Shown here: one piece after another, positions 1-42,377 of the stretch
Layout: each line of letters begins with the position of its first letter
How positions within the stretch are numbered: the stretch's first letter is position 1
Source: a bacterium
GTDB taxonomy: Bacteria > Actinomycetota > Acidimicrobiia > Acidimicrobiales > CATQHL01
DNA: 42,377 nt
Reading direction: 5' to 3'
Assembly: GCA_026708055.1 (NCBI GenBank)
Contig: JAPOVS010000050.1
Span: 1 to 42,377, forward strand
Notes under the pieces: generated by a model
Databases searched by the model: none
The model's input: the letters and a program-made list of their open reading frames with translations, nothing else
What the model was told of the DNA's origin: nothing
Made by a program: the position numbers and the translations under genes

Positions 1-184
1 CCCTGCATGCCCCCAGGATCCCACACCCCGCACCGAAACGCGAGCCTTTCAGGCCGAATAAATCAGCAGTCTCCTAGCGGGGTCCGCAGCACTTAGTCTC
101 GCCACTGCAGGTGTCGCTAGTACGCTAGTTGCAGGGGGTACGGCAGTACAATTCACTAGGGGAATCACAATCACAGGCAAAGTT

Positions 185-487
185 GTGGATTTCGTAAAGA
201 GCTTGGGAAGACTGTTGGATGTGGGCCGATGGATTTATGACAATGATCGATCTCCATACAGTATCTATGCGGTGATTGATTCGTGGAGGACCTTCTGGGG
301 GCAAGTCGCTTTGGAGATCAGCGAGCAGCTCTCTGGTGATCATCGCAAGAATTTTGATAGGTACAATAGTGCTTGCACTAGATCTAACGGGGTGCGATGG
401 TATGATGCTGGGCAGACTATTGGACTCACGCAGGCATTCGTCAGAAGTGGGTACTTGGACTACCTTGATCCGGATCATGTCTCATAG
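185..487 (+). CDS. Hypothetical small protein, start uncertain
   Basis: A 100-residue open frame starting at GTG 185 and ending at TAG 485-487. I do not recognise a family; the protein is rich in Trp, Tyr, Asp and Arg and has no obvious motif. The frame stays open upstream to a TAA at 59-61, and that extension reads as a hydrophobic Ala/Leu/Val/Gly-rich stretch resembling a signal peptide or membrane segment, but it has no ATG, GTG or TTG. Either the true gene uses a non-canonical start near 62 or begins in sequence damaged at the contig edge. Base composition is lower in GC than the neighbours, which fits transferred DNA. The following ~130 bases to the next gene show nothing I can name. Confidence 0.4.
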   Translation: MDFVKSLGRLLDVGRWIYDNDRSPYSIYAVIDSWRTFWGQVALEISEQLSGDHRKNFDRYNSACTRSNGVRWYDAGQTIGLTQAFVRSGYLDYLDPDHVS

Positions 488-618
488 GTGCAGTTAGACG
501 CGATGCCGTGACTAGGGCGTAGCGGAGGAATCCGATGGATTGCTTTGTGAGTGACTCGCATTTGAGTCGGGCTGCTGCTCCCTGAGTCGCGATATGCGCC
601 GCGGATGGTGAGCGAGAG

Positions 619-1833
619 GTGAGCACGGAGTCGATCGCGTGGTTGTGGTCGAATTGGAGAAGGGTTGCGAGCCTCTTGGGAGTGGTCGTGGCGGTCTCGG
701 CGATCTCCGTGACGGTGGGGGCGCAGCAGGTAGGCGGTGAGACGCTTGACGTGCGGATCGTGGCGCGGAAAGTTGCCTCGGCCCGGGTGGAGTTCGCGCT
801 TCAGCAGAGGGAGGTCGGTGGCGGTTGGGGGGAGCGGTTGTTGCCGCGGCAGCGGTTCTTTCCGGCGTCGGTCTCGGTCGGACGGTGGCTGGTGAGCACG
901 CCTCTCGCCCTCGCGGGCGAGTCCTCCACGAGCGTGCCCCCGGGGCTCGGCTCGACGGCCGAGGATGGCACATCCGCGACGATTGTGACGACCACGTCGC
1001 CGAGCACGTCCCAGCCGCAGGCGAGCCTTGGCAAGCGGTTGCGGCCGCTTGTGCTGGACGGGGTGAACGAGTTGCGAGGAGGGTTGGCGCCGCTGGTGCT
1101 CGGTGACACTGGTGGGGCCGCGGCTGTTGGGGCCGCGGCGCAGGTGCTGGCGCAGGCCATGGCCGACGCCTCGGATTGGCAGACCGACTTCGACTTCGCG
1201 CCGCACCTGCGGGCCGAGTGGGACGTGTGGCGCTTCGTGACCGCGAGGTGGACGAGCCGGGATCCCGGCGACCAGGGCACCGTCCGGTCACTTGGCGACT
1301 CCCTGCTCGACGTGCCGGAGCACGGGCGCGCCGCGGTGGCGTGCGATCTGTGCACGCACCTCGGCCTGGGTGTCGCCACCGCACACGGGCGGACGTACGC
1401 CACCGTCGTCGTCGCCGGCCGCGCACCTGCCGAGGCCGTGATCGCCGCCGCGGAGGCGGAGATGGCCGGCCTCGTGAACGAACTGCGCGCAGGCTTGGGG
1501 CTGCCGACGCTCACCTACGACGCCGACATCGCGGCGGTGGCCCGCCGCTGGTCCGAGACGATGGGTGCCGAGGAGCGCCTCTACCACAACCCGAATTACT
1601 GGCGACAGTACCCGGCCGGTTCGCTGGCGGGGGCGGAGAACGCCTCGCAAGTGTCCGCGCCGCTCTCGCTTCGTGCCGCGGTCCGGAGGTCTTTCGACGG
1701 TCTGGTGGGCAGCCCGTTGCACTACGCCAACATGACCAACCCCGACTTCACCCATCTCGGAGTCGGCATCGCCCTCGACGACGGCGTCCTTTGGGTGACA
1801 CAGAACTTCGCCCAGTACGCGGACGCGTCGTAG
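619..1833 (+). CDS. Secreted/anchored CAP (SCP/PR1-like) domain protein with N-terminal surface module
   Basis: 404 residues from GTG 619. Residues ~15-37 form one hydrophobic segment followed by Ala-Gln-Gln, consistent with a signal peptide or anchor. Residues ~43-96 form a module with the signature VEFALQQR, then LPRQRFFPA, then GRWL-x-STPL; the same module occurs twice at the start of the CapA-VanY protein at 5491-7464. A Thr/Ser-rich linker (~100-135) follows. The C-terminal ~260 residues contain two CAP-like halves: a degenerate one (~140-275, starting VNELR) and a better one (~285-400, with VNELR, YHNPNYW, GAENAS, THLGVGIA and WVTQNF). CAP proteins are extracellular; bacterial members are poorly characterised. 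The His/Glu pattern of the CAP cavity looks retained in the second half. Module and CAP assignment are from motif reading; function is unknown. Confidence 0.75.
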   Translation: MSTESIAWLWSNWRRVASLLGVVVAVSAISVTVGAQQVGGETLDVRIVARKVASARVEFALQQREVGGGWGERLLPRQRFFPASVSVGRWLVSTPLALAGESSTSVPPGLGSTAEDGTSATIVTTTSPSTSQPQASLGKRLRPLVLDGVNELRGGLAPLVLGDTGGAAAVGAAAQVLAQAMADASDWQTDFDFAPHLRAEWDVWRFVTARWTSRDPGDQGTVRSLGDSLLDVPEHGRAAVACDLCTHLGLGVATAHGRTYATVVVAGRAPAEAVIAAAEAEMAGLVNELRAGLGLPTLTYDADIAAVARRWSETMGAEERLYHNPNYWRQYPAGSLAGAENASQVSAPLSLRAAVRRSFDGLVGSPLHYANMTNPDFTHLGVGIALDDGVLWVTQNFAQYADAS

Positions 1834-1979
1834 CGGAGTCTCGTGCCGGGCGCGATCAACCGTGCCCCGCGGTGGCAATCTCCCGGCGGGCGGCGATCAT
1901 GTCTAGAGGATGCGCAGATAGGCTCTGAACAGGGGAGTTGCTGTCCTGGCACAGTGGTGCGAATCGCGCCGCCGGAGCC

Positions 1980-2005
1980 TGGATTCCGGCCTTCGCCGGA
2001 ATGAC
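1980..2005. repeat. Dispersed palindromic repeat, copy 1
   Basis: A 26-base element whose core is ATTCCGGCCTTCGCCGGAAT, a hairpin with CCGG arms around a short loop. An exact copy is at 9812-9837 and near-identical inverted copies are at 26894-26914 and 29149-29174, with a diverged one at 34445-34494. All lie between genes. Small dispersed palindromes of this type are common in bacterial chromosomes. Confidence 0.8.
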
Positions 2006-2040
2006 ACTCGCGGATTGGAATTCTCGGTCGGTAATGGCCG

Positions 2041-2069
2041 CCTATCTGTTAAGTGTATTAGCGGATAGG
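2041..2069. promoter_or_regulatory. Imperfect palindrome with a downstream extra half-site
   Basis: Arms CCTATCTGTTAA (2041-2052) and TTAGCGGATAGG (2058-2069) are inverted with 2 of 12 mismatches around GTGTA. A third exact half-site, CCTATCCGCTAA, lies at 2168-2179. The arrangement could be an operator or a recombination site; no protein partner is evident. It is part of the tandem duplication described at 1912-2180. Confidence 0.4.
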
Positions 2070-2234
2070 TAGTGACCAGGGGATTTGCTGTTCTACCGGT
2101 ACATCTTTCGGCGCTGGTAGGAGGGTTGGAGGACACTCGGATCGGGATTGTCGGTCGGCGGCAATCACCTATCCGCTAACGCTCTGACGCTCTTTGGATC
2201 ATCGATCGGGTGCGTTGGCCCCGTCGCCCGGTGC

Positions 2235-2924
2235 TCAGGTGGCCGGCGAAGGATCGTCGTCGGCCAGCAGCTGGCTGAAGGCGGCGACGATGTCGGCGTG
2301 GCGGTTGCGGAAGAACGACGTGACCGTGTCCCGGATTGCGGGACCGAAGGCGGCGGTCATGGCCGGATCGTCGTGCAGGTAGCGGAAATCCGTCAAGTGG
2401 CGCAGGAACCCGCGCACGGCCTCGAGGTCGAAGTCGATCGCGTGCCTGCGCAGATACAGGAGGATCCCCTGCTCGATGGTGATTCCGCCGTGCGTCTCGA
2501 TGCGCATCACGTCGACGAAGTCGCGGAGTTGCTTGCGGTCGATGATGGCCCGGTACTTGGCGGCGGTGACGTCCTGCAGCGAACCGACGAGCAGTGAGCC
2601 CACGCTCATCGCCGGCCCGAGCCGGAACTCGTCGGCGTCGCTGACGATGTCGACCTTCACATCCTCGAACGTTCCGCGGATCATCCGATCCGACGCGGCG
2701 TCACAGTGAAACGCCCCGAGATCCGATAGAGCCGTCGTGATGCTGCGGGCCTCGAGCCGCACGGGCACGAAGAAGTCGAGATCCTCGCTCAGGCGGTGGC
2801 GGAGCCAGACGGCGAGTCCCGTCCCTCCCATGAGGATGCTGCCTGCGGGCAGGACTCCGGCGATCTTCGGCCAAGCGTCGATCGTGCCCGCCGGAAGTAC
2901 GTCGGCGTAATCAGCCAGTGCCAC
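2235..2924 (-). CDS. AbiEii/AbiGii-type nucleotidyltransferase toxin
   Basis: 229 residues. Near the N-terminus it has the polymerase-beta-type signature GGTGLAVWLRHR followed by SEDLDFF, then a DVKVDIVSD strand supplying a further acidic residue, then QDVTAAKYRAIIDRKQLRDFVD, the DUF1814 pattern of AbiEii/AbiGii toxins. In characterised AbiE systems this protein is a GTP-dependent nucleotidyltransferase causing bacteriostasis, neutralised by an AbiEi antitoxin that represses the operon (type IV toxin-antitoxin, phage abortive infection). The start overlaps the end of the upstream partner (2911-3513) by 14 bases, so the two are translationally coupled. All catalytic-region motifs appear present. 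Substrate and true phage role are inferred from the family only. Confidence 0.8.
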   Translation of the reverse strand: MALADYADVLPAGTIDAWPKIAGVLPAGSILMGGTGLAVWLRHRLSEDLDFFVPVRLEARSITTALSDLGAFHCDAASDRMIRGTFEDVKVDIVSDADEFRLGPAMSVGSLLVGSLQDVTAAKYRAIIDRKQLRDFVDVMRIETHGGITIEQGILLYLRRHAIDFDLEAVRGFLRHLTDFRYLHDDPAMTAAFGPAIRDTVTSFFRNRHADIVAAFSQLLADDDPSPAT

Positions 2925-3513
2925 CGTTCCGGCTCGCCAGCGTGTCGCGGATGAGCAGGCGCCTGTCCTCGGGGACGTGCGGCGTCTCCGCGACGCGTCG
3001 CAGCGCCGCGCTCGGCAGGGTCCGCAACGCCCATCCCCAGGACGTCACGTCGCCGCTCGTGAGGATCTGCTCGGCGACGAGGGCGGCGTCGCGCGGCAGC
3101 CGGTAGAGGGAGGTGTCACCCCACCAGAAGAGGTGGCGGAACCTCGCCGGGAGCCGTTCGGGCATCGGCCCCGCCGGGACCGCGGGCAACTGCGTCCTGC
3201 GCAGTACGTCCGGCACGCGGGACCAGGCCGCGACGGCGAGCTTCCAGACGAACTCCCGCCGGACCGGCCTCGACGGCACGGTCTCCTCCTCGCACGTCAC
3301 GAGGCCCTCATCGAGCAGGTGCTCGAGTGCCATGGCGGCCTCCGCGGGCGTCACGCCGGCGGCCAACGCGACGGACTCCACCGGATACAGCCCCAGCGGT
3401 CGCCGCGACAGAGCGGCCAGGACACGTTGCTGCGCATCCGACAGCACGGGGGCATCCTCGTGGGGAGTAGCGAGCGGGGCGATCGCTCCGGTGGCCGTGA
3501 GTCCCGTGACCAT
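2911..3513 (-). CDS. AbiEi-like winged-helix partner of the nucleotidyltransferase
   Basis: About 200 residues from ATG 3513; a TTG two codons upstream (3519) is an alternative. Residues ~25-80 look like a winged-helix DNA-binding unit (SDAQQRVLAALSRRPLG, then a helix rich in Ala and Glu, then a basic strand). The C-terminal half contains FRHLFWWGDTSLYRLPRDA and VPEDRRLLIRD. I recognise this as the type of protein placed directly before AbiEii toxins in actinobacteria. The inferred role is antitoxin and autorepressor. It is the first gene of the pair and faces the ATPase remnant at 3555-3890. The family match is from gene order and motif feel, not a search. Confidence 0.65.
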   Translation of the reverse strand: MVTGLTATGAIAPLATPHEDAPVLSDAQQRVLAALSRRPLGLYPVESVALAAGVTPAEAAMALEHLLDEGLVTCEEETVPSRPVRREFVWKLAVAAWSRVPDVLRRTQLPAVPAGPMPERLPARFRHLFWWGDTSLYRLPRDAALVAEQILTSGDVTSWGWALRTLPSAALRRVAETPHVPEDRRLLIRDTLASRNGGTG

Positions 3514-3554
3514 CGACAAGACGCTAACACCCGCCGCCCGGCCCGCCGGCGGCC

Positions 3555-3890
3555 GGGCCGCTGCTGGAGACCTTCACGGTGAACGAGATCGCCCGCCAAC
3601 TCTCCGCCTCGGCGCGGGACTGCGCGCTCTGGCACTACCGGGACAATCAGGGCCGCGAGGTCGACCTCGTTCTGGAGGACTCCGGCGGCGCCGTGGTCGC
3701 CGTCGAGGTGAAGGCGACCCAGTCCCCCGATCCCCGCCAACTCCGACCGCTCGCCTGGCTGCGCGACCGCCTCGACGACGTCGCGCCTGGCGCCTTCCGG
3801 GCCGGCCTGCTGCTCCACACCGGCGGCCAGTCCGGCAAACTGGACGACCGCCTCCACCTGCACCCCATCGACTCCCTCTGGACGGTCTGA
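3555..3890 (+). pseudogene. C-terminal remnant of a DUF4143 (AAA) ATPase
   Basis: The frame opens with GPLLETF-TVNEI, the motif normally found just before the C-terminal nuclease-like domain of DUF4143 ATPases, and continues with WHYRDNQGREVDLVLED and VVAVEVKATQ (a PD-(D/E)XK-like Asp plus Glu-x-Lys). It ends normally at 3888-3890 with about 110 residues left of ~400; the P-loop, Walker B and middle domain are gone. A GTG at 3579 might give a 103-residue product, but nothing suggests it is functional. The same family has two intact copies at 18633-19916 and 21717-22973. Its left edge lies just upstream of the divergent AbiEi-like gene, so a deletion or insertion probably joined them. Confidence 0.8.
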
Positions 3891-3968
3891 ACTCCGGGGG
3901 CGTCGCGGGCGCAGCCGTATACTCCGGCTGGCTGCCGCGACAGCCCTCCCGCGGCACGAATCAGGTAC

Positions 3969-5180
3969 ATGGAGGCGGTCCCCGGCATGTACGACGACGA
4001 GCTTGCCTTCCCGTTCGCGGGACAGTTCACCCGCAATTCGTTCACGCGAATCACCAAGGGACTGTACGGACGACCACCTCCTTCAACGTTGTCGATCGAT
4101 CTCGGCGACGTTTCGCACGCGTACGCAACAGCAGTCGTCCCGCTGATCTCCTTGGTTCGGCATCTGGAAGCCAATGGGACCGAGGTCGACATCCGTTATC
4201 CGTTCAATGATTCCTACTGGGAACTCGCCGGATGGAAGCAGCTTCTCGAGGGGCGATCAGCGCCGCCTATTGACTCTCGCAGGTCCTACGTACCGGTTCA
4301 GGCGTATTCGGATGTCGCCGAACTCAGCGATTCCGTGAACGCGGCGATCGAAGTGCTGTCGCGACACATGGACTGTTCGCCAGGCGTCTTGGACTCGGTG
4401 GCGTGGACGCTCAACGAGCTTGCCGACAACGTTCTGATCCATGCCGGTGAACCAGGGGCGAGTGTTGAAGGCTTCATGCAGGTTGTGTGCCACCCTGAGC
4501 GGGAGAACGTCGCTCTTGTGGTCTCCGACTACGGGCGAGGGGTACGAGCATCGTTGTCGCAGTCGCATTCCGTCCGGGACGACGAACACGCCTTGGCGAT
4601 GGCCATCCAGGCGGGAGTCACACGCGATCTGAATGCGGGGCAGGGCAACGGGCTCGCGGGGTCGGTCCGAATCGTCTCGGCCGCTGGCGGTGAACTGACC
4701 ATCATGTCGGGTAACGCCGAGCTTCGTATCGTGAACGGGGACACGTCGACCCATGTGTCCGGTCAAGTGCCGGGCACAAGTGTCAGCCTGGTCCTACCCA
4801 CGAGTGTCGGAATTGACATCTCGCAGGCGCTGTGGGGAACGCCTCCTACCTCCGAGTTCGAGATGTCCCACCTGGATGAGAGCGATGAGATTGTCTTCCG
4901 CGTTGCCGAGGAGGCAACCGGCTTCGGCAATCGGCAGACGGGCTGGCAGCTCCGCACGAAGTTGCAGAATCTCATGCGGCAATTCCAGGAGTCCAGGGTG
5001 CGCGTCGATTTTGCCGGTGTCGCCCTTGTGTCGGCTTCCTTTGCCGATGAGTTCATCGCCAAGCTCGTCGTCGATATGGGCCACTTCTCGTTCTTCGCTC
5101 GCGTGCGTATCGCCAACACGAATCGGTTGATCAGCCAGACGCTGGACAATGTGATCAAGCAGCGAAGTCAGCCCGGCTGA
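3969..5180 (+). CDS. STAS-like / HATPase / DUF4325 three-part regulator
   Basis: 403 residues from ATG 3969; ATG 3987 with GGAGG at 3971-3975 upstream is a good alternative. Residues ~35-80 resemble a STAS/MlaB-like segment (LSIDLGDVSHAYATAVVP, then HLEANGTEVDI). Residues ~125-275 are a GHKL ATPase: N-box LNELADN (N154), G1 box DYGRG (D187), G2 GQGNGLAG (225-231). Residues ~305-400 match DUF4325, a STAS-like domain often linked to such ATPases: TGWQLRTKLQ, then VRVDFAGV, then SASFADEF. Kinase-type ATPases with STAS partners act in anti-sigma/anti-anti-sigma switching; having all in one chain suggests a self-contained switch, but no sigma factor or partner lies nearby. Codon use has more AT at third positions than neighbours. 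The function of the fusion is inferred. Confidence 0.7.
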   Translation: MEAVPGMYDDELAFPFAGQFTRNSFTRITKGLYGRPPPSTLSIDLGDVSHAYATAVVPLISLVRHLEANGTEVDIRYPFNDSYWELAGWKQLLEGRSAPPIDSRRSYVPVQAYSDVAELSDSVNAAIEVLSRHMDCSPGVLDSVAWTLNELADNVLIHAGEPGASVEGFMQVVCHPERENVALVVSDYGRGVRASLSQSHSVRDDEHALAMAIQAGVTRDLNAGQGNGLAGSVRIVSAAGGELTIMSGNAELRIVNGDTSTHVSGQVPGTSVSLVLPTSVGIDISQALWGTPPTSEFEMSHLDESDEIVFRVAEEATGFGNRQTGWQLRTKLQNLMRQFQESRVRVDFAGVALVSASFADEFIAKLVVDMGHFSFFARVRIANTNRLISQTLDNVIKQRSQPG

Positions 5181-5213
5181 CGAGCAGCCGGTGTCCGACC
5201 GGGGCACGTGCCG

Positions 5214-5336
5214 TCAGCCGGTGTCCAGCAGGACCGCAAGGACTCGGGGTGGGGCCATCGGCAGCTCGGGGAGGCGGGCGCCGATGGCGTCGCGGACCGC
5301 GCTGGCGACCACCGGCGCTATGGCGGTGATCAGTGT
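5214..5336 (-). pseudogene. C-terminal tail fragment of a xanthine dehydrogenase-type molybdenum subunit
   Basis: Reads AIAPVVASAVRDAIGARL, then PELPMAPPRVLAVLL and a stop at 5214. It matches the tail of the larger remnant at 8158-8878 (AIAPAVANAVRDAVGARL, RELPMTPPRVLAALL). Similarity stops around 5336. Only ~40 residues of a ~750-residue protein remain. The stretch 5337-5490 between this fragment and the CapA gene has short open frames on both strands, none recognisable. Confidence 0.75.
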
Positions 5337-5490
5337 CTTCGACGCCGAGCAGATCGCCTTCAAGGTGAATGACCCCAACGGCGTCCTGCAAGCGCCGTTC
5401 GCCGTGTTCGATACTTGGATTCGGTTCGGGGAGGACGCACTCTTCGACTGAACGAAGAAGGCGTCGTCTGGTCCTCGCAGCCCCGATCGG

Positions 5491-7464
5491 TCAGGAGTCG
5501 GATGGAGGAGGCGACGCCGCGAGGTTGTCGACGCCGACGTAGAAGAACTCCCAGGGTTCGGGATCGGGTCCCTGGTTCTCGATTCCGGCGGGGTAGCTCG
5601 GTATGAAGCCGTGCCTCTTGGCCTCGAGGAAGTTGTCGGCGGCCAACCAGGCGTACGCGTCGGAGTGCTTGAAGTCGTTGATCCCGTACCCGGGTGTTTC
5701 CAGATCCACCGCGTACCCGGTCTGGTGACGCGAGTAACCGGGTGGCGCAACCACTCGGAGTGCTCGCCGGATCCTCTCGCTCGTGAAGGGCTCCTTCAGG
5801 TGGCGGAACAGCAGGAACCTCTGGACGTCGAATCCACGGTAGGCCGACCTCAGGATGAGTTGATGGCCTGCGTGCCGGGCCGCCGCGCTGAGAGACCCGT
5901 AGGCGCGTGCCGCCTCGGGTTGCAGCAGCTTCTGCTCGACGCTCACCAACTCGTCCAGGGAGGCGACCGCAGGCTGCAGCCGGTATCCCCGACCCTCGGC
6001 GACCTCGCCGATGCGCTCGTCGGTCTGCACGTCGCCGGTGATGGTGGGTGCGCCGGCAATGTCCACCAGGTTGGGCAGCCTCACCGAATCGAGCAGTTCC
6101 TTGAACTGTTGAGCCGAGAATCGCCGCATCCCCGCGTCCTGTTGCGCGGCGGATGTCGATGTGTCCCCCCGAACTGATGTGCCCCGTGGAGGCCTGAGGT
6201 CGTAGGGCGACGTTCCCTCGTACCGCTCGCAGTCGCCCTCGATGAGGTCATTGAGCCGGTCGAGTCGCCAGCCCGCGCCGGCCGGTCGCGGTGCGCCGTT
6301 CTCGTCGAGCAGGTGCGGATGGAACTCCCATCCGACGATCCGGTCGCCGGCGAAGTCGATCTGCAGGACGCCCGTCTCGCCCGTTATGCCCATTCTCGGG
6401 TGCCACACGAAGTTGCCCAGCGAGTAGGCCGCCAACTTTCCGTCGTCGAACTCGATGGCCTGCAGGACGTGCGGATGGTGGCCGATGACGGCGTCGGCGC
6501 CCGCGTCGAACAGTTCCTGTGCGAACGCCCTCTGCTCGGCGCTCGGGCAGGTGGCCACTTCGATGCCCCAATGGACGTTGGCGATTACGACGTCCGCCTC
6601 GCCGGCGGCGGTTCGTACGCTCTCCAGGACGCGTTCGGGTTCGGTGTCGGTGGCGATGCCGGGCGAGTCCGCGCCGGCGGGGAAACTCCGGGGCACGATC
6701 CTCGACACGCCGACGAATGCCACCGTCACGGCCCCGTGGACCTCCAGGAGTCGGTGCCGGAACGCCTCGGTGTCGTTGGCGCCCGCCCCCAAGGCGACCA
6801 CGCCGGCGGCCTCCAACGAGGCGATCGTGTCGGTCAGCGCCACCGGGCCGTAGTCCTTGGCGTGGTTGTTCGCCAGGTTGGCGACGTCGATCCCGGCGTC
6901 GCCGATCCGCTTGGCCGCCGACGACGGGGCGCGGAACGTGAACTTCTTGCCGACCGGCGCGCCGCGGTCGCTGATGGCCATCTCCACGTTCACGACGGCG
7001 AGGTCGCCGGAGGCCAGGGGCGGTTCGATGCCCTCGAACGGGTCGATCCCGGCCGGCTCGGTGCGGTCCATCTGCACGTCCCCGCCCGCAAGCAACGTCC
7101 ACTCCGGCGGTGCCGGGACGGCGCTCGGTCCGGCGGGCGTCAGGGGCGAGCTGGTGAGCCAGCGTCCCGGCACAGCGTCGGCGGGGATGAGCCGTCTCGT
7201 GGGCAGTTGGCGGGTTCCCCAGGTCCCCTCGCGCCGCTGCTGGAGCGCGAGTTCGATGCTCCCGCCCTCGAGCTTGCGCACGGCGATGCGTACCTGCAGG
7301 CCGGCGATCGGCAGGGGCGAGCTGGTGAGCCAGCGTCCGGGCGTGGCGTCGGCGGGGATGAAGCGTCTAGCCGGCAGGTGGCGGATTCCCCAGGTCCCCT
7401 CGCGCCGCTGCTGGAGCGCGAACTCCACGCTCCCGGCGTCGAGCACGCGCGCCGCGATGCGCAC
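5491..7464 (-). CDS. CapA-type phosphoesterase-like protein fused to an M15 VanY-like peptidase domain, with two surface modules
   Basis: 657 residues counted from GTG 7464; the frame continues upstream through a signal-peptide-like segment without a usable start (see 7569-7581). Residues 1-51 and 57-108 are two copies of the LQQR/LP-x-RR-x-IPA/GRWL-x-SSPL module also present in the CAP protein at 619-1833. Residues ~120-385 are a CapA (poly-gamma-glutamate synthesis type, metallophosphatase fold) domain: GGDVQMDR (D129), NVEMAISDRG (E161), NLANNHAKDYG, HWGIE (H298), GHHPHVLQ, YSLGNFVW. Residues ~445-650 resemble D-Ala-D-Ala carboxypeptidases: SAYRGFDVQ, then SRHQTGYAVDL (H580, D587), then EPWEFFYVG. 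In the last motif the usual third zinc ligand His is Glu (E639). Probable role is cell-envelope polymer or peptidoglycan processing outside the membrane. Exact substrate unknown. Confidence 0.8.
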   Translation of the reverse strand: MRIAARVLDAGSVEFALQQRREGTWGIRHLPARRFIPADATPGRWLTSSPLPIAGLQVRIAVRKLEGGSIELALQQRREGTWGTRQLPTRRLIPADAVPGRWLTSSPLTPAGPSAVPAPPEWTLLAGGDVQMDRTEPAGIDPFEGIEPPLASGDLAVVNVEMAISDRGAPVGKKFTFRAPSSAAKRIGDAGIDVANLANNHAKDYGPVALTDTIASLEAAGVVALGAGANDTEAFRHRLLEVHGAVTVAFVGVSRIVPRSFPAGADSPGIATDTEPERVLESVRTAAGEADVVIANVHWGIEVATCPSAEQRAFAQELFDAGADAVIGHHPHVLQAIEFDDGKLAAYSLGNFVWHPRMGITGETGVLQIDFAGDRIVGWEFHPHLLDENGAPRPAGAGWRLDRLNDLIEGDCERYEGTSPYDLRPPRGTSVRGDTSTSAAQQDAGMRRFSAQQFKELLDSVRLPNLVDIAGAPTITGDVQTDERIGEVAEGRGYRLQPAVASLDELVSVEQKLLQPEAARAYGSLSAAARHAGHQLILRSAYRGFDVQRFLLFRHLKEPFTSERIRRALRVVAPPGYSRHQTGYAVDLETPGYGINDFKHSDAYAWLAADNFLEAKRHGFIPSYPAGIENQGPDPEPWEFFYVGVDNLAASPPPSDS

Positions 7465-7568
7465 CTGCAGGCTCTCGTCGTCGTCCGCCGCGGCCGCGGT
7501 GCTGAGGACGCACGACGCGACGACGGCAGCGACCAGTGCGCACCGGAGGCGGCTTGGAGCGATCCGCC

Positions 7569-7581
7569 GGGGGGGGGGGGG
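7569..7581. repeat. 13-base G homopolymer inside the CapA-VanY leader region
   Basis: On the minus strand this is 13 C. In the frame of the CapA-VanY protein, the DNA between the tract and GTG 7464 encodes a credible signal peptide (basic RRIAPSRLR, then ALVAAVVASCVL, then STAAAADD), but above the tract the frame hits TAG at 7636-7638 with no ATG, GTG or TTG between. A GTG at 7636 lies one base out of phase, and deleting one C (or adding two) would join it to the leader. The tract is therefore either a sequencing/assembly length error or a slipped-strand switch. Confidence 0.75.
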
Positions 7582-7776
7582 AGATTGAGATGCGCGCCGA
7601 CTCTTCGGCTCGGCGCGTGCCTGCCCACAGTCGCACTACCCGGACGAGCAGGGGGGCCAGATGGCTCTCGTCGTCGACGAGCCGGCCGGTTCCGCGGCAC
7701 CGGCAGAGGCCGAGGCTACCCGCCGACGGGGCCTGACCGCTGCCTCACGATTCACCGCTTGGCGCGACACTGCACG

Positions 7777-8055
7777 TCAGGAGGCTGCGGAGAGGGTGGC
7801 CTCGATTGCGGCGATCCGCGCACCGTGATCGGCAATGCGCGCCAGCTGCCTGCCGTGCGCCTCCTGCGTCGACTCGATGCGCGCCAGCGACTCCTTCGCC
7901 CCGCTCATCTCCTTGCGAGCGCTCTCGAATCCCGAGGTCATGTCCTTGCGCAGGCCCGAGATGTCAGCGCGGATCGCCTGGAGGAAGACGATCAGTACGC
8001 CGATGAATCCGGCGCCGACGACGCTGATGATGGATGCGATGACGGCTGTGTTCAT
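7777..8055 (-). CDS. Small membrane protein with C-terminal coiled coil
   Basis: About 92 residues from ATG 8055, which has a strong CAGGGGG Shine-Dalgarno 5-6 bases upstream; the open frame extends further upstream to 8121 but that part overlaps regulatory-looking DNA. Residues ~3-26 form one hydrophobic helix (AVIASIISVVGAGFIGVLIV), followed by a charged, heptad-like stretch (LRKDMTSGFESARKEM, SLARIESTQEAHGRQLARI, ARIAAIEATL). The shape matches small single-pass membrane proteins with a cytoplasmic coiled coil; no family-specific function can be assigned. It stands alone between the CapA protein and the decayed dehydrogenase operon. Confidence 0.65.
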   Translation of the reverse strand: MNTAVIASIISVVGAGFIGVLIVFLQAIRADISGLRKDMTSGFESARKEMSGAKESLARIESTQEAHGRQLARIADHGARIAAIEATLSAAS

Positions 8056-8067
8056 GTAAGCCCCCTG

Positions 8068-8112
8068 ACAGTAGCAGTATCCGATGGTTGGGCGAACTGC
8101 TACTATAGGGAA
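8068..8112. promoter_or_regulatory. Inverted GTAGCAGT / ACTGCTAC boxes upstream of the small membrane protein
   Basis: GTAGCAGT at 8071-8078 and its exact inverse ACTGCTAC at 8096-8103 flank 17 bases. The right box sits in GAACTGCTACTATAGGG (8094-8110), close to the units GAACTGCTACGATAAG found upstream of the ATPase gene at 22973, and the left box in reverse orientation reads ATACTGCTACTGT. Position directly upstream of the gene starting at 8055 suggests a promoter/operator. Confidence 0.5.
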
Positions 8113-8157
8113 GTCCAGCAATGTATATACAATTTACAATAATATCATGGATTTTCA
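8113..8157. other. Short AT-rich island
   Basis: A ~45-base stretch far richer in A/T than the surroundings, including the perfect palindrome TGTATATACA (8122-8131) and TTTACAATAATATC. It separates the motif at 8068-8112 from the end of the dehydrogenase remnant. It could hold promoter elements for the minus-strand gene at 7777-8055 or mark an old insertion edge. Confidence 0.4.
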
Positions 8158-8878
8158 CTACTTGAAGCGCTCGGCTGTCAGGAGGGCGGCGAGGACGCGG
8201 GGCGGGGTCATCGGGAGCTCACGGAGGCGGGCGCCGACGGCGTCGCGGACGGCGTTGGCGACGGCGGGCGCGATGGCGGGGATGACCGGCGTGCCCACGC
8301 CTTTGGCGCCGTGGGGGCCGCCGTCGGGGTCGGGGTCCTCGACGAGGACCACCTCGATGTCGGGCATGTCGTCGGCCATCAGGACCTTGTAGCCCATGAA
8401 GTTGGGGTTCAGCGGGGCGCCCTCGTCGTGGCGCAGCTCCTCGAGGAGGGCGTAGCCGATGCCGTGGTGCAGGCACCCTTCCACCTGGCCGCGGCACCCG
8501 AGCCACGTTGCGGCGCCGCAACTCCACCGGGTCGATGTCCAGCGATCGGGCGATGTCGTCGAGCTGGGACTCCATGGCGAAGTGGATCTGCGCCGTGCCG
8601 GTGAGGATGCGCTGGACGGGCGGGGAGTCGGCGAAGATGCGAACCGGTGGAAGGTGCGCCACGTCGCCAGGCGTCAGGACCGCGAGAACACCCGGTATCG
8701 CCAGCGCGGCACTCGTGTCCAGCCCGGCGACGTGGGCGCGCGGGTGTGGCGAGCGCACGACGGCCGCGTGGACCATGCCCGGCAGCGCCATGTCCGCCAG
8801 GTACTCGGCGGAGCCCGAGACCTTTCCCCAGCCGTCAACCCGCGGCACAGAACGCCCGATGACCGGCTGCGGCGTCAT
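8158..8878 (-). pseudogene. Decayed molybdenum-binding large subunit (CoxL/XdhA type)
   Basis: The start is normal for the family (VIGRSVPRVDGWGKVSGSAEYLAD, then PHPRAHVAGLDTSAALAIPGV), but after about 90 residues (VRIFADSPPVQRILTGT) it jumps directly to a region normally hundreds of residues later (AQIHFAMESQLDDIARSLD, VELRRRNV). It then changes frame near 8490 and ends with EGCLHHGIGYALLEELRHDE, PHGAKGVGTPVIPAIAPAV and RELPMTPPRVLAALL. About 240 of ~750-780 residues remain, and the molybdopterin-binding motifs are deleted. Two internal deletions plus a frame change make function impossible. It follows the equally damaged small-subunit remnant, giving the minus-strand order FAD subunit, iron-sulfur subunit, molybdenum subunit. 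Confidence 0.85.
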
Positions 8879-9240
8879 CGTTCACCGCCGGCGGCCACGG
8901 CGGCCCGGACGATTGCGGCGAAGCCGCTGCAGCGGCAGATGTTCCCGGTGAGGAAACGGCGCACCTCGGCCTCGCCGGGAGCCGGGTTCTCCGCCAGCAG
9001 CGCCCTCACCGAGAGAACGAGCCCCGGCGTGCAGTAGCCGCACTGAACCGCGCCGGCGTCGAGGAACGCCTCCTGCACCGCATCAGGTGCCCCGTCCCCG
9101 ATGCCCTCGATCGTCGTGATCTCGCGGCCCTCCATCGTGGCCGCCAGCAGGCAGCACGAATGGGCCGCGTCCCCGTCCACCAGCACCGTGCACGCCCCGC
9201 AGTAGCCGATCCCGCAGCCGAACTTCGTGCGGAACGAGGG
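8875..9240 (-). pseudogene. Iron-sulfur small subunit (CoxS/XdhC type), 5'-truncated
   Basis: The frame reads SFRTKFGCGIGYCGACTVLV (plant-type 2Fe-2S Cys cluster), then HSCCLLA, then VQCGYCTPGLVLS and TGNICRCSGF (the second 2Fe-2S cluster), ending at 8875 with an ATGA-type overlap to the molybdenum-subunit remnant. All cluster cysteines visible in the remaining part are intact, but the first ~40 residues of the normal ~150-160 are missing: the preceding DNA is the FAD subunit in another frame. A GTG at 9186 could start a 103-residue product that would lack the first cluster. Confidence 0.8.
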
Positions 9241-9745
9241 CTGACACGGCCAACTCGTCGCCAGCCAGCGAGGTCATGAACGGCGCCGCCACCAGTTCGT
9301 CGACGTCCAGCAGCCGCGATCCGCGGGCCGACAGCACCTCCACCTCGGCGCCCAGGCAGAGCGCGGCCGGGATGAGGTCGCTGCCGGGGTCGGCGTGGCA
9401 GAGGTTCCCCACAAGGGTGCCGAAGTTCCGCACATGGGGCGATCCCACGTTGCTGGCCGCCTCGGCGAGCAGCGGTGCCCCGGCCGCCACGGCGGGGTCG
9501 GTCTCCACTAGCCGCGTCGTGACCATCGCCCCGAGACGCAGCGTCTCCCTCCCGGCGGTGATGCCGTCGAGGTCCCCGCAACGGTCGAGGCTGATGACGA
9601 TCTCGGGGGCGGCGAAACCCAGCGTCAGGAGCGGGACGAGGGACTGGCCGCCCGCCAGGATCCGGGGATCGTTCGACGCGGACAGCAGGGCGAGGGCATC
9701 GTTGACCGAACGAGGTCTCTCAAGGGTGAGCGCGGCGGGCGGCAA
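9241..9745 (-). pseudogene. FAD-binding medium subunit (CoxM type), 3'-truncated
   Basis: From TTG 9745 it reads like a normal CoxM: SVNDALALLSASNDPRILAG, then GGQSLVPLL, then SNVGSPHVRNFGTLVGN and ADPGSDLIPAALCLGA, the two FAD-pyrophosphate contacts of the family. After SLAGDELAV (~9240) homology ends and the DNA continues as the small subunit in a different frame. About 165 of ~290 residues remain; the C-terminal domain is deleted together with the start of the small-subunit gene, as expected for one deletion spanning the gene boundary. Confidence 0.8.
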
Positions 9746-9811
9746 CGGCCCTGTCCCGCCTAGACGTGTGCCGGGCAGTCCGCCGGAAGCACTGGCGGGG
9801 CCGCCGGGCAG

Positions 9812-9837
9812 TGGATTCCGGCCTTCGCCGGAATGAC
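9812..9837. repeat. Dispersed palindromic repeat, copy 2
   Basis: Identical over 26 bases to 1980-2005. It lies between the start of the FAD-subunit remnant and the end of the flavin reductase gene at 9874, so its hairpin may also act at the 3' end of that minus-strand transcript. Confidence 0.8.
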
Positions 9838-9873
9838 ATGGGGGCGCTTGGCGGCATCACCCGGTGGCTCCGG

Positions 9874-10560
9874 TCAGGTCCTGTTGGTGTCCTGGCCGCG
9901 GGCGGCCACGAACTCGGCCCACGGGATGCGGGGCAGGAAGTAGGCGCCCTCCTCGACGGTGCGCAGAAAAGACCGCAGGCCCAGGCGCCCGATGGCGCCG
10001 AGCCGCAGCGGGTCGATGCGGCCCCGCTCGTTGCAGATCGCCTCGTCGTAGGTGACCCACACCACCTCGGCCACGACCAGATGCACCTCGCCGAACGGCA
10101 GGCCCGGCGTGCCCAGATCGACGACCTGCCGCACCTCGCACTCCAGGCGGGCCAGCGCCTCACCGATGGCCGGCGAGGTGACCTTCGTTGCCGGCACCGG
10201 AGTCCAGCCCGTCAACTCGAACTCGTCGGAGTCCGCCGGCCCCTCGATGGCGACCACCTCGATCTGATCACCGAAGACCTCGGTGGTGACGTTCACCACG
10301 AAATCCCCCGAGGCCATGGCGTTCTGGTAGGTGTGCTTCAGCCCTCCGTCCTCGCGCAGTCCCATCGTGATGCCGATCAGCATCGGGTCGCCGGTGATGG
10401 GCAGGTAGTAGCTCATCGGGGCGATGTTGGCGATGCCCTCCGGGCTGCGAGTGGACACCATGGCGATGGGGCGGGGCACCACCAGTTGTGACAGCAGGAA
10501 CTGGCAATCCATCGGGCTGTTCTCGGCCGGATCGAAGGTGATCGCGCGATCGGGATTCAT
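9874..10560 (-). CDS. Flavin reductase-like FMN-binding protein
   Basis: 228 residues from ATG 10560, where the family similarity begins. Motifs are QLVVPRPIAMVSTRSPEGIANIAPMSYY (the split-barrel FMN-binding start with the R-P-I and S-T-x-x-G-x-x-N pattern), DFVVNVTTE, and the C-terminal EVHLVVAEVVWVTYD. This fits the flavin reductase-like domain family (DIM6/NTAB type), which bind FMN and either reduce free flavin for partner monooxygenases or act on small aromatics. No two-component monooxygenase is adjacent, so the partner is unknown. It is followed on the same strand by the decayed dehydrogenase genes and preceded by the AhpD-like gene ~90 bases upstream. Confidence 0.8.
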   Translation of the reverse strand: MNPDRAITFDPAENSPMDCQFLLSQLVVPRPIAMVSTRSPEGIANIAPMSYYLPITGDPMLIGITMGLREDGGLKHTYQNAMASGDFVVNVTTEVFGDQIEVVAIEGPADSDEFELTGWTPVPATKVTSPAIGEALARLECEVRQVVDLGTPGLPFGEVHLVVAEVVWVTYDEAICNERGRIDPLRLGAIGRLGLRSFLRTVEEGAYFLPRIPWAEFVAARGQDTNRT

Positions 10561-10651
10561 CGGATCTCCGGATTGTCGTGGGCGGAACAAGGTCATTCCG
10601 CCCGACAACGGTACGGCGAAAGCCACCGGCGGGTGGTGTGCCGCCGGCGGT

Positions 10652-11227
10652 TCAGTCGGTGGGGATGGCGTCGTAGGCGGGGAAGTCGGGGTCCACGACA
10701 GTGTGGATGCCGAGCCCCGTCACCACCCGGTTGACATAGTTGAGATGGGCGCAGTGGGCGTTGGCGTCCAGGATCGCAAGGTCATCGAAACCGGCCTCAC
10801 GCAGCGTCGCCAGGTCGGCCTCGCTGATCTCACCGGGACGGGTCGTCAGGTCGATCGTGTAGCGCACCAGGGCAGCCTCGGGTGCGGGCAGGGCGCCGGC
10901 GGCTGCGGCAGGATCGGTGGCCAGCAGGGTGATCTCCTCGTCGCTGAAGCCGTCGCCGCGCAGCTTGACGGTGACCTGGCTCATGCAGTGGACCGTGCCG
11001 TTCACTGCAGAGGTCACGAATCCGATGAGGTTGCGCTGCCGCGAGGTCAGCGCCGACGGGCAGCGCTCGGTCGCGGCGTAGAGCTCCAGGCGGGCGGCCA
11101 CCAGCCGCGGGTACAGCGACCCCGCCAGGGTCATCTCGGTGACCTCGCCGAGCGACTCGCGCTGGCGGTCGTAGTGGCGGCGCAGCTCGTCGCCGGCCTC
11201 CTCGTAGGGCACGGTGCGGATCCACAT
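10652..11227 (-). CDS. AhpD/carboxymuconolactone decarboxylase-like protein
   Basis: 191 residues from ATG 11227. The pattern matches peroxidase-related AhpD-like proteins: AATERCPSALTSRQRNLIGF, then FVTSAVNGTVHCMSQVTVKL, then ILDANAHCAHLNYVNRVVTG. Classical members carry Cys-x-x-Cys with a nearby His for disulfide-based peroxide reduction; here the first Cys position reads as Thr (NGTVHC), leaving a single Cys, so the two-cysteine mechanism is unlikely unchanged. The related YVNRV-x-x-GLG ending is typical of the subfamily annotated only as uncharacterised peroxidase-related. The longer frame to 11386 upstream is GC-rich and lacks family similarity. Confidence 0.7.
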   Translation of the reverse strand: MWIRTVPYEEAGDELRRHYDRQRESLGEVTEMTLAGSLYPRLVAARLELYAATERCPSALTSRQRNLIGFVTSAVNGTVHCMSQVTVKLRGDGFSDEEITLLATDPAAAAGALPAPEAALVRYTIDLTTRPGEISEADLATLREAGFDDLAILDANAHCAHLNYVNRVVTGLGIHTVVDPDFPAYDAIPTD

Positions 11228-11464
11228 GCCGCCATGTTCGCGCAACCCGCCCGCCCGATCGACAGGCGGCGCGGCGCGCGTGCCGTCCTCGGGTCGGCGG
11301 TCCGGTGCCCGCGGGCGGTGCCGCCGTGGAAGAACTAGTGTGCCTCCGTCACAGAACGGAGGCCGGCCCCCGCGCGCCGCACCCAAAGTCGGCTCGGAGG
11401 GTCCTGCTCTCGTTCGCTTGTGAGCGTTGTTGACAGGTCATCGCACGATCCAAGGGGGACAGAG

Positions 11465-13489
11465 ATGACGGGAACAAAGCATTGGACACGACTCTTGGCG
11501 ATCGGGGTCGTCCTCTCCTTGATCCTCGCGGCGTGCGCCGCCGAGGACACGGGCGAGACGGACGCGGCGCGCGCCGAGGCTGCGGCAGCCCAGGCGGCCG
11601 CCGATGCGGCTGAGGCGGCGGCGCAGGCCGCGGAGGCCGAGGCCGAGCAGGCCAGGGCGGAGGCCGAGCTGGCGGCGGCGCAGGCCGCGGAGGACGAGGC
11701 CGCGGTCGCCGAGGCCGAAGCCGCGCTCGCCGAGGCCGAGGCACAGGCGGCGGCAGCGGCTGAAGCCGCCGAAGCGGCCGCCGCGGCCGCGGAGGCTGAA
11801 GCGGCGGAGGCGATAGCCGAGGCTGAACTGGCGGCAGCCCGGGCTGCCGAGGACGAGGCAGCCGTCGCTGAAGCGGAAGCCGCGCTGGCCCAGGCGCAGG
11901 CCACAGCCGATGCGGCCCAGCAGGCTGCGGAAGAGGCGCAGGCCCAGGTCCAAGCGGCGCGGGCCGAGACCGAAGCGGCGCAGGCCGAAGCGGCTGCGGC
12001 GCTGGCCGCCGCCGAGGAGGCCGCGGCTGCTGCGGGCATCGACCTCGACAACGTGATCATCAGCACGCCCAGCCTCGTGGCGCAGGCGGACTACGCCAGG
12101 GCTCCCTACGTGGCGCCCGCGCATGCCGCCGGCCTGCTGGCCTTCGGTGGCTACCTGTATCGCTATGACCCGCAGGGTGACTACGTCCCGGACCTGGCGA
12201 CGGACTTCCCGGAGTTCTCCGAGGACGGCCTGACGATGACCGTGACGCTGCGCGAGGGGCTCGTCTACTCCGACGGCACGCCGGTCGTGGCCCAGGACGC
12301 CGTCGTGACATTGCAGCGCGCCCGGGACGAGGGACCGTTCGGTGCCCAGATGGCGTCGTTCGAGTCCGCCGAGGCCGTCGACGATCACACGATCGTCTAC
12401 ACCCTGAACGAGCCGTTCAGCTGCCTCAACAACCAGATCGTCTGCAGCGAGAACATGCCCCTGCACCCGCACGAGCAGGTGCTCGCCGATCCGGAGGGGT
12501 ACTTCGCCGAGCCGGTCAGCGCCACGCAATACGTGGTCTCGGACTGGGTGCCCGGCTCGCCGACGATGGTGCTCGAGGCCAACCCCAACTACTGGGCCGG
12601 CGAGGCGGTCATCAAGAAGCTGACGCTGGCGTCGGCGACCGACCCGATCTCGCGGCTGCTGCAGGTGACCACCGGGGCCGCGGCCATGGGCTTCGACATC
12701 CCGGCGTCGGTCCGCGCCGACCTGCCGGACGACGTCATCCAGATCGTCCACCCCATCGGCGGCACGTTCTGGTTCGTGATCCGAAGCGACGTCGAGGGAC
12801 CCCTGGGTGACGTGCGGGTACGCAAGGCCCTGTGCCTGGCGATGGACCGCGACGCCATCAACGAGAGGGCGTTCCTCGGGACCGCCGAGCCGGGCGGCTC
12901 GATCCTGTCGAGATACCGGAGCGAGTGGGAGTACGAGGACATCGTCCCGCTGGCCCGCGACGTGGCGGGCGCCCAGGCGCTCCTCGCCGAGGCCGGCTAT
13001 GCGGACGGCTTCTCGACGCCGTTGCAGACGATGGGCGCTCGTCCAGGCTGGACCGACGCCGCGACGATCCTGGCCGAGAACTGGGCCGACATCGGCGTCA
13101 CCGCCGAAGTGCAGCCCCTGGAGGACGCCATCATCATCGACAACATCATCAACCGGGCCTACGACGCCATGTGGATCGGGAGCGGTGGTCCCAACTTCTC
13201 GACCCTGCGGACCCTGTTCTACCCGGACAACTTCTGGTCCAACTCCGTCGCATTCGCCGATGATTCGGTGACGACCGCGTTCGATCAGTTGGCGGAGGCC
13301 ATGCCCAGGGGCGACATGGACGCCTCGCAGCGCCTGCAGACCGAGGTGCAGCGTCTGGCGCTCGACATCGGCGCCAACTACTGCCCCATGGGTGAGCGCG
13401 CCGTCCTCGTCGGCAGCCGCCTGTCGACGGACATCCTGGCGATGATCCCGGCTTCCCAGAACTTCTGGGTGGCGACCGAGAGCGGGTAG
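11465..13489 (+). CDS. Family-5 dipeptide/oligopeptide-binding lipoprotein with long Ala/Glu-rich stalk
   Basis: 674 residues from ATG 11465, with AAGGGGG at ~11452-11458 as Shine-Dalgarno. Residues 1-24 are a lipoprotein signal with lipobox LAAC (C24). Residues ~30-190 consist almost only of Ala, Glu, Gln, Asp and Arg in heptad-like order and should form a long alpha-helical coiled coil; it contains a ~60-residue internal duplication (AEDEAAVAEAEAALA appears twice) whose codons have diverged. Residues ~192-674 are an SBP_bac_5 domain (AFGGYLYRYDP, TDFPEFSEDGLTMTVTLREG, FSDG-like YSDGTPVVAQDAV, LNEPFSC). The domain alone is a normal family length, so the stalk is an addition. It is the first gene of the importer that continues to 17401. 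The ligand is unknown. Confidence 0.85.
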   Translation: MTGTKHWTRLLAIGVVLSLILAACAAEDTGETDAARAEAAAAQAAADAAEAAAQAAEAEAEQARAEAELAAAQAAEDEAAVAEAEAALAEAEAQAAAAAEAAEAAAAAAEAEAAEAIAEAELAAARAAEDEAAVAEAEAALAQAQATADAAQQAAEEAQAQVQAARAETEAAQAEAAAALAAAEEAAAAAGIDLDNVIISTPSLVAQADYARAPYVAPAHAAGLLAFGGYLYRYDPQGDYVPDLATDFPEFSEDGLTMTVTLREGLVYSDGTPVVAQDAVVTLQRARDEGPFGAQMASFESAEAVDDHTIVYTLNEPFSCLNNQIVCSENMPLHPHEQVLADPEGYFAEPVSATQYVVSDWVPGSPTMVLEANPNYWAGEAVIKKLTLASATDPISRLLQVTTGAAAMGFDIPASVRADLPDDVIQIVHPIGGTFWFVIRSDVEGPLGDVRVRKALCLAMDRDAINERAFLGTAEPGGSILSRYRSEWEYEDIVPLARDVAGAQALLAEAGYADGFSTPLQTMGARPGWTDAATILAENWADIGVTAEVQPLEDAIIIDNIINRAYDAMWIGSGGPNFSTLRTLFYPDNFWSNSVAFADDSVTTAFDQLAEAMPRGDMDASQRLQTEVQRLALDIGANYCPMGERAVLVGSRLSTDILAMIPASQNFWVATESG

Positions 13490-13535
13490 TCAACTGACAT
13501 CAACGGGCCGCTGAAGCGCCCGTACCGGAGTCCCG

Positions 13536-13575
13536 GGGTGGTCCGACCGAGCCGAGCGGCTCGGTCGGACCACCC
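13536..13575 (+). terminator. Perfect 18-bp hairpin between SBP and permease genes
   Basis: Left arm 13536-13553 (GGGTGGTCCGACCGAGCC), loop GAGC, right arm 13558-13575 exactly complementary. There is no T-run after it. It sits 46 bases after the SBP stop and 92 before the permease start. Such hairpins typically act as partial terminators or 3'-end stabilisers so that the SBP message exceeds the membrane components. The sugar SBP at 30854-32392 is followed by a comparable hairpin. Confidence 0.8.
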
Positions 13576-13667
13576 GCCGGTCCCTTGCCGGCAGTCGCGG
13601 TGGCCGATGCCGCATTCGCTCGCCGAACCTCGGCAGTTGAGAACCTCCCGAACGCTTTGAGAGGCTC

Positions 13668-14678
13668 GTGACGAACGAAGTGACGGGTTCCACGCCGGCG
13701 ACCGATGTCGTCGCCGCGGAGCCCTCAAAGCGCGACCGCGTGCTGGCGCTCATCGGGCGTCGGCTGGTGCGGGCGATCCTCGTGGCGTGGGGAGTCTCCC
13801 TGCTGGCTTTCGCCATCGTGCGTATCGTCCCGGGTGACCCGGTTGCGACGCTTCTCGGGGAGGAGGCCACGCCGGACCGCGTCGAGGTGCTGCGGGAGCG
13901 GCTCCATCTCGACGGGTCGGTCGTCGAGCAGTACGGCAGTTGGATGGGCGACGTCGTCAGGGGCGACCTGGGGCAGTCGCTCCAGTCCACGAGACCGGTG
14001 CTGGACACCATCGGCGATCGGTTGCCGATCAGCCTCTGGCTCGTCGGGTTGGGCATGGTGTTCGCGCTGATCCTGGCGATACCGCTGGGCGTGATCGGAG
14101 GCCTGACGCGCTCGAACTGGTACAAACAGGGTTTCGGTCTCGGTTCGGCGGCGCTGATCGCCACGCCGCCCTTCGTGACCGGGGTGTTGCTGCTCCTGGT
14201 TTTCGGCGTGAGGCTCCAGTGGTTACCTGTCGCCGGCTACGTCGACACGTTCCCGCAGAACCTGGAGTACCTGCTGCTGCCGGCCATCGCCATCGGCATC
14301 CCCGTCGGCATGATCTTCGCCATCGTCCTGCAGGAATCCATCCGCGAGACCAACTCCGAGGAGTTCGTGGAGACGGGGCTGGTCTGGGGGCTCGCCAAGC
14401 CGCAGTTCATCTGGCGCTACCTGCTGCGGCCCTCCATCGCGCCGGTGATCGGCCTCATGGGATACATCGTGGGCGCCAACCTGGCCGCAGCCGTGGTCGT
14501 GGAGACGGTCTTCAACCTCGAGGGCATCGGCACCTACCTGGTGCGGGCGGTGCTGGCGCGTGACTATCCCGTGGTACAGGGCACGCTGTTCACGTTCGGC
14601 TTCATCGTGGTCGTCGTGCACTTCTTGAGCGACACGGTGTCCGCGCTGATCGATCCTCGCGCCCGGACGCTGTCGTGA
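13668..14678 (+). CDS. Dipeptide/oligopeptide ABC importer permease (DppB type)
   Basis: 336 residues from GTG 13668. It has the standard DppB layout: a first membrane helix (~28-50), the extracellular region GDPVATLLGEEATPDRVEVLR and GDLGQSLQSTRPV, then five membrane helices, with the EAA-like loop (EEFVETGLVWGLAKPQFIWRY) contacting the ATPases. VVVETVFNLEGIGTYLVRAV near the end is diagnostic. Its last bases overlap the next permease by four (GTGA), so they are translated as a coupled pair. The ~50-residue N-terminal extension before the first helix is longer than usual and unstructured-looking. Confidence 0.9.
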   Translation: MTNEVTGSTPATDVVAAEPSKRDRVLALIGRRLVRAILVAWGVSLLAFAIVRIVPGDPVATLLGEEATPDRVEVLRERLHLDGSVVEQYGSWMGDVVRGDLGQSLQSTRPVLDTIGDRLPISLWLVGLGMVFALILAIPLGVIGGLTRSNWYKQGFGLGSAALIATPPFVTGVLLLLVFGVRLQWLPVAGYVDTFPQNLEYLLLPAIAIGIPVGMIFAIVLQESIRETNSEEFVETGLVWGLAKPQFIWRYLLRPSIAPVIGLMGYIVGANLAAAVVVETVFNLEGIGTYLVRAVLARDYPVVQGTLFTFGFIVVVVHFLSDTVSALIDPRARTLS

Positions 14679-15568
14679 CCTCGCTGGGTGACGCCGGGAC
14701 GCGGTCCGCCGGATCGGCGGCAGCGAGCGGCCTGCGCGGGCGACTCGTCGCAGGCTGGCGAGCCATGCCGCCGAGCATGAAGTTCGGCATCGCCATCATG
14801 CTCCTGATGATCATCCTGTCGATCGTCGTCCCGGCATTCAGCCCTTACGACACGCGCCGGGGCGGCCCCGACGCAAACCTGCCCCCCAGCGCCGAGTACT
14901 GGTTCGGGACCGATCATCTGGGGCGGGACGTGTTCGCACGCACCTTCGAGGCGGCGCGCATCGACATCATCCTGGCCGCGGCGGCGGTCTCGGTGCCGCT
15001 GCTGGTCGGCACGATCGTGGGCTCGATCATCGGCATCACCCGCAGCAGGCTGGTGCAGAACGCCGGGGACCTGGCCATCGAGGTCATCAACTCGTTCCCC
15101 ACGCTGATCATCGTGATCGCGCTCGTGGCGGCGTTCGGGCGGGGTACCAGGGGCATCCTGCTGGGTCTGTTCATCACGGCGTGGGCACGCTACGCCAAGG
15201 TGGCGCGCGCCCGGGCTCTGATCATCCGCGACATGGACTACCTGGAGGCCGGCCGCTGCCTGGGGTACAGCCGCGCCCGCATCCTGGGCCGTCACGTGGC
15301 GCCCAACGTGTTCCCACTCACGCTCGCCTACGCCGTCAGCGACTTCGTGGTCGTGATCCTGGCGGTTGCGGGTCTGTCGTTCCTGGGAGCCGGCGTCCAG
15401 CCGCCGACCCCTGAATGGGGTGCCATGCTGAACGACGCGCGCCTGCACATCTTCCGCGCCTGGTGGCCGGTGCTGTTCCCGGGAATCATGCTCTCGATCA
15501 CCGCCCTCGGCGTCTCGCTGATCGCCCAGGGGATTGGCCGGCGCGCCTCGGAGAACCTCGTCGGATGA
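14675..15568 (+). CDS. Dipeptide/oligopeptide ABC importer permease (DppC type)
   Basis: 297 residues from GTG 14675. DppC hallmarks are the N-terminal helix (FGIAIMLLMIILSIVVPAF), the segment PSAEYWFGTDHLGRDVFART, five further helices, the coupling loop (RDMDYLEAGRCLGYSRARILGRHVAPN) and the closing GLSFLGAGVQPPTPEWGAML. It pairs with the DppB-type gene overlapping by four bases and is followed 10 bases later by the first ATPase. It is a full-length, intact permease. Confidence 0.9.
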   Translation: MTSLGDAGTRSAGSAAASGLRGRLVAGWRAMPPSMKFGIAIMLLMIILSIVVPAFSPYDTRRGGPDANLPPSAEYWFGTDHLGRDVFARTFEAARIDIILAAAAVSVPLLVGTIVGSIIGITRSRLVQNAGDLAIEVINSFPTLIIVIALVAAFGRGTRGILLGLFITAWARYAKVARARALIIRDMDYLEAGRCLGYSRARILGRHVAPNVFPLTLAYAVSDFVVVILAVAGLSFLGAGVQPPTPEWGAMLNDARLHIFRAWWPVLFPGIMLSITALGVSLIAQGIGRRASENLVG

Positions 15569-15578
15569 GGATCGCGCC

Positions 15579-16622
15579 GTGCTGACGGTCGACGAACTCT
15601 CCATCGGGCTCCTCGGGCGGCGGGGCGAGACCATCCCCGTGATCGAGCGGGCCTGGCTCCACATCGGCGAGGGCGAGACCCTGGGCCTGGTGGGGGAGTC
15701 CGGATCGGGCAAGTCGATGCTCTGCCGGTCGCTCGTGGGAACGCTCTACCGGCACTCGGCCACGGTCACGGGCGGTTCGATCCTCTTCGAGGGGACCGAA
15801 CTCACCGGAGCCACCGATGCCGTGTGGCGGGGCATCCGCGGGCACCGGATCGCGTATGTGCCCCAGAGTTCGCTGGCGGGCATCAACCCGGTTCTCACGG
15901 TCGGCACGCAGCTCATGGCGCTCGTGCGGGCGGCCCGCAGCGATACCGGCGAGGACGTCTCGCCGCGCGCCCGCGTGCGCGAGCTCCTCGAACTGGTGGA
16001 GATCCCCCGGATCGATTCGGTGATGCACGAGCGCCCACACCAGCTCTCGGGCGGGATGCGACAGCGGGTGGTCATCGCCGGTGCGCTCGCCCGCAATCCC
16101 TCCCTGCTCATCGCTGATGAGCCCACGACGGCGCTGGACGTTCGCGTGCAGGCCCGCATCCTGGACCTGCTGCGCCGGCTCCGGGAGCAACTGGGAATGT
16201 CGCTGCTGCTGGTGTCCCACGATCTCGCGGTCGTGGAGGAGGTGTGCGACTCCATCGTGGTGCTCTATGCGGGCGCGGTGATGGAGTCGGGATCGCAGGA
16301 TCTGGTGCGGGAGCAATCCCGGCATCCCTACACGGCGGGACTCGTGGCGGCGGCGCACATGGAGCTGGCGGGCGGTTACGAGCCGATCCCCGGTGAGGCG
16401 CCCAGCGTCGGTGCCTGGCCGTCGGCCTGCCGCTTCCACCCGCGCTGCGGCCTCACACTGCGCCTCGGCGACGGTGTCCCGCACAGCCGCTGCTGCGAGG
16501 GTGCGCAGCCGCAGCCCACCGAAGTTGACGGGCGTCTCACGGCCTGCCTCTTCGCTTCGTCGATGGCCACCGAGGGGGCGCCGACGGTCGGGGCGCAGGT
16601 CGCCGAGGGGGAGGCGACGTGA
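15579..16622 (+). CDS. Dipeptide/oligopeptide ABC importer ATPase (DppD type)
   Basis: 347 residues from GTG 15579, chosen because GAGGA lies just upstream and it avoids overlapping the permease. Walker A GESGSGKS, Q-loop VPQSS, signature LSGGMRQRV, Walker B LLIADEPTTALD and the switch His in VSHDLAVVEE are all present. The C-terminal oligopeptide/dipeptide transporter extension with its Cys-containing motif (CRFHPRCG, then C at the end of the domain) is also there, which in relatives may bind a metal or cluster. The stop overlaps the next ATPase start (GTGA). It energises uptake together with the neighbouring 16619-17401 protein. Confidence 0.9.
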   Translation: MLTVDELSIGLLGRRGETIPVIERAWLHIGEGETLGLVGESGSGKSMLCRSLVGTLYRHSATVTGGSILFEGTELTGATDAVWRGIRGHRIAYVPQSSLAGINPVLTVGTQLMALVRAARSDTGEDVSPRARVRELLELVEIPRIDSVMHERPHQLSGGMRQRVVIAGALARNPSLLIADEPTTALDVRVQARILDLLRRLREQLGMSLLLVSHDLAVVEEVCDSIVVLYAGAVMESGSQDLVREQSRHPYTAGLVAAAHMELAGGYEPIPGEAPSVGAWPSACRFHPRCGLTLRLGDGVPHSRCCEGAQPQPTEVDGRLTACLFASSMATEGAPTVGAQVAEGEAT

Positions 16623-17401
16623 CCGGCAACGGCGCGGGACTTGCGGGCCACGACATCCGCGTGACCTTCGGGCGGGGCCACAACGCCTTCAATGCCGTGG
16701 AGGGTGCCGACATCGACGTGGCCGAGCGCGAGGTCGTCGGACTCGTGGGCGAGAGCGGGAGCGGCAAGACCACGCTCGGCAAGGTGCTGGCGCTACTGCA
16801 TCGGCCGACCCTCGGGGAGGTCAGCTACCGCGGCGAACCTCTCGAGATGCCCCGCGGCGGTGCCCGCAGCGAGGTGCGCGGGCAGGTGCAGATGATCTTC
16901 CAGGACCCGTACTCCAGCCTGAACCCCAAGCAGCGGGCGATTCACGCCGTGGCCGAGGTGTTCCAGGTCTGGCAAGGCGTGTCCCGATCGGCGGCCCGCG
17001 GCTCGGCGATGGCGCTGCTGCGCGAGGTCGGGATCAGCGAGGAGCAGGCGCGGCTGTTCCCTCAGAGCCTCTCCGGCGGGCAGCGCCAGCGGGTGAGCGT
17101 CGCCCGCGCCCTTGCCGTCGAGCCACGCATCCTGATCGCGGACGAGCCCACGTCGTCCATCGACCAGTCGGCGCAGGCGCAGCTGCTGGTGCTGCTCGGG
17201 CGGCTCCAGACCGAACGGGGTCTAGGAATCCTGCTCATCACCCACGACCTGCGCCTGGTCCGCAGCTTCGCCGACCGGATGTACGTGATGCGCCGCGGCG
17301 AGTTGGTCGAGAGCGGCCCCACGGACGATCTCTTCTCGCGCCCGCAACACCCCTACACCCAGGATCTGATCGACGCGGTCCCCGGCGGGATGTTCGGTTG
17401 A
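16619..17401 (+). CDS. Dipeptide/oligopeptide ABC importer ATPase (DppF type)
   Basis: 260 residues from GTG 16619. Walker A GESGSGKTT, QMIFQDPYSSLNPKQ, signature SLSGGQRQRVSV, Walker B ILIADEPTSSID and ITHDLRLV are intact. It is shorter than many DppF proteins because the C-terminal Cys-rich extension is missing; it ends PYTQDLIDAVPGGMFG. The last 92 bases (17304-17395) recur almost identically at 20007-20098 (one mismatch), and a more diverged copy lies at 21126-21200. The stop at 17401 is therefore the left boundary of an apparent insertion zone. Confidence 0.9.
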   Translation: MTGNGAGLAGHDIRVTFGRGHNAFNAVEGADIDVAEREVVGLVGESGSGKTTLGKVLALLHRPTLGEVSYRGEPLEMPRGGARSEVRGQVQMIFQDPYSSLNPKQRAIHAVAEVFQVWQGVSRSAARGSAMALLREVGISEEQARLFPQSLSGGQRQRVSVARALAVEPRILIADEPTSSIDQSAQAQLLVLLGRLQTERGLGILLITHDLRLVRSFADRMYVMRRGELVESGPTDDLFSRPQHPYTQDLIDAVPGGMFG

Positions 17402-17437
17402 ACCACCGAGGCGTGCCGGACCACTGCCCGCCGCGGA

Positions 17438-18352
17438 TCACCGGAGGGCCGGCGGGATGGGCTGCTTCCAGAGGCGGACCGTGAAGCGGTGCTCCTCCTC
17501 CACGAGATCCGGCTCGGTGCCGTTGTGGGCGCGCATACCCGGGATGATCTTGTTGCGGACCCCCATGCCGCGGGCGTCGACGTAGCGGTAGTCGCGCATG
17601 ACGTTGACCAACGTCTGATTGCGGGCGTAACGCAAGCCGGCTCTCATCCCTTCGACGGTCACGGTGTTGGGCAGCCCGCCGGGGCTTTGGATCTCCAGGC
17701 GGTCCGCATAGACGGTCAGCATGATGTCGGCGCCGGCAATGCTGTAGTCGCGGTGCACGAGCGCGTTCACGACGGCCTCGCGGATCACGCTCTCGGGGTA
17801 TTCCCAGCTGTCGATCCGCCGGGCGCCCTCGAGCCGCGATGCAGGCGTCGTGTTGCGCCGGACGAAGTCCCATGCCTGCTCCACCAGGCCGGGCTCCGCG
17901 AGCGAACCGTCGGCGGCCCGAAGCGGGAGCATCGGAGCGCGAAGATCCTCATCGGCGCGCGTGGCGTAGTCGGCCTCGGTGCCCGGGTAGCAGATCGCGC
18001 GGATCCCCGACTGGGGGACGAACCGCTTCGGGTTCCTGCCGAACAGCAACAATCCCTCGATCGTCGCCACGGATTGGCCGGCGGATTGCGTCATGAGATC
18101 GATGTTGGCCAAAAGGGTCCGCAGGTCTTCTTCCTCGCCGCCCCACGGATCGACGTCGTGGCCCACCGCGGCGAGGTAGTCGCGCAGCCGGCGGGCGTCA
18201 AAGGCGTCCAGGTCGGCCCCCGGCACGGGCTTGAGGCCGTACTGCAGCCGGCCCGATGCCTGGTACATCCTCTCGAGTTCCTCCGTCCGCACGGTTCTCT
18301 CGAAGGCCCGACCCCTATGGCGCGCCGGCCGGCCCGATGAATCCCGGCGCAC
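17438..18352 (-). CDS. AlbA/Schlafen-associated ATP-binding transcriptional regulator-like protein, 5'-truncated
   Basis: 304 residues if started at GTG 18352. The family normally has an N-terminal AlbA_2 DNA-binding domain, a linker, then an ATPase-like C-terminal domain (HATPase_c_4). Here the linker TEELERMYQASGRLQYGLKPVPGADLD and the C-terminal half (IREAVVNALVHRDYS, DRLEIQSPGGLPNTV, GMGVRNKI) are intact, but the ~110-residue AlbA_2 part is missing; upstream bases (18353-18508) have no matching frame. It runs convergent to dppF and lies next to the 23-bp repeat array. Members occur in defence islands and as regulators; with the DNA-binding part gone it is likely a remnant. Confidence 0.7.
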   Translation of the reverse strand: MRRDSSGRPARHRGRAFERTVRTEELERMYQASGRLQYGLKPVPGADLDAFDARRLRDYLAAVGHDVDPWGGEEEDLRTLLANIDLMTQSAGQSVATIEGLLLFGRNPKRFVPQSGIRAICYPGTEADYATRADEDLRAPMLPLRAADGSLAEPGLVEQAWDFVRRNTTPASRLEGARRIDSWEYPESVIREAVVNALVHRDYSIAGADIMLTVYADRLEIQSPGGLPNTVTVEGMRAGLRYARNQTLVNVMRDYRYVDARGMGVRNKIIPGMRAHNGTEPDLVEEEHRFTVRLWKQPIPPALR

Positions 18353-18508
18353 CTCTGACCAAGACAGCCTACGCGCCCCCGCGCGCCGCCGCCGGCGCGG
18401 CTCTCGTCCTCGACGTCTGCGGGGTGCGGCCGACAGCCTGATGGCGCAGGCGCCGGACGACGCTCCCGTGCCCGTCGCCGAACCGATTGGAACTGCGGTA
18501 TGAGACCA

Positions 18509-18611
18509 GAACGCGCAATGATCAATCTTTAGGACGCGCTATGGTGAATCTTCAGAACGCGCTATAACTAATCTCTAGAACGCGCTATAGTTGGCCGCTG
18601 GAACGCGCAAT
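18509..18611 (+). repeat. 23-bp tandem repeats (4.5 units) upstream of a DUF4143 ATPase gene
   Basis: Units start at 18509, 18532, 18555, 18578 and 18601 (partial), each opening G(A/G)ACGCGC(T/A)AT. The first three continue with a block ending AATCT-x-x-A. Within units, TATGGT, TATAAC and TATAGT resemble actinobacterial -10 hexamers. Sequence outside the first ~11 bases varies, while spacing is exactly 23. The array ends ~20 bases before the GTG start at 18633. An array with the same period lies upstream of the other intact DUF4143 gene at 22975-23066. Confidence 0.85.
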
Positions 18612-18632
18612 CGATCTCGGGGCAAGGCCGTT

Positions 18633-19916
18633 GTGAGCGAGACGCTGGCAACACTCACGATGCCCGGGCACCTTCCGCGTCTCGTGGACGCCGACGTGGA
18701 GAGTGCTCTGCGGCGGCGGGGGGCAGTCCTGATCGAAGGTGCCCGCGGCTGCGGCAAGACTTGGACCGCCCGTCGTTTCGCCCGCAGCGAGGCCCGGCTG
18801 GACGACGAAGGGACCTTGCTGCTGGCCGCGTCGGATCCCGCGGCGGTGTTGCGAGGACCCACCCCTCGCCTGCTGGACGAGTGGCAGAACGCGCCGCGGC
18901 TATGGAACCGGGTTCGGCGCGAGTGCGACGACCGTCCCGGGAGCGGTCACTTCATCCTCACCGGCTCGGCAACGCCGCAGGACGACATCACCAGGCACAC
19001 CGGTACGGGACGCATCAGCCGGGTGCTGCTGCGGACGATGTCCCTCTGGGAGACGGGGCATTCCAGCGGCGCCGTGTCGATCCGGGGGCTGTTCGACGGT
19101 GAGACGGCTTCGTGCCTGCCCGAGGAGACCCGAGGGCTGCGAGAGATCGCCGCCCTCATCTGCACCGGCGGCTGGCCGCAGAACCTTGAGCAGGACGAGC
19201 ACGACGCGCTCCGGTCGCTCGGCGACTATGTGAACGAGGTCATTCGGCTGGACGTTCCCGCAGCGAACGGTGTCCGCTTCAACCCGGCCGCCGTGCAACG
19301 GCTGATGCTGTCGGTCGCGCACAGCATCTCCACCGAGGCCAAGATGACGAAACTGGCGTCGGACATGAGCACCGACACGATGCCGAGCCGCAACACCGTC
19401 GCCGCGTATCTGGAAGCGCTGCGGCGCATATTCGTCGTGGAGGATCAGCCCGCGTGGTCGGTGAACCTGAACTCGAGGGCGACCCTGCGGAAGGAGGCGA
19501 AGCGCCACTTCGTCGATCCCTCGCTGGCAGCGGCCATGCTGCGAGTCACACCGGATCGTCTGCTCTCGAACCACGTCGTGTTCGGCCAGCTGTTCGAATC
19601 GCTGACGGTCCGGGACCTCCGGATCTACAGCGGGGCCGACCGCGGCAGCGTGTACCACTACCGGGACAACACCGGTCTGGAGTCCGACGCAATCATCGAG
19701 CGCACCGATGGTTCCTGGATCGCGGTCGAGGTCAAACTGAACTCCGGCGCCGCGTCGGTCGACAGAGCGGCGAGGTCGCTGCTCAGGCTCAGGAACAAGG
19801 TGGCGCTTCAACGTCGAGACGAGCTGGCCGCTCTCTTGGTCGTGACCTCCACCGGTGCCGCCTATCGCCGCCCCGACGGGATCCAGGTAGCTCCCATCAC
19901 GTCTCTCAGCCCCTGA
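18633..19916 (+). CDS. DUF4143-family AAA ATPase with C-terminal nuclease-like domain
   Basis: 427 residues from GTG 18633; GGGGCAAGG upstream can serve as Shine-Dalgarno, and the preceding repeat array argues against the longer frame. After HLPRLVDADVESAL comes Walker A EGARGCGKTW, Walker B PRLLDEWQ, sensor HFILTGS, the middle DUF4143 region (YVNEVIRLDVPAANG, ending FGQLFESLTVRDL) and the C-terminal PD-(D/E)XK-like fold (YHYRDNTGLESDAIIE, IAVEVKLN). The family is widespread and mobile, with no settled biochemical role; some members are thought to be toxin-like or defence-associated. All core motifs are intact here. It is the cargo gene just left of the duplicated dppF tail at 19938-20103. 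Confidence 0.8.
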   Translation: MSETLATLTMPGHLPRLVDADVESALRRRGAVLIEGARGCGKTWTARRFARSEARLDDEGTLLLAASDPAAVLRGPTPRLLDEWQNAPRLWNRVRRECDDRPGSGHFILTGSATPQDDITRHTGTGRISRVLLRTMSLWETGHSSGAVSIRGLFDGETASCLPEETRGLREIAALICTGGWPQNLEQDEHDALRSLGDYVNEVIRLDVPAANGVRFNPAAVQRLMLSVAHSISTEAKMTKLASDMSTDTMPSRNTVAAYLEALRRIFVVEDQPAWSVNLNSRATLRKEAKRHFVDPSLAAAMLRVTPDRLLSNHVVFGQLFESLTVRDLRIYSGADRGSVYHYRDNTGLESDAIIERTDGSWIAVEVKLNSGAASVDRAARSLLRLRNKVALQRRDELAALLVVTSTGAAYRRPDGIQVAPITSLSP

Positions 19917-19937
19917 TCAGCGAGAATGAGGGGACCG

Positions 19938-20103
19938 ACTCATCACGCGCGACCTGCGCCTCGTCCGTCGCTTCGCTAACGGGTGTAGGTGATGCGTCAG
20001 GAGCACTGGTCGAGAGCGGCCCCACGGACGATCTCTTCTCGCGCCCGCGACACCCCTACACCCAGGATCTGATCGACGCGGTCCCCGGCGGGATGTTCCA
20101 CTG
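19938..20103 (+). pseudogene. Second copy of the dppF 3' end
   Basis: 20007-20098 matches 17304-17395 at 91 of 92 bases and still reads ESGPTDDLFSRPRHPYTQDL to a stop at 20101-20103. The part before it (19938-20006) aligns more loosely with dppF from ~17237 (RDLRLVRRFA versus HDLRLVRSFA) and is 2 bases out of register, so the frame is broken. The copy has no start and cannot encode an ATPase. Its first half is closer to the third copy at 21126-21200. The following 150 bases to 20259 hold nothing I recognise. Confidence 0.85.
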
Positions 20104-20259
20104 ACGCCAGTGAGTGGCAGTCAACCACATCACACCTGCGGCGGGCGTAGTTTCGAACCTGTGCCGACGGCAGCCGCAACAGCCAAGGCAAGATCGTCAA
20201 GGCGAGAGACAGCCTGGAGGTCGAGGCGGCTGACCTGCTCCACAGGTTGCGTCGGTGAG

Positions 20260-20790
20260 TTATCCGACTCGCGGCTTCAACAGGTGTCGGCGGCTTCGCT
20301 CATCGGCGATCGTTGCGATGCAAGCCATGTCGAGCTGTTCGGGGCATTGCTGCCTGGCCGACTCGAGTGAGGCGACCGCTCGGTGGGCGAGCGACACCGC
20401 ATCCGTGGCATCACGCTTCGTGCACAGGTAGCTATGGTCGTAGTCGGCGAGTATGCGGCGGGTGTAAAGGGCGTCGAAGTCCTCTGCGAACTGCAGCAGA
20501 TCCTCGTGGCACGCGGGCTTGCCGAACAGCCACGGAACCGTCCCGGAAGCCCGCAGATTGCGGCAGACGGTCCGAGCGGAACCGTGGCTCGCCAGTCGAC
20601 GCACGGCATGTTGTGCTTCGGTACTCGGGAAGTGGTGAGCGATTTCCTGCGTCAGCGCGGCGAATGCTGCGTAGTACGCCGTCGAAATCGCGCGCCGGAG
20701 CCGCGCGGGCGATGGTCGCCCCCGTCCTTCGGGCATGAGGTGCTCGGCCGCCTGCAAGAGCCCTTCGGGATTGAGACCGGTTGCCGCCAT
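20260..20790 (-). CDS. HEPN-like protein, possible toxin
   Basis: 176 residues from ATG 20790. ARLRRAISTAYYAAFAALTQEIAH is the typical first helix of HEPN-type helical bundle proteins; DLLQFAEDFDALYTRRILADYDHSY and AVSLAHRAVASLESARQ form the other helices. The classic R-x4-6-H RNase motif is not evident, so RNase activity is uncertain. It starts 7 bases after the stop of the 104-residue gene at 20798-21112, suggesting a two-gene unit like HEPN/MNT modules, though the partner does not look like a nucleotidyltransferase. It is bounded on both sides by dppF-tail copies. Confidence 0.6.
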   Translation of the reverse strand: MAATGLNPEGLLQAAEHLMPEGRGRPSPARLRRAISTAYYAAFAALTQEIAHHFPSTEAQHAVRRLASHGSARTVCRNLRASGTVPWLFGKPACHEDLLQFAEDFDALYTRRILADYDHSYLCTKRDATDAVSLAHRAVASLESARQQCPEQLDMACIATIADERSRRHLLKPRVG

Positions 20791-20797
20791 GTGTCGG

Positions 20798-21112
20798 TCA
20801 GGCTGGCTGCAATTGCTCGCCGCGTTGATGTCCCGGTTCGGACAACTCCTCTGGGGTGCGGAACAGGCAGTGGACTGTGGCGATGTCACCGACGGCTGCG
20901 TAGGTTCGCCGCCGGTATCCGTCCAGTTGCTCCAACGGCCATTCAGCATCGTCGAGCGCCGGAAGTTCCCAGGTCGCCAGAATGATCCACTCGTCGTCGT
21001 ACTCGAAGTCCGGCTCGACGGAGACGTACCGCACGCGTGCCACGTCCCCGTCCGACTCCAATTCAGCGTTGAGGTTCTCGAAAGCACCCTTCGCCTGCTC
21101 CCAGCGCTGCAT
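20798..21112 (-). CDS. Unrecognised small partner of the HEPN-like gene
   Basis: 104 residues from ATG 21112. I do not recognise the family. The protein is acidic, begins WEQAKGAFENLNAELESDGD and contains DEWIILATWELPALDD, WPLEQLDGYRRRTYAA and VHCLFRTPEEL; alternating hydrophobic strands and one helix suggest a small alpha/beta fold. Immediate linkage to the HEPN-like gene (7-base gap, same strand) suggests an antitoxin or regulator. No DNA-binding helix-turn-helix and no GS-x(n)-DxD nucleotidyltransferase signature is visible. Confidence 0.55.
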   Translation of the reverse strand: MQRWEQAKGAFENLNAELESDGDVARVRYVSVEPDFEYDDEWIILATWELPALDDAEWPLEQLDGYRRRTYAAVGDIATVHCLFRTPEELSEPGHQRGEQLQPA

Positions 21113-21125
21113 ATCGAGATTCTAT

Positions 21126-21205
21126 CTGCGCCTCGTCCGTCGCTTCGCTGACGGGTGTTGGTGATGCGCCAGAAGCACTGGTCGAGAGCGGCCCCACGGA
21201 GGAGA
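21126..21205 (+). pseudogene. Third, short copy of the dppF 3' end
   Basis: 21126-21200 aligns with 19954-20028 at about 71 of 75 bases, including substitutions and a 2-base deletion not found in dppF itself, so copies 2 and 3 share a common history. After CCCCACGGA the similarity fades (GAGATCTTCGCC versus CGATCTCTTCTCGC). It lies between the start of the small HEPN partner gene and the end of the HigA-like antitoxin gene. Confidence 0.75.
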
Positions 21206-21227
21206 TCTTCGCCGGTTGCGCCTGCGC

Positions 21228-21515
21228 CTACGAGGCCGCCGCGCGAAGCCTGAGTCCGAGTGCCTGCACCACCCGGAGGACGGTGCCGAACTCCGGGTTG
21301 CCGCTCGGCGAGAGCGCCTTGTAGAGGCTCTCTCTCCCCAGTCCTGCCTCCTGAGCGACTTCGGTCATCCCCTTGGCTCTGGCGATGTCGCCGAGCACGG
21401 CTGCCACGAGCTTGGGGTCGTCCTGCTCAAGTGCCGCCTCCAGGTAGGCGACCATGTCCTCACTGGTCTCCAGGTGCTCCGCCGCGTCCCACGGCCGGGC
21501 CTCGGCTCCTTTCAC
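21228..21515 (-). CDS. HigA-like addiction-module antidote protein
   Basis: 95 residues from GTG 21515. EDMVAYLEAALEQDDPKLVA, then ALGDIARAKG-like VLGDIARAKGMTEVAQEAGL, then GRESLYKALSPSGNPEFGTVLRVVQALGL form the helix-turn-helix and preceding helices of the putative addiction-module antidote family that pairs with RelE-fold killer proteins. The GTG overlaps the toxin stop (GTGA at 21515-21512), the toxin-first order typical of this family. The antitoxin looks complete although the toxin is truncated. It probably binds its own promoter, but the native upstream region is lost. Confidence 0.75.
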   Translation of the reverse strand: MKGAEARPWDAAEHLETSEDMVAYLEAALEQDDPKLVAAVLGDIARAKGMTEVAQEAGLGRESLYKALSPSGNPEFGTVLRVVQALGLRLRAAAS

Positions 21516-21716
21516 AGCGTGTCCTCCTGCAAGTCGTTCGCGAGTTCCCGTGCTCGCCGGATGTCCCGACCCTGGCTGTCCTTGTCGCCGCCAGCGAGCA
21601 GGACGATCAAGGATCGGCCCCTTCGCGAAAAGTAGACCCGGTATCCGGGCCCGTAGTCGATGCGGAGTTCGGAGACACCTCCCCCAGCCGGTCTTGCGTC
21701 ACCGGGGTTTCCCGGA
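21512..21716 (-). pseudogene. 5'-truncated RelE/HigB-like killer protein
   Basis: The frame reads NPGDARPAGGGVSELRIDYG, then PGYRVYFSRRGRSLIVLLAG, then GDKDSQGRDIRRARELAND and stops at 21512. This is the last ~65 residues of a ~100-residue RelE-fold toxin; the first part (start Met to first strands) is absent. The missing 5' end is replaced exactly by the 3' end of the DUF4143 ATPase gene, whose TAA at 21717-21719 abuts the remnant. No start codon gives a full toxin, so it should be inactive. Confidence 0.8.
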
Positions 21717-22973
21717 TTATCGGTGCCAGAGGATGCTGATGGGTGCTGCCCAGATACTGTCGCTCACGTCGCTTCGGATGTTGCTGACGTAGCGACCGGT
21801 TGTGAGCACCAGCCCGAGCCTGAACCTGTCCCCGAGTCGTTGCGCCAGCCATTCGATGTGCTTGATGTCAGCGGGTCTGTGCCGGTTTGCCGACTTGATC
21901 TCAACCGCCACGATGCCCCCGTCGTCGGTTTCGATGATGCCATCGATCTCATGGGTGCCCTTGTGGGTGCGAAGATGACTCAGCGCATCCTGCCTGTCGA
22001 GGGCCTCGAGTTCGGCGCGGATCTGACCGAGGGCGAATGTCTCGATGATCCTCCCGTAGAGATCGCCGTTCAGCTTCAACCGGGACAGCGGCACCTTCAG
22101 CGCTGCAATCAGCAAGCCGGAGTCACTGAACAGCATCTTCGGAGACTTGGCCAGGTAGGGAATGTCGTCACTGATGAACGCCGGAACCTCGACGGTTAGG
22201 TCCAGATCAAGGAGGATGTGCCGGTAGTCGCGGTGGGTTGCCGGATTGACCTTGGCTGCGCTGCGCAGGCTGCCGTCCTCGGGAGACCGTGCGGAATGAT
22301 GGGCGGCAGCGGTGAGGTATCTGTTGAAATGGGAGGCCGAGCGCCTCGATCCGAAGAGTGGCAGGTCGCGTCGCAGGAGCACTCTCAGGTAGTCGCGGCA
22401 CCATGTCTGCGAATAGGTTTCAGAGCCGCCGGCTGCACACTCGGGGTAACCACCGACCGCGGCCATGTCCAAGTATTCGAAGATGTCGGGTGTCTGTGCC
22501 GGCCGGGCCGCAGGCGGCGTGCCCGACAGTAGATCGACGACTGCGTCGGCCTGTGACGGCGGAGCGACCCGCAGACTCCTCTCGCGCACCGTCATCGGAT
22601 TGAGGCGGAGAACCGCTGCCCGGCCGGTGAGTGCTTGGATCTCCGAACGGCTTTGAGGCTCGGGTGACCCGGTGAGGATGAACCGGCCCGGCCGGCGGTC
22701 CCGATCGACGGTGCGCTTGATCGCCCGCACCACTTCGGGGGCCAACTGCCACTCGTCCACCAAGAGCGGCTCTTGGAACTGCCCGAGGGCGGCTTCGGGG
22801 TTGTCCTGGAATACGGTGACCGTGGCCGTGTCGTCGAAGAACGCGCACGACTTGGCCAACTGCTGGGCCGTGGTCGTCTTGCCGACGCCGCGGGCGCCCG
22901 TCACCAGCACAACGGGGTGGGTCCGGAGAGCCCGGGCCAGTTGGGCGTCAACGAGCCGAGGAATATAGTTCAC
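21717..22973 (-). CDS. DUF4143-family AAA ATPase with C-terminal nuclease-like domain (second intact copy)
   Basis: 418 residues from GTG 22973 (N-terminus NYIPRLVDAQLARAL, canonical for the family). Walker A TGARGVGKTT, Walker B LLVDEWQ, RFILTGSPEPQ, the middle domain (WCRDYLRVLLRRDLPLFG, YLTAAAHHSA, GDLYGRIIETFALGQI) and C-terminal nuclease-like motif (EIDGIIETDDGGIVAVEIKS) are intact. It is quite diverged from the copy at 18633-19916, so this is not a recent duplication. The repeat array begins 1 base upstream of the GTG; the nearest unit carries TACGAT 7 bases before the start, a layout expected for a leaderless transcript. It appears inserted into a HigB-like toxin gene. Confidence 0.85.
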   Translation of the reverse strand: MNYIPRLVDAQLARALRTHPVVLVTGARGVGKTTTAQQLAKSCAFFDDTATVTVFQDNPEAALGQFQEPLLVDEWQLAPEVVRAIKRTVDRDRRPGRFILTGSPEPQSRSEIQALTGRAAVLRLNPMTVRERSLRVAPPSQADAVVDLLSGTPPAARPAQTPDIFEYLDMAAVGGYPECAAGGSETYSQTWCRDYLRVLLRRDLPLFGSRRSASHFNRYLTAAAHHSARSPEDGSLRSAAKVNPATHRDYRHILLDLDLTVEVPAFISDDIPYLAKSPKMLFSDSGLLIAALKVPLSRLKLNGDLYGRIIETFALGQIRAELEALDRQDALSHLRTHKGTHEIDGIIETDDGGIVAVEIKSANRHRPADIKHIEWLAQRLGDRFRLGLVLTTGRYVSNIRSDVSDSIWAAPISILWHR

Positions 22974-22974
22974 G

Positions 22975-23066
22975 AAGCTTATCGTAGCAGTTCTCGGCGC
23001 ATTATCATAGCAGTATTCGGAATACTATCCTAGCAGCGTTCAGAGCACGGACGCAGCAGTATTCGG
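22975..23066 (-). repeat. 23-bp tandem repeats (4 units) abutting the start of a DUF4143 ATPase gene
   Basis: Four units in gene direction occupy 23066-23044, 23043-23021, 23020-22998 and 22997-22975. Each opens C(C/T)GA(A/G)-x-x-CTGCT or GAACGCTGCT, and three then show TAGGAT, TATGAT or TACGAT, good matches to a TANNNT -10 box. The core GAACGC(T)GCTA is close to that of the array at 18509-18611. The array ends directly at the GTG start, leaving no room for a Shine-Dalgarno. The remaining ~135 bases to 23201 show nothing else recognisable. Confidence 0.85.
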
Positions 23067-23201
23067 ACGCGCTCCCGGCTCTGCCTGGGTGCCGGTGAAC
23101 CATGTCGTGGTCGTCGTCAGTGCTTCGGCGCTGCCGTCGGCGAAGGGTTACGATCCGCGGCGGGGTGTGGCACCTGTTCCCGAAAGGCGAGGCGTGAAGC
23201 C

Positions 23202-24263
23202 GTGAACACCGATGGCACCGCCGACGGCGCGTGCGCGATGACCGTTACCGGACCGGTGCCGGTGAGCGAGCTCGGCCCCACGCACGTCCACGAGCACCTC
23301 CATATCGATTGCCGGCCGCTACTGGAGATCCACGGCTATCCGGCGGTCACCACCGAGCCGCTGAACATGTGCACGGCGGCCGAGGCGCGCTGGAACCCTG
23401 GCGGCTTCCCCGACAACTATCACCAGACCGACGTGGAGCAGGTACTGGAGGAGTTGGAGCCGTTCTACGCCGCGGGCGGGCGTACCATCGTGGAGGTCAC
23501 GCCCTGCCACCTGGCGCGCGAACCGCTGATCCTGCGGGACCTCGCCCGCCGCAGCGGAGTGAACGTGATCATGGGCGGCTTCTACTATCTGGCGGCGTCG
23601 CATCCCGAAGGCACTGCCGAGCGCTCCACGGAGGACCTGGCGGCCGAGATGGTGGACGAGTGGCGCAACGGGGTGGGCGACACGGGCATCCGCCCGGGCA
23701 TCATCGGCGAAGTCGGCACCTACGATCCCGTGCATCCCGAGGAGTTCCGCATGCTGCGGGCCGCCGCCTGGGCGCACAGCGAGACCGACCTGCCCATAAC
23801 GATCCATCTGCACCCCTGGGGCTTCGAGGGCATCAAGGTGCTGGACGCCCTGGAGGCAGAGGGCGTCGATCCGCGGCGGGTGATCATGGGGCACATGAAC
23901 ACGGCCATCGCCGACCTGCCCTACCAGCTGGAGATGCTGGAGCGCGGCGCCAACCTGGCGTACGACCTGATGGGCTTCGACCATTCGCTCATCGGGCTGG
24001 GGAAGTACCCCCCGAGCGACTACGACATCGTGCAGGGCATGGTCGGGCTCGCGCAGCGGGGCCACCTCGAGCAGCTGTTCGTCTCCCAGGACATGGGCGG
24101 CGTGAAGACCCGGCTGCTGGCCTACGGCGGCTGGGGCTACGCCCACACCTTGAACCACGTGGTGCCGCTGTTCCGCAACGCAGGCTGGGGCGACGACGAG
24201 GTCGAGATCCTGATCGTCGGCAACCCGGCCCGTGTCCTGGCAGTGGAGGGGCTGAGCCGATGA
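23202..24263 (+). CDS. Phosphotriesterase-family metallohydrolase (lactonase-like)
   Basis: 353 residues from GTG 23202. It has the binuclear amidohydrolase set: HVHEHLH (H28, H30), E170 in GEVGTY as the bridging residue in place of the carboxylated Lys, H202/H204 in IHLHPWG, H231 in MGHMN and D297 in SQDMGG. Length and pattern match phosphotriesterase-like lactonases and related hydrolases. The stop overlaps the ATG of the dimethylformamidase-like gene (ATGA), so the two are translationally coupled and probably act on the same substrate chain, one opening an ester or lactone and the other an amide. Substrate unknown. Confidence 0.85.
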   Translation: MNTDGTADGACAMTVTGPVPVSELGPTHVHEHLHIDCRPLLEIHGYPAVTTEPLNMCTAAEARWNPGGFPDNYHQTDVEQVLEELEPFYAAGGRTIVEVTPCHLAREPLILRDLARRSGVNVIMGGFYYLAASHPEGTAERSTEDLAAEMVDEWRNGVGDTGIRPGIIGEVGTYDPVHPEEFRMLRAAAWAHSETDLPITIHLHPWGFEGIKVLDALEAEGVDPRRVIMGHMNTAIADLPYQLEMLERGANLAYDLMGFDHSLIGLGKYPPSDYDIVQGMVGLAQRGHLEQLFVSQDMGGVKTRLLAYGGWGYAHTLNHVVPLFRNAGWGDDEVEILIVGNPARVLAVEGLSR

Positions 24264-26857
24264 CGACCCAGGCACCGAAACTCCCGCTGGGGATCAACGG
24301 CGGGCGTGCCGACCTCTTCGAGGAGTTCATGCGGCAGCCCTTCGGGCGGCACACGCCCGACCTGCAGTCACTGCTCAACTACATGCGGGGGATCCCGCTC
24401 GTGGGCAAGCACTTCCTGCTGATGACCCGCTCCAACGTGGAGTGGATGCTGGCCCGGTTCACCGAGGGCGATCCGCTGGGCGTCGAGCGCCTGCCCGAGG
24501 TCGTCTTCGACGACATCGAAGAGGCCGAGCGCTACGTGTTCCGGGTGCGCTGGGCGGAGATGTTCGGCGGGCTGCCGGCGGGAGCCTCGGGTTCGGTGCC
24601 CGAGGAGCCGACGGTGGTCCGCGCCGGCTTCGAGGATCCCGAAATGCTGGCCTACGCCGACCGCCAGACGCTGCGGGCGGGTGAGGAGATCAACTTCAAG
24701 GCGTCGTGTTCCGGCGTCGAGACGTACAGGCTCGACGTCGTGCGCCTGCTCAGCCCTGACTTGGGCGACGGGCCGGACGTGCCGCCGTACGTGGCGACCG
24801 AGATGGCGACGCCGGTGTGCGGCGAGCACGCGGCCCGGCACCAGGAGATCCATCCGGGATCGTACGTAGCCGTGCCGGCGGGCGCCGGAGGCCACGCCGA
24901 GGGGGGCTTCACCATCATGCTCTCGGTGTTCCCGACGCTCCTGGCCGCCGGTCATCAGATGCTGTTCGGCACGTACTGCAACGACACGGCTACCGGTGCC
25001 GGTCTCTTCCTGTCTCCCGACGGGCATCTGGGGTTCGTCGTTGGCGACGGGATGATCGGGGAGGTCGTCCTCAGCGATGTCGCTGTCGCCGAGTCCCGCT
25101 GGACCTGCGTTGCCGTGAGTTGCGACGGTGCCGGTGGGATCACGTTCAGTGCCGGCGGTCTCGCGTCGCACCGCCTCGAGGATCGCGGCTGGGTGCATGA
25201 GCAGCACCATGGAGGCCCGGTCGCAGGTCTCGGAGAGGCTCCCATCCTCATCGGCGCCGAACAGACCGGGGCGGGCCACGCGGTCTCGTGTTTCAACGGC
25301 CGGCTCGAGCGCCCGCGGCTGTACGGGCGCGCCCTCGACGACGCCGAGATCGAAGCCGTCGCCGAGCGGGGCCCTGCGGCGGTCGCAGAGGGAGCGCTCG
25401 GGGACTGGGATTTCTCCGTCGACATCGGCAGCGAGGACATCTTCGACGTCTCGGGCAACGATCGCCACGGCACCATCGTCAACATGCCGACGCGCGGGGT
25501 CGGCGGCTCCAACTGGTCCGGGCTGACGTCGGACTGGCGGGCGGCCCCCGGGGAGTACGGGGCGATCCACTTCCACTGCGACGACATCAGCGACGCCCTC
25601 TGGGAGACCACGCAGACGCTGCGCGTTCCAGACGACTGGGCCAGCGGCTGCTACGCGGGCCGGTTCCGGGCCGGCGAGGCGGTGTTCTGGGTGCCGTTCG
25701 CGGTGCGCCCGGCCGCGGGTGCGCCCACGAGCGACGTGGCGTTCCTGCTGCCGACCGCCACGTACGGCGCCTACGCGAACTTGCAGATGCGCGTGGTCAG
25801 CCCGTTCAACGAGATGATCCACGGGCGTCTGACCGTGCTCGACGAGACCGACCTGCTGATGTTGCGCTTCGGTGAGATCGGCGGGTGTACCTACGACAAC
25901 CACGCCGACGGCAGCACGGTCGTGCACTCCTCGATGCACCGACCGGTCACCAACTTCCGCCCGCACGGCCGCATGTACAAGTTCTGCCAGGATCTGCTGA
26001 TCGTGGCGTGGCTGGAGCGCACGGGCGTCGGCTACGACACCATCACCGACGACGACCTGGATCGGGAAGGTCTCGCGGCACTCGCCCCCTACCGGGTCCT
26101 CGTCACGAGTTCGCATCCCGAGTACACGAGCACGCCAATGATGGACGCCGTCGAGGGCTTCGTGCGTCGCGGCGGACGGCTGATGAATCTCGGCGGCAAC
26201 ACCTACTGGCACCGCATCGCCTACCACCCCACTCGCTCGGGGATGACCGAGGTGCGCAGGCCCGACCTGCCGCGGATCTGGCGTGCCGACGCCAGCCAGG
26301 CCCACGACACGCTCACCGGCGAGCCTGCCGGCACGTGGATCGGCATCGGCCGGGGACCGCACACGATCGGCGGCGTGGGGTTCATCACGCAGGGCTTCGA
26401 CACCTGCTCCTACTACCGCCGCACGGCGGCCAGTCACGACCCGCGGGCCGCCTTCATCTTCGAGGGCGTCGCGGAGGAGATCATCGGCGACTTCGGCATC
26501 CTGCAGGGCGGGGCGGCCGGCTACGAGATCGAGCGGGTCGACGCCGGACTGGGCACGCCGGCGCACACGCTGCTGCTGGCGTCCTCGGAGAACCACTCGA
26601 ACCTCTACGACCTCATGGTGGCGTCGATCGGCGATGTCCTGCCGAACACCGACCCCGATGCGCCCGAGAAGATCCGCGCCGACATGGTGTTCTTCGAGAC
26701 CCCCGGCGGGGGTGCCGTCTTCTCCACCGGGTCGATCGCCTGGTCAGGCAGCCTCGGCAACTTCGGCTACGACAACAACGTCGCCGCTGTCAGCAACAAC
26801 GTGCTGCGCCGCTTCATGGATCCCGAGCCGTTCGTCATGCCCGCCGGAATCACCTGA
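24260..26857 (+). CDS. N,N-dimethylformamidase-like protein with alpha and beta parts fused
   Basis: 865 residues from ATG 24260. Residues ~20-103 (MRQPFGRHTPDLQSLLNYMR, GKHFLLMTRSNVEWMLARF, EEAERYVFRVRWAEMFG) resemble the ~130-residue small alpha subunit of N,N-dimethylformamidase, which is normally a separate gene. A short Gly/Ala/Ser/Pro linker (~104-117) leads into the ~750-residue beta-type chain: a beta-rich N-terminal part (CGEHAARHQEIHPGSYVAV), a LamG-like region (~210-370) and the C-terminal glutamine-amidotransferase-like domain (FRPHGRMYKFCQDLLIVAWL, DTITDDDLDREGL, TSSHPEYTSTPMMDA, GGRLMNLGGNTYWHRIAY). The known enzyme hydrolyses dimethylformamide to dimethylamine and formate using a mononuclear iron held by Tyr and Glu residues. 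Actual substrate here is unknown. Confidence 0.8.
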   Translation: MTTQAPKLPLGINGGRADLFEEFMRQPFGRHTPDLQSLLNYMRGIPLVGKHFLLMTRSNVEWMLARFTEGDPLGVERLPEVVFDDIEEAERYVFRVRWAEMFGGLPAGASGSVPEEPTVVRAGFEDPEMLAYADRQTLRAGEEINFKASCSGVETYRLDVVRLLSPDLGDGPDVPPYVATEMATPVCGEHAARHQEIHPGSYVAVPAGAGGHAEGGFTIMLSVFPTLLAAGHQMLFGTYCNDTATGAGLFLSPDGHLGFVVGDGMIGEVVLSDVAVAESRWTCVAVSCDGAGGITFSAGGLASHRLEDRGWVHEQHHGGPVAGLGEAPILIGAEQTGAGHAVSCFNGRLERPRLYGRALDDAEIEAVAERGPAAVAEGALGDWDFSVDIGSEDIFDVSGNDRHGTIVNMPTRGVGGSNWSGLTSDWRAAPGEYGAIHFHCDDISDALWETTQTLRVPDDWASGCYAGRFRAGEAVFWVPFAVRPAAGAPTSDVAFLLPTATYGAYANLQMRVVSPFNEMIHGRLTVLDETDLLMLRFGEIGGCTYDNHADGSTVVHSSMHRPVTNFRPHGRMYKFCQDLLIVAWLERTGVGYDTITDDDLDREGLAALAPYRVLVTSSHPEYTSTPMMDAVEGFVRRGGRLMNLGGNTYWHRIAYHPTRSGMTEVRRPDLPRIWRADASQAHDTLTGEPAGTWIGIGRGPHTIGGVGFITQGFDTCSYYRRTAASHDPRAAFIFEGVAEEIIGDFGILQGGAAGYEIERVDAGLGTPAHTLLLASSENHSNLYDLMVASIGDVLPNTDPDAPEKIRADMVFFETPGGGAVFSTGSIAWSGSLGNFGYDNNVAAVSNNVLRRFMDPEPFVMPAGIT

Positions 26858-26893
26858 TTGTGATGCTCCCACGCGGCTACCTGCTCGCCGCCT

Positions 26894-26914
26894 TTCCGGC
26901 GAAGGCCGGAATCC
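26894..26914. repeat. Dispersed palindromic repeat, copy 3 (inverted)
   Basis: TTTCCGGCGAAGGCCGGAAT followed by CCA, the inverse of the elements at 1980 and 9812 with one altered base at the left edge. It lies in the 78-base gap between the dimethylformamidase-like gene and the SDR gene. Confidence 0.75.
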
Positions 26915-26935
26915 AGTGCCAGTGGAGCAGTTCTC

Positions 26936-27721
26936 GTGACTGATCACGCGGGCGTCGGCTACGGGGCTTTGGGAGCCGGCCTGGAGGGCCGCGGCGTGAT
27001 CGTGACCGGCGCCGCCCGCGGGGTCGGAGCCGCCACGGCGCGGGCCATGGCGGCCGCCGGCGCCCGGGTGGCCGCCTTGGACATCAACGCCGCCGGGCTG
27101 GCCGGGTTGGTCGCGGGACTGGACGGCACGGGACACCGTGCGATCACGTTCGACCTGCGCGATGTGGCGGCCATCGACGATCTCGTGGCCGGGATCATCG
27201 AGGATCTCGGCGACATCTGGGCGCTCGCCCACGTGGCGGCTCTGCTGCGGCGCCAGGACGTCGATGATGTGACGCCCGAGGACTGGGACGCCCAGAACGA
27301 CGTCAACATGAAGGCCACGTTCTTCCTGAACAGGGCTGTCGGCAACGCCATGATCGCCGCCGGCGGTGGCGGGAGGATCATCAACTTCAGTTCGGGGGGA
27401 TGGTGGAACGGGCCCGTGTTCGGCAGCGACGCCTATCTCGCGGGCAAGGCCGGTGTGATCACGCTCAGCCGCGGCTTCGCCCGCCGCTTCGGCCCGCACG
27501 GCATTCTCGTGAACTCCATCGCGCCCGGCCAGGTCGACACACCGATGCAGCACGACGACCTGCCCCCCGAGATAGAGGAGGCCTCGACGAAGGCCTGCCC
27601 CGTGGGCCGGATCGGGCAGCCCGAGGAGTTGGCCGCCGTCGTGGTGTTCCTGGCGTCGATCCATGCCGGCTTCGTCAACGGCGCCACGCTCAACGTGAGC
27701 GGGGGCGGCCTCATCTACTGA
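26936..27721 (+). CDS. Short-chain dehydrogenase/reductase
   Basis: 261 residues from GTG 26936. Cofactor motif TGAARGVG near residue 24, DINA after the second strand (Asp suggests NAD(H) preference), then AHVAALL in place of NNAG, INFSSGG with the catalytic Ser, YLAGK (Tyr-x-x-x-Lys), NSIAPGQVDTPM, and the ending VNGATLNVSGGGLIY. It is a classical SDR of usual length, reducing or oxidising a small alcohol/ketone. Its place after the hydrolases and before the amidohydrolase suggests one step of a shared catabolic route; this is inference. Confidence 0.9.
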   Translation: MTDHAGVGYGALGAGLEGRGVIVTGAARGVGAATARAMAAAGARVAALDINAAGLAGLVAGLDGTGHRAITFDLRDVAAIDDLVAGIIEDLGDIWALAHVAALLRRQDVDDVTPEDWDAQNDVNMKATFFLNRAVGNAMIAAGGGGRIINFSSGGWWNGPVFGSDAYLAGKAGVITLSRGFARRFGPHGILVNSIAPGQVDTPMQHDDLPPEIEEASTKACPVGRIGQPEELAAVVVFLASIHAGFVNGATLNVSGGGLIY

Positions 27722-27829
27722 GCGGGCCGTGACCGAGGGGTTCACTCTCCCCGTTCCCAGCGCCGCGAGAGCGCCGAGGGCGGCCTGCCACCTCCCGTCC
27801 GCCACCCCCGGTGGCCATCGGGGGCGAAT

Positions 27830-29125
27830 GTGACGACGGCCGTGGAGGTTCGCTGGGCCCTGGCCCCCGACGCGCTGTTCGACGGTGAGCGGTTGCGGCG
27901 GGCCCACGCCGTCGTGGTCGAGGGCGAGCGCGTCGTCGGCGTCGAAGCAGTGGGGGCGTTGCCGGACGGCATGGAGGCGCGTCAACTGCCCGGTTGCACG
28001 CTGCTGCCGGGTCTGATCGACTGCCACACTCACATCTCGGACTGGATGCTCCCGGCGTTCCTGGCGGCCGGGGTCACGGCGATACGCGACACCGGCAACG
28101 ACCCGGTCTGGATCCTCGATCGCCGCGAGCGCACCAGAGCCGACCCGATGGCGGGCCCCGACATTCTCTGCTGCGGCCCCCTGCTGGACGGCGACTCGGC
28201 GTTCTGGCCGCGGATCGGGCGCCCGCATACCGACGCGGCGGCGATCCGGCGCTCGGTCGACGAGATGGCCGAGCGCGGCGTGGATGCCGTGAAGCTCTAC
28301 GTGCACCTGACCACCGAGCAGATCGGCGCCGCGGCGACCCAGGCCGACCGCCGCGGTCTGCCGCTCCTTGCCCACCTGGGTCCGTCGGTGGACCTGGCCA
28401 CGGCAGTCTCGGCGGGCGTGCGCGAGGTGCAGCACCTCACGGGCTGCGTCCACCACGTCGAGGGGTGGCGGACCAACGTGGAGGAGGTGGCCGAGTCAGC
28501 CGCCTCACTTGCTGCGGCGGGTGTCGTCCAGTGCCCGACTCTGGTGGTCTGGGACCGGCTCTGCCGCCTGAGCGACGCAGCATTCCTCCACGACCGGCGC
28601 GACCGCTGGGTCCACCCGGACGTCGCCGCCGTCTGGCATCGCTTCCCGCACCGCACCGGCGAGGTGACCGACCGCCTGGACCGCCAGCGCAGCGTCAACA
28701 CCATGAAGCGGATCCTGGGCGCCCTGGCCGCCGCCGGCTGCACCGTCATCGCCGGCTCCGACTCGCCGTTCCCTCACCTGGTGCCCGGGTTCTCCCTGCA
28801 CGACGAACTGTCGCTACTGGTCGACGCCGGCCTCGACCCCGCGGCCGCCCTGGCGTCGGCCACGTCGGTCGCCGCCGACCGGCTCGGCCTCGCCGACGCC
28901 GGGCGGATCAGACCGGGCTCGATCGCCGACATGGTCGCGGTGGACGGTGATCCCCTCGACGACATCCGCGTGCTGTCGGACGTGCGCCTCGTGCTGCGCC
29001 GGGGACGCATCGTGGATTTCGACGCACTGGCCGCAACCGCCGCCGAGGCGTTCGCCCGGCCGCCCGAGGACCCTTTCTCCCAACTGATGATCGACTTCGC
29101 CACGCCGGCGGCCGGCGGGAGCTAG
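27830..29125 (+). CDS. Amidohydrolase-family protein (prolidase/imidazolonepropionase-like)
   Basis: 431 residues from GTG 27830. Metal motif CHTHISD, the Lys in VKLYVHL, His in LAHLGPS, His in VQHLTGC, and the Asp in AGSDSPFPHL are the expected binuclear amidohydrolase ligands. The N-terminal (LLPGLIDCHTH) and C-terminal (RIRPGSIADMVAVDGDPL) beta-sandwich segments match the family. It likely hydrolyses a cyclic or linear amide. It follows the SDR by ~108 bases and ends 24 bases before repeat copy 4, so the transcript from 23202 probably ends here. Confidence 0.85.
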   Translation: MTTAVEVRWALAPDALFDGERLRRAHAVVVEGERVVGVEAVGALPDGMEARQLPGCTLLPGLIDCHTHISDWMLPAFLAAGVTAIRDTGNDPVWILDRRERTRADPMAGPDILCCGPLLDGDSAFWPRIGRPHTDAAAIRRSVDEMAERGVDAVKLYVHLTTEQIGAAATQADRRGLPLLAHLGPSVDLATAVSAGVREVQHLTGCVHHVEGWRTNVEEVAESAASLAAAGVVQCPTLVVWDRLCRLSDAAFLHDRRDRWVHPDVAAVWHRFPHRTGEVTDRLDRQRSVNTMKRILGALAAAGCTVIAGSDSPFPHLVPGFSLHDELSLLVDAGLDPAAALASATSVAADRLGLADAGRIRPGSIADMVAVDGDPLDDIRVLSDVRLVLRRGRIVDFDALAATAAEAFARPPEDPFSQLMIDFATPAAGGS

Positions 29126-29148
29126 CGCGCCTCGGCGTCCCTCTTCTC

Positions 29149-29174
29149 GTCATTCCGGCGGAGGCCGGAATCCA
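29149..29174. repeat. Dispersed palindromic repeat, copy 4 (inverted)
   Basis: ATTCCGGCGGAGGCCGGAAT with flanking GTC and CCA, the inverse form of copies 1 and 2 with one loop base changed. It lies between the convergent amidohydrolase and cupin genes, where its hairpin could terminate both transcripts. Confidence 0.8.
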
Positions 29175-29235
29175 GGGCCCGAATCCACTGTCCGGCGGTC
29201 CGGGTGGCGCTGCGGGCCGACGACCCGGCGCCCTC

Positions 29236-29640
29236 CTACAGGAACCCGCCGTCGAGTACCCGCTGCTCGGCGCCGGAGGGGCTGTAGAGGAAGTAGACAG
29301 TCACCGGCTCGTCGCCGTCGTTCACGAACTGGTGGTCGGTGCCGGGCGGGGTGTACACCACGTCACCGGGTGCCACCGGCCTGTCCTCGTCGCCGATCCG
29401 CGCCCGCCCCTGGCCCGACAGGATCATCCAGACCTCCGTCGTTCCGGGGTGGGAATGGCGCGTCCCGACGACCCCGGCGGGAATCTGGGTCATCCCGACC
29501 GCGAAGTCGCCCATCCCCTCCTGCAGCAGCGGGGACAGCAACACCCGCACGTCGCGGGTTGCCGGGGCCGGGGTCACGAAGCCGACACCGTCGTCGCGGT
29601 TCAGGAACAGCGGCTCGTTGGCCGTTGGGTTCGATGTCAT
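29236..29640 (-). CDS. Single-domain cupin protein
   Basis: 134 residues from ATG 29640. Cupin motif 1 is G-x-x-RHSHPGTTEVWMILSGQGR (two His and a Glu), motif 2 is APGDVVYTPPGTDHQFVNDG (third His). This makes a small metal-binding beta barrel whose substrate cannot be told; such proteins serve as isomerases, dioxygenases or sensors of small acids. It lies 33 bases after the PhyH gene on the same strand, so the two are probably cotranscribed. Confidence 0.85.
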   Translation of the reverse strand: MTSNPTANEPLFLNRDDGVGFVTPAPATRDVRVLLSPLLQEGMGDFAVGMTQIPAGVVGTRHSHPGTTEVWMILSGQGRARIGDEDRPVAPGDVVYTPPGTDHQFVNDGDEPVTVYFLYSPSGAEQRVLDGGFL

Positions 29641-29673
29641 CGTGTCGATCTCCTGATCGTGGCCGGAGCCGGC

Positions 29674-30630
29674 TCAGACCCGCCGCGGGTCGGTGTTGTC
29701 ACCGAAGGCGTACTCGGGTCCTTTCACCGTGCCCACGCCGTAGCCGGTGCCCCAGTCGTAGGGGGGATCGCCGGCCTGCTCCTCGGCCCACTGCTTCAGC
29801 GGGATGTTGTCCCAGTCGGCGGCGAACCAGTACTGCGAGTCGGGGTGGTTCTTCGGGTCGGGTCCGAGGGGGTGGGAGAGGTTGCCCATGGCGCCCAGCA
29901 GCTGGCGGCGGATGGGGTCACTGCGGGCCACGAGGTCGGGATCCTGCTCCACGTGGCCGGACGGGCGGATCCAGCGGGGCGCGTAGCTGATGTAGAGGGC
30001 GCGGCGCTCGTGCGTGCCCAGGTTCGGGCCGGCGGCGTGCAGCAGCGTGGGGCGCCACATCATGAGGCTGCCCGGCGGCACCTTCAACTCGAAGACGTCC
30101 TCGGGGCGGATGTCCTCCCGCCAGCGGGCCCGCCGCTCCATGCCCCAGAGGTGGCTGCCGGGCACGAAGAGGATGGAGGCGTGGCCGGGCTCGGTGGCGT
30201 CGGAGACGTACCAGCCGATCTTGAAGTCCAGCCAGGGCATCGGGCCGTCGATGCCGATGCCCGTGAACTCCTCCTCGTAGTCGAAGTGCCAGCCCAGCGA
30301 GAGGGCCGACGGGTGCCGGCCGGGCGTGGGTGGTGTCCAGAGAATTACGCTGTCGCGGTTCTGCAGGTTCCAACCCACGATGTCGACCACGTAGCGCAGG
30401 ATGTCCGGCCGATCCATGAGGTTCAGGAACGCCTCGTGCTTCACGAGCCCGTTGCGGCAGCTGAGCTGGGCGTCGGGGGCCATGCCGCGCTCGCGGCGGA
30501 GCCGTGCCCCGACCTCCTCGAAGGCATCGTTGAGGACCGCCACCTCGCCGGCGTCCAGGTACTCCTCGATGACGAAGAACCCCTGGGTGTTCAGGAGTTC
30601 CTTCTGCTCCGACGTTGCTGCCAGTGCCAC
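29674..30630 (-). CDS. Phytanoyl-CoA dioxygenase (PhyH) family oxygenase
   Basis: 318 residues starting at 30630. Fe(II)/2-oxoglutarate motifs: WHFDYEEE (H-x-D), SILFVPGSH, LLHAAGPNLG (second His) and the Arg in HERRALYISY for 2-oxoglutarate. The family hydroxylates varied substrates, including secondary metabolites, ectoine and halogenated compounds. It is the first gene of a two-gene minus-strand unit with the cupin, divergent from the sugar importer at 30854, and may be co-regulated with it through the shared 223-base intergenic region. Confidence 0.85.
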   Translation of the reverse strand: MALAATSEQKELLNTQGFFVIEEYLDAGEVAVLNDAFEEVGARLRRERGMAPDAQLSCRNGLVKHEAFLNLMDRPDILRYVVDIVGWNLQNRDSVILWTPPTPGRHPSALSLGWHFDYEEEFTGIGIDGPMPWLDFKIGWYVSDATEPGHASILFVPGSHLWGMERRARWREDIRPEDVFELKVPPGSLMMWRPTLLHAAGPNLGTHERRALYISYAPRWIRPSGHVEQDPDLVARSDPIRRQLLGAMGNLSHPLGPDPKNHPDSQYWFAADWDNIPLKQWAEEQAGDPPYDWGTGYGVGTVKGPEYAFGDNTDPRRV

Positions 30631-30853
30631 TGAGCTCCCCCCGTCCGGATCGGTTGCCGAACGCCGAGGCTAACGGAGAATCGGCGGCCGGTCGCACCCC
30701 GCGCCGGGGTCCCGCGGTCCCCCTGGCCGCGGATCATGGCGTCTCCGCCGGTGACCGGACACGATTCTGACCGCCGGAGCGACATTTACTATGCTGCCCC
30801 GGACGTTTGGTCGTGGCCGTTGCGGGCTGCGGACACGGAATGAGGGAGAGAAC
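30631..30853. promoter_or_regulatory. Divergent intergenic region with a likely promoter for the sugar SBP gene
   Basis: TACTAT (30787-30792) is a good actinobacterial -10, with a weak TTCTGA at 30765-30770 (16-base spacer) as -35. GGGAGAG just before ATG 30854 is the Shine-Dalgarno. On the other side I see no clear promoter for the PhyH gene. Confidence 0.4.
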
Positions 30854-32392
30854 ATGATTTCCAGACGTAGGAATCTCTGGCTGGCCGCCGCACTTGGGGT
30901 GGCGTTAGCTCTGGTGGCAAGTGCCTGTGCCGCGGATGACTCGGCCCAGGATGCAGCCGACGCGGCGATGGCCGAGGCCGGTGCCGCCCGCTCGGATGCT
31001 TCTGCGGCGATGTCCGAAGCACAGAGTGCTGGCTCGGCCGCTGCTGCCGGAGCGGCCGACGCTGCCGCGGCAGGTGCCGAGGCCAGTGCGGCGAGCGCGA
31101 CCGCAGACGCCGCCGCCGCCGCAGCCGATGCGGCGAGCGCCGAGGCGGCCGCGGCAAGCGCCGCCGCCGACGCAGCCGAGGCTGCCGCCGACCTCGCACT
31201 CGCGACCGCCGAGGGCAGCGAGGAAGCCGTGGCGGCCGCCGAAGCGGCCCTTGCCGACGCGCAGGCCGCAGCCGAGGCCGCCAGTGACGAGGCTGCTTCC
31301 GCGAGGGCAGAGGCCGCCGCCGCCCAGGCCGACGCCGAGGCCGCCCAGGCTGAGGCCGCCGCCGCCCAGGAAGAGGCCGCTGCTGCTCAGGCTGAGGCCG
31401 CCTCGGCTCGCGAGGAGGCGGCTACGGCTCGCGAGGAGGCGGCCGATGTGGCCCGCCACAACGTGAGGGCCATCGCGGGCGACTACGAGGCGGTCATCCG
31501 CCCCGCCACCCAGCGTTGGACGATCGGCCACGCCGACGGCCTTGCCGGCATCCCGTTCACCGACTCGGTCACCGACAGCATCTACGAGGTCGCCGACGCC
31601 ATGGGCGTGGACATCATCTTCTGCGACAACGCCTACGACCAGGAGAAGACCGTCGAGTGCGCCAACCTGATCGTGGCGCAGGAGGCCGACGGTGTGATCT
31701 TCGCCAACTGGATCGCCGGCACCGAGGAGCTGATCGCGGGCATCTACATCGACGGCGGTCTGCCCTGCATCACCTGGGACGGCCCGCATCCGGGTTGCAA
31801 GAACTTCGGTCCCGACAACTTCGAGGCCTCCGTCGAGGCTGGCCGCTACCTGGCGGGCTTCGCCCAGGAGCAGGGCTGGGATCCCGCCGAGACCGAACTG
31901 GTGGTCATCTGGACCCAGGGCGTGCAGGTCATGGGCGAGCGTCGCGACGGTGCGATCGCCGGCGTGCTGGAGTCCTTCCCCATCCCCGAGGAGAACATCC
32001 ACGTGGACATCCCGCACGCGGCACTCGACGACGTGTTCCCGCTGGTGACGGACTGGGCGACCGCCAACCCCGACGCCAAGAACGTGCTCTGCTTCGGCCA
32101 CAGCGACCAGCCCGGCGTGGACTGCGCCCTGGCCCTGGAGCAGGCCGGCTTCCTCGGCCGGGCCGCGGCGGCCAGCCTGGGTGCCTCCGACGAGGCGCTC
32201 GTGGACCTGCGCCAGCGCACCGACGAGGAGTCGGTCTTCAAGGCCACCATCTCGTTCTTCCCCGAGCGCTACGGGCAGTACCTGGTGCCGGCCGTGGTGG
32301 ACATGCTCGAGGGCCGGATCGTGCCCGACCGGGTCATCCCTGCGGTGGAGCCGGTAACCCGCGAGACCGTCCACGAGTTGTACCCCGAGTAG
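30854..32392 (+). CDS. Sugar-type periplasmic-binding lipoprotein with long Ala-rich stalk
   Basis: 512 residues from ATG 30854. Signal with lipobox VASAC (C25). Residues ~26-205 are an almost pure Ala/Glu/Asp/Ser/Gln stretch in heptad order (AEAAAAQ and SAREEAATAREEAA blocks), predicted to be a long coiled coil. Residues ~206-512 are a Peripla_BP_4 ribose/galactose-type domain (FTDSVTDSIYEVADAMGVDI, CANLIVAQEADGVIF, CITWDGPHPG, SFFPERYGQYLVPAVVDML). The SBP fold is unrelated to that of the family-5 protein at 11465-13489, yet the lipobox-stalk-domain plan is the same. It is the first gene of an importer with 32568-33356 and 33379-34407. Confidence 0.85.
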   Translation: MISRRRNLWLAAALGVALALVASACAADDSAQDAADAAMAEAGAARSDASAAMSEAQSAGSAAAAGAADAAAAGAEASAASATADAAAAAADAASAEAAAASAAADAAEAAADLALATAEGSEEAVAAAEAALADAQAAAEAASDEAASARAEAAAAQADAEAAQAEAAAAQEEAAAAQAEAASAREEAATAREEAADVARHNVRAIAGDYEAVIRPATQRWTIGHADGLAGIPFTDSVTDSIYEVADAMGVDIIFCDNAYDQEKTVECANLIVAQEADGVIFANWIAGTEELIAGIYIDGGLPCITWDGPHPGCKNFGPDNFEASVEAGRYLAGFAQEQGWDPAETELVVIWTQGVQVMGERRDGAIAGVLESFPIPEENIHVDIPHAALDDVFPLVTDWATANPDAKNVLCFGHSDQPGVDCALALEQAGFLGRAAAASLGASDEALVDLRQRTDEESVFKATISFFPERYGQYLVPAVVDMLEGRIVPDRVIPAVEPVTRETVHELYPE

Positions 32393-32413
32393 GCGATCAG
32401 CACGGATCGGCGT

Positions 32414-32445
32414 GTGCATCCCGGCGGACATCCGCCGGGATGCAC
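32414..32445 (+). terminator. Perfect 14-15-bp hairpin after the sugar SBP gene
   Basis: GTGCATCCCGGCGGA (32414-32428) is followed after CA by its exact inverse (32431-32445). It begins 22 bases after the SBP stop; no T-run follows. Position and strength mirror the hairpin at 13536-13575, consistent with setting a higher SBP message level than ATPase and permease. Confidence 0.8.
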
Positions 32446-32567
32446 AACGCCCGGTCGTGCGCCAGTTGCCCTTCCTTGAGCGGAGGTGGCCATGATCGAC
32501 TCGATAGTCCGCACGAATCCGCTGGCGTGATGACCCGTCCCTGTTCGCCGACCTACGGGGAGTCGTG

Positions 32568-33356
32568 ATGCCCCCACTTCTCAGCATGATGGGCGTGTCG
32601 AAGGCCTTCGGTCACGTCGTGGCCCTCGCCGGGGTCGACCTCGAGATCCAACCCGGCGAGGTGATCGGCCTGCTGGGTGACAACGGCGCCGGCAAGTCGA
32701 CGCTTATCAAGATCCTCTCCGGCGTCTACTACGCCGATGAGGGGAGCTTCACCCGCAACGGCGAGCCGGTCACGATCACCGATCCCAACGACGCCATGGC
32801 CCTCGGCATCGCCACGGTGTACCAGGATCTCTCGCTCGTTGAGACGCGCCCGGTGGCCCACAACATCTACCTCGGGAGGGAGCCGCGACGTTGGGGCATC
32901 GTGTTGAACCGCCGCAAGATGGAGCGTGACGCCACCGAGTTGCTGGAGCGCCTCAACATCAGGCTTCCCTCGGTACGCGTCGACGTGGGCGTGCTCTCGG
33001 GGGGCCAGCGCCAGGCGGTGGCCATCTCCCGGGCCGTGGCCCAGGGCGGCGACATCCTGCTGCTCGACGAGCCGACCGCCTCGCTCGGCGTGGAGCAGAC
33101 CGCCCAGGTACACGACCTCGTCGTCGACATGAAGTCCCACGGCAGCGCCATCGTCCTCATCACCCACGACCTCAGCGACATCCTCGACATCGCCGACCGG
33201 ATCGTCGTGCTGCGCCAGGGTCGGCTGTGGGCCGACACGCCCTCTGCGGCCACGACCCAGACGGAGGTCATCGGCTGGATCACCGGGGCGCTGCCGTCGC
33301 AGTTCGCCAACGGCACCTCGACCAACGGCACCTCGACCAACGGAGGGTCGTCGTGA
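32568..33356 (+). CDS. Sugar ABC importer ATPase, single nucleotide-binding domain
   Basis: 262 residues from ATG 32568 (a GTG one codon earlier is possible; GGGGAG lies upstream). Walker A GDNGAGKST, Q-loop VYQDLSL, signature LSGGQRQAVAISRAVAQ, Walker B ILLLDEPTASLG and ITHDLSD are intact. Classical sugar importers of this type have two fused ATPase domains (~500 residues); this one has a single domain, like FrcA-type proteins, and presumably works as a homodimer. The C-terminus is a low-complexity Asn-Gly-Thr-Ser tail coded by a 15-base tandem repeat. The permease follows 22 bases later. Confidence 0.85.
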   Translation: MPPLLSMMGVSKAFGHVVALAGVDLEIQPGEVIGLLGDNGAGKSTLIKILSGVYYADEGSFTRNGEPVTITDPNDAMALGIATVYQDLSLVETRPVAHNIYLGREPRRWGIVLNRRKMERDATELLERLNIRLPSVRVDVGVLSGGQRQAVAISRAVAQGGDILLLDEPTASLGVEQTAQVHDLVVDMKSHGSAIVLITHDLSDILDIADRIVVLRQGRLWADTPSAATTQTEVIGWITGALPSQFANGTSTNGTSTNGGSS

Positions 33357-33378
33357 TCCGGTCTCCGGAGCAGCGGGC

Positions 33379-34407
33379 ATGGCCGGCGGCTTGAGTTCCC
33401 GGATCCTGGACTGGGGCATGAGTGGCCTGCTCGTGTCGCCCGAGGACCGCCGGCACCCCTGGTGGCCGTTCAGGCGCCTCAACGACTGGACGATCCCCGG
33501 TCTGCTCGTCGCGCTCGCGGGCCTGTGCATCTACTCGTGGCAGCGCTCTCCCTACTTCTTCACCGTCAACAACTTCGTGAACATCGGCGAGGCCCTCTCC
33601 ATCCGGGGACTCATGGCCGTCGGACTCACGGTGCTGCTGATCAGCGGCGGCCTCGACCTGTCGATAGCCGCCGTGGCCGCGTTCACCGGGATGTTCGCCG
33701 CCATGATGATCAACGCCGGCGTCAACGGCGCCGTCTCGGGACTGGTCGCCCTTGCGTGCGCCGCCACCATGGGGCTCATCAACGCCTTCATCATCGTGCG
33801 GCTCCGGGTCAACCCGATCATCGCCACACTCGGCACCCTCCTGCTGTTCCGGGGGCTCGCCTTCGTGGTCAGCGAGGGCGACAACATCGTCATCGGCGTC
33901 AACGCCTGGAGCACCTTCGGTCGGGGCGAGGCGCTGGGCATCAAGGTGACGCTGTGGGTGTTCGCCGGGGTGCTGGTGTTCGGCATGTGGTTCATGCGCC
34001 ACTCGTTCATCGGGAACAACCTCTATGCCATCGGCGGCAACCCCTCGGCCTGCCGGAATGTGGGCATGAAGGTGGACCGCATCCGCATGTGGTCGTACGT
34101 GGCGATGGCCATCCTGTCGGGCATCGCCGGCATCGCCTTGATGTCACGGGGTGGGACCGCCCAACCGGCCGCCTTCGAGGGGGCCGAATTGGAGATCATC
34201 ACCGCGGTGTTCCTCGGGGGTGTGGCCCTCACCGGAGGCCGAGGCAGCCTGCTGGGCACGTTCCTGGGCCTGATCATCATCGGTGTCATCACCAACAGCT
34301 TCGTTCTCACCAACGTGCCGATCTACTGGCAGATGGTCGTCCGGGGCATCATCCTGATCCTGGCCGTCTCCATCGACAGCATCCGAAGAGGCGGCGGCTA
34401 CCGGTGA
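33379..34407 (+). CDS. Sugar ABC importer permease (RbsC type)
   Basis: 342 residues from ATG 33379, with a GGAG-containing segment before it. After a ~45-residue hydrophilic N-terminus it shows 8-10 membrane helices and the typical motifs GLTVLLISGGLDLSIAAVAAFTG, RLRVNPIIATLGTLLLFRGL, NPSACRNVGMKVDRIRM, GGTAQPAAFEGAELEIITAV and FLGGVALTGGRGSLLGTFLG. This is a complete BPD_transp_2 permease and closes the sugar-importer operon that begins at 30854. The sugar is unknown. Confidence 0.9.
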   Translation: MAGGLSSRILDWGMSGLLVSPEDRRHPWWPFRRLNDWTIPGLLVALAGLCIYSWQRSPYFFTVNNFVNIGEALSIRGLMAVGLTVLLISGGLDLSIAAVAAFTGMFAAMMINAGVNGAVSGLVALACAATMGLINAFIIVRLRVNPIIATLGTLLLFRGLAFVVSEGDNIVIGVNAWSTFGRGEALGIKVTLWVFAGVLVFGMWFMRHSFIGNNLYAIGGNPSACRNVGMKVDRIRMWSYVAMAILSGIAGIALMSRGGTAQPAAFEGAELEIITAVFLGGVALTGGRGSLLGTFLGLIIIGVITNSFVLTNVPIYWQMVVRGIILILAVSIDSIRRGGGYR

Positions 34408-34444
34408 GGTAGGGGTCGGCACCCACCGGCCCCGTACTCAGTTC

Positions 34445-34494
34445 GTCGTTCCGGCGGAGAGCCTGCCCCGGACCCGATCCGGGGCCGGACTCCA
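34445..34494. repeat. Diverged palindromic repeat with strong hairpin downstream of the sugar importer
   Basis: Begins GTCGTTCCGGCGGAGA and ends GGCCGGACTCCAG, like copies 3 and 4, but with an inserted segment containing GCCCCGGA (34465-34472), loop CCCGA, TCCGGGGC (34478-34485). The 8-bp hairpin may terminate the importer transcript. Confidence 0.65.
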
Positions 34495-34670
34495 GAGCAA
34501 TGGCCAGGGGACCCCAGCCTCTCACTTGGCGGTCCGGGCGGTTGCGGTCCAGCAGATGGGACTCGAGATGGATGAGTATTGGTTGTTGCAGGCTTTATGG
34601 GAATATCTCGACAAATACCGCAAACGTCGATAATCCCGACAATAGCCAATCGTCGGGGTGTGGACTCCGT

Positions 34671-35213
34671 TTCGATGTGACCGAGGGATACCCGTACTTC
34701 CTGCAGGAGTTCGGGAAGCAGTCCTGGGACATCGCCGCCGGTCCTGCCACGATCACGAGGGGCGATGTGGAGGCTGCTGTTCCCGTAGCCAAGGAGGAAC
34801 TCGACACCGGCTTCTTCCGGGTTCGCCTCGACCGGAGCACTCCCGGCGAGCGGGCCTACCTCTCGGCGATGGCCTCCCTCGGCGCCGGGCCCTATAGATC
34901 CGCCGACGTGGCCGCCGTGATGGGACGCACGACGCCGGGCGCCGGATCGCTGCGTGATGCCCTGATCAAGCGCGGCCTCTGCCACGCGCCTCGCCGCGGC
35001 GTCATCGCGTTCACAGTGCCCATGTTCGATGACTTCGTCCGTCGCCGGCTGACGCACCGGCCATCCCTGGAGGCGCGGCTCGAGGCGGAGCGTCGGCGCC
35101 AACGCGCGGGAGGGATCGACGACACTGCGGAGCGATTCGGGCGACTGCCTGCGCTCGACGAGCGGGAGCCTGACGGCATCATCGGCTACGACGATCACGG
35201 GCTGCCGTCGTGA
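34671..35213 (+). pseudogene. Fusion scar: ATPase C-terminus joined to VapB antitoxin C-terminus
   Basis: From FDVTEGYPYFLQEFGKQSWD through SAMASLGAGPYRSADVAAVM to VIAFTVPMFDDFVRRR (to ~35047) it matches the C-terminal part of AAA (Cdc6-like) ATPases found next to toxin genes; the N-terminal P-loop domain is missing. Immediately after, EARLEAERRRQRAG and RLPALDEREPDGIIGYDDHG match the C-terminus of VapB antitoxins. The frame stays open to ATG 34500, but residues before FDVTEG come from repeat and intergenic DNA. The stop overlaps the VapC fragment start (GTGA). Fusion of two partial genes points to a deletion. Confidence 0.65.
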
Positions 35214-35293
35214 ACGTCGTCGACACCTCGGTGATCGTCGCTGCGCTCTTCGGCGGAGACGACTTCTCCCGAACCGACGCGCTCGTGGGCTGA
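35210..35293 (+). pseudogene. N-terminal fragment of a VapC (PIN domain) toxin
   Basis: GTG 35210 starts NVVDTSVIVAALFGGDDFSR and a stop follows at 35291-35293, giving only 27 residues. VVDTSVIVAAL with its first catalytic Asp is the typical beginning of a PIN-domain RNase; the remaining ~100 residues are missing. The overlap with the VapB-like tail preserves the normal vapBC coupling. Confidence 0.7.
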
Positions 35294-35371
35294 CCGGGCC
35301 GCGCGCCCCGGCCACTCACTCGGCGGACAACCCCTCTGGCTGACTGTGATCAACCCGATAGCCATTTGCAC

Positions 35372-36016
35372 CTAGGATCCATTGGGGATCGTGACCGCGC
35401 ATTTTGCTGTTGAGAAGGCGGCGCCGGTCTCGGCGTTCGCTTCGGCCGCGTTGTCTCTGTCGTTCAGGGTTCCCGAGTTGGCGGCCACGATGTGGGTGGT
35501 CCCGGTCTTCGTCGCGACGGTGGCGGGCTCCCACTGTGCGGAGAGGCCGGCGATGTCACCGTAGGTGATCGCGAGCCGGGCGCACTCGTCGGTACCCGCT
35601 GCGTTGACGGCGTTCTGCTTGTCGATGATCGCATCCATCGCCGCCGTCCCCGAGCCGGCGTTGGCGGTGTTCAGTGACGTGACCTCGGCGGCGGTGTCGA
35701 CGGCCTGCGCCTCGGCGAGTGTCGGCAGCAGCGCCCTCTTCTCGCGGGTGATGCGTTCGGCGGCGACCTGGGCGGCTGTGCCCCGGGCGCTGCTGCCGCT
35801 GATCTGTTCGGCGGTGTCGTCGACGACGTTCTGGACGAGCACCACGGCGAGCGCGGCGAGGCCGGCCACGGCGGCGACGATTAGCAGCCATTCGAGCGTG
35901 GTCAGGCCGCGCTCGTCGGCCCGACCCCGGCGGAGCCGCCCGACTGCCTGCGTCGCGCGGCGCAGCGTTCCGTACGCAGGGTCGGCGGTCGTTGTGGTCT
36001 TCTGCGTTGCCTGCAT
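35372..36016 (-). CDS. Flp/Tad-type prepilin-like protein with large C-terminal domain
   Basis: 214 residues from ATG 36016, preceded by AAGGAG at good spacing. ERGLTTLEWLLIVAAVAGLAA (~45-65) is a type IV-like prepilin site: cleavage after Gly and Glu at +5, followed by one hydrophobic helix. Classical Flp pilins are ~60 residues; this one has a ~140-residue, Ala/Thr-rich extracellular part with two Cys, so it may be a pseudopilin or an unusual major pilin. It lies ~148 bases downstream of the TadC gene. No prepilin peptidase is in the window. Confidence 0.7.
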   Translation of the reverse strand: MQATQKTTTTADPAYGTLRRATQAVGRLRRGRADERGLTTLEWLLIVAAVAGLAALAVVLVQNVVDDTAEQISGSSARGTAAQVAAERITREKRALLPTLAEAQAVDTAAEVTSLNTANAGSGTAAMDAIIDKQNAVNAAGTDECARLAITYGDIAGLSAQWEPATVATKTGTTHIVAANSGTLNDRDNAAEANAETGAAFSTAKCAVTIPNGS

Positions 36017-36164
36017 GGAGTGCTCCTTGTGCGGTGCTCGTGGTGTTTGCGTAGGCGACTCTCGGGTCTCCCCGATGGCTGACGGTGCCTCCGAGGTTGC
36101 CCGCTCAGGAGCGGGTGTGAACGACCGGATTGCTGCGGGACAGCAGCGGCCGTGAGACCGCAAT

Positions 36165-37052
36165 TCAGCCGCCCATCCCGGCGATGCCGCCGCCGGTGAG
36201 CGCCGTGAACGGCGGGTAGATGAGGATTCCGGCCAGAGCGATCGCCACGCCCGTGGCGGGCAGAACGATGATCTGGGCGCGGCGGGCCGCCTTCTCGCGT
36301 TCGCGGCTCGTCTCCTCGTCCCACAGAGCGTCGGCGGCCACCAGGATGGCTTCCGAGAGGCGCGTGCCACGACTGACCGCTAGGCCGAGGGAAGAGACGA
36401 TCGGCACGAGGTTCGTGATTCCGTACCGGTCGACGAGATCGACGAGACCCTCCCAGGGCGGGCGCCGCTCTTGCTGGGCCGCTAGCAGGAACCGGTGCAG
36501 CAACCGCCACCCTGGCCGGCGCCCGGCACGGGACGCGACGAGCATGGCCGCCGCCGGATCGGCGCCAGCGGAGACCTGCTGGGCCACGAGGATCGCCCAG
36601 TATCGAACGATCCTGTCCATCTCGTCGCGGAGCTTCCTGGCGGTGTCTCGCACGCCCAGCAGCGGGAGGAGCCGGCCCACGAGTGCGCACCCGCCTGTGA
36701 GTAGCGCGAAGCTCGCCGGCCCGCGGCCGGTCAACGACGCGATCACCACACCCGCGGCGAGTCCGCCGAATAGGCCCAGGATGCGCTGGCGAGCGTAGGT
36801 GACCGGGGTGAGGCCGACGAGGCGCAGGTTCGGCAACTCGCCGGCGGGGCGGGCGATCAGCGACATCAACGGCGGCACGGGCGCCTCGACGGCGGTGTGG
36901 CCGGCTGTCGGCGAGGCGGGGTCCACAGCAGGAGCCGGCTCGGGTCCTGTCTCGGCCGCTGCGGCGCCCGGGCGCGGTCGGCGCAGGCCGAGCACCACGA
37001 GCGCAACGCCGACGAGCGCCGCGGCGGCGACGATGAAGGCACCGGGGTTCAC
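36165..37052 (-). CDS. Tad pilus inner-membrane platform protein (TadC type)
   Basis: 295 residues from GTG 37052 with four predicted membrane helices (N-terminal, ~90-115, and two at the end) and a type II secretion F-like cytoplasmic loop (LRDEMDRIVRYWAILVAQQV, ASRAGRRPGWRLLHRFLLAA, LGLAVSRGTRLSEAILVAAD). It forms the platform with TadB, whose stop overlaps its start (GTGA). The coding DNA stays intact. It is followed by the pilin gene. Confidence 0.8.
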   Translation of the reverse strand: MNPGAFIVAAAALVGVALVVLGLRRPRPGAAAAETGPEPAPAVDPASPTAGHTAVEAPVPPLMSLIARPAGELPNLRLVGLTPVTYARQRILGLFGGLAAGVVIASLTGRGPASFALLTGGCALVGRLLPLLGVRDTARKLRDEMDRIVRYWAILVAQQVSAGADPAAAMLVASRAGRRPGWRLLHRFLLAAQQERRPPWEGLVDLVDRYGITNLVPIVSSLGLAVSRGTRLSEAILVAADALWDEETSREREKAARRAQIIVLPATGVAIALAGILIYPPFTALTGGGIAGMGG

Positions 37053-37936
37053 AGCGGGTCCTTCATGGTCTCCCGGCGGGTGGGCGGCGCCAACACCGAG
37101 CGCTTCTCGCGGACCACCGAGTGGTGCACCAGGAATGTCGTCGCGATGAGCAGCAGCCCGGAGATGCCCACGAGCACGAGTTGACCGGCCCCGGCGCGGT
37201 AGGGCTCGAAGTAGGCGGGGTTGTTGCGGTACATGAGGATGACGACGCCGGCTGCGAGGGACAGCAGGGTGATCGTCTGGGTCCAGAGTTGCACCACGGC
37301 CTCCGTCCTGCGGTTGTGCAGTTCGACGATGTCGCTGATGCGGGCGTTCAGATCCAGCAGGGGTGAGGCCACCGAACCCCCGGTTGTGGCAGCCATGCGC
37401 AGCCCGGCGGCCACTTCGGGCTCCCAGACGTGGCCGGCGGCACCCAACTCCTCGAGCGCCGCGTCAATGCCGTCGACCCTTGACCTCGCCGCGACGACTT
37501 CGAGCGTGGGGCGCAATTCCGGCGGCGCGTACGGCACGCTGGCGGCGATGGCGTCGTTGAGCCCGGCGCCGGCGCGGGCCAACTCGGCGAGTTGACGGGT
37601 CCAGAGCTGCCAGGCCCGTGCGAGCTTGGACTGTTCGCGGCGGCGGCGGGGCGCAGCCATGAACGGCGGGAGCAGCGCGCCCAAGCCGCCGAGCAGCACC
37701 GCCATGCCCAGCAGCCCGGTGGCATACCAGCCGAGGATCAGGCCTCCCAGGGCGCCGAGGATCTGTGCCAGCCCCACCTTCGACAGCCGGCGCCGCCCGG
37801 CTCCGGCGGGATTCTTGGGATGCTCCGGCTCGGGTTCACCGCGGGCACTGCGCCGCGCCCCTGAGGCGCCAGTCGCTCCGGCGGTGATCACGGCAAGACC
37901 CACCACGGCTGCTGCGACGAACAACAGCCCGCTCAC
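37049..37936 (-). CDS. Tad pilus inner-membrane platform protein (TadB type)
   Basis: 295 residues from GTG 37936. It starts with a membrane helix (LLFVAAAVVGLAVITAG), has a second helix pair (~60-95), a T2SSF-like loop (LARAWQLWTRQLAELARAGA, LNDAIAASVPYAP, EPEVAAGLRMAATTGGSVA) and two terminal helices. It is coupled upstream to the TadA gene by a 7-base gap and downstream to TadC by overlap. It is a complete pilus-assembly platform subunit by motif and length. Confidence 0.8.
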   Translation of the reverse strand: MSGLLFVAAAVVGLAVITAGATGASGARRSARGEPEPEHPKNPAGAGRRRLSKVGLAQILGALGGLILGWYATGLLGMAVLLGGLGALLPPFMAAPRRRREQSKLARAWQLWTRQLAELARAGAGLNDAIAASVPYAPPELRPTLEVVAARSRVDGIDAALEELGAAGHVWEPEVAAGLRMAATTGGSVASPLLDLNARISDIVELHNRRTEAVVQLWTQTITLLSLAAGVVILMYRNNPAYFEPYRAGAGQLVLVGISGLLLIATTFLVHHSVVREKRSVLAPPTRRETMKDPL

Positions 37937-37943
37937 GGCGTCC

Positions 37944-39272
37944 TCACGGGGCTACGAGGTCGCGGGCCCGCTGCACGGAGTCGAGGAGACCCTCAGGGGG
38001 CCAGCGCGACGTGTCGAGGCCGCCTTCGAGGATGCGATCGATCACCTCGGGATTGCGGGGTTGGGAGCGCAGCATCAGCGGGGCATTGCGTGACGTGCGC
38101 CCGAAGATCTCATGGGTCTCGAAACGCTCACCGTCGGCGCAGGAGACCTCGGCGATGGAATTGACGCCCCGGAATCCGGTACGGGGGTCGCCGCGCAGGT
38201 GCACGACGAGGTGGATCACCTCGGCGACCTCCTGTACGAGTGCCGACTGGATCCCGGCGCCGCCCGCCGCCAGGCAGTAGCGCACGAGCCGGCTGAGCGC
38301 CTGGCGCGGCGAGGAGGCGTGGATCGTGGCCATGGAGCCGTCCGAGCCGGTGCCGCACGCTGACAGGAAGGTGGCGGCCTCGGACCCGCGCAACTCGCCG
38401 ACGATGACCCGGTCGGCGCCCGAGCGCAGCGACCGCTTGGCGAGTTCCTCCATGCTGATCTCGCCGGAGCCGTCGCTGTTGGCCTCGCGGGTCTCGACGG
38501 CGAATGTCAGCGGGTGCGACTGGTCGAGGAACAACTCGAATGTTTGCTCGAGGGTGCAGACCACCTCTGAAGGCCCGACCTCGGCGAGCAGGGCGCGCAG
38601 CAGCGTCGTCTTGCCGGCGCCGAGGGCGCCGCACACCAGGATGTTGGCCGGCCCGGGCGGGCGCACCGCGGCGCGCAGGAACTCGGCCGCCTGCTCCGAG
38701 AGCGACCCGGACTCCACGAGATCGTCGAGCCGCACGTCGCGGTGGCGGTGGCAGCGCACCGTCAGGAACGGGGCGCCGCACACCTCCATGGCCGCGAAGA
38801 CGCGTTCGCCGGTGCGCAGGCGCAGATCCAGCAGCGGCGAGGACTGGTCGAAGCGGCGACCCGTCTGGCCGTGCGTGGTGGCCAGGTGGGCAACGTAGCG
38901 GACCATGTCCTCCTCGTCGCCGAACACGGGCTCACCCACGAGCTCCTGGCGGCCCCCCGACAGGCCCAGCATCACCAGCTCGGGTCCGAAGCAGTAGATG
39001 TTCTCGACGTCGTTGCGCTCGAGGAAGCGCTGCAGCGGGCCGGCCCCGAGCAGCCCCGCCATCTCCTCCTGCAGCCAGCGCAGATCGTCGTCGGACAGCA
39101 CCCGGCCGGTGGTGTTGAGTTCCCGCGCCAGGCGCGAACGGATGGCGCCGTCGGCAAGATCCCGGCAGCCCTCGGCCACGGCCAGCGGCTCGTCGTCGTT
39201 CTCCTCGACGTTCAGCCGGTAGTCCTGGACGAGCGGCAGCACCTCGTCCCAGATCTCCTCACGCAGAGACAT
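37944..39272 (-). CDS. Tad pilus assembly ATPase (TadA/CpaF type)
   Basis: 442 residues. Walker A CGALGAGKTTLLRALLAEVG, Asp/Glu box CTLEQTFELFL, Walker B-like VIVGELRGSEA, and the His box GSMATIHASSPRQALSRLV are intact, together with the N-terminal domain motifs (NVENIYCFGPELVM, VRYVAHLATTHGQTGRRFD). It is a secretion ATPase that powers extrusion of Flp pili. Its start overlaps the end of the TadZ-like gene by 14 bases. Confidence 0.9.
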   Translation of the reverse strand: MSLREEIWDEVLPLVQDYRLNVEENDDEPLAVAEGCRDLADGAIRSRLARELNTTGRVLSDDDLRWLQEEMAGLLGAGPLQRFLERNDVENIYCFGPELVMLGLSGGRQELVGEPVFGDEEDMVRYVAHLATTHGQTGRRFDQSSPLLDLRLRTGERVFAAMEVCGAPFLTVRCHRHRDVRLDDLVESGSLSEQAAEFLRAAVRPPGPANILVCGALGAGKTTLLRALLAEVGPSEVVCTLEQTFELFLDQSHPLTFAVETREANSDGSGEISMEELAKRSLRSGADRVIVGELRGSEAATFLSACGTGSDGSMATIHASSPRQALSRLVRYCLAAGGAGIQSALVQEVAEVIHLVVHLRGDPRTGFRGVNSIAEVSCADGERFETHEIFGRTSRNAPLMLRSQPRNPEVIDRILEGGLDTSRWPPEGLLDSVQRARDLVAP

Positions 39273-40152
39273 CCCGCCTCCTCCACTGGCGCGTCCGGTT
39301 CTCGGACTCGGCCTCCGCGTCGGCTCCGGCGCCGGTCCGGGCCGGGGTCGCAGAGGTCGGTGCCGCGAGCCGGTCCTGGGGCAGCGATGTCACGACGGTC
39401 CCCGGATCGCCGGTGGCGTCGATGACCCCGCTGAGGCGACCCGTCACCTCGGCGAGGACCGTCCCGAAGGACGAGTCGCGGCCCCGGAACCGCATCCTGA
39501 GGAGCTTCTCGTCGGAGATGAGCGGCAGGCGGCCGATCACCTCGAGTCCGGTGATCCGCTGCAGCGCATCGTCGGCCGGCGGGGAGTCCGCCTCGGCGAG
39601 GAGCAGGCGCAACTGCGCGGCGCTGCCGGACAGGCCGGCCTGTCGCAGCCAGGCGGCGAACGCCTCCGCGGTCCCCTCGCCGGCGAAGCGCTTGTGATGG
39701 ACCAGCGCCGAGGCGTGCTCGAGCAGCGGCAGGACGGCGTCGAACTGCTGCCACGACGGTACCGAGACGATCACCCGCCGAGTGCGGTCGAGTTCGCGCA
39801 ACTCGGCAGCGCGCTCGGCCAGCCAGCCGCCGGCGACGCGCCCGCCGGCGGCGCTGTCGGGCGCGAACAGCAGCCACAGCGACTCGGGCCGGGCGCCCAG
39901 GCTGTAGCAGTGCGCAGCCAGCGCGTCGACCCGCATCGGGTCTCGCGCTGCGATGAGTGTCGGCAGGCCGCGGGCAGCCGGCGAGAACGGCGCGCCGAGG
40001 GCTCGGCCGCATCGCCGCGCCAGGCGCGACCCGGTGGCGTCGGCGTCGACGAACAGCGCCCTCCGGTCGCTCTCGCTGAGCCGCCGGCCGAGCGCCAACG
40101 CCAACGATCCCGTGTCGAGGCGCGTCCGGTCGCCGCCGGCGACGACTAGCAC
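39259..40152 (-). CDS. TadZ/CpaE-like ParA-type protein with degenerate P-loop
   Basis: 297 residues from GTG 40152. The layout is MinD/ParA-like: LALALGRRLSESDRRALFVDADATGSRLARRCG, then AARGLPTLIAARDPMRVDAL, LWLLFAPDSAAGG, RRVIVSVPSWQQFDAVLPLL and GLEVIGRLPLISDEKLLRMRF. The first loop (AGGDRTRLDTGSL) lacks the Lys-Gly-Gly-x-Gly-Lys-Thr pattern, so ATP binding is probably lost or altered, as in many TadZ proteins used for polar localisation. It precedes TadA by overlap and follows the CpaB-like gene by 10 bases. Confidence 0.7.
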   Translation of the reverse strand: MLVVAGGDRTRLDTGSLALALGRRLSESDRRALFVDADATGSRLARRCGRALGAPFSPAARGLPTLIAARDPMRVDALAAHCYSLGARPESLWLLFAPDSAAGGRVAGGWLAERAAELRELDRTRRVIVSVPSWQQFDAVLPLLEHASALVHHKRFAGEGTAEAFAAWLRQAGLSGSAAQLRLLLAEADSPPADDALQRITGLEVIGRLPLISDEKLLRMRFRGRDSSFGTVLAEVTGRLSGVIDATGDPGTVVTSLPQDRLAAPTSATPARTGAGADAEAESENRTRQWRRRDVSA

Positions 40153-40162
40153 GGTGCGTCTC

Positions 40163-41674
40163 CTACGGCGCCCATTGCAGGTACGCCGCGTCCACGGCCT
40201 CCACCAAGGCTCTGACCTCGGACGCGTCGAGTTTGCGGTCCGCCGGCTGGTTCACCGGCAGCACGATCGGCGTGGCGCCCAGTCGTTGAGGCAGGTACGT
40301 GTAGTAGGCCCAGCGGTCGGGAGGAGCCCAGAACGTGGCGACGCCGCCGTCCCAACCCTCCAGCACCCGCGACTCGATGACGCTCGGCGGGCGGCCGGGA
40401 TCACCCAGCCCTAGATCGTTGATCTGCGCCGGCCGGCCCGGATCGACGATCAGTACCAGATCGCCGTCCCGGAGCGGCGCAGCGGCACCGGCCTCATCAA
40501 GCGGCAGGCTCACCTGGAACCACCCTGCCGGCGCCGTCGGCAGGGCCGCCACGTCCTGTCGCCACCGGGACTCCCACACGGCGTCGAGTTGGGCCGCCAT
40601 CTGCTCGGCGTCGGTGCCGTCGGGGACCGGCAGAACCAGCGGGTCCGCCCCGATCTCGGTCGCCAGGAGCCGCCACTCGATCCATTCCCGCGGCGGCACG
40701 AACAGGCGCACCGACGTCCCCTGGAATTCCCGCAACTCGAGCGTGCGAATCACGCGGCGCGGCCTGCCCGAGTCACTTGCGGTCGGTTCGGCGCCCGGGT
40801 CGACCAGCAGCACCAAGTCGCCCGTGCGCACGCCGGACGGCACGAGACGCGTGTCGAGCGGCACGATCACCTCCAACTCGCCCGGACCGGCCCCGTGAAC
40901 GGGCTCGGGCTCCGGCAGCGACGCCTCAATGAACTGCGCCTCCGCCTCCCACTCGGCTGCCCACACCTCGTTGAGACTTCTCGCCATCGCCTCGGGGTCT
41001 CCACCGGGCGGGACAGGCAGGACCTGTGGAGCCGACCCCAACGCCGCGTGCACGTCCCGCCATTGGGCCCACTCCGCCGGCGGCACGAACATCCGCATCG
41101 AGCTGCCGTCGAAGTCGCGCAACTCGAGCCACTGGAACACCTGGCGAGGCCGCCCCGGGTCTCTTTCGGTGGGGGGCGCGCCCGGATCCACCAGGAGCAC
41201 GAGATCGCCGCGCTGCGGTGGAGTCGGGACGAGACTTGTGTCGAGCGGGACGATGACCTCCAGATCCTCGCCCGAAGGCGCCCCGGCGGGGTCGAAGAAC
41301 AGGCCGCCGTGCACGACGGCACCCGCCGGGATCGGCGCCAGGGCCACGAGGCCGCTGAGCGCGCCGGCGGCCATCGGTGACCAGGCGATGTGGGGGATGC
41401 CGCCGATGTCGACGCGGACGCCGGCCAAATCGCCCGCGGACACCGCACTGCCGCGGGGAATGTCCACCGCGGCGACGAGGACCTGCTGCGGCTCCTCGAA
41501 GAAGCCGGAGGTGAGCAGGTAGCCCGCCACCCCGCCGAGGAGCACGAGAACACCGAGCAGAACGATGAGGAGACGGCGCCGCGATCCGGAACTCCCGGTC
41601 GTCGCGACGGCGGCCGGCTCGCCGGGTTGCTGGTCGGATGAGACTGTTCCGAGGACTGACACGGCCTGTGACAA
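40163..41674 (-). CDS. CpaB/RcpC-like SAF-domain protein with three tandem C-terminal repeats
   Basis: 503 residues from TTG 41674 (a GTG four codons inside is an alternative). One membrane helix (LLIVLLGVLVLLGGVAGYLL), an SAF domain (VLVAAVDIPRGSAVSAGDLAG), then three tandem ~125-residue units, each with a RGDLVLLVDPG-type motif, a VPP-x-EW or APPDRW motif and a closing LPV block. Units 1 and 2 open EVIVPLDTSLVP and EVIVPLDTRLVP; unit 3 opens VSLPLDEAG. CpaB/RcpC proteins are periplasmic factors of Tad pili, normally with one such domain; tripling is unusual. It is the first gene of this operon in the window. Confidence 0.75.
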   Translation of the reverse strand: MSQAVSVLGTVSSDQQPGEPAAVATTGSSGSRRRLLIVLLGVLVLLGGVAGYLLTSGFFEEPQQVLVAAVDIPRGSAVSAGDLAGVRVDIGGIPHIAWSPMAAGALSGLVALAPIPAGAVVHGGLFFDPAGAPSGEDLEVIVPLDTSLVPTPPQRGDLVLLVDPGAPPTERDPGRPRQVFQWLELRDFDGSSMRMFVPPAEWAQWRDVHAALGSAPQVLPVPPGGDPEAMARSLNEVWAAEWEAEAQFIEASLPEPEPVHGAGPGELEVIVPLDTRLVPSGVRTGDLVLLVDPGAEPTASDSGRPRRVIRTLELREFQGTSVRLFVPPREWIEWRLLATEIGADPLVLPVPDGTDAEQMAAQLDAVWESRWRQDVAALPTAPAGWFQVSLPLDEAGAAAPLRDGDLVLIVDPGRPAQINDLGLGDPGRPPSVIESRVLEGWDGGVATFWAPPDRWAYYTYLPQRLGATPIVLPVNQPADRKLDASEVRALVEAVDAAYLQWAP

Positions 41675-41966
41675 CGAACCTTTCTACCGGGTGCCGCGCA
41701 CTTGGCTTCGAGGAGCAAGGGACCGGCATGCCGATGGCTCGGTGGGACCGACCGAACTGTCCTCGAGACAGGCGATGCGCCGCGAGGCGTCAATCCAGCG
41801 GTGGTGCAGCAATGTGACCTCCGAGGTGCCCAGAACCGGCAGCGGCACAGCGTTAATATCTGTATCCTACTGAATACTTGGTGAAAGCTGCAATCCATCG
41901 GAAACCGTCCACGTGCCGGAGGAGAGGATCGGGCGGGCATCGCCGTGTCTGTAAGGTGTGTTCATC
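41675..41966. promoter_or_regulatory. Divergent intergenic region between the Tad operon and the AraC gene
   Basis: About 290 bases without a convincing gene. An AT-rich patch at ~41850-41880 (GTTAATATCTGTATCC, then TACTGAATACTT) contains TANNNT-like hexamers on both strands and is the likely promoter site for one or both divergent genes. An AAGG at 41953-41956 sits suitably before GTG 41967. Confidence 0.4.
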
Positions 41967-42377
41967 GTGGACGAACTCGTCGACCTCATTGCGGGCCGTG
42001 CGGTGGCCGACGGATCCAACGAGTCATCCTGGCCGGGCCTCACCTACTACCGGTTCAATGGCCCGGCGCGGGTCCACGACCAAGTCGCGAGATCGCTGTC
42101 GATCTATGTCGTTGCCCAGGGTCACGGACGGGTCGAATTCAATGATCGGACTTGCGTATGCGGCCCTGCTGACTTCTTCGTCGTGGCGCAGGGCACGCGG
42201 CTGGTAGCCGACGTGCTCGAGGCTTCGCGCGACAGGCCGCTGCTCGCAGCGAGCCTGCGGATCGATCCCGTGCTCACGATCGAGTTGCTGAGCCAGATCG
42301 AACAGTGCCTCGAGAGGCCGCGGGCGGCGGCCGGCCGCCCGGCCGGGGGGGCGGGCGCGCGCGGGGCGGGGGGGGGG
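41967..42377 (+). CDS. AraC-family transcriptional regulator, N-terminal part (cut by contig end)
   Basis: Starts at GTG 41967 with AAGG 10 bases upstream (GTG 41958 also in frame) and is still open at the window end. The frame contains GLTYYRFNGPARVHDQVARS, LSIYVVAQGHGRVEFNDRT, DFFVVAQGTRLVADVLEASR and LLAASLRIDPVLTIELL, the AraC_N ligand-binding signature. The helix-turn-helix part lies beyond the contig. From ~42325 the DNA degenerates into G/C runs that read as Arg/Ala/Gly and are probably artefactual, so the last ~15 residues should not be trusted. Confidence 0.8.
   Translation, partial: MDELVDLIAGRAVADGSNESSWPGLTYYRFNGPARVHDQVARSLSIYVVAQGHGRVEFNDRTCVCGPADFFVVAQGTRLVADVLEASRDRPLLAASLRIDPVLTIELLSQIEQCLERPRAAAGRPAGGAGARGAGGG

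Follow-up and report, generated by a model that had tools for sequence, protein, structure and literature searches.

Two AAA_14-DUF4143 genes with 23-bp repeat arrays

The window (the whole 42,377-nucleotide stretch of DNA that we analyzed) contains two genes of one protein family, and each is preceded by an array of 23-bp repeats. Gene 2 (21717..22973, reverse strand) encodes a protein of 418 amino acids with an AAA_14 ATPase domain, a predicted winged helix, and a DUF4143 domain of the PD-(D/E)XK type; it belongs to the PDC-S01 family. Array 2 (22973..23064, reverse strand) lies upstream of this gene and has four units: GAATACTGCTGCGTCC (23064-23042), GAACGCTGCTAGGATA (23041-23019), GAATACTGCTATGATA (23018-22996), and GAGAACTGCTACGATA (22995-22973). 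A first-pass annotation had proposed four units with a period of 23 bp here, reaching the start codon, and both points hold. Lag 23 scores highest among lags 12–60 and is matched by none of 500 local shuffles, and the last unit abuts the GTG at 22973. A -10-like TACGAT had also been placed 7 nt before this GTG, and we confirmed it at 22986-22981 on the reverse strand, with no Shine-Dalgarno sequence in the gap; we predict that it belongs to a leaderless promoter. The first of the four units lacks the TANGAT element.

Array 1 (18508..18622, forward strand) is also real. It has five 23-bp units with the core CAGAACGCGCTAT and lies before gene 1 (18633..19916, forward strand), which likewise encodes an AAA_14-DUF4143 protein of the PDC-S01 family. 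The probable start of gene 1 is the GTG at 18633; the mechanically called open reading frame begins at 18591. The two proteins are 30% identical. We dropped the idea of a core common to the two arrays because their similarity is at chance level: without gaps it does not exceed that of column-permuted arrays (p = 0.83), and with a 1-bp gap the pair ranks in the top 9% of the genome's pairs, which is unremarkable. When we searched the genome for the cores, as had been suggested, neither formed an array anywhere but at its own gene, and elsewhere we found just single matches with 1–2 mismatches. We also rejected a CRISPR array: the 23-bp units are contiguous, with imperfect cores of 12–17 bp separated by about 6–11 variable bases, rather than identical repeats with unique spacers between them.

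A putative STAND-type ATPase fused to a putative nuclease

Genes 1 and 2 encode proteins that match DUF4143 (PF13635; 87.3 and 115.9 bits, with a cut-off of 28.1) and AAA_14 (PF13173; 64.4 and 41.5 bits, with a cut-off of 27). PADLOC's model for PDC-S01 (PDLC04790) gives a full-length match (E = 2.6e-95), and 84/84 proteins match it. Apart from a weak P-loop match, NCBIfam has no family for the two proteins. A sequence search of the PDB found no solved homolog, and its matches were mostly limited to the P-loop region.

In a structural model of an AAA_14-DUF4143 protein (pLDDT 93.5), we recognize an ATPase domain; a winged helix made up of helices 213-225, 235-240, and 244-256 and a wing at 260-282; and a C-terminal PD-(D/E)XK domain. 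Among solved structures, the closest in fold are 2qen (Z 14.7, rmsd 4.4 over 249 residues), 2fna (Z 14.0, rmsd 4.1 over 245 residues), and NLR/CED-4 proteins. As modeled, the protein has the ATPase, helical, and winged-helix domains of the STAND/archaeal-type ATPases. The modeled C-terminal domain resembles McrC (Z 9.8, rmsd 3.2 over 120) and Can2 (Z 9.1, rmsd 3.9 over 124). In its D...ExK motif, the E and K are invariant and the D is present in at least 90% of the sequences. The predicted fold and the motif place this domain in the PD-(D/E)XK superfamily, as a putative nuclease.

PDC-S01 was described as an ATPase fused to a PD-(D/E)XK domain, and it is reported to be the fourth most common candidate defense system of prokaryotes, with 29,494 bacterial and 9,986 archaeal instances detected; for most such candidates, validation by experiment is pending (PMC12988326). 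The profile and the architecture are the same here, and the upstream arrays are the feature that we add. We found no literature that links DUF4143, COG1373, or PDC-S01 to repeats or upstream arrays (preprints were outside the scope of this search).

The arrays accompany the family across phyla

There are 47 matches to DUF4143 in the genome. Among its 39 testable AAA_14-DUF4143 genes, 27 have an array with a 23-bp period at their start (p ≤ 0.01), and in 25, the top-scoring lag is 23 or 46. Summed over the family's genes, the score at lag 23 is 579, whereas the median across lags is 185. Control regions 350–660 bp upstream or within these genes gave 178–197 for the same statistic. From a control set of 48 regions upstream of other genes, we removed two strong scorers at lag 23, which are neighbors that overlap the window's own arrays; a lag-23 array was found in just 1 of the other 46. 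The window's pair are two of about 30 such pairings of array and gene in the genome. The unit sequence differs from one pairing to the next, and this generality was missed by the first-pass annotation. An iteron plasmid replicon was considered and rejected, as Pfam identifies ATPase families and DUF4143 only, and the genome has about 40 dispersed copies.

In a pooled set from this genome, seven congeners, and further genomes of the order, 62/116 genes have arrays. The first-pass annotation had noted that homologs elsewhere without arrays would speak against its proposal. At least 120 bp upstream was available for 80 homologs, 79 of them in public genomes and one on a viral contig. Of these 80, 67 carry an array, including 26 of the 33 from outside the Acidimicrobiia. 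Homologs with arrays are found in Gemmatimonadota, Gammaproteobacteria (Pseudomonadales), Bacteroidia, Lachnospiraceae, Clostridia, Chloroflexi, and Spirochaetaceae. The period is 23 in Mycobacterium riyadhense and Lentilactobacillus hilgardii (L286) as well. It is 22 instead in plasmid homologs from rhizobia, Sulfitobacter, and Sphingomonadaceae (L276-L281, L283, L285, and L287), which form one alphaproteobacterial clade with full support. One of these, RHE_RS29360 on p42f of Rhizobium etli CFN 42 (L277), and the L. hilgardii homolog are from cultured relatives and have clear arrays. Phages were rejected as the carriers, as we found homologs in just 7 of 50,697 phage records, along with the one viral contig.

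About a third of the genome's family genes lack an array, so it is not required by every member of the family. Most of these genes are in separate deep clades. Neither of the two homologs in Thermus thermophilus HB27 has such an array, and we rejected this strain as a model. In one of these (L295, which is TT_RS11170 on pTT27) and in another relative without an array (L297), there is a conserved palindrome, TGAATGACTATCATTCA, immediately before the start codon. It may represent a second kind of operator within this family.

Unit sequences are private to gene lineages

The units are not palindromic, are arranged head-to-tail, and usually number 3–6 per array. Their sequences vary from one gene lineage to another; examples are TTTCACGGTAGA, AATCCCTACACTGA, CGTCGAAATGGTTCAGAA, and TTGCCAAAACAGGGAAT. 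Among orthologs, the core is kept, with variation in copy number and in the rest of the unit. The similarity of two arrays is 0.73 if the proteins are at least 80% identical, 0.62 at 70–80% identity, 0.41 at 60–70%, and 0.27 below that. The reverse-strand control is 0.26, so below about 60% identity the arrays are alike only at background, and there is no universal motif. Judged by these comparisons, the unit sequence is private to the gene lineage and conserved among orthologs only. We also discarded a supposedly distinct array at one locus (L078): the distinct array is the one further upstream, and the array near the gene has the same core as that of L007.

Neutral tandem duplication, with no function for the arrays, would account for the identical adjacent units in some of them (L146 and L151). 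However, it would not be expected to yield an identical period in over 100 different arrays from several phyla or to spare the regions upstream of other genes, and the fact that diverged orthologs (63–72% protein identity) have kept their cores contradicts it. We give this explanation almost no weight.

Array sequence covaries with the winged helix

After regressing out overall protein identity, array similarity tracks the identity of the winged helix (r = 0.29, or r = 0.45 for pairs with 60–90% identity). The corresponding values are r = -0.20 for the ATPase domain and r = -0.11 for the nuclease domain. The best block of 25 residues is 231-255, which corresponds to helices 2–3. The winged helix outranked the other domains in 471 of 500 bootstraps, and none of 2000 random sets of columns of the same size reached its value. 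We relied on bootstraps and random columns in place of window-wise permutation: a node-permutation null by window, with few close pairs, was noisy, and the winged-helix signal was not significant under it. Because the sequences share descent, these statistics are guides and not probabilities, and the covariation is a correlation across related sequences.

Between ten proteins whose arrays have the CAGAACGCGCTAT core and five sister proteins with CCTAGAATGTAGT or similar, there are four fixed column differences. Two of these are in the winged helix, and one is a charge reversal, from R255 (or H) to E/D. The arrays indicate that a large part of the PDC-S01 family probably consists of sequence-specific DNA-binding proteins.

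The last unit usually seems to hold a promoter

We searched the last 40 bp of each array and the 20 bp beyond it for a -10-like hexamer on the gene strand. It was present for 81/108 genes, compared to 49 ± 4.6 in shuffled sequences and 41 on the other strand, and it was absent from this zone for the remaining 27. Among 61 cases from the genome and its relatives, the hexamer was 6–8 nt before the first in-frame start in 13 (including gene 2), with 5.6% expected, and it was never at 9–14 nt. These positions suggest that the last unit usually holds the promoter, which is often leaderless. Farther afield, in Gemmatimonadota, the TTGAAA that precedes TAGTCT by 17 bp comes from the last unit itself, and a member of the Lachnospiraceae has TTGCTA-17-TATAAT in the last two units, at an identical phase. 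The period of 23 is also the distance from -35 to -10, and this coincidence may or may not be meaningful.

The first-pass annotation had suggested that array 2 was a stack of leaderless promoters or operators. The leaderless promoter of the last unit has statistical support, but a stack of promoters with no dedicated binding protein is not supported. Such a stack would explain the -10-like hexamers in several units of gene 2's array and their enrichment in arrays generally. On the other hand, many units lack a -10, and the unit sequences are gene-specific even though promoters need not differ; they also track the winged helix of the gene product. We consider this reading very improbable. Since the conserved part of the unit is gene-specific, tracks the winged helix, and need not include a -10, the units behave as protein-specific operators, with a single promoter at the end. 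Each array is a candidate operator in that it is located at its gene's own promoter signal and is private to that gene.

Array and gene form a cassette

Both cassettes in the window are within an accessory island (17403..23187) that is missing from a congener (G004), where 17402 is joined to 23190. Gene 1 and array 1 are 87–89% identical to copies in two congeners, and the flanks are unrelated. Between relatives in different places, the homology covers array and ORF alike and goes no further than the stop codon in 15/17 pairs of orthologs, as judged by eye. The idea that gene and repeat are a functional pair that moves as a cassette, first raised from the window alone, is now strongly supported by these limits and by the frequencies of 27/39 and 67/80 given above. 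Another cassette (L020) is located between two convergent genes, and the same genes are adjacent, as an empty site, in four congeners. In a fifth congener, this site is occupied by a MazF gene and an orphan array.

These observations could indicate that the ATPase and the nuclease recognize the array for self-spread, in the manner of homing or transposition. The different locations of the cassettes in congeners, the sharp limit at the stop codon, the empty sites, and the duplicated 3' ends of neighboring genes at two sites all fit this idea. But the junctions that we read show neither terminal repeats nor target duplications of fixed length, and the 3' ends of the cassettes have no sequence in common. 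Also, orthologs are mostly 80–90% identical, so they are not recent copies, and orphan arrays persist after the gene is lost. Ordinary horizontal transfer, together with selection for a minimal unit, explains the limits of the cassettes, and we think that a mobility site is quite improbable.

Several features of the junctions were seen along the way. Extra copies of the 3' end of an ABC-transporter gene are found at 17240-17402, 19939-20104, and 21126-21210, flanking the inserted modules, as if each insertion had duplicated or replaced the end of this gene. A toxin-antitoxin pair (21229..21713, reverse strand) has a RelE/HigB-type toxin whose N-terminal part has been lost precisely at the point where gene 2 has its stop codon; the pair is intact in another congener (G007). 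At one locus in a congener (L271, G006:C485), there are two arrays without genes, namely a degenerate GAATCTGTACA array and a second array of three units that adjoins a MazF gene, and the 3' end of the neighboring gene is duplicated.

The arrays may be autoregulatory operators

Our preferred explanation, to which we assign a probability of roughly 60%, is that each array is a private autoregulatory operator: the ATPase-nuclease would bind its own array head-to-tail, via the winged helix, and repress its own promoter. One protomer or oligomer would bind per 22- or 23-bp unit. As a unit is about two turns of DNA, successive protomers would be on roughly the same face and could stack head-to-tail via their AAA+ domains. 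If the array were fully occupied, the core promoter in the last unit(s) would be covered, which would keep a potentially harmful nuclease at a low level, until some trigger, perhaps infection or incoming DNA, led to release. We assume repression rather than activation. A genome can have tens of paralogs, so each array would have diverged along with its own winged helix, which would keep the circuits separate. The array and the ORF would be inherited and transferred as one minimal cassette.

Alternatively, the array might be primarily a platform for assembly, with iteron-like nucleation of an AAA+ filament that stores, senses with, or activates the nuclease, and with regulation of its own promoter being secondary. 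The head-to-tail arrangement of 3–6 non-palindromic units with a period near two helical turns would suit a filament, and a period of 22 or 23 that is specific to a clade fits a geometry set by protein-protein contacts. The predicted fold is also near those of STAND/NLR-type ATPases, which are known to oligomerize. However, the array is located at the promoter of its own gene and is nearly absent from the rest of the genome, which is what regulation predicts. We view a primary role in assembly as possible but unlikely. More speculatively, and in our view doubtful, filaments of tens of ATPase-nucleases on their private arrays could be gene-specific sensors, so that a disturbance, for instance by invading DNA, by replication of that DNA, or by a phage protein, would activate both the gene and the nuclease. 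If so, these would be self-addressed and mutually insulated immune modules whose DNA specificity is free to diversify.

The autoregulatory reading has parallels in known systems. Iterons are sets of direct repeats, each about two helical turns long, before the gene for the protein that binds them, and they take part in autoregulation. The arrays are like the iterons of plasmid replication initiators in having direct repeats of about two turns before the gene, but here the protein is a DUF4143 AAA+/nuclease with tens of chromosomal copies per genome, each copy has its own repeat, and the promoter seems to be in the last unit. MalT-like STAND regulators act on arrayed sites, and MalT activates other operons. 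The ATPase fold is related (a structure from the maltose system, 8bob, is among the best Foldseek matches), but our arrays are private to their own genes, and the protein has a nuclease-like domain. Autoregulated toxin-antitoxin operons combine a harmful product, a private operator over their own promoter, many paralogs, and mobility. Here there is instead a single gene with tandem direct repeats rather than palindromes, and no antitoxin.

As for a role in defense, which we suspect, a plasmid homolog from Sulfitobacter (L285) adjoins a restriction endonuclease gene and qatA, which is a single case, and several homologs adjoin toxin-antitoxin genes, again as individual cases. In Thermus thermophilus HB27, TT_P0211 (DUF4143) was 6.6-fold up with a plasmid in Argonaute-positive cells (PMC4406477), which fits induction by foreign DNA. 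TT_P0211 is probably TT_RS11170, which lacks such an array, so this result is not evidence about the arrays.

The arrays provide a first starting point for experiments on a candidate defense gene that is uncharacterized although very frequent. They indicate the DNA target expected for each protein and the part of the protein that is expected to recognize it. With over 100 natural pairs of protein and site, the function, regulation, and specificity of the family are directly testable, and many regulator-operator pairs that are apparently orthogonal become available.

Other features of the window

The window also has a fragment of a DUF4143 gene at 3544-3890 on the forward strand. It has an open frame of 120 amino acids, and its DNA is 91% identical to a complete copy in G007 (L088). 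At 7130-7472, a unit of 171 bp is present in two tandem copies (85% matches), with long open frames on both strands.

Follow-up and report, generated by a model that had tools for sequence, protein, structure and literature searches.

The gene at positions 30854-32392 of the window (the whole 42,377-nucleotide stretch of DNA analyzed here) raises the question of why a lipoprotein of an ABC importer should carry a long Ala-rich segment between its lipid anchor and its binding domain, and whether the similar segment on an unrelated binding protein of the same window shares its origin. A previous sequence-only reading of this DNA had proposed a stalk that was acquired or evolved twice. We followed up this proposal with profile searches, structure prediction, and comparisons among related genomes.

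P0001 and the sequence of its stalk

In overall plan, P0001 is an ordinary substrate-binding protein (SBP) lipoprotein of an ABC importer. The features of its locus are as follows.

30854-32392, + strand: P0001 open reading frame, 512 amino acids, lipoprotein, protein start MISRRRNLWLAAALGVALALVASAC
30854-30928, + strand: signal peptide and lipobox (VASA-Cys25), from sequence
30926-31213, + strand: stalk N-arm, mature residues 1-96, acidic leader and Ala-rich helix (AlphaFold2 helix; Ala in heptad core positions)
31214-31219, + strand: hinge Gly97-Ser98 (mature numbering), consensus A-T-A-[ES]-G-[NS], conserved throughout the stalk set and breaking the helix in both models
31220-31474, + strand: stalk C-arm, mature residues 99-183, AAAAQAE-type heptads (heptad analysis, AlphaFold2 models, 21-nt DNA periodicity)
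31481-32392, + strand: type I periplasmic-binding-protein domain, RbsB/arabinose-binding-protein-like (Foldseek ~1e-15; PF00532 weak)
32565-33356, + strand: ABC transporter ATPase, directly downstream of P0001 (PF00005, 4.5e-30)
33379-34407, + strand: sugar-type ABC permease (BPD_transp_2), after the ATPase (PF02653, 6e-37)

The VASAC lipobox, as read from the sequence, predicts a lipoprotein, and the Ala-rich segment of about 180 residues previously noticed between lipobox and domain is real: it extends from Cys25 to about 31474 (30926-31474, ~183 residues; 55% Ala, 12% Glu, 8% Asp, and 8% Ser), is also rich in Gln, and nearly lacks Lys and Pro. The domain had been called a sugar-binding Peripla_BP_4 protein. 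It matched no Pfam family above the cut-off and gave no match to PF13407 (Peripla_BP_4) at E<=5, the nearest family being PF00532 (Peripla_BP_1) at 19.6 bits, under the family cut-off. The AlphaFold2 model of P0001, compared with the PDB by Foldseek, found ribose- and arabinose-binding proteins (best E, 1.2e-15; TM on the target mostly 0.7-0.8), consistent with an RbsB-like bilobed fold, and the cognate ABC ATPase and permease (PF00005 and PF02653, 32565-34407) form the neighborhood of a sugar SBP. The label of a sugar-binding-type SBP stands because of these structure matches and because the ABC ATPase and permease are the next genes, while the family name has to be dropped. A Pfam search with both stalks of the window (P0001 and P0002, described below) returned no family at E<=10, Lpp/alanine-zipper lipoproteins included.

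Ala-rich segments could grow neutrally in a GC-rich genome by slippage of GCN repeats, and the C-arm does show a 21-nt and 42-nt tandem periodicity. However, comparison of P0001 with two congeners that have full-length stalks gave a dN/dS of 0.04-0.08 in the arms and 0.12-0.15 in the domain, the Ala codons are mixed, GC3 in the stalk lies below that of the domain (76% versus 95%), and the hinge and heptad register are conserved. Because dN/dS is low in the arms and the register is held over more than 90 sequences, chance composition is unlikely; the slippage explanation is already contradicted by the apparent selection on the protein sequence and is hardly credible, and these sequence comparisons strongly support purifying selection on the stalk. 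The same comparison gave a dS of 0.44-0.89 in the stalk and 0.19-0.26 in the domain, a synonymous divergence two to four times higher in the stalk (30926-31474) than in the domain (31481-32389). Exchange between stalk copies is a candidate explanation for this excess, and either such exchange or avoidance of DNA repeats possibly accounts for it and for the lower GC3.

Distribution and origin of the stalks

The window encodes another stalked protein, an SBP_bac_5 lipoprotein, with the following features at its locus.

11420-13489, + strand: P0002, SBP_bac_5 lipoprotein
11534-12055, + strand: Ala-rich stalk with AAEDE in place of the Gly hinge, the motif occurring twice (sequence; weaker signature)
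12050-13489, + strand: SBP_bac_5 domain (PF00496, 4e-64)
13668-17401, + strand: two BPD_transp_1 permeases and two oligopeptide-type ATPases, a complete Opp/Dpp-type operon

One stalk design is thus present on two nonhomologous SBP families, P0001 and P0002, as had been noted. The census of further stalks is based on HMM and Pfam searches. A profile built from five stalks gave 18 matches, representing 17 distinct proteins, in the 3.9 Mb genome that contains the window; all 17 look like SBP lipoproteins, and one more stalk seems to be borne by another protein (L208). The P0002 stalk matches the stalk HMM, but P0002 itself sat in the seed. By these searches the genome encodes at least 17 stalked lipoproteins. 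A 15-row stalk profile, used for the wider search, found 5-27 matches in each of seven other genomes of the family and 25 in a further one, G002, so stalks are neither confined to the two proteins of the window nor absent from relatives. With the same profile, no stalk was found in other genera in the order sample (79 genomes); the class sample (395 genomes) gave two weak matches, and the phylum sample (396 genomes) gave no match except the genome of the window itself. One weak match (L125) was rejected as a member of the stalk module, being a coiled-coil protein without an SBP domain or lipobox, and the other (L126), an SBP_bac_5-like protein whose stalk is divergent and hinged at EGD, was kept as a look-alike only. 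Save for this divergent look-alike, the module was not found in the approximately 870 genomes sampled from order, class, and phylum outside the family, an absence bounded by the sensitivity of the HMM, which already matches the sister genus G001 at just 1e-15 to 1e-5.

About 98 stalks were extracted from nine genomes of the family, with a lipobox filter applied to every stalked protein, and they fall into 16 SBP clusters (E < 1e-10). The cluster representatives bearing the module belong to SBP_bac_1/8, SBP_bac_5, Peripla_BP_4, Peripla_BP_6, NMT1, OpuAC, and Bmp, that is, at least seven Pfam families in addition to the Peripla_BP_1-like P0001; the representative of cluster SF7 matched no Pfam family. 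It is strongly supported that, among the proteins found, the module is limited to SBPs. The named congeners are metagenome-assembled genomes, and their sponge origin is a reading of isolate names such as COS4_bin_33, SB0661_bin_55, and IRC4_bin_37.

The central signature LAQATAEGN-x-EAVAAAEAALADAQAAA occurs in nearly all of these stalks, and in most of them the core residues around the hinge approximate AAADLAQATAEGN-x-EAVAAAEAALADAQAAA. Comparing full-length HMM scores with those of phase-preserving shuffles gave no information on long stalks, whose repeats produce multiple hits, and a hinge-anchored core test was therefore used instead (44-residue core, hinge residues excluded, leave-one-superfamily-out, 2000 phase-preserving shuffles). 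No shuffle reached the score in 21 of 24 representatives, nor did any for P0001, in which both the central A-T-A-[ES]-G-[NS] hinge and the flanking core are present. The exceptions were two single proteins (11 and 34 of 2000) and the representative of the P0002 cluster, in which AAEDE replaces the Gly hinge (3 of 2000), and the test is slightly optimistic, chiefly for stalks without Gly, as its anchor was picked by best match.

Moreover, the DNA of the module reaches 82% identity between unrelated SBPs. In the best pair, OpuAC-type L124 and Bmp-type L143, the match (82% over 540 bases, bases 77 to 616) begins 6 codons before the Cys codon, at offset 96 in both, and stops where the C-arm ends, at 615 in both, a pattern that looks like transfer of a unit reaching from lipobox to helix end. 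Spacers have been replaced among orthologs. Those of P0001 outside the genus, which share 65-70% identity with the mature protein, carry short Thr/Pro/Glu linkers; one congener (L040) has a different, shorter stalk of ~100 residues on a 95% identical domain, and an SBP of the sister genus (L041) has an Ala stalk in the place taken by Pro-rich linkers in its relatives of this genus.

Convergence, with Ala-rich stalks arising independently in two SBP families, as the earlier proposal of two acquisitions implied, would suit the missing Gly hinge of P0002 and the different composition of the two window stalks (Ser 8% in P0001 versus 0% in P0002, Glu 12% versus 19%). That difference in composition is genuine, but as an argument against a common origin of the whole set it gives way to the position-specific signature present in nearly all clusters, to the DNA-level transfer bounded by lipobox and arm end, and to the near absence of stalks from other genera sampled in the order, class, and phylum. 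Convergence is, on these sequence grounds, already contradicted for most of the set and very improbable as a general explanation, and a common origin of most of the stalks is strongly supported. The case for a common origin is weaker for the P0002 stalk than for the rest, and for this protein alone convergence could still apply. The P0002 stalk may also fold differently from the hinged stalks, because the Gly is missing and its measured arms differ in length (105 and 60). We propose that lipobox, Ala-rich N-arm, Gly-[Asn/Ser] hinge, and Ala-rich C-arm together form a mobile lipoprotein module, which recombination or duplication has carried to many unrelated SBPs of ABC importers within a single family of apparently sponge-associated Acidimicrobiia.

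In the sister genus G001, the stalks of L041, L108, L115, L122, and L184 are divergent, and each has a break of its own (Gly-Asn, Gly-Ser, or Asp-Asn). The module may predate the split from this genus, because some of the G001 stalks sit on orthologous-looking SBPs. A separate stalk type with an S-G-D hinge (N-arm 69-79, C-arm 46-53) occurs on Peripla_BP_4 proteins (L014/L026, L054, L058, L059, and L062) and may be a hairpin of independent or earlier origin.

Other SBPs of the genome have Pro-rich or Thr/Glu-rich linkers instead of the stalk. PAPEPPPP-type Pro-rich repeats of up to ~150 residues run from lipobox to domain in L001, L002, L004, L008, L016, L214, L219, L227, and L229, and in this genome such repeats are a second kind of SBP spacer. 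We also observed tandem SBPs of ~790-850 residues with two SBP domains in a single open reading frame (L006/L007, L010/L011, L044, and L198), of which the following were located.

L006/L007: genome G000, C27:104196-106031
L010/L011: genome G000, C56:57954-59858
L044: genome G003, C17:32034-34055

Within each genome, the DNA of the two tandem domains shows 100% identity over 786-903 bases, and between genomes it differs. The two-domain arrangement, with concerted evolution of its copies, looks real because the sequence at the junction is unlike that at the end, and its copy number may be collapsed by assembly. Other kinds of single-ORF tandem SBPs occur in relatives and other lineages (L060 in G002, L064 in G008, and L192-L195).

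Hairpin or straight stalk

The stalk had been read as a ~180-residue Ala-rich helix. In the AlphaFold2 model of whole P0001 it is predicted to form two helices (5-96 and 99-183) that break at Gly97-Ser98 with a pLDDT of 90-94 there, and the model of the stalk alone has a mean pLDDT of 90.9, with 97-99 around the hinge; these are monomer predictions, and AlphaFold2, when given five to twelve related rows for a helix of low complexity, may favor hairpins. Structural comparison of the stalk model returned mostly antiparallel hairpins centered on the hinge, from colicins, a chain of the SteB-RipA complex, MexA-type adaptors, and VIPP1 (for example, 2ysu, with an rmsd of 2.0 over 117 residues). Since the Foldseek E-values of the stalk alone are near 1 and a Z of ~12 is not above the level of common helical arrangements, these matches read out the topology and do not prove a specific relationship.

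The lengths of N-arm and C-arm are correlated across 22 orthogroups (r = 0.87, p = 2e-7), in part through exchange of whole modules between short and long types, a part that is not independent evidence. Distances from Cys to the hinge Gly include 61, 75, 82, 89, 96, and 103, and within one SBP_bac_1 group a Cys-to-Gly distance of 89 or 61 goes with a Gly-to-first-strand distance of 88-89 or 61-62. Where orthologs differ in length, the step is a multiple of 7 in 13 of 22 cases for the N-arm (p = 1.4e-6 against 1/7) and in 15 of 40 for the C-arm, where some groups include Pro-linker variation, and the 21-nt DNA repeat can contribute to such steps. In both arms the heptad phase keeps a fixed relation to the hinge. 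Ala makes up 92% of core phase 1 and 95% of core phase 5 in the N-arm; in the C-arm the corresponding shares are 98% and 75%, the last with a further 23% LIVM, mostly near the hinge.

A straight coiled-coil or single-helix stalk that raises the domain by ~27 nm, across a thick wall or an outer layer, would agree with Ala in the a and d positions and with a heptad phase that continues unbroken across the hinge, and the long Pro-rich linkers of similar residue number on other SBPs of the genome suggest that distance matters. Taken alone, the register is compatible with a continuous coil. Nevertheless, a Gly-[Asn/Ser] hinge lies near the middle of nearly all stalks, the helix break is predicted with the highest confidence at that point, the arm lengths are matched, and the structural comparison returned hairpin templates. 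We therefore regard a straight stalk as unlikely and the earlier suggestion of a rod reaching through the envelope as probably wrong; judging from these models and statistics, the stalk is probably a hairpin, which would be antiparallel and helical, with a core made almost entirely of Ala.

Possible roles and relation to known systems

Because both arms are of matched length, anchor and binding domain would lie at the same end, and the hairpin would stand 9-15 nm long beside the binding domain. The module would act as a rigid, strongly acidic spacer that holds the SBP near the membrane and its permease and would replace a disordered linker, not lift the domain 27 nm outwards, and on the predicted fold this is its most likely role. 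To the reading as a whole, a mobile module that spread over SBPs, folds as a hairpin, and serves as a rigid acidic spacer near the membrane, we assign a probability of roughly 0.7. The main alternative on function, a less likely one that also fits the hairpin fold, is that hairpins pair into four-helix bundles and so cluster SBPs of different specificity around transporters. The core common to all stalks, the occurrence of the module on SBPs only, and the extra faces of the N-arm (phase 3, 76% Ala; phase 2, 28% LIVM) are in line with such bundling, while the strong net negative charge and the few basic residues of the stalks speak against it. More doubtful is a lineage-specific universal plug, in which one hairpin common to a whole set of importers joins unrelated SBPs in mixed membrane arrays or jack-knifes open reversibly; the jack-knife variant, if true, would mean that the domain is moved between membrane and wall.

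The antiparallel pair of Ala-rich helices called the Alacoil, with ROP and ferritin types, was reportedly described by Gernert et al. in 1995, and its helices are spaced 7.5-8.5 angstrom apart. The putative hairpin resembles it in sequence pattern, with Ala in the core positions of the heptads, and in the predicted antiparallel course of its helices: Ala occupies every seventh interface position (phases 1 and 5), and the antiparallel pairing comes from the model, through the predicted helix break and hairpin-type structural matches. In contrast to the Alacoil, the stalk is much longer, with ~61-103 residues per arm, and has Ala at both a and d. Lpp-type and alanine-zipper lipoproteins form short parallel oligomers, and TolA domain II is a Lys/Ala-rich helix; all share with the stalk that they are Ala-rich envelope helices anchored by lipid or in the membrane, whereas the stalk is acidic, almost without Lys, hinged, and outside any Pfam family. 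The receptor-binding domains of E colicins, MexA-type adaptors, the SteB-RipA chain, and VIPP1 are alike in hairpin topology and differ in function and location.

Closer in plan are the lipid-anchored SBPs of Gram-positive bacteria and the covalently linked domains of OpuA and GlnPQ, which likewise combine lipobox, spacer, and domain with adjoining permease and ATPase genes. An 11-residue linker has been described in OpuA, and SBP linkers limit how freely the domain diffuses near the transporter (PMC11065425). Unlike such flexible linkers, the stalk is conserved, probably folded, 100-190 residues long, common to unrelated SBPs, and apparently exchanged as a unit. The open-access literature yielded nothing on Ala-rich or hairpin SBP stalks or on a shared folded stalk module, and as far as we found, such a module seems undescribed.

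Our findings suggest that the spacer of an SBP, usually seen as a passive disordered linker, can be structured, selected, and transferable, here across at least seven SBP families. The almost all-Ala hairpin could serve as a naturally occurring model of antiparallel Ala coils of great length. Moreover, the natural ortholog pairs of this family, with short or long stalks and with or without them, make the roles of tether length and rigidity in ABC import testable.
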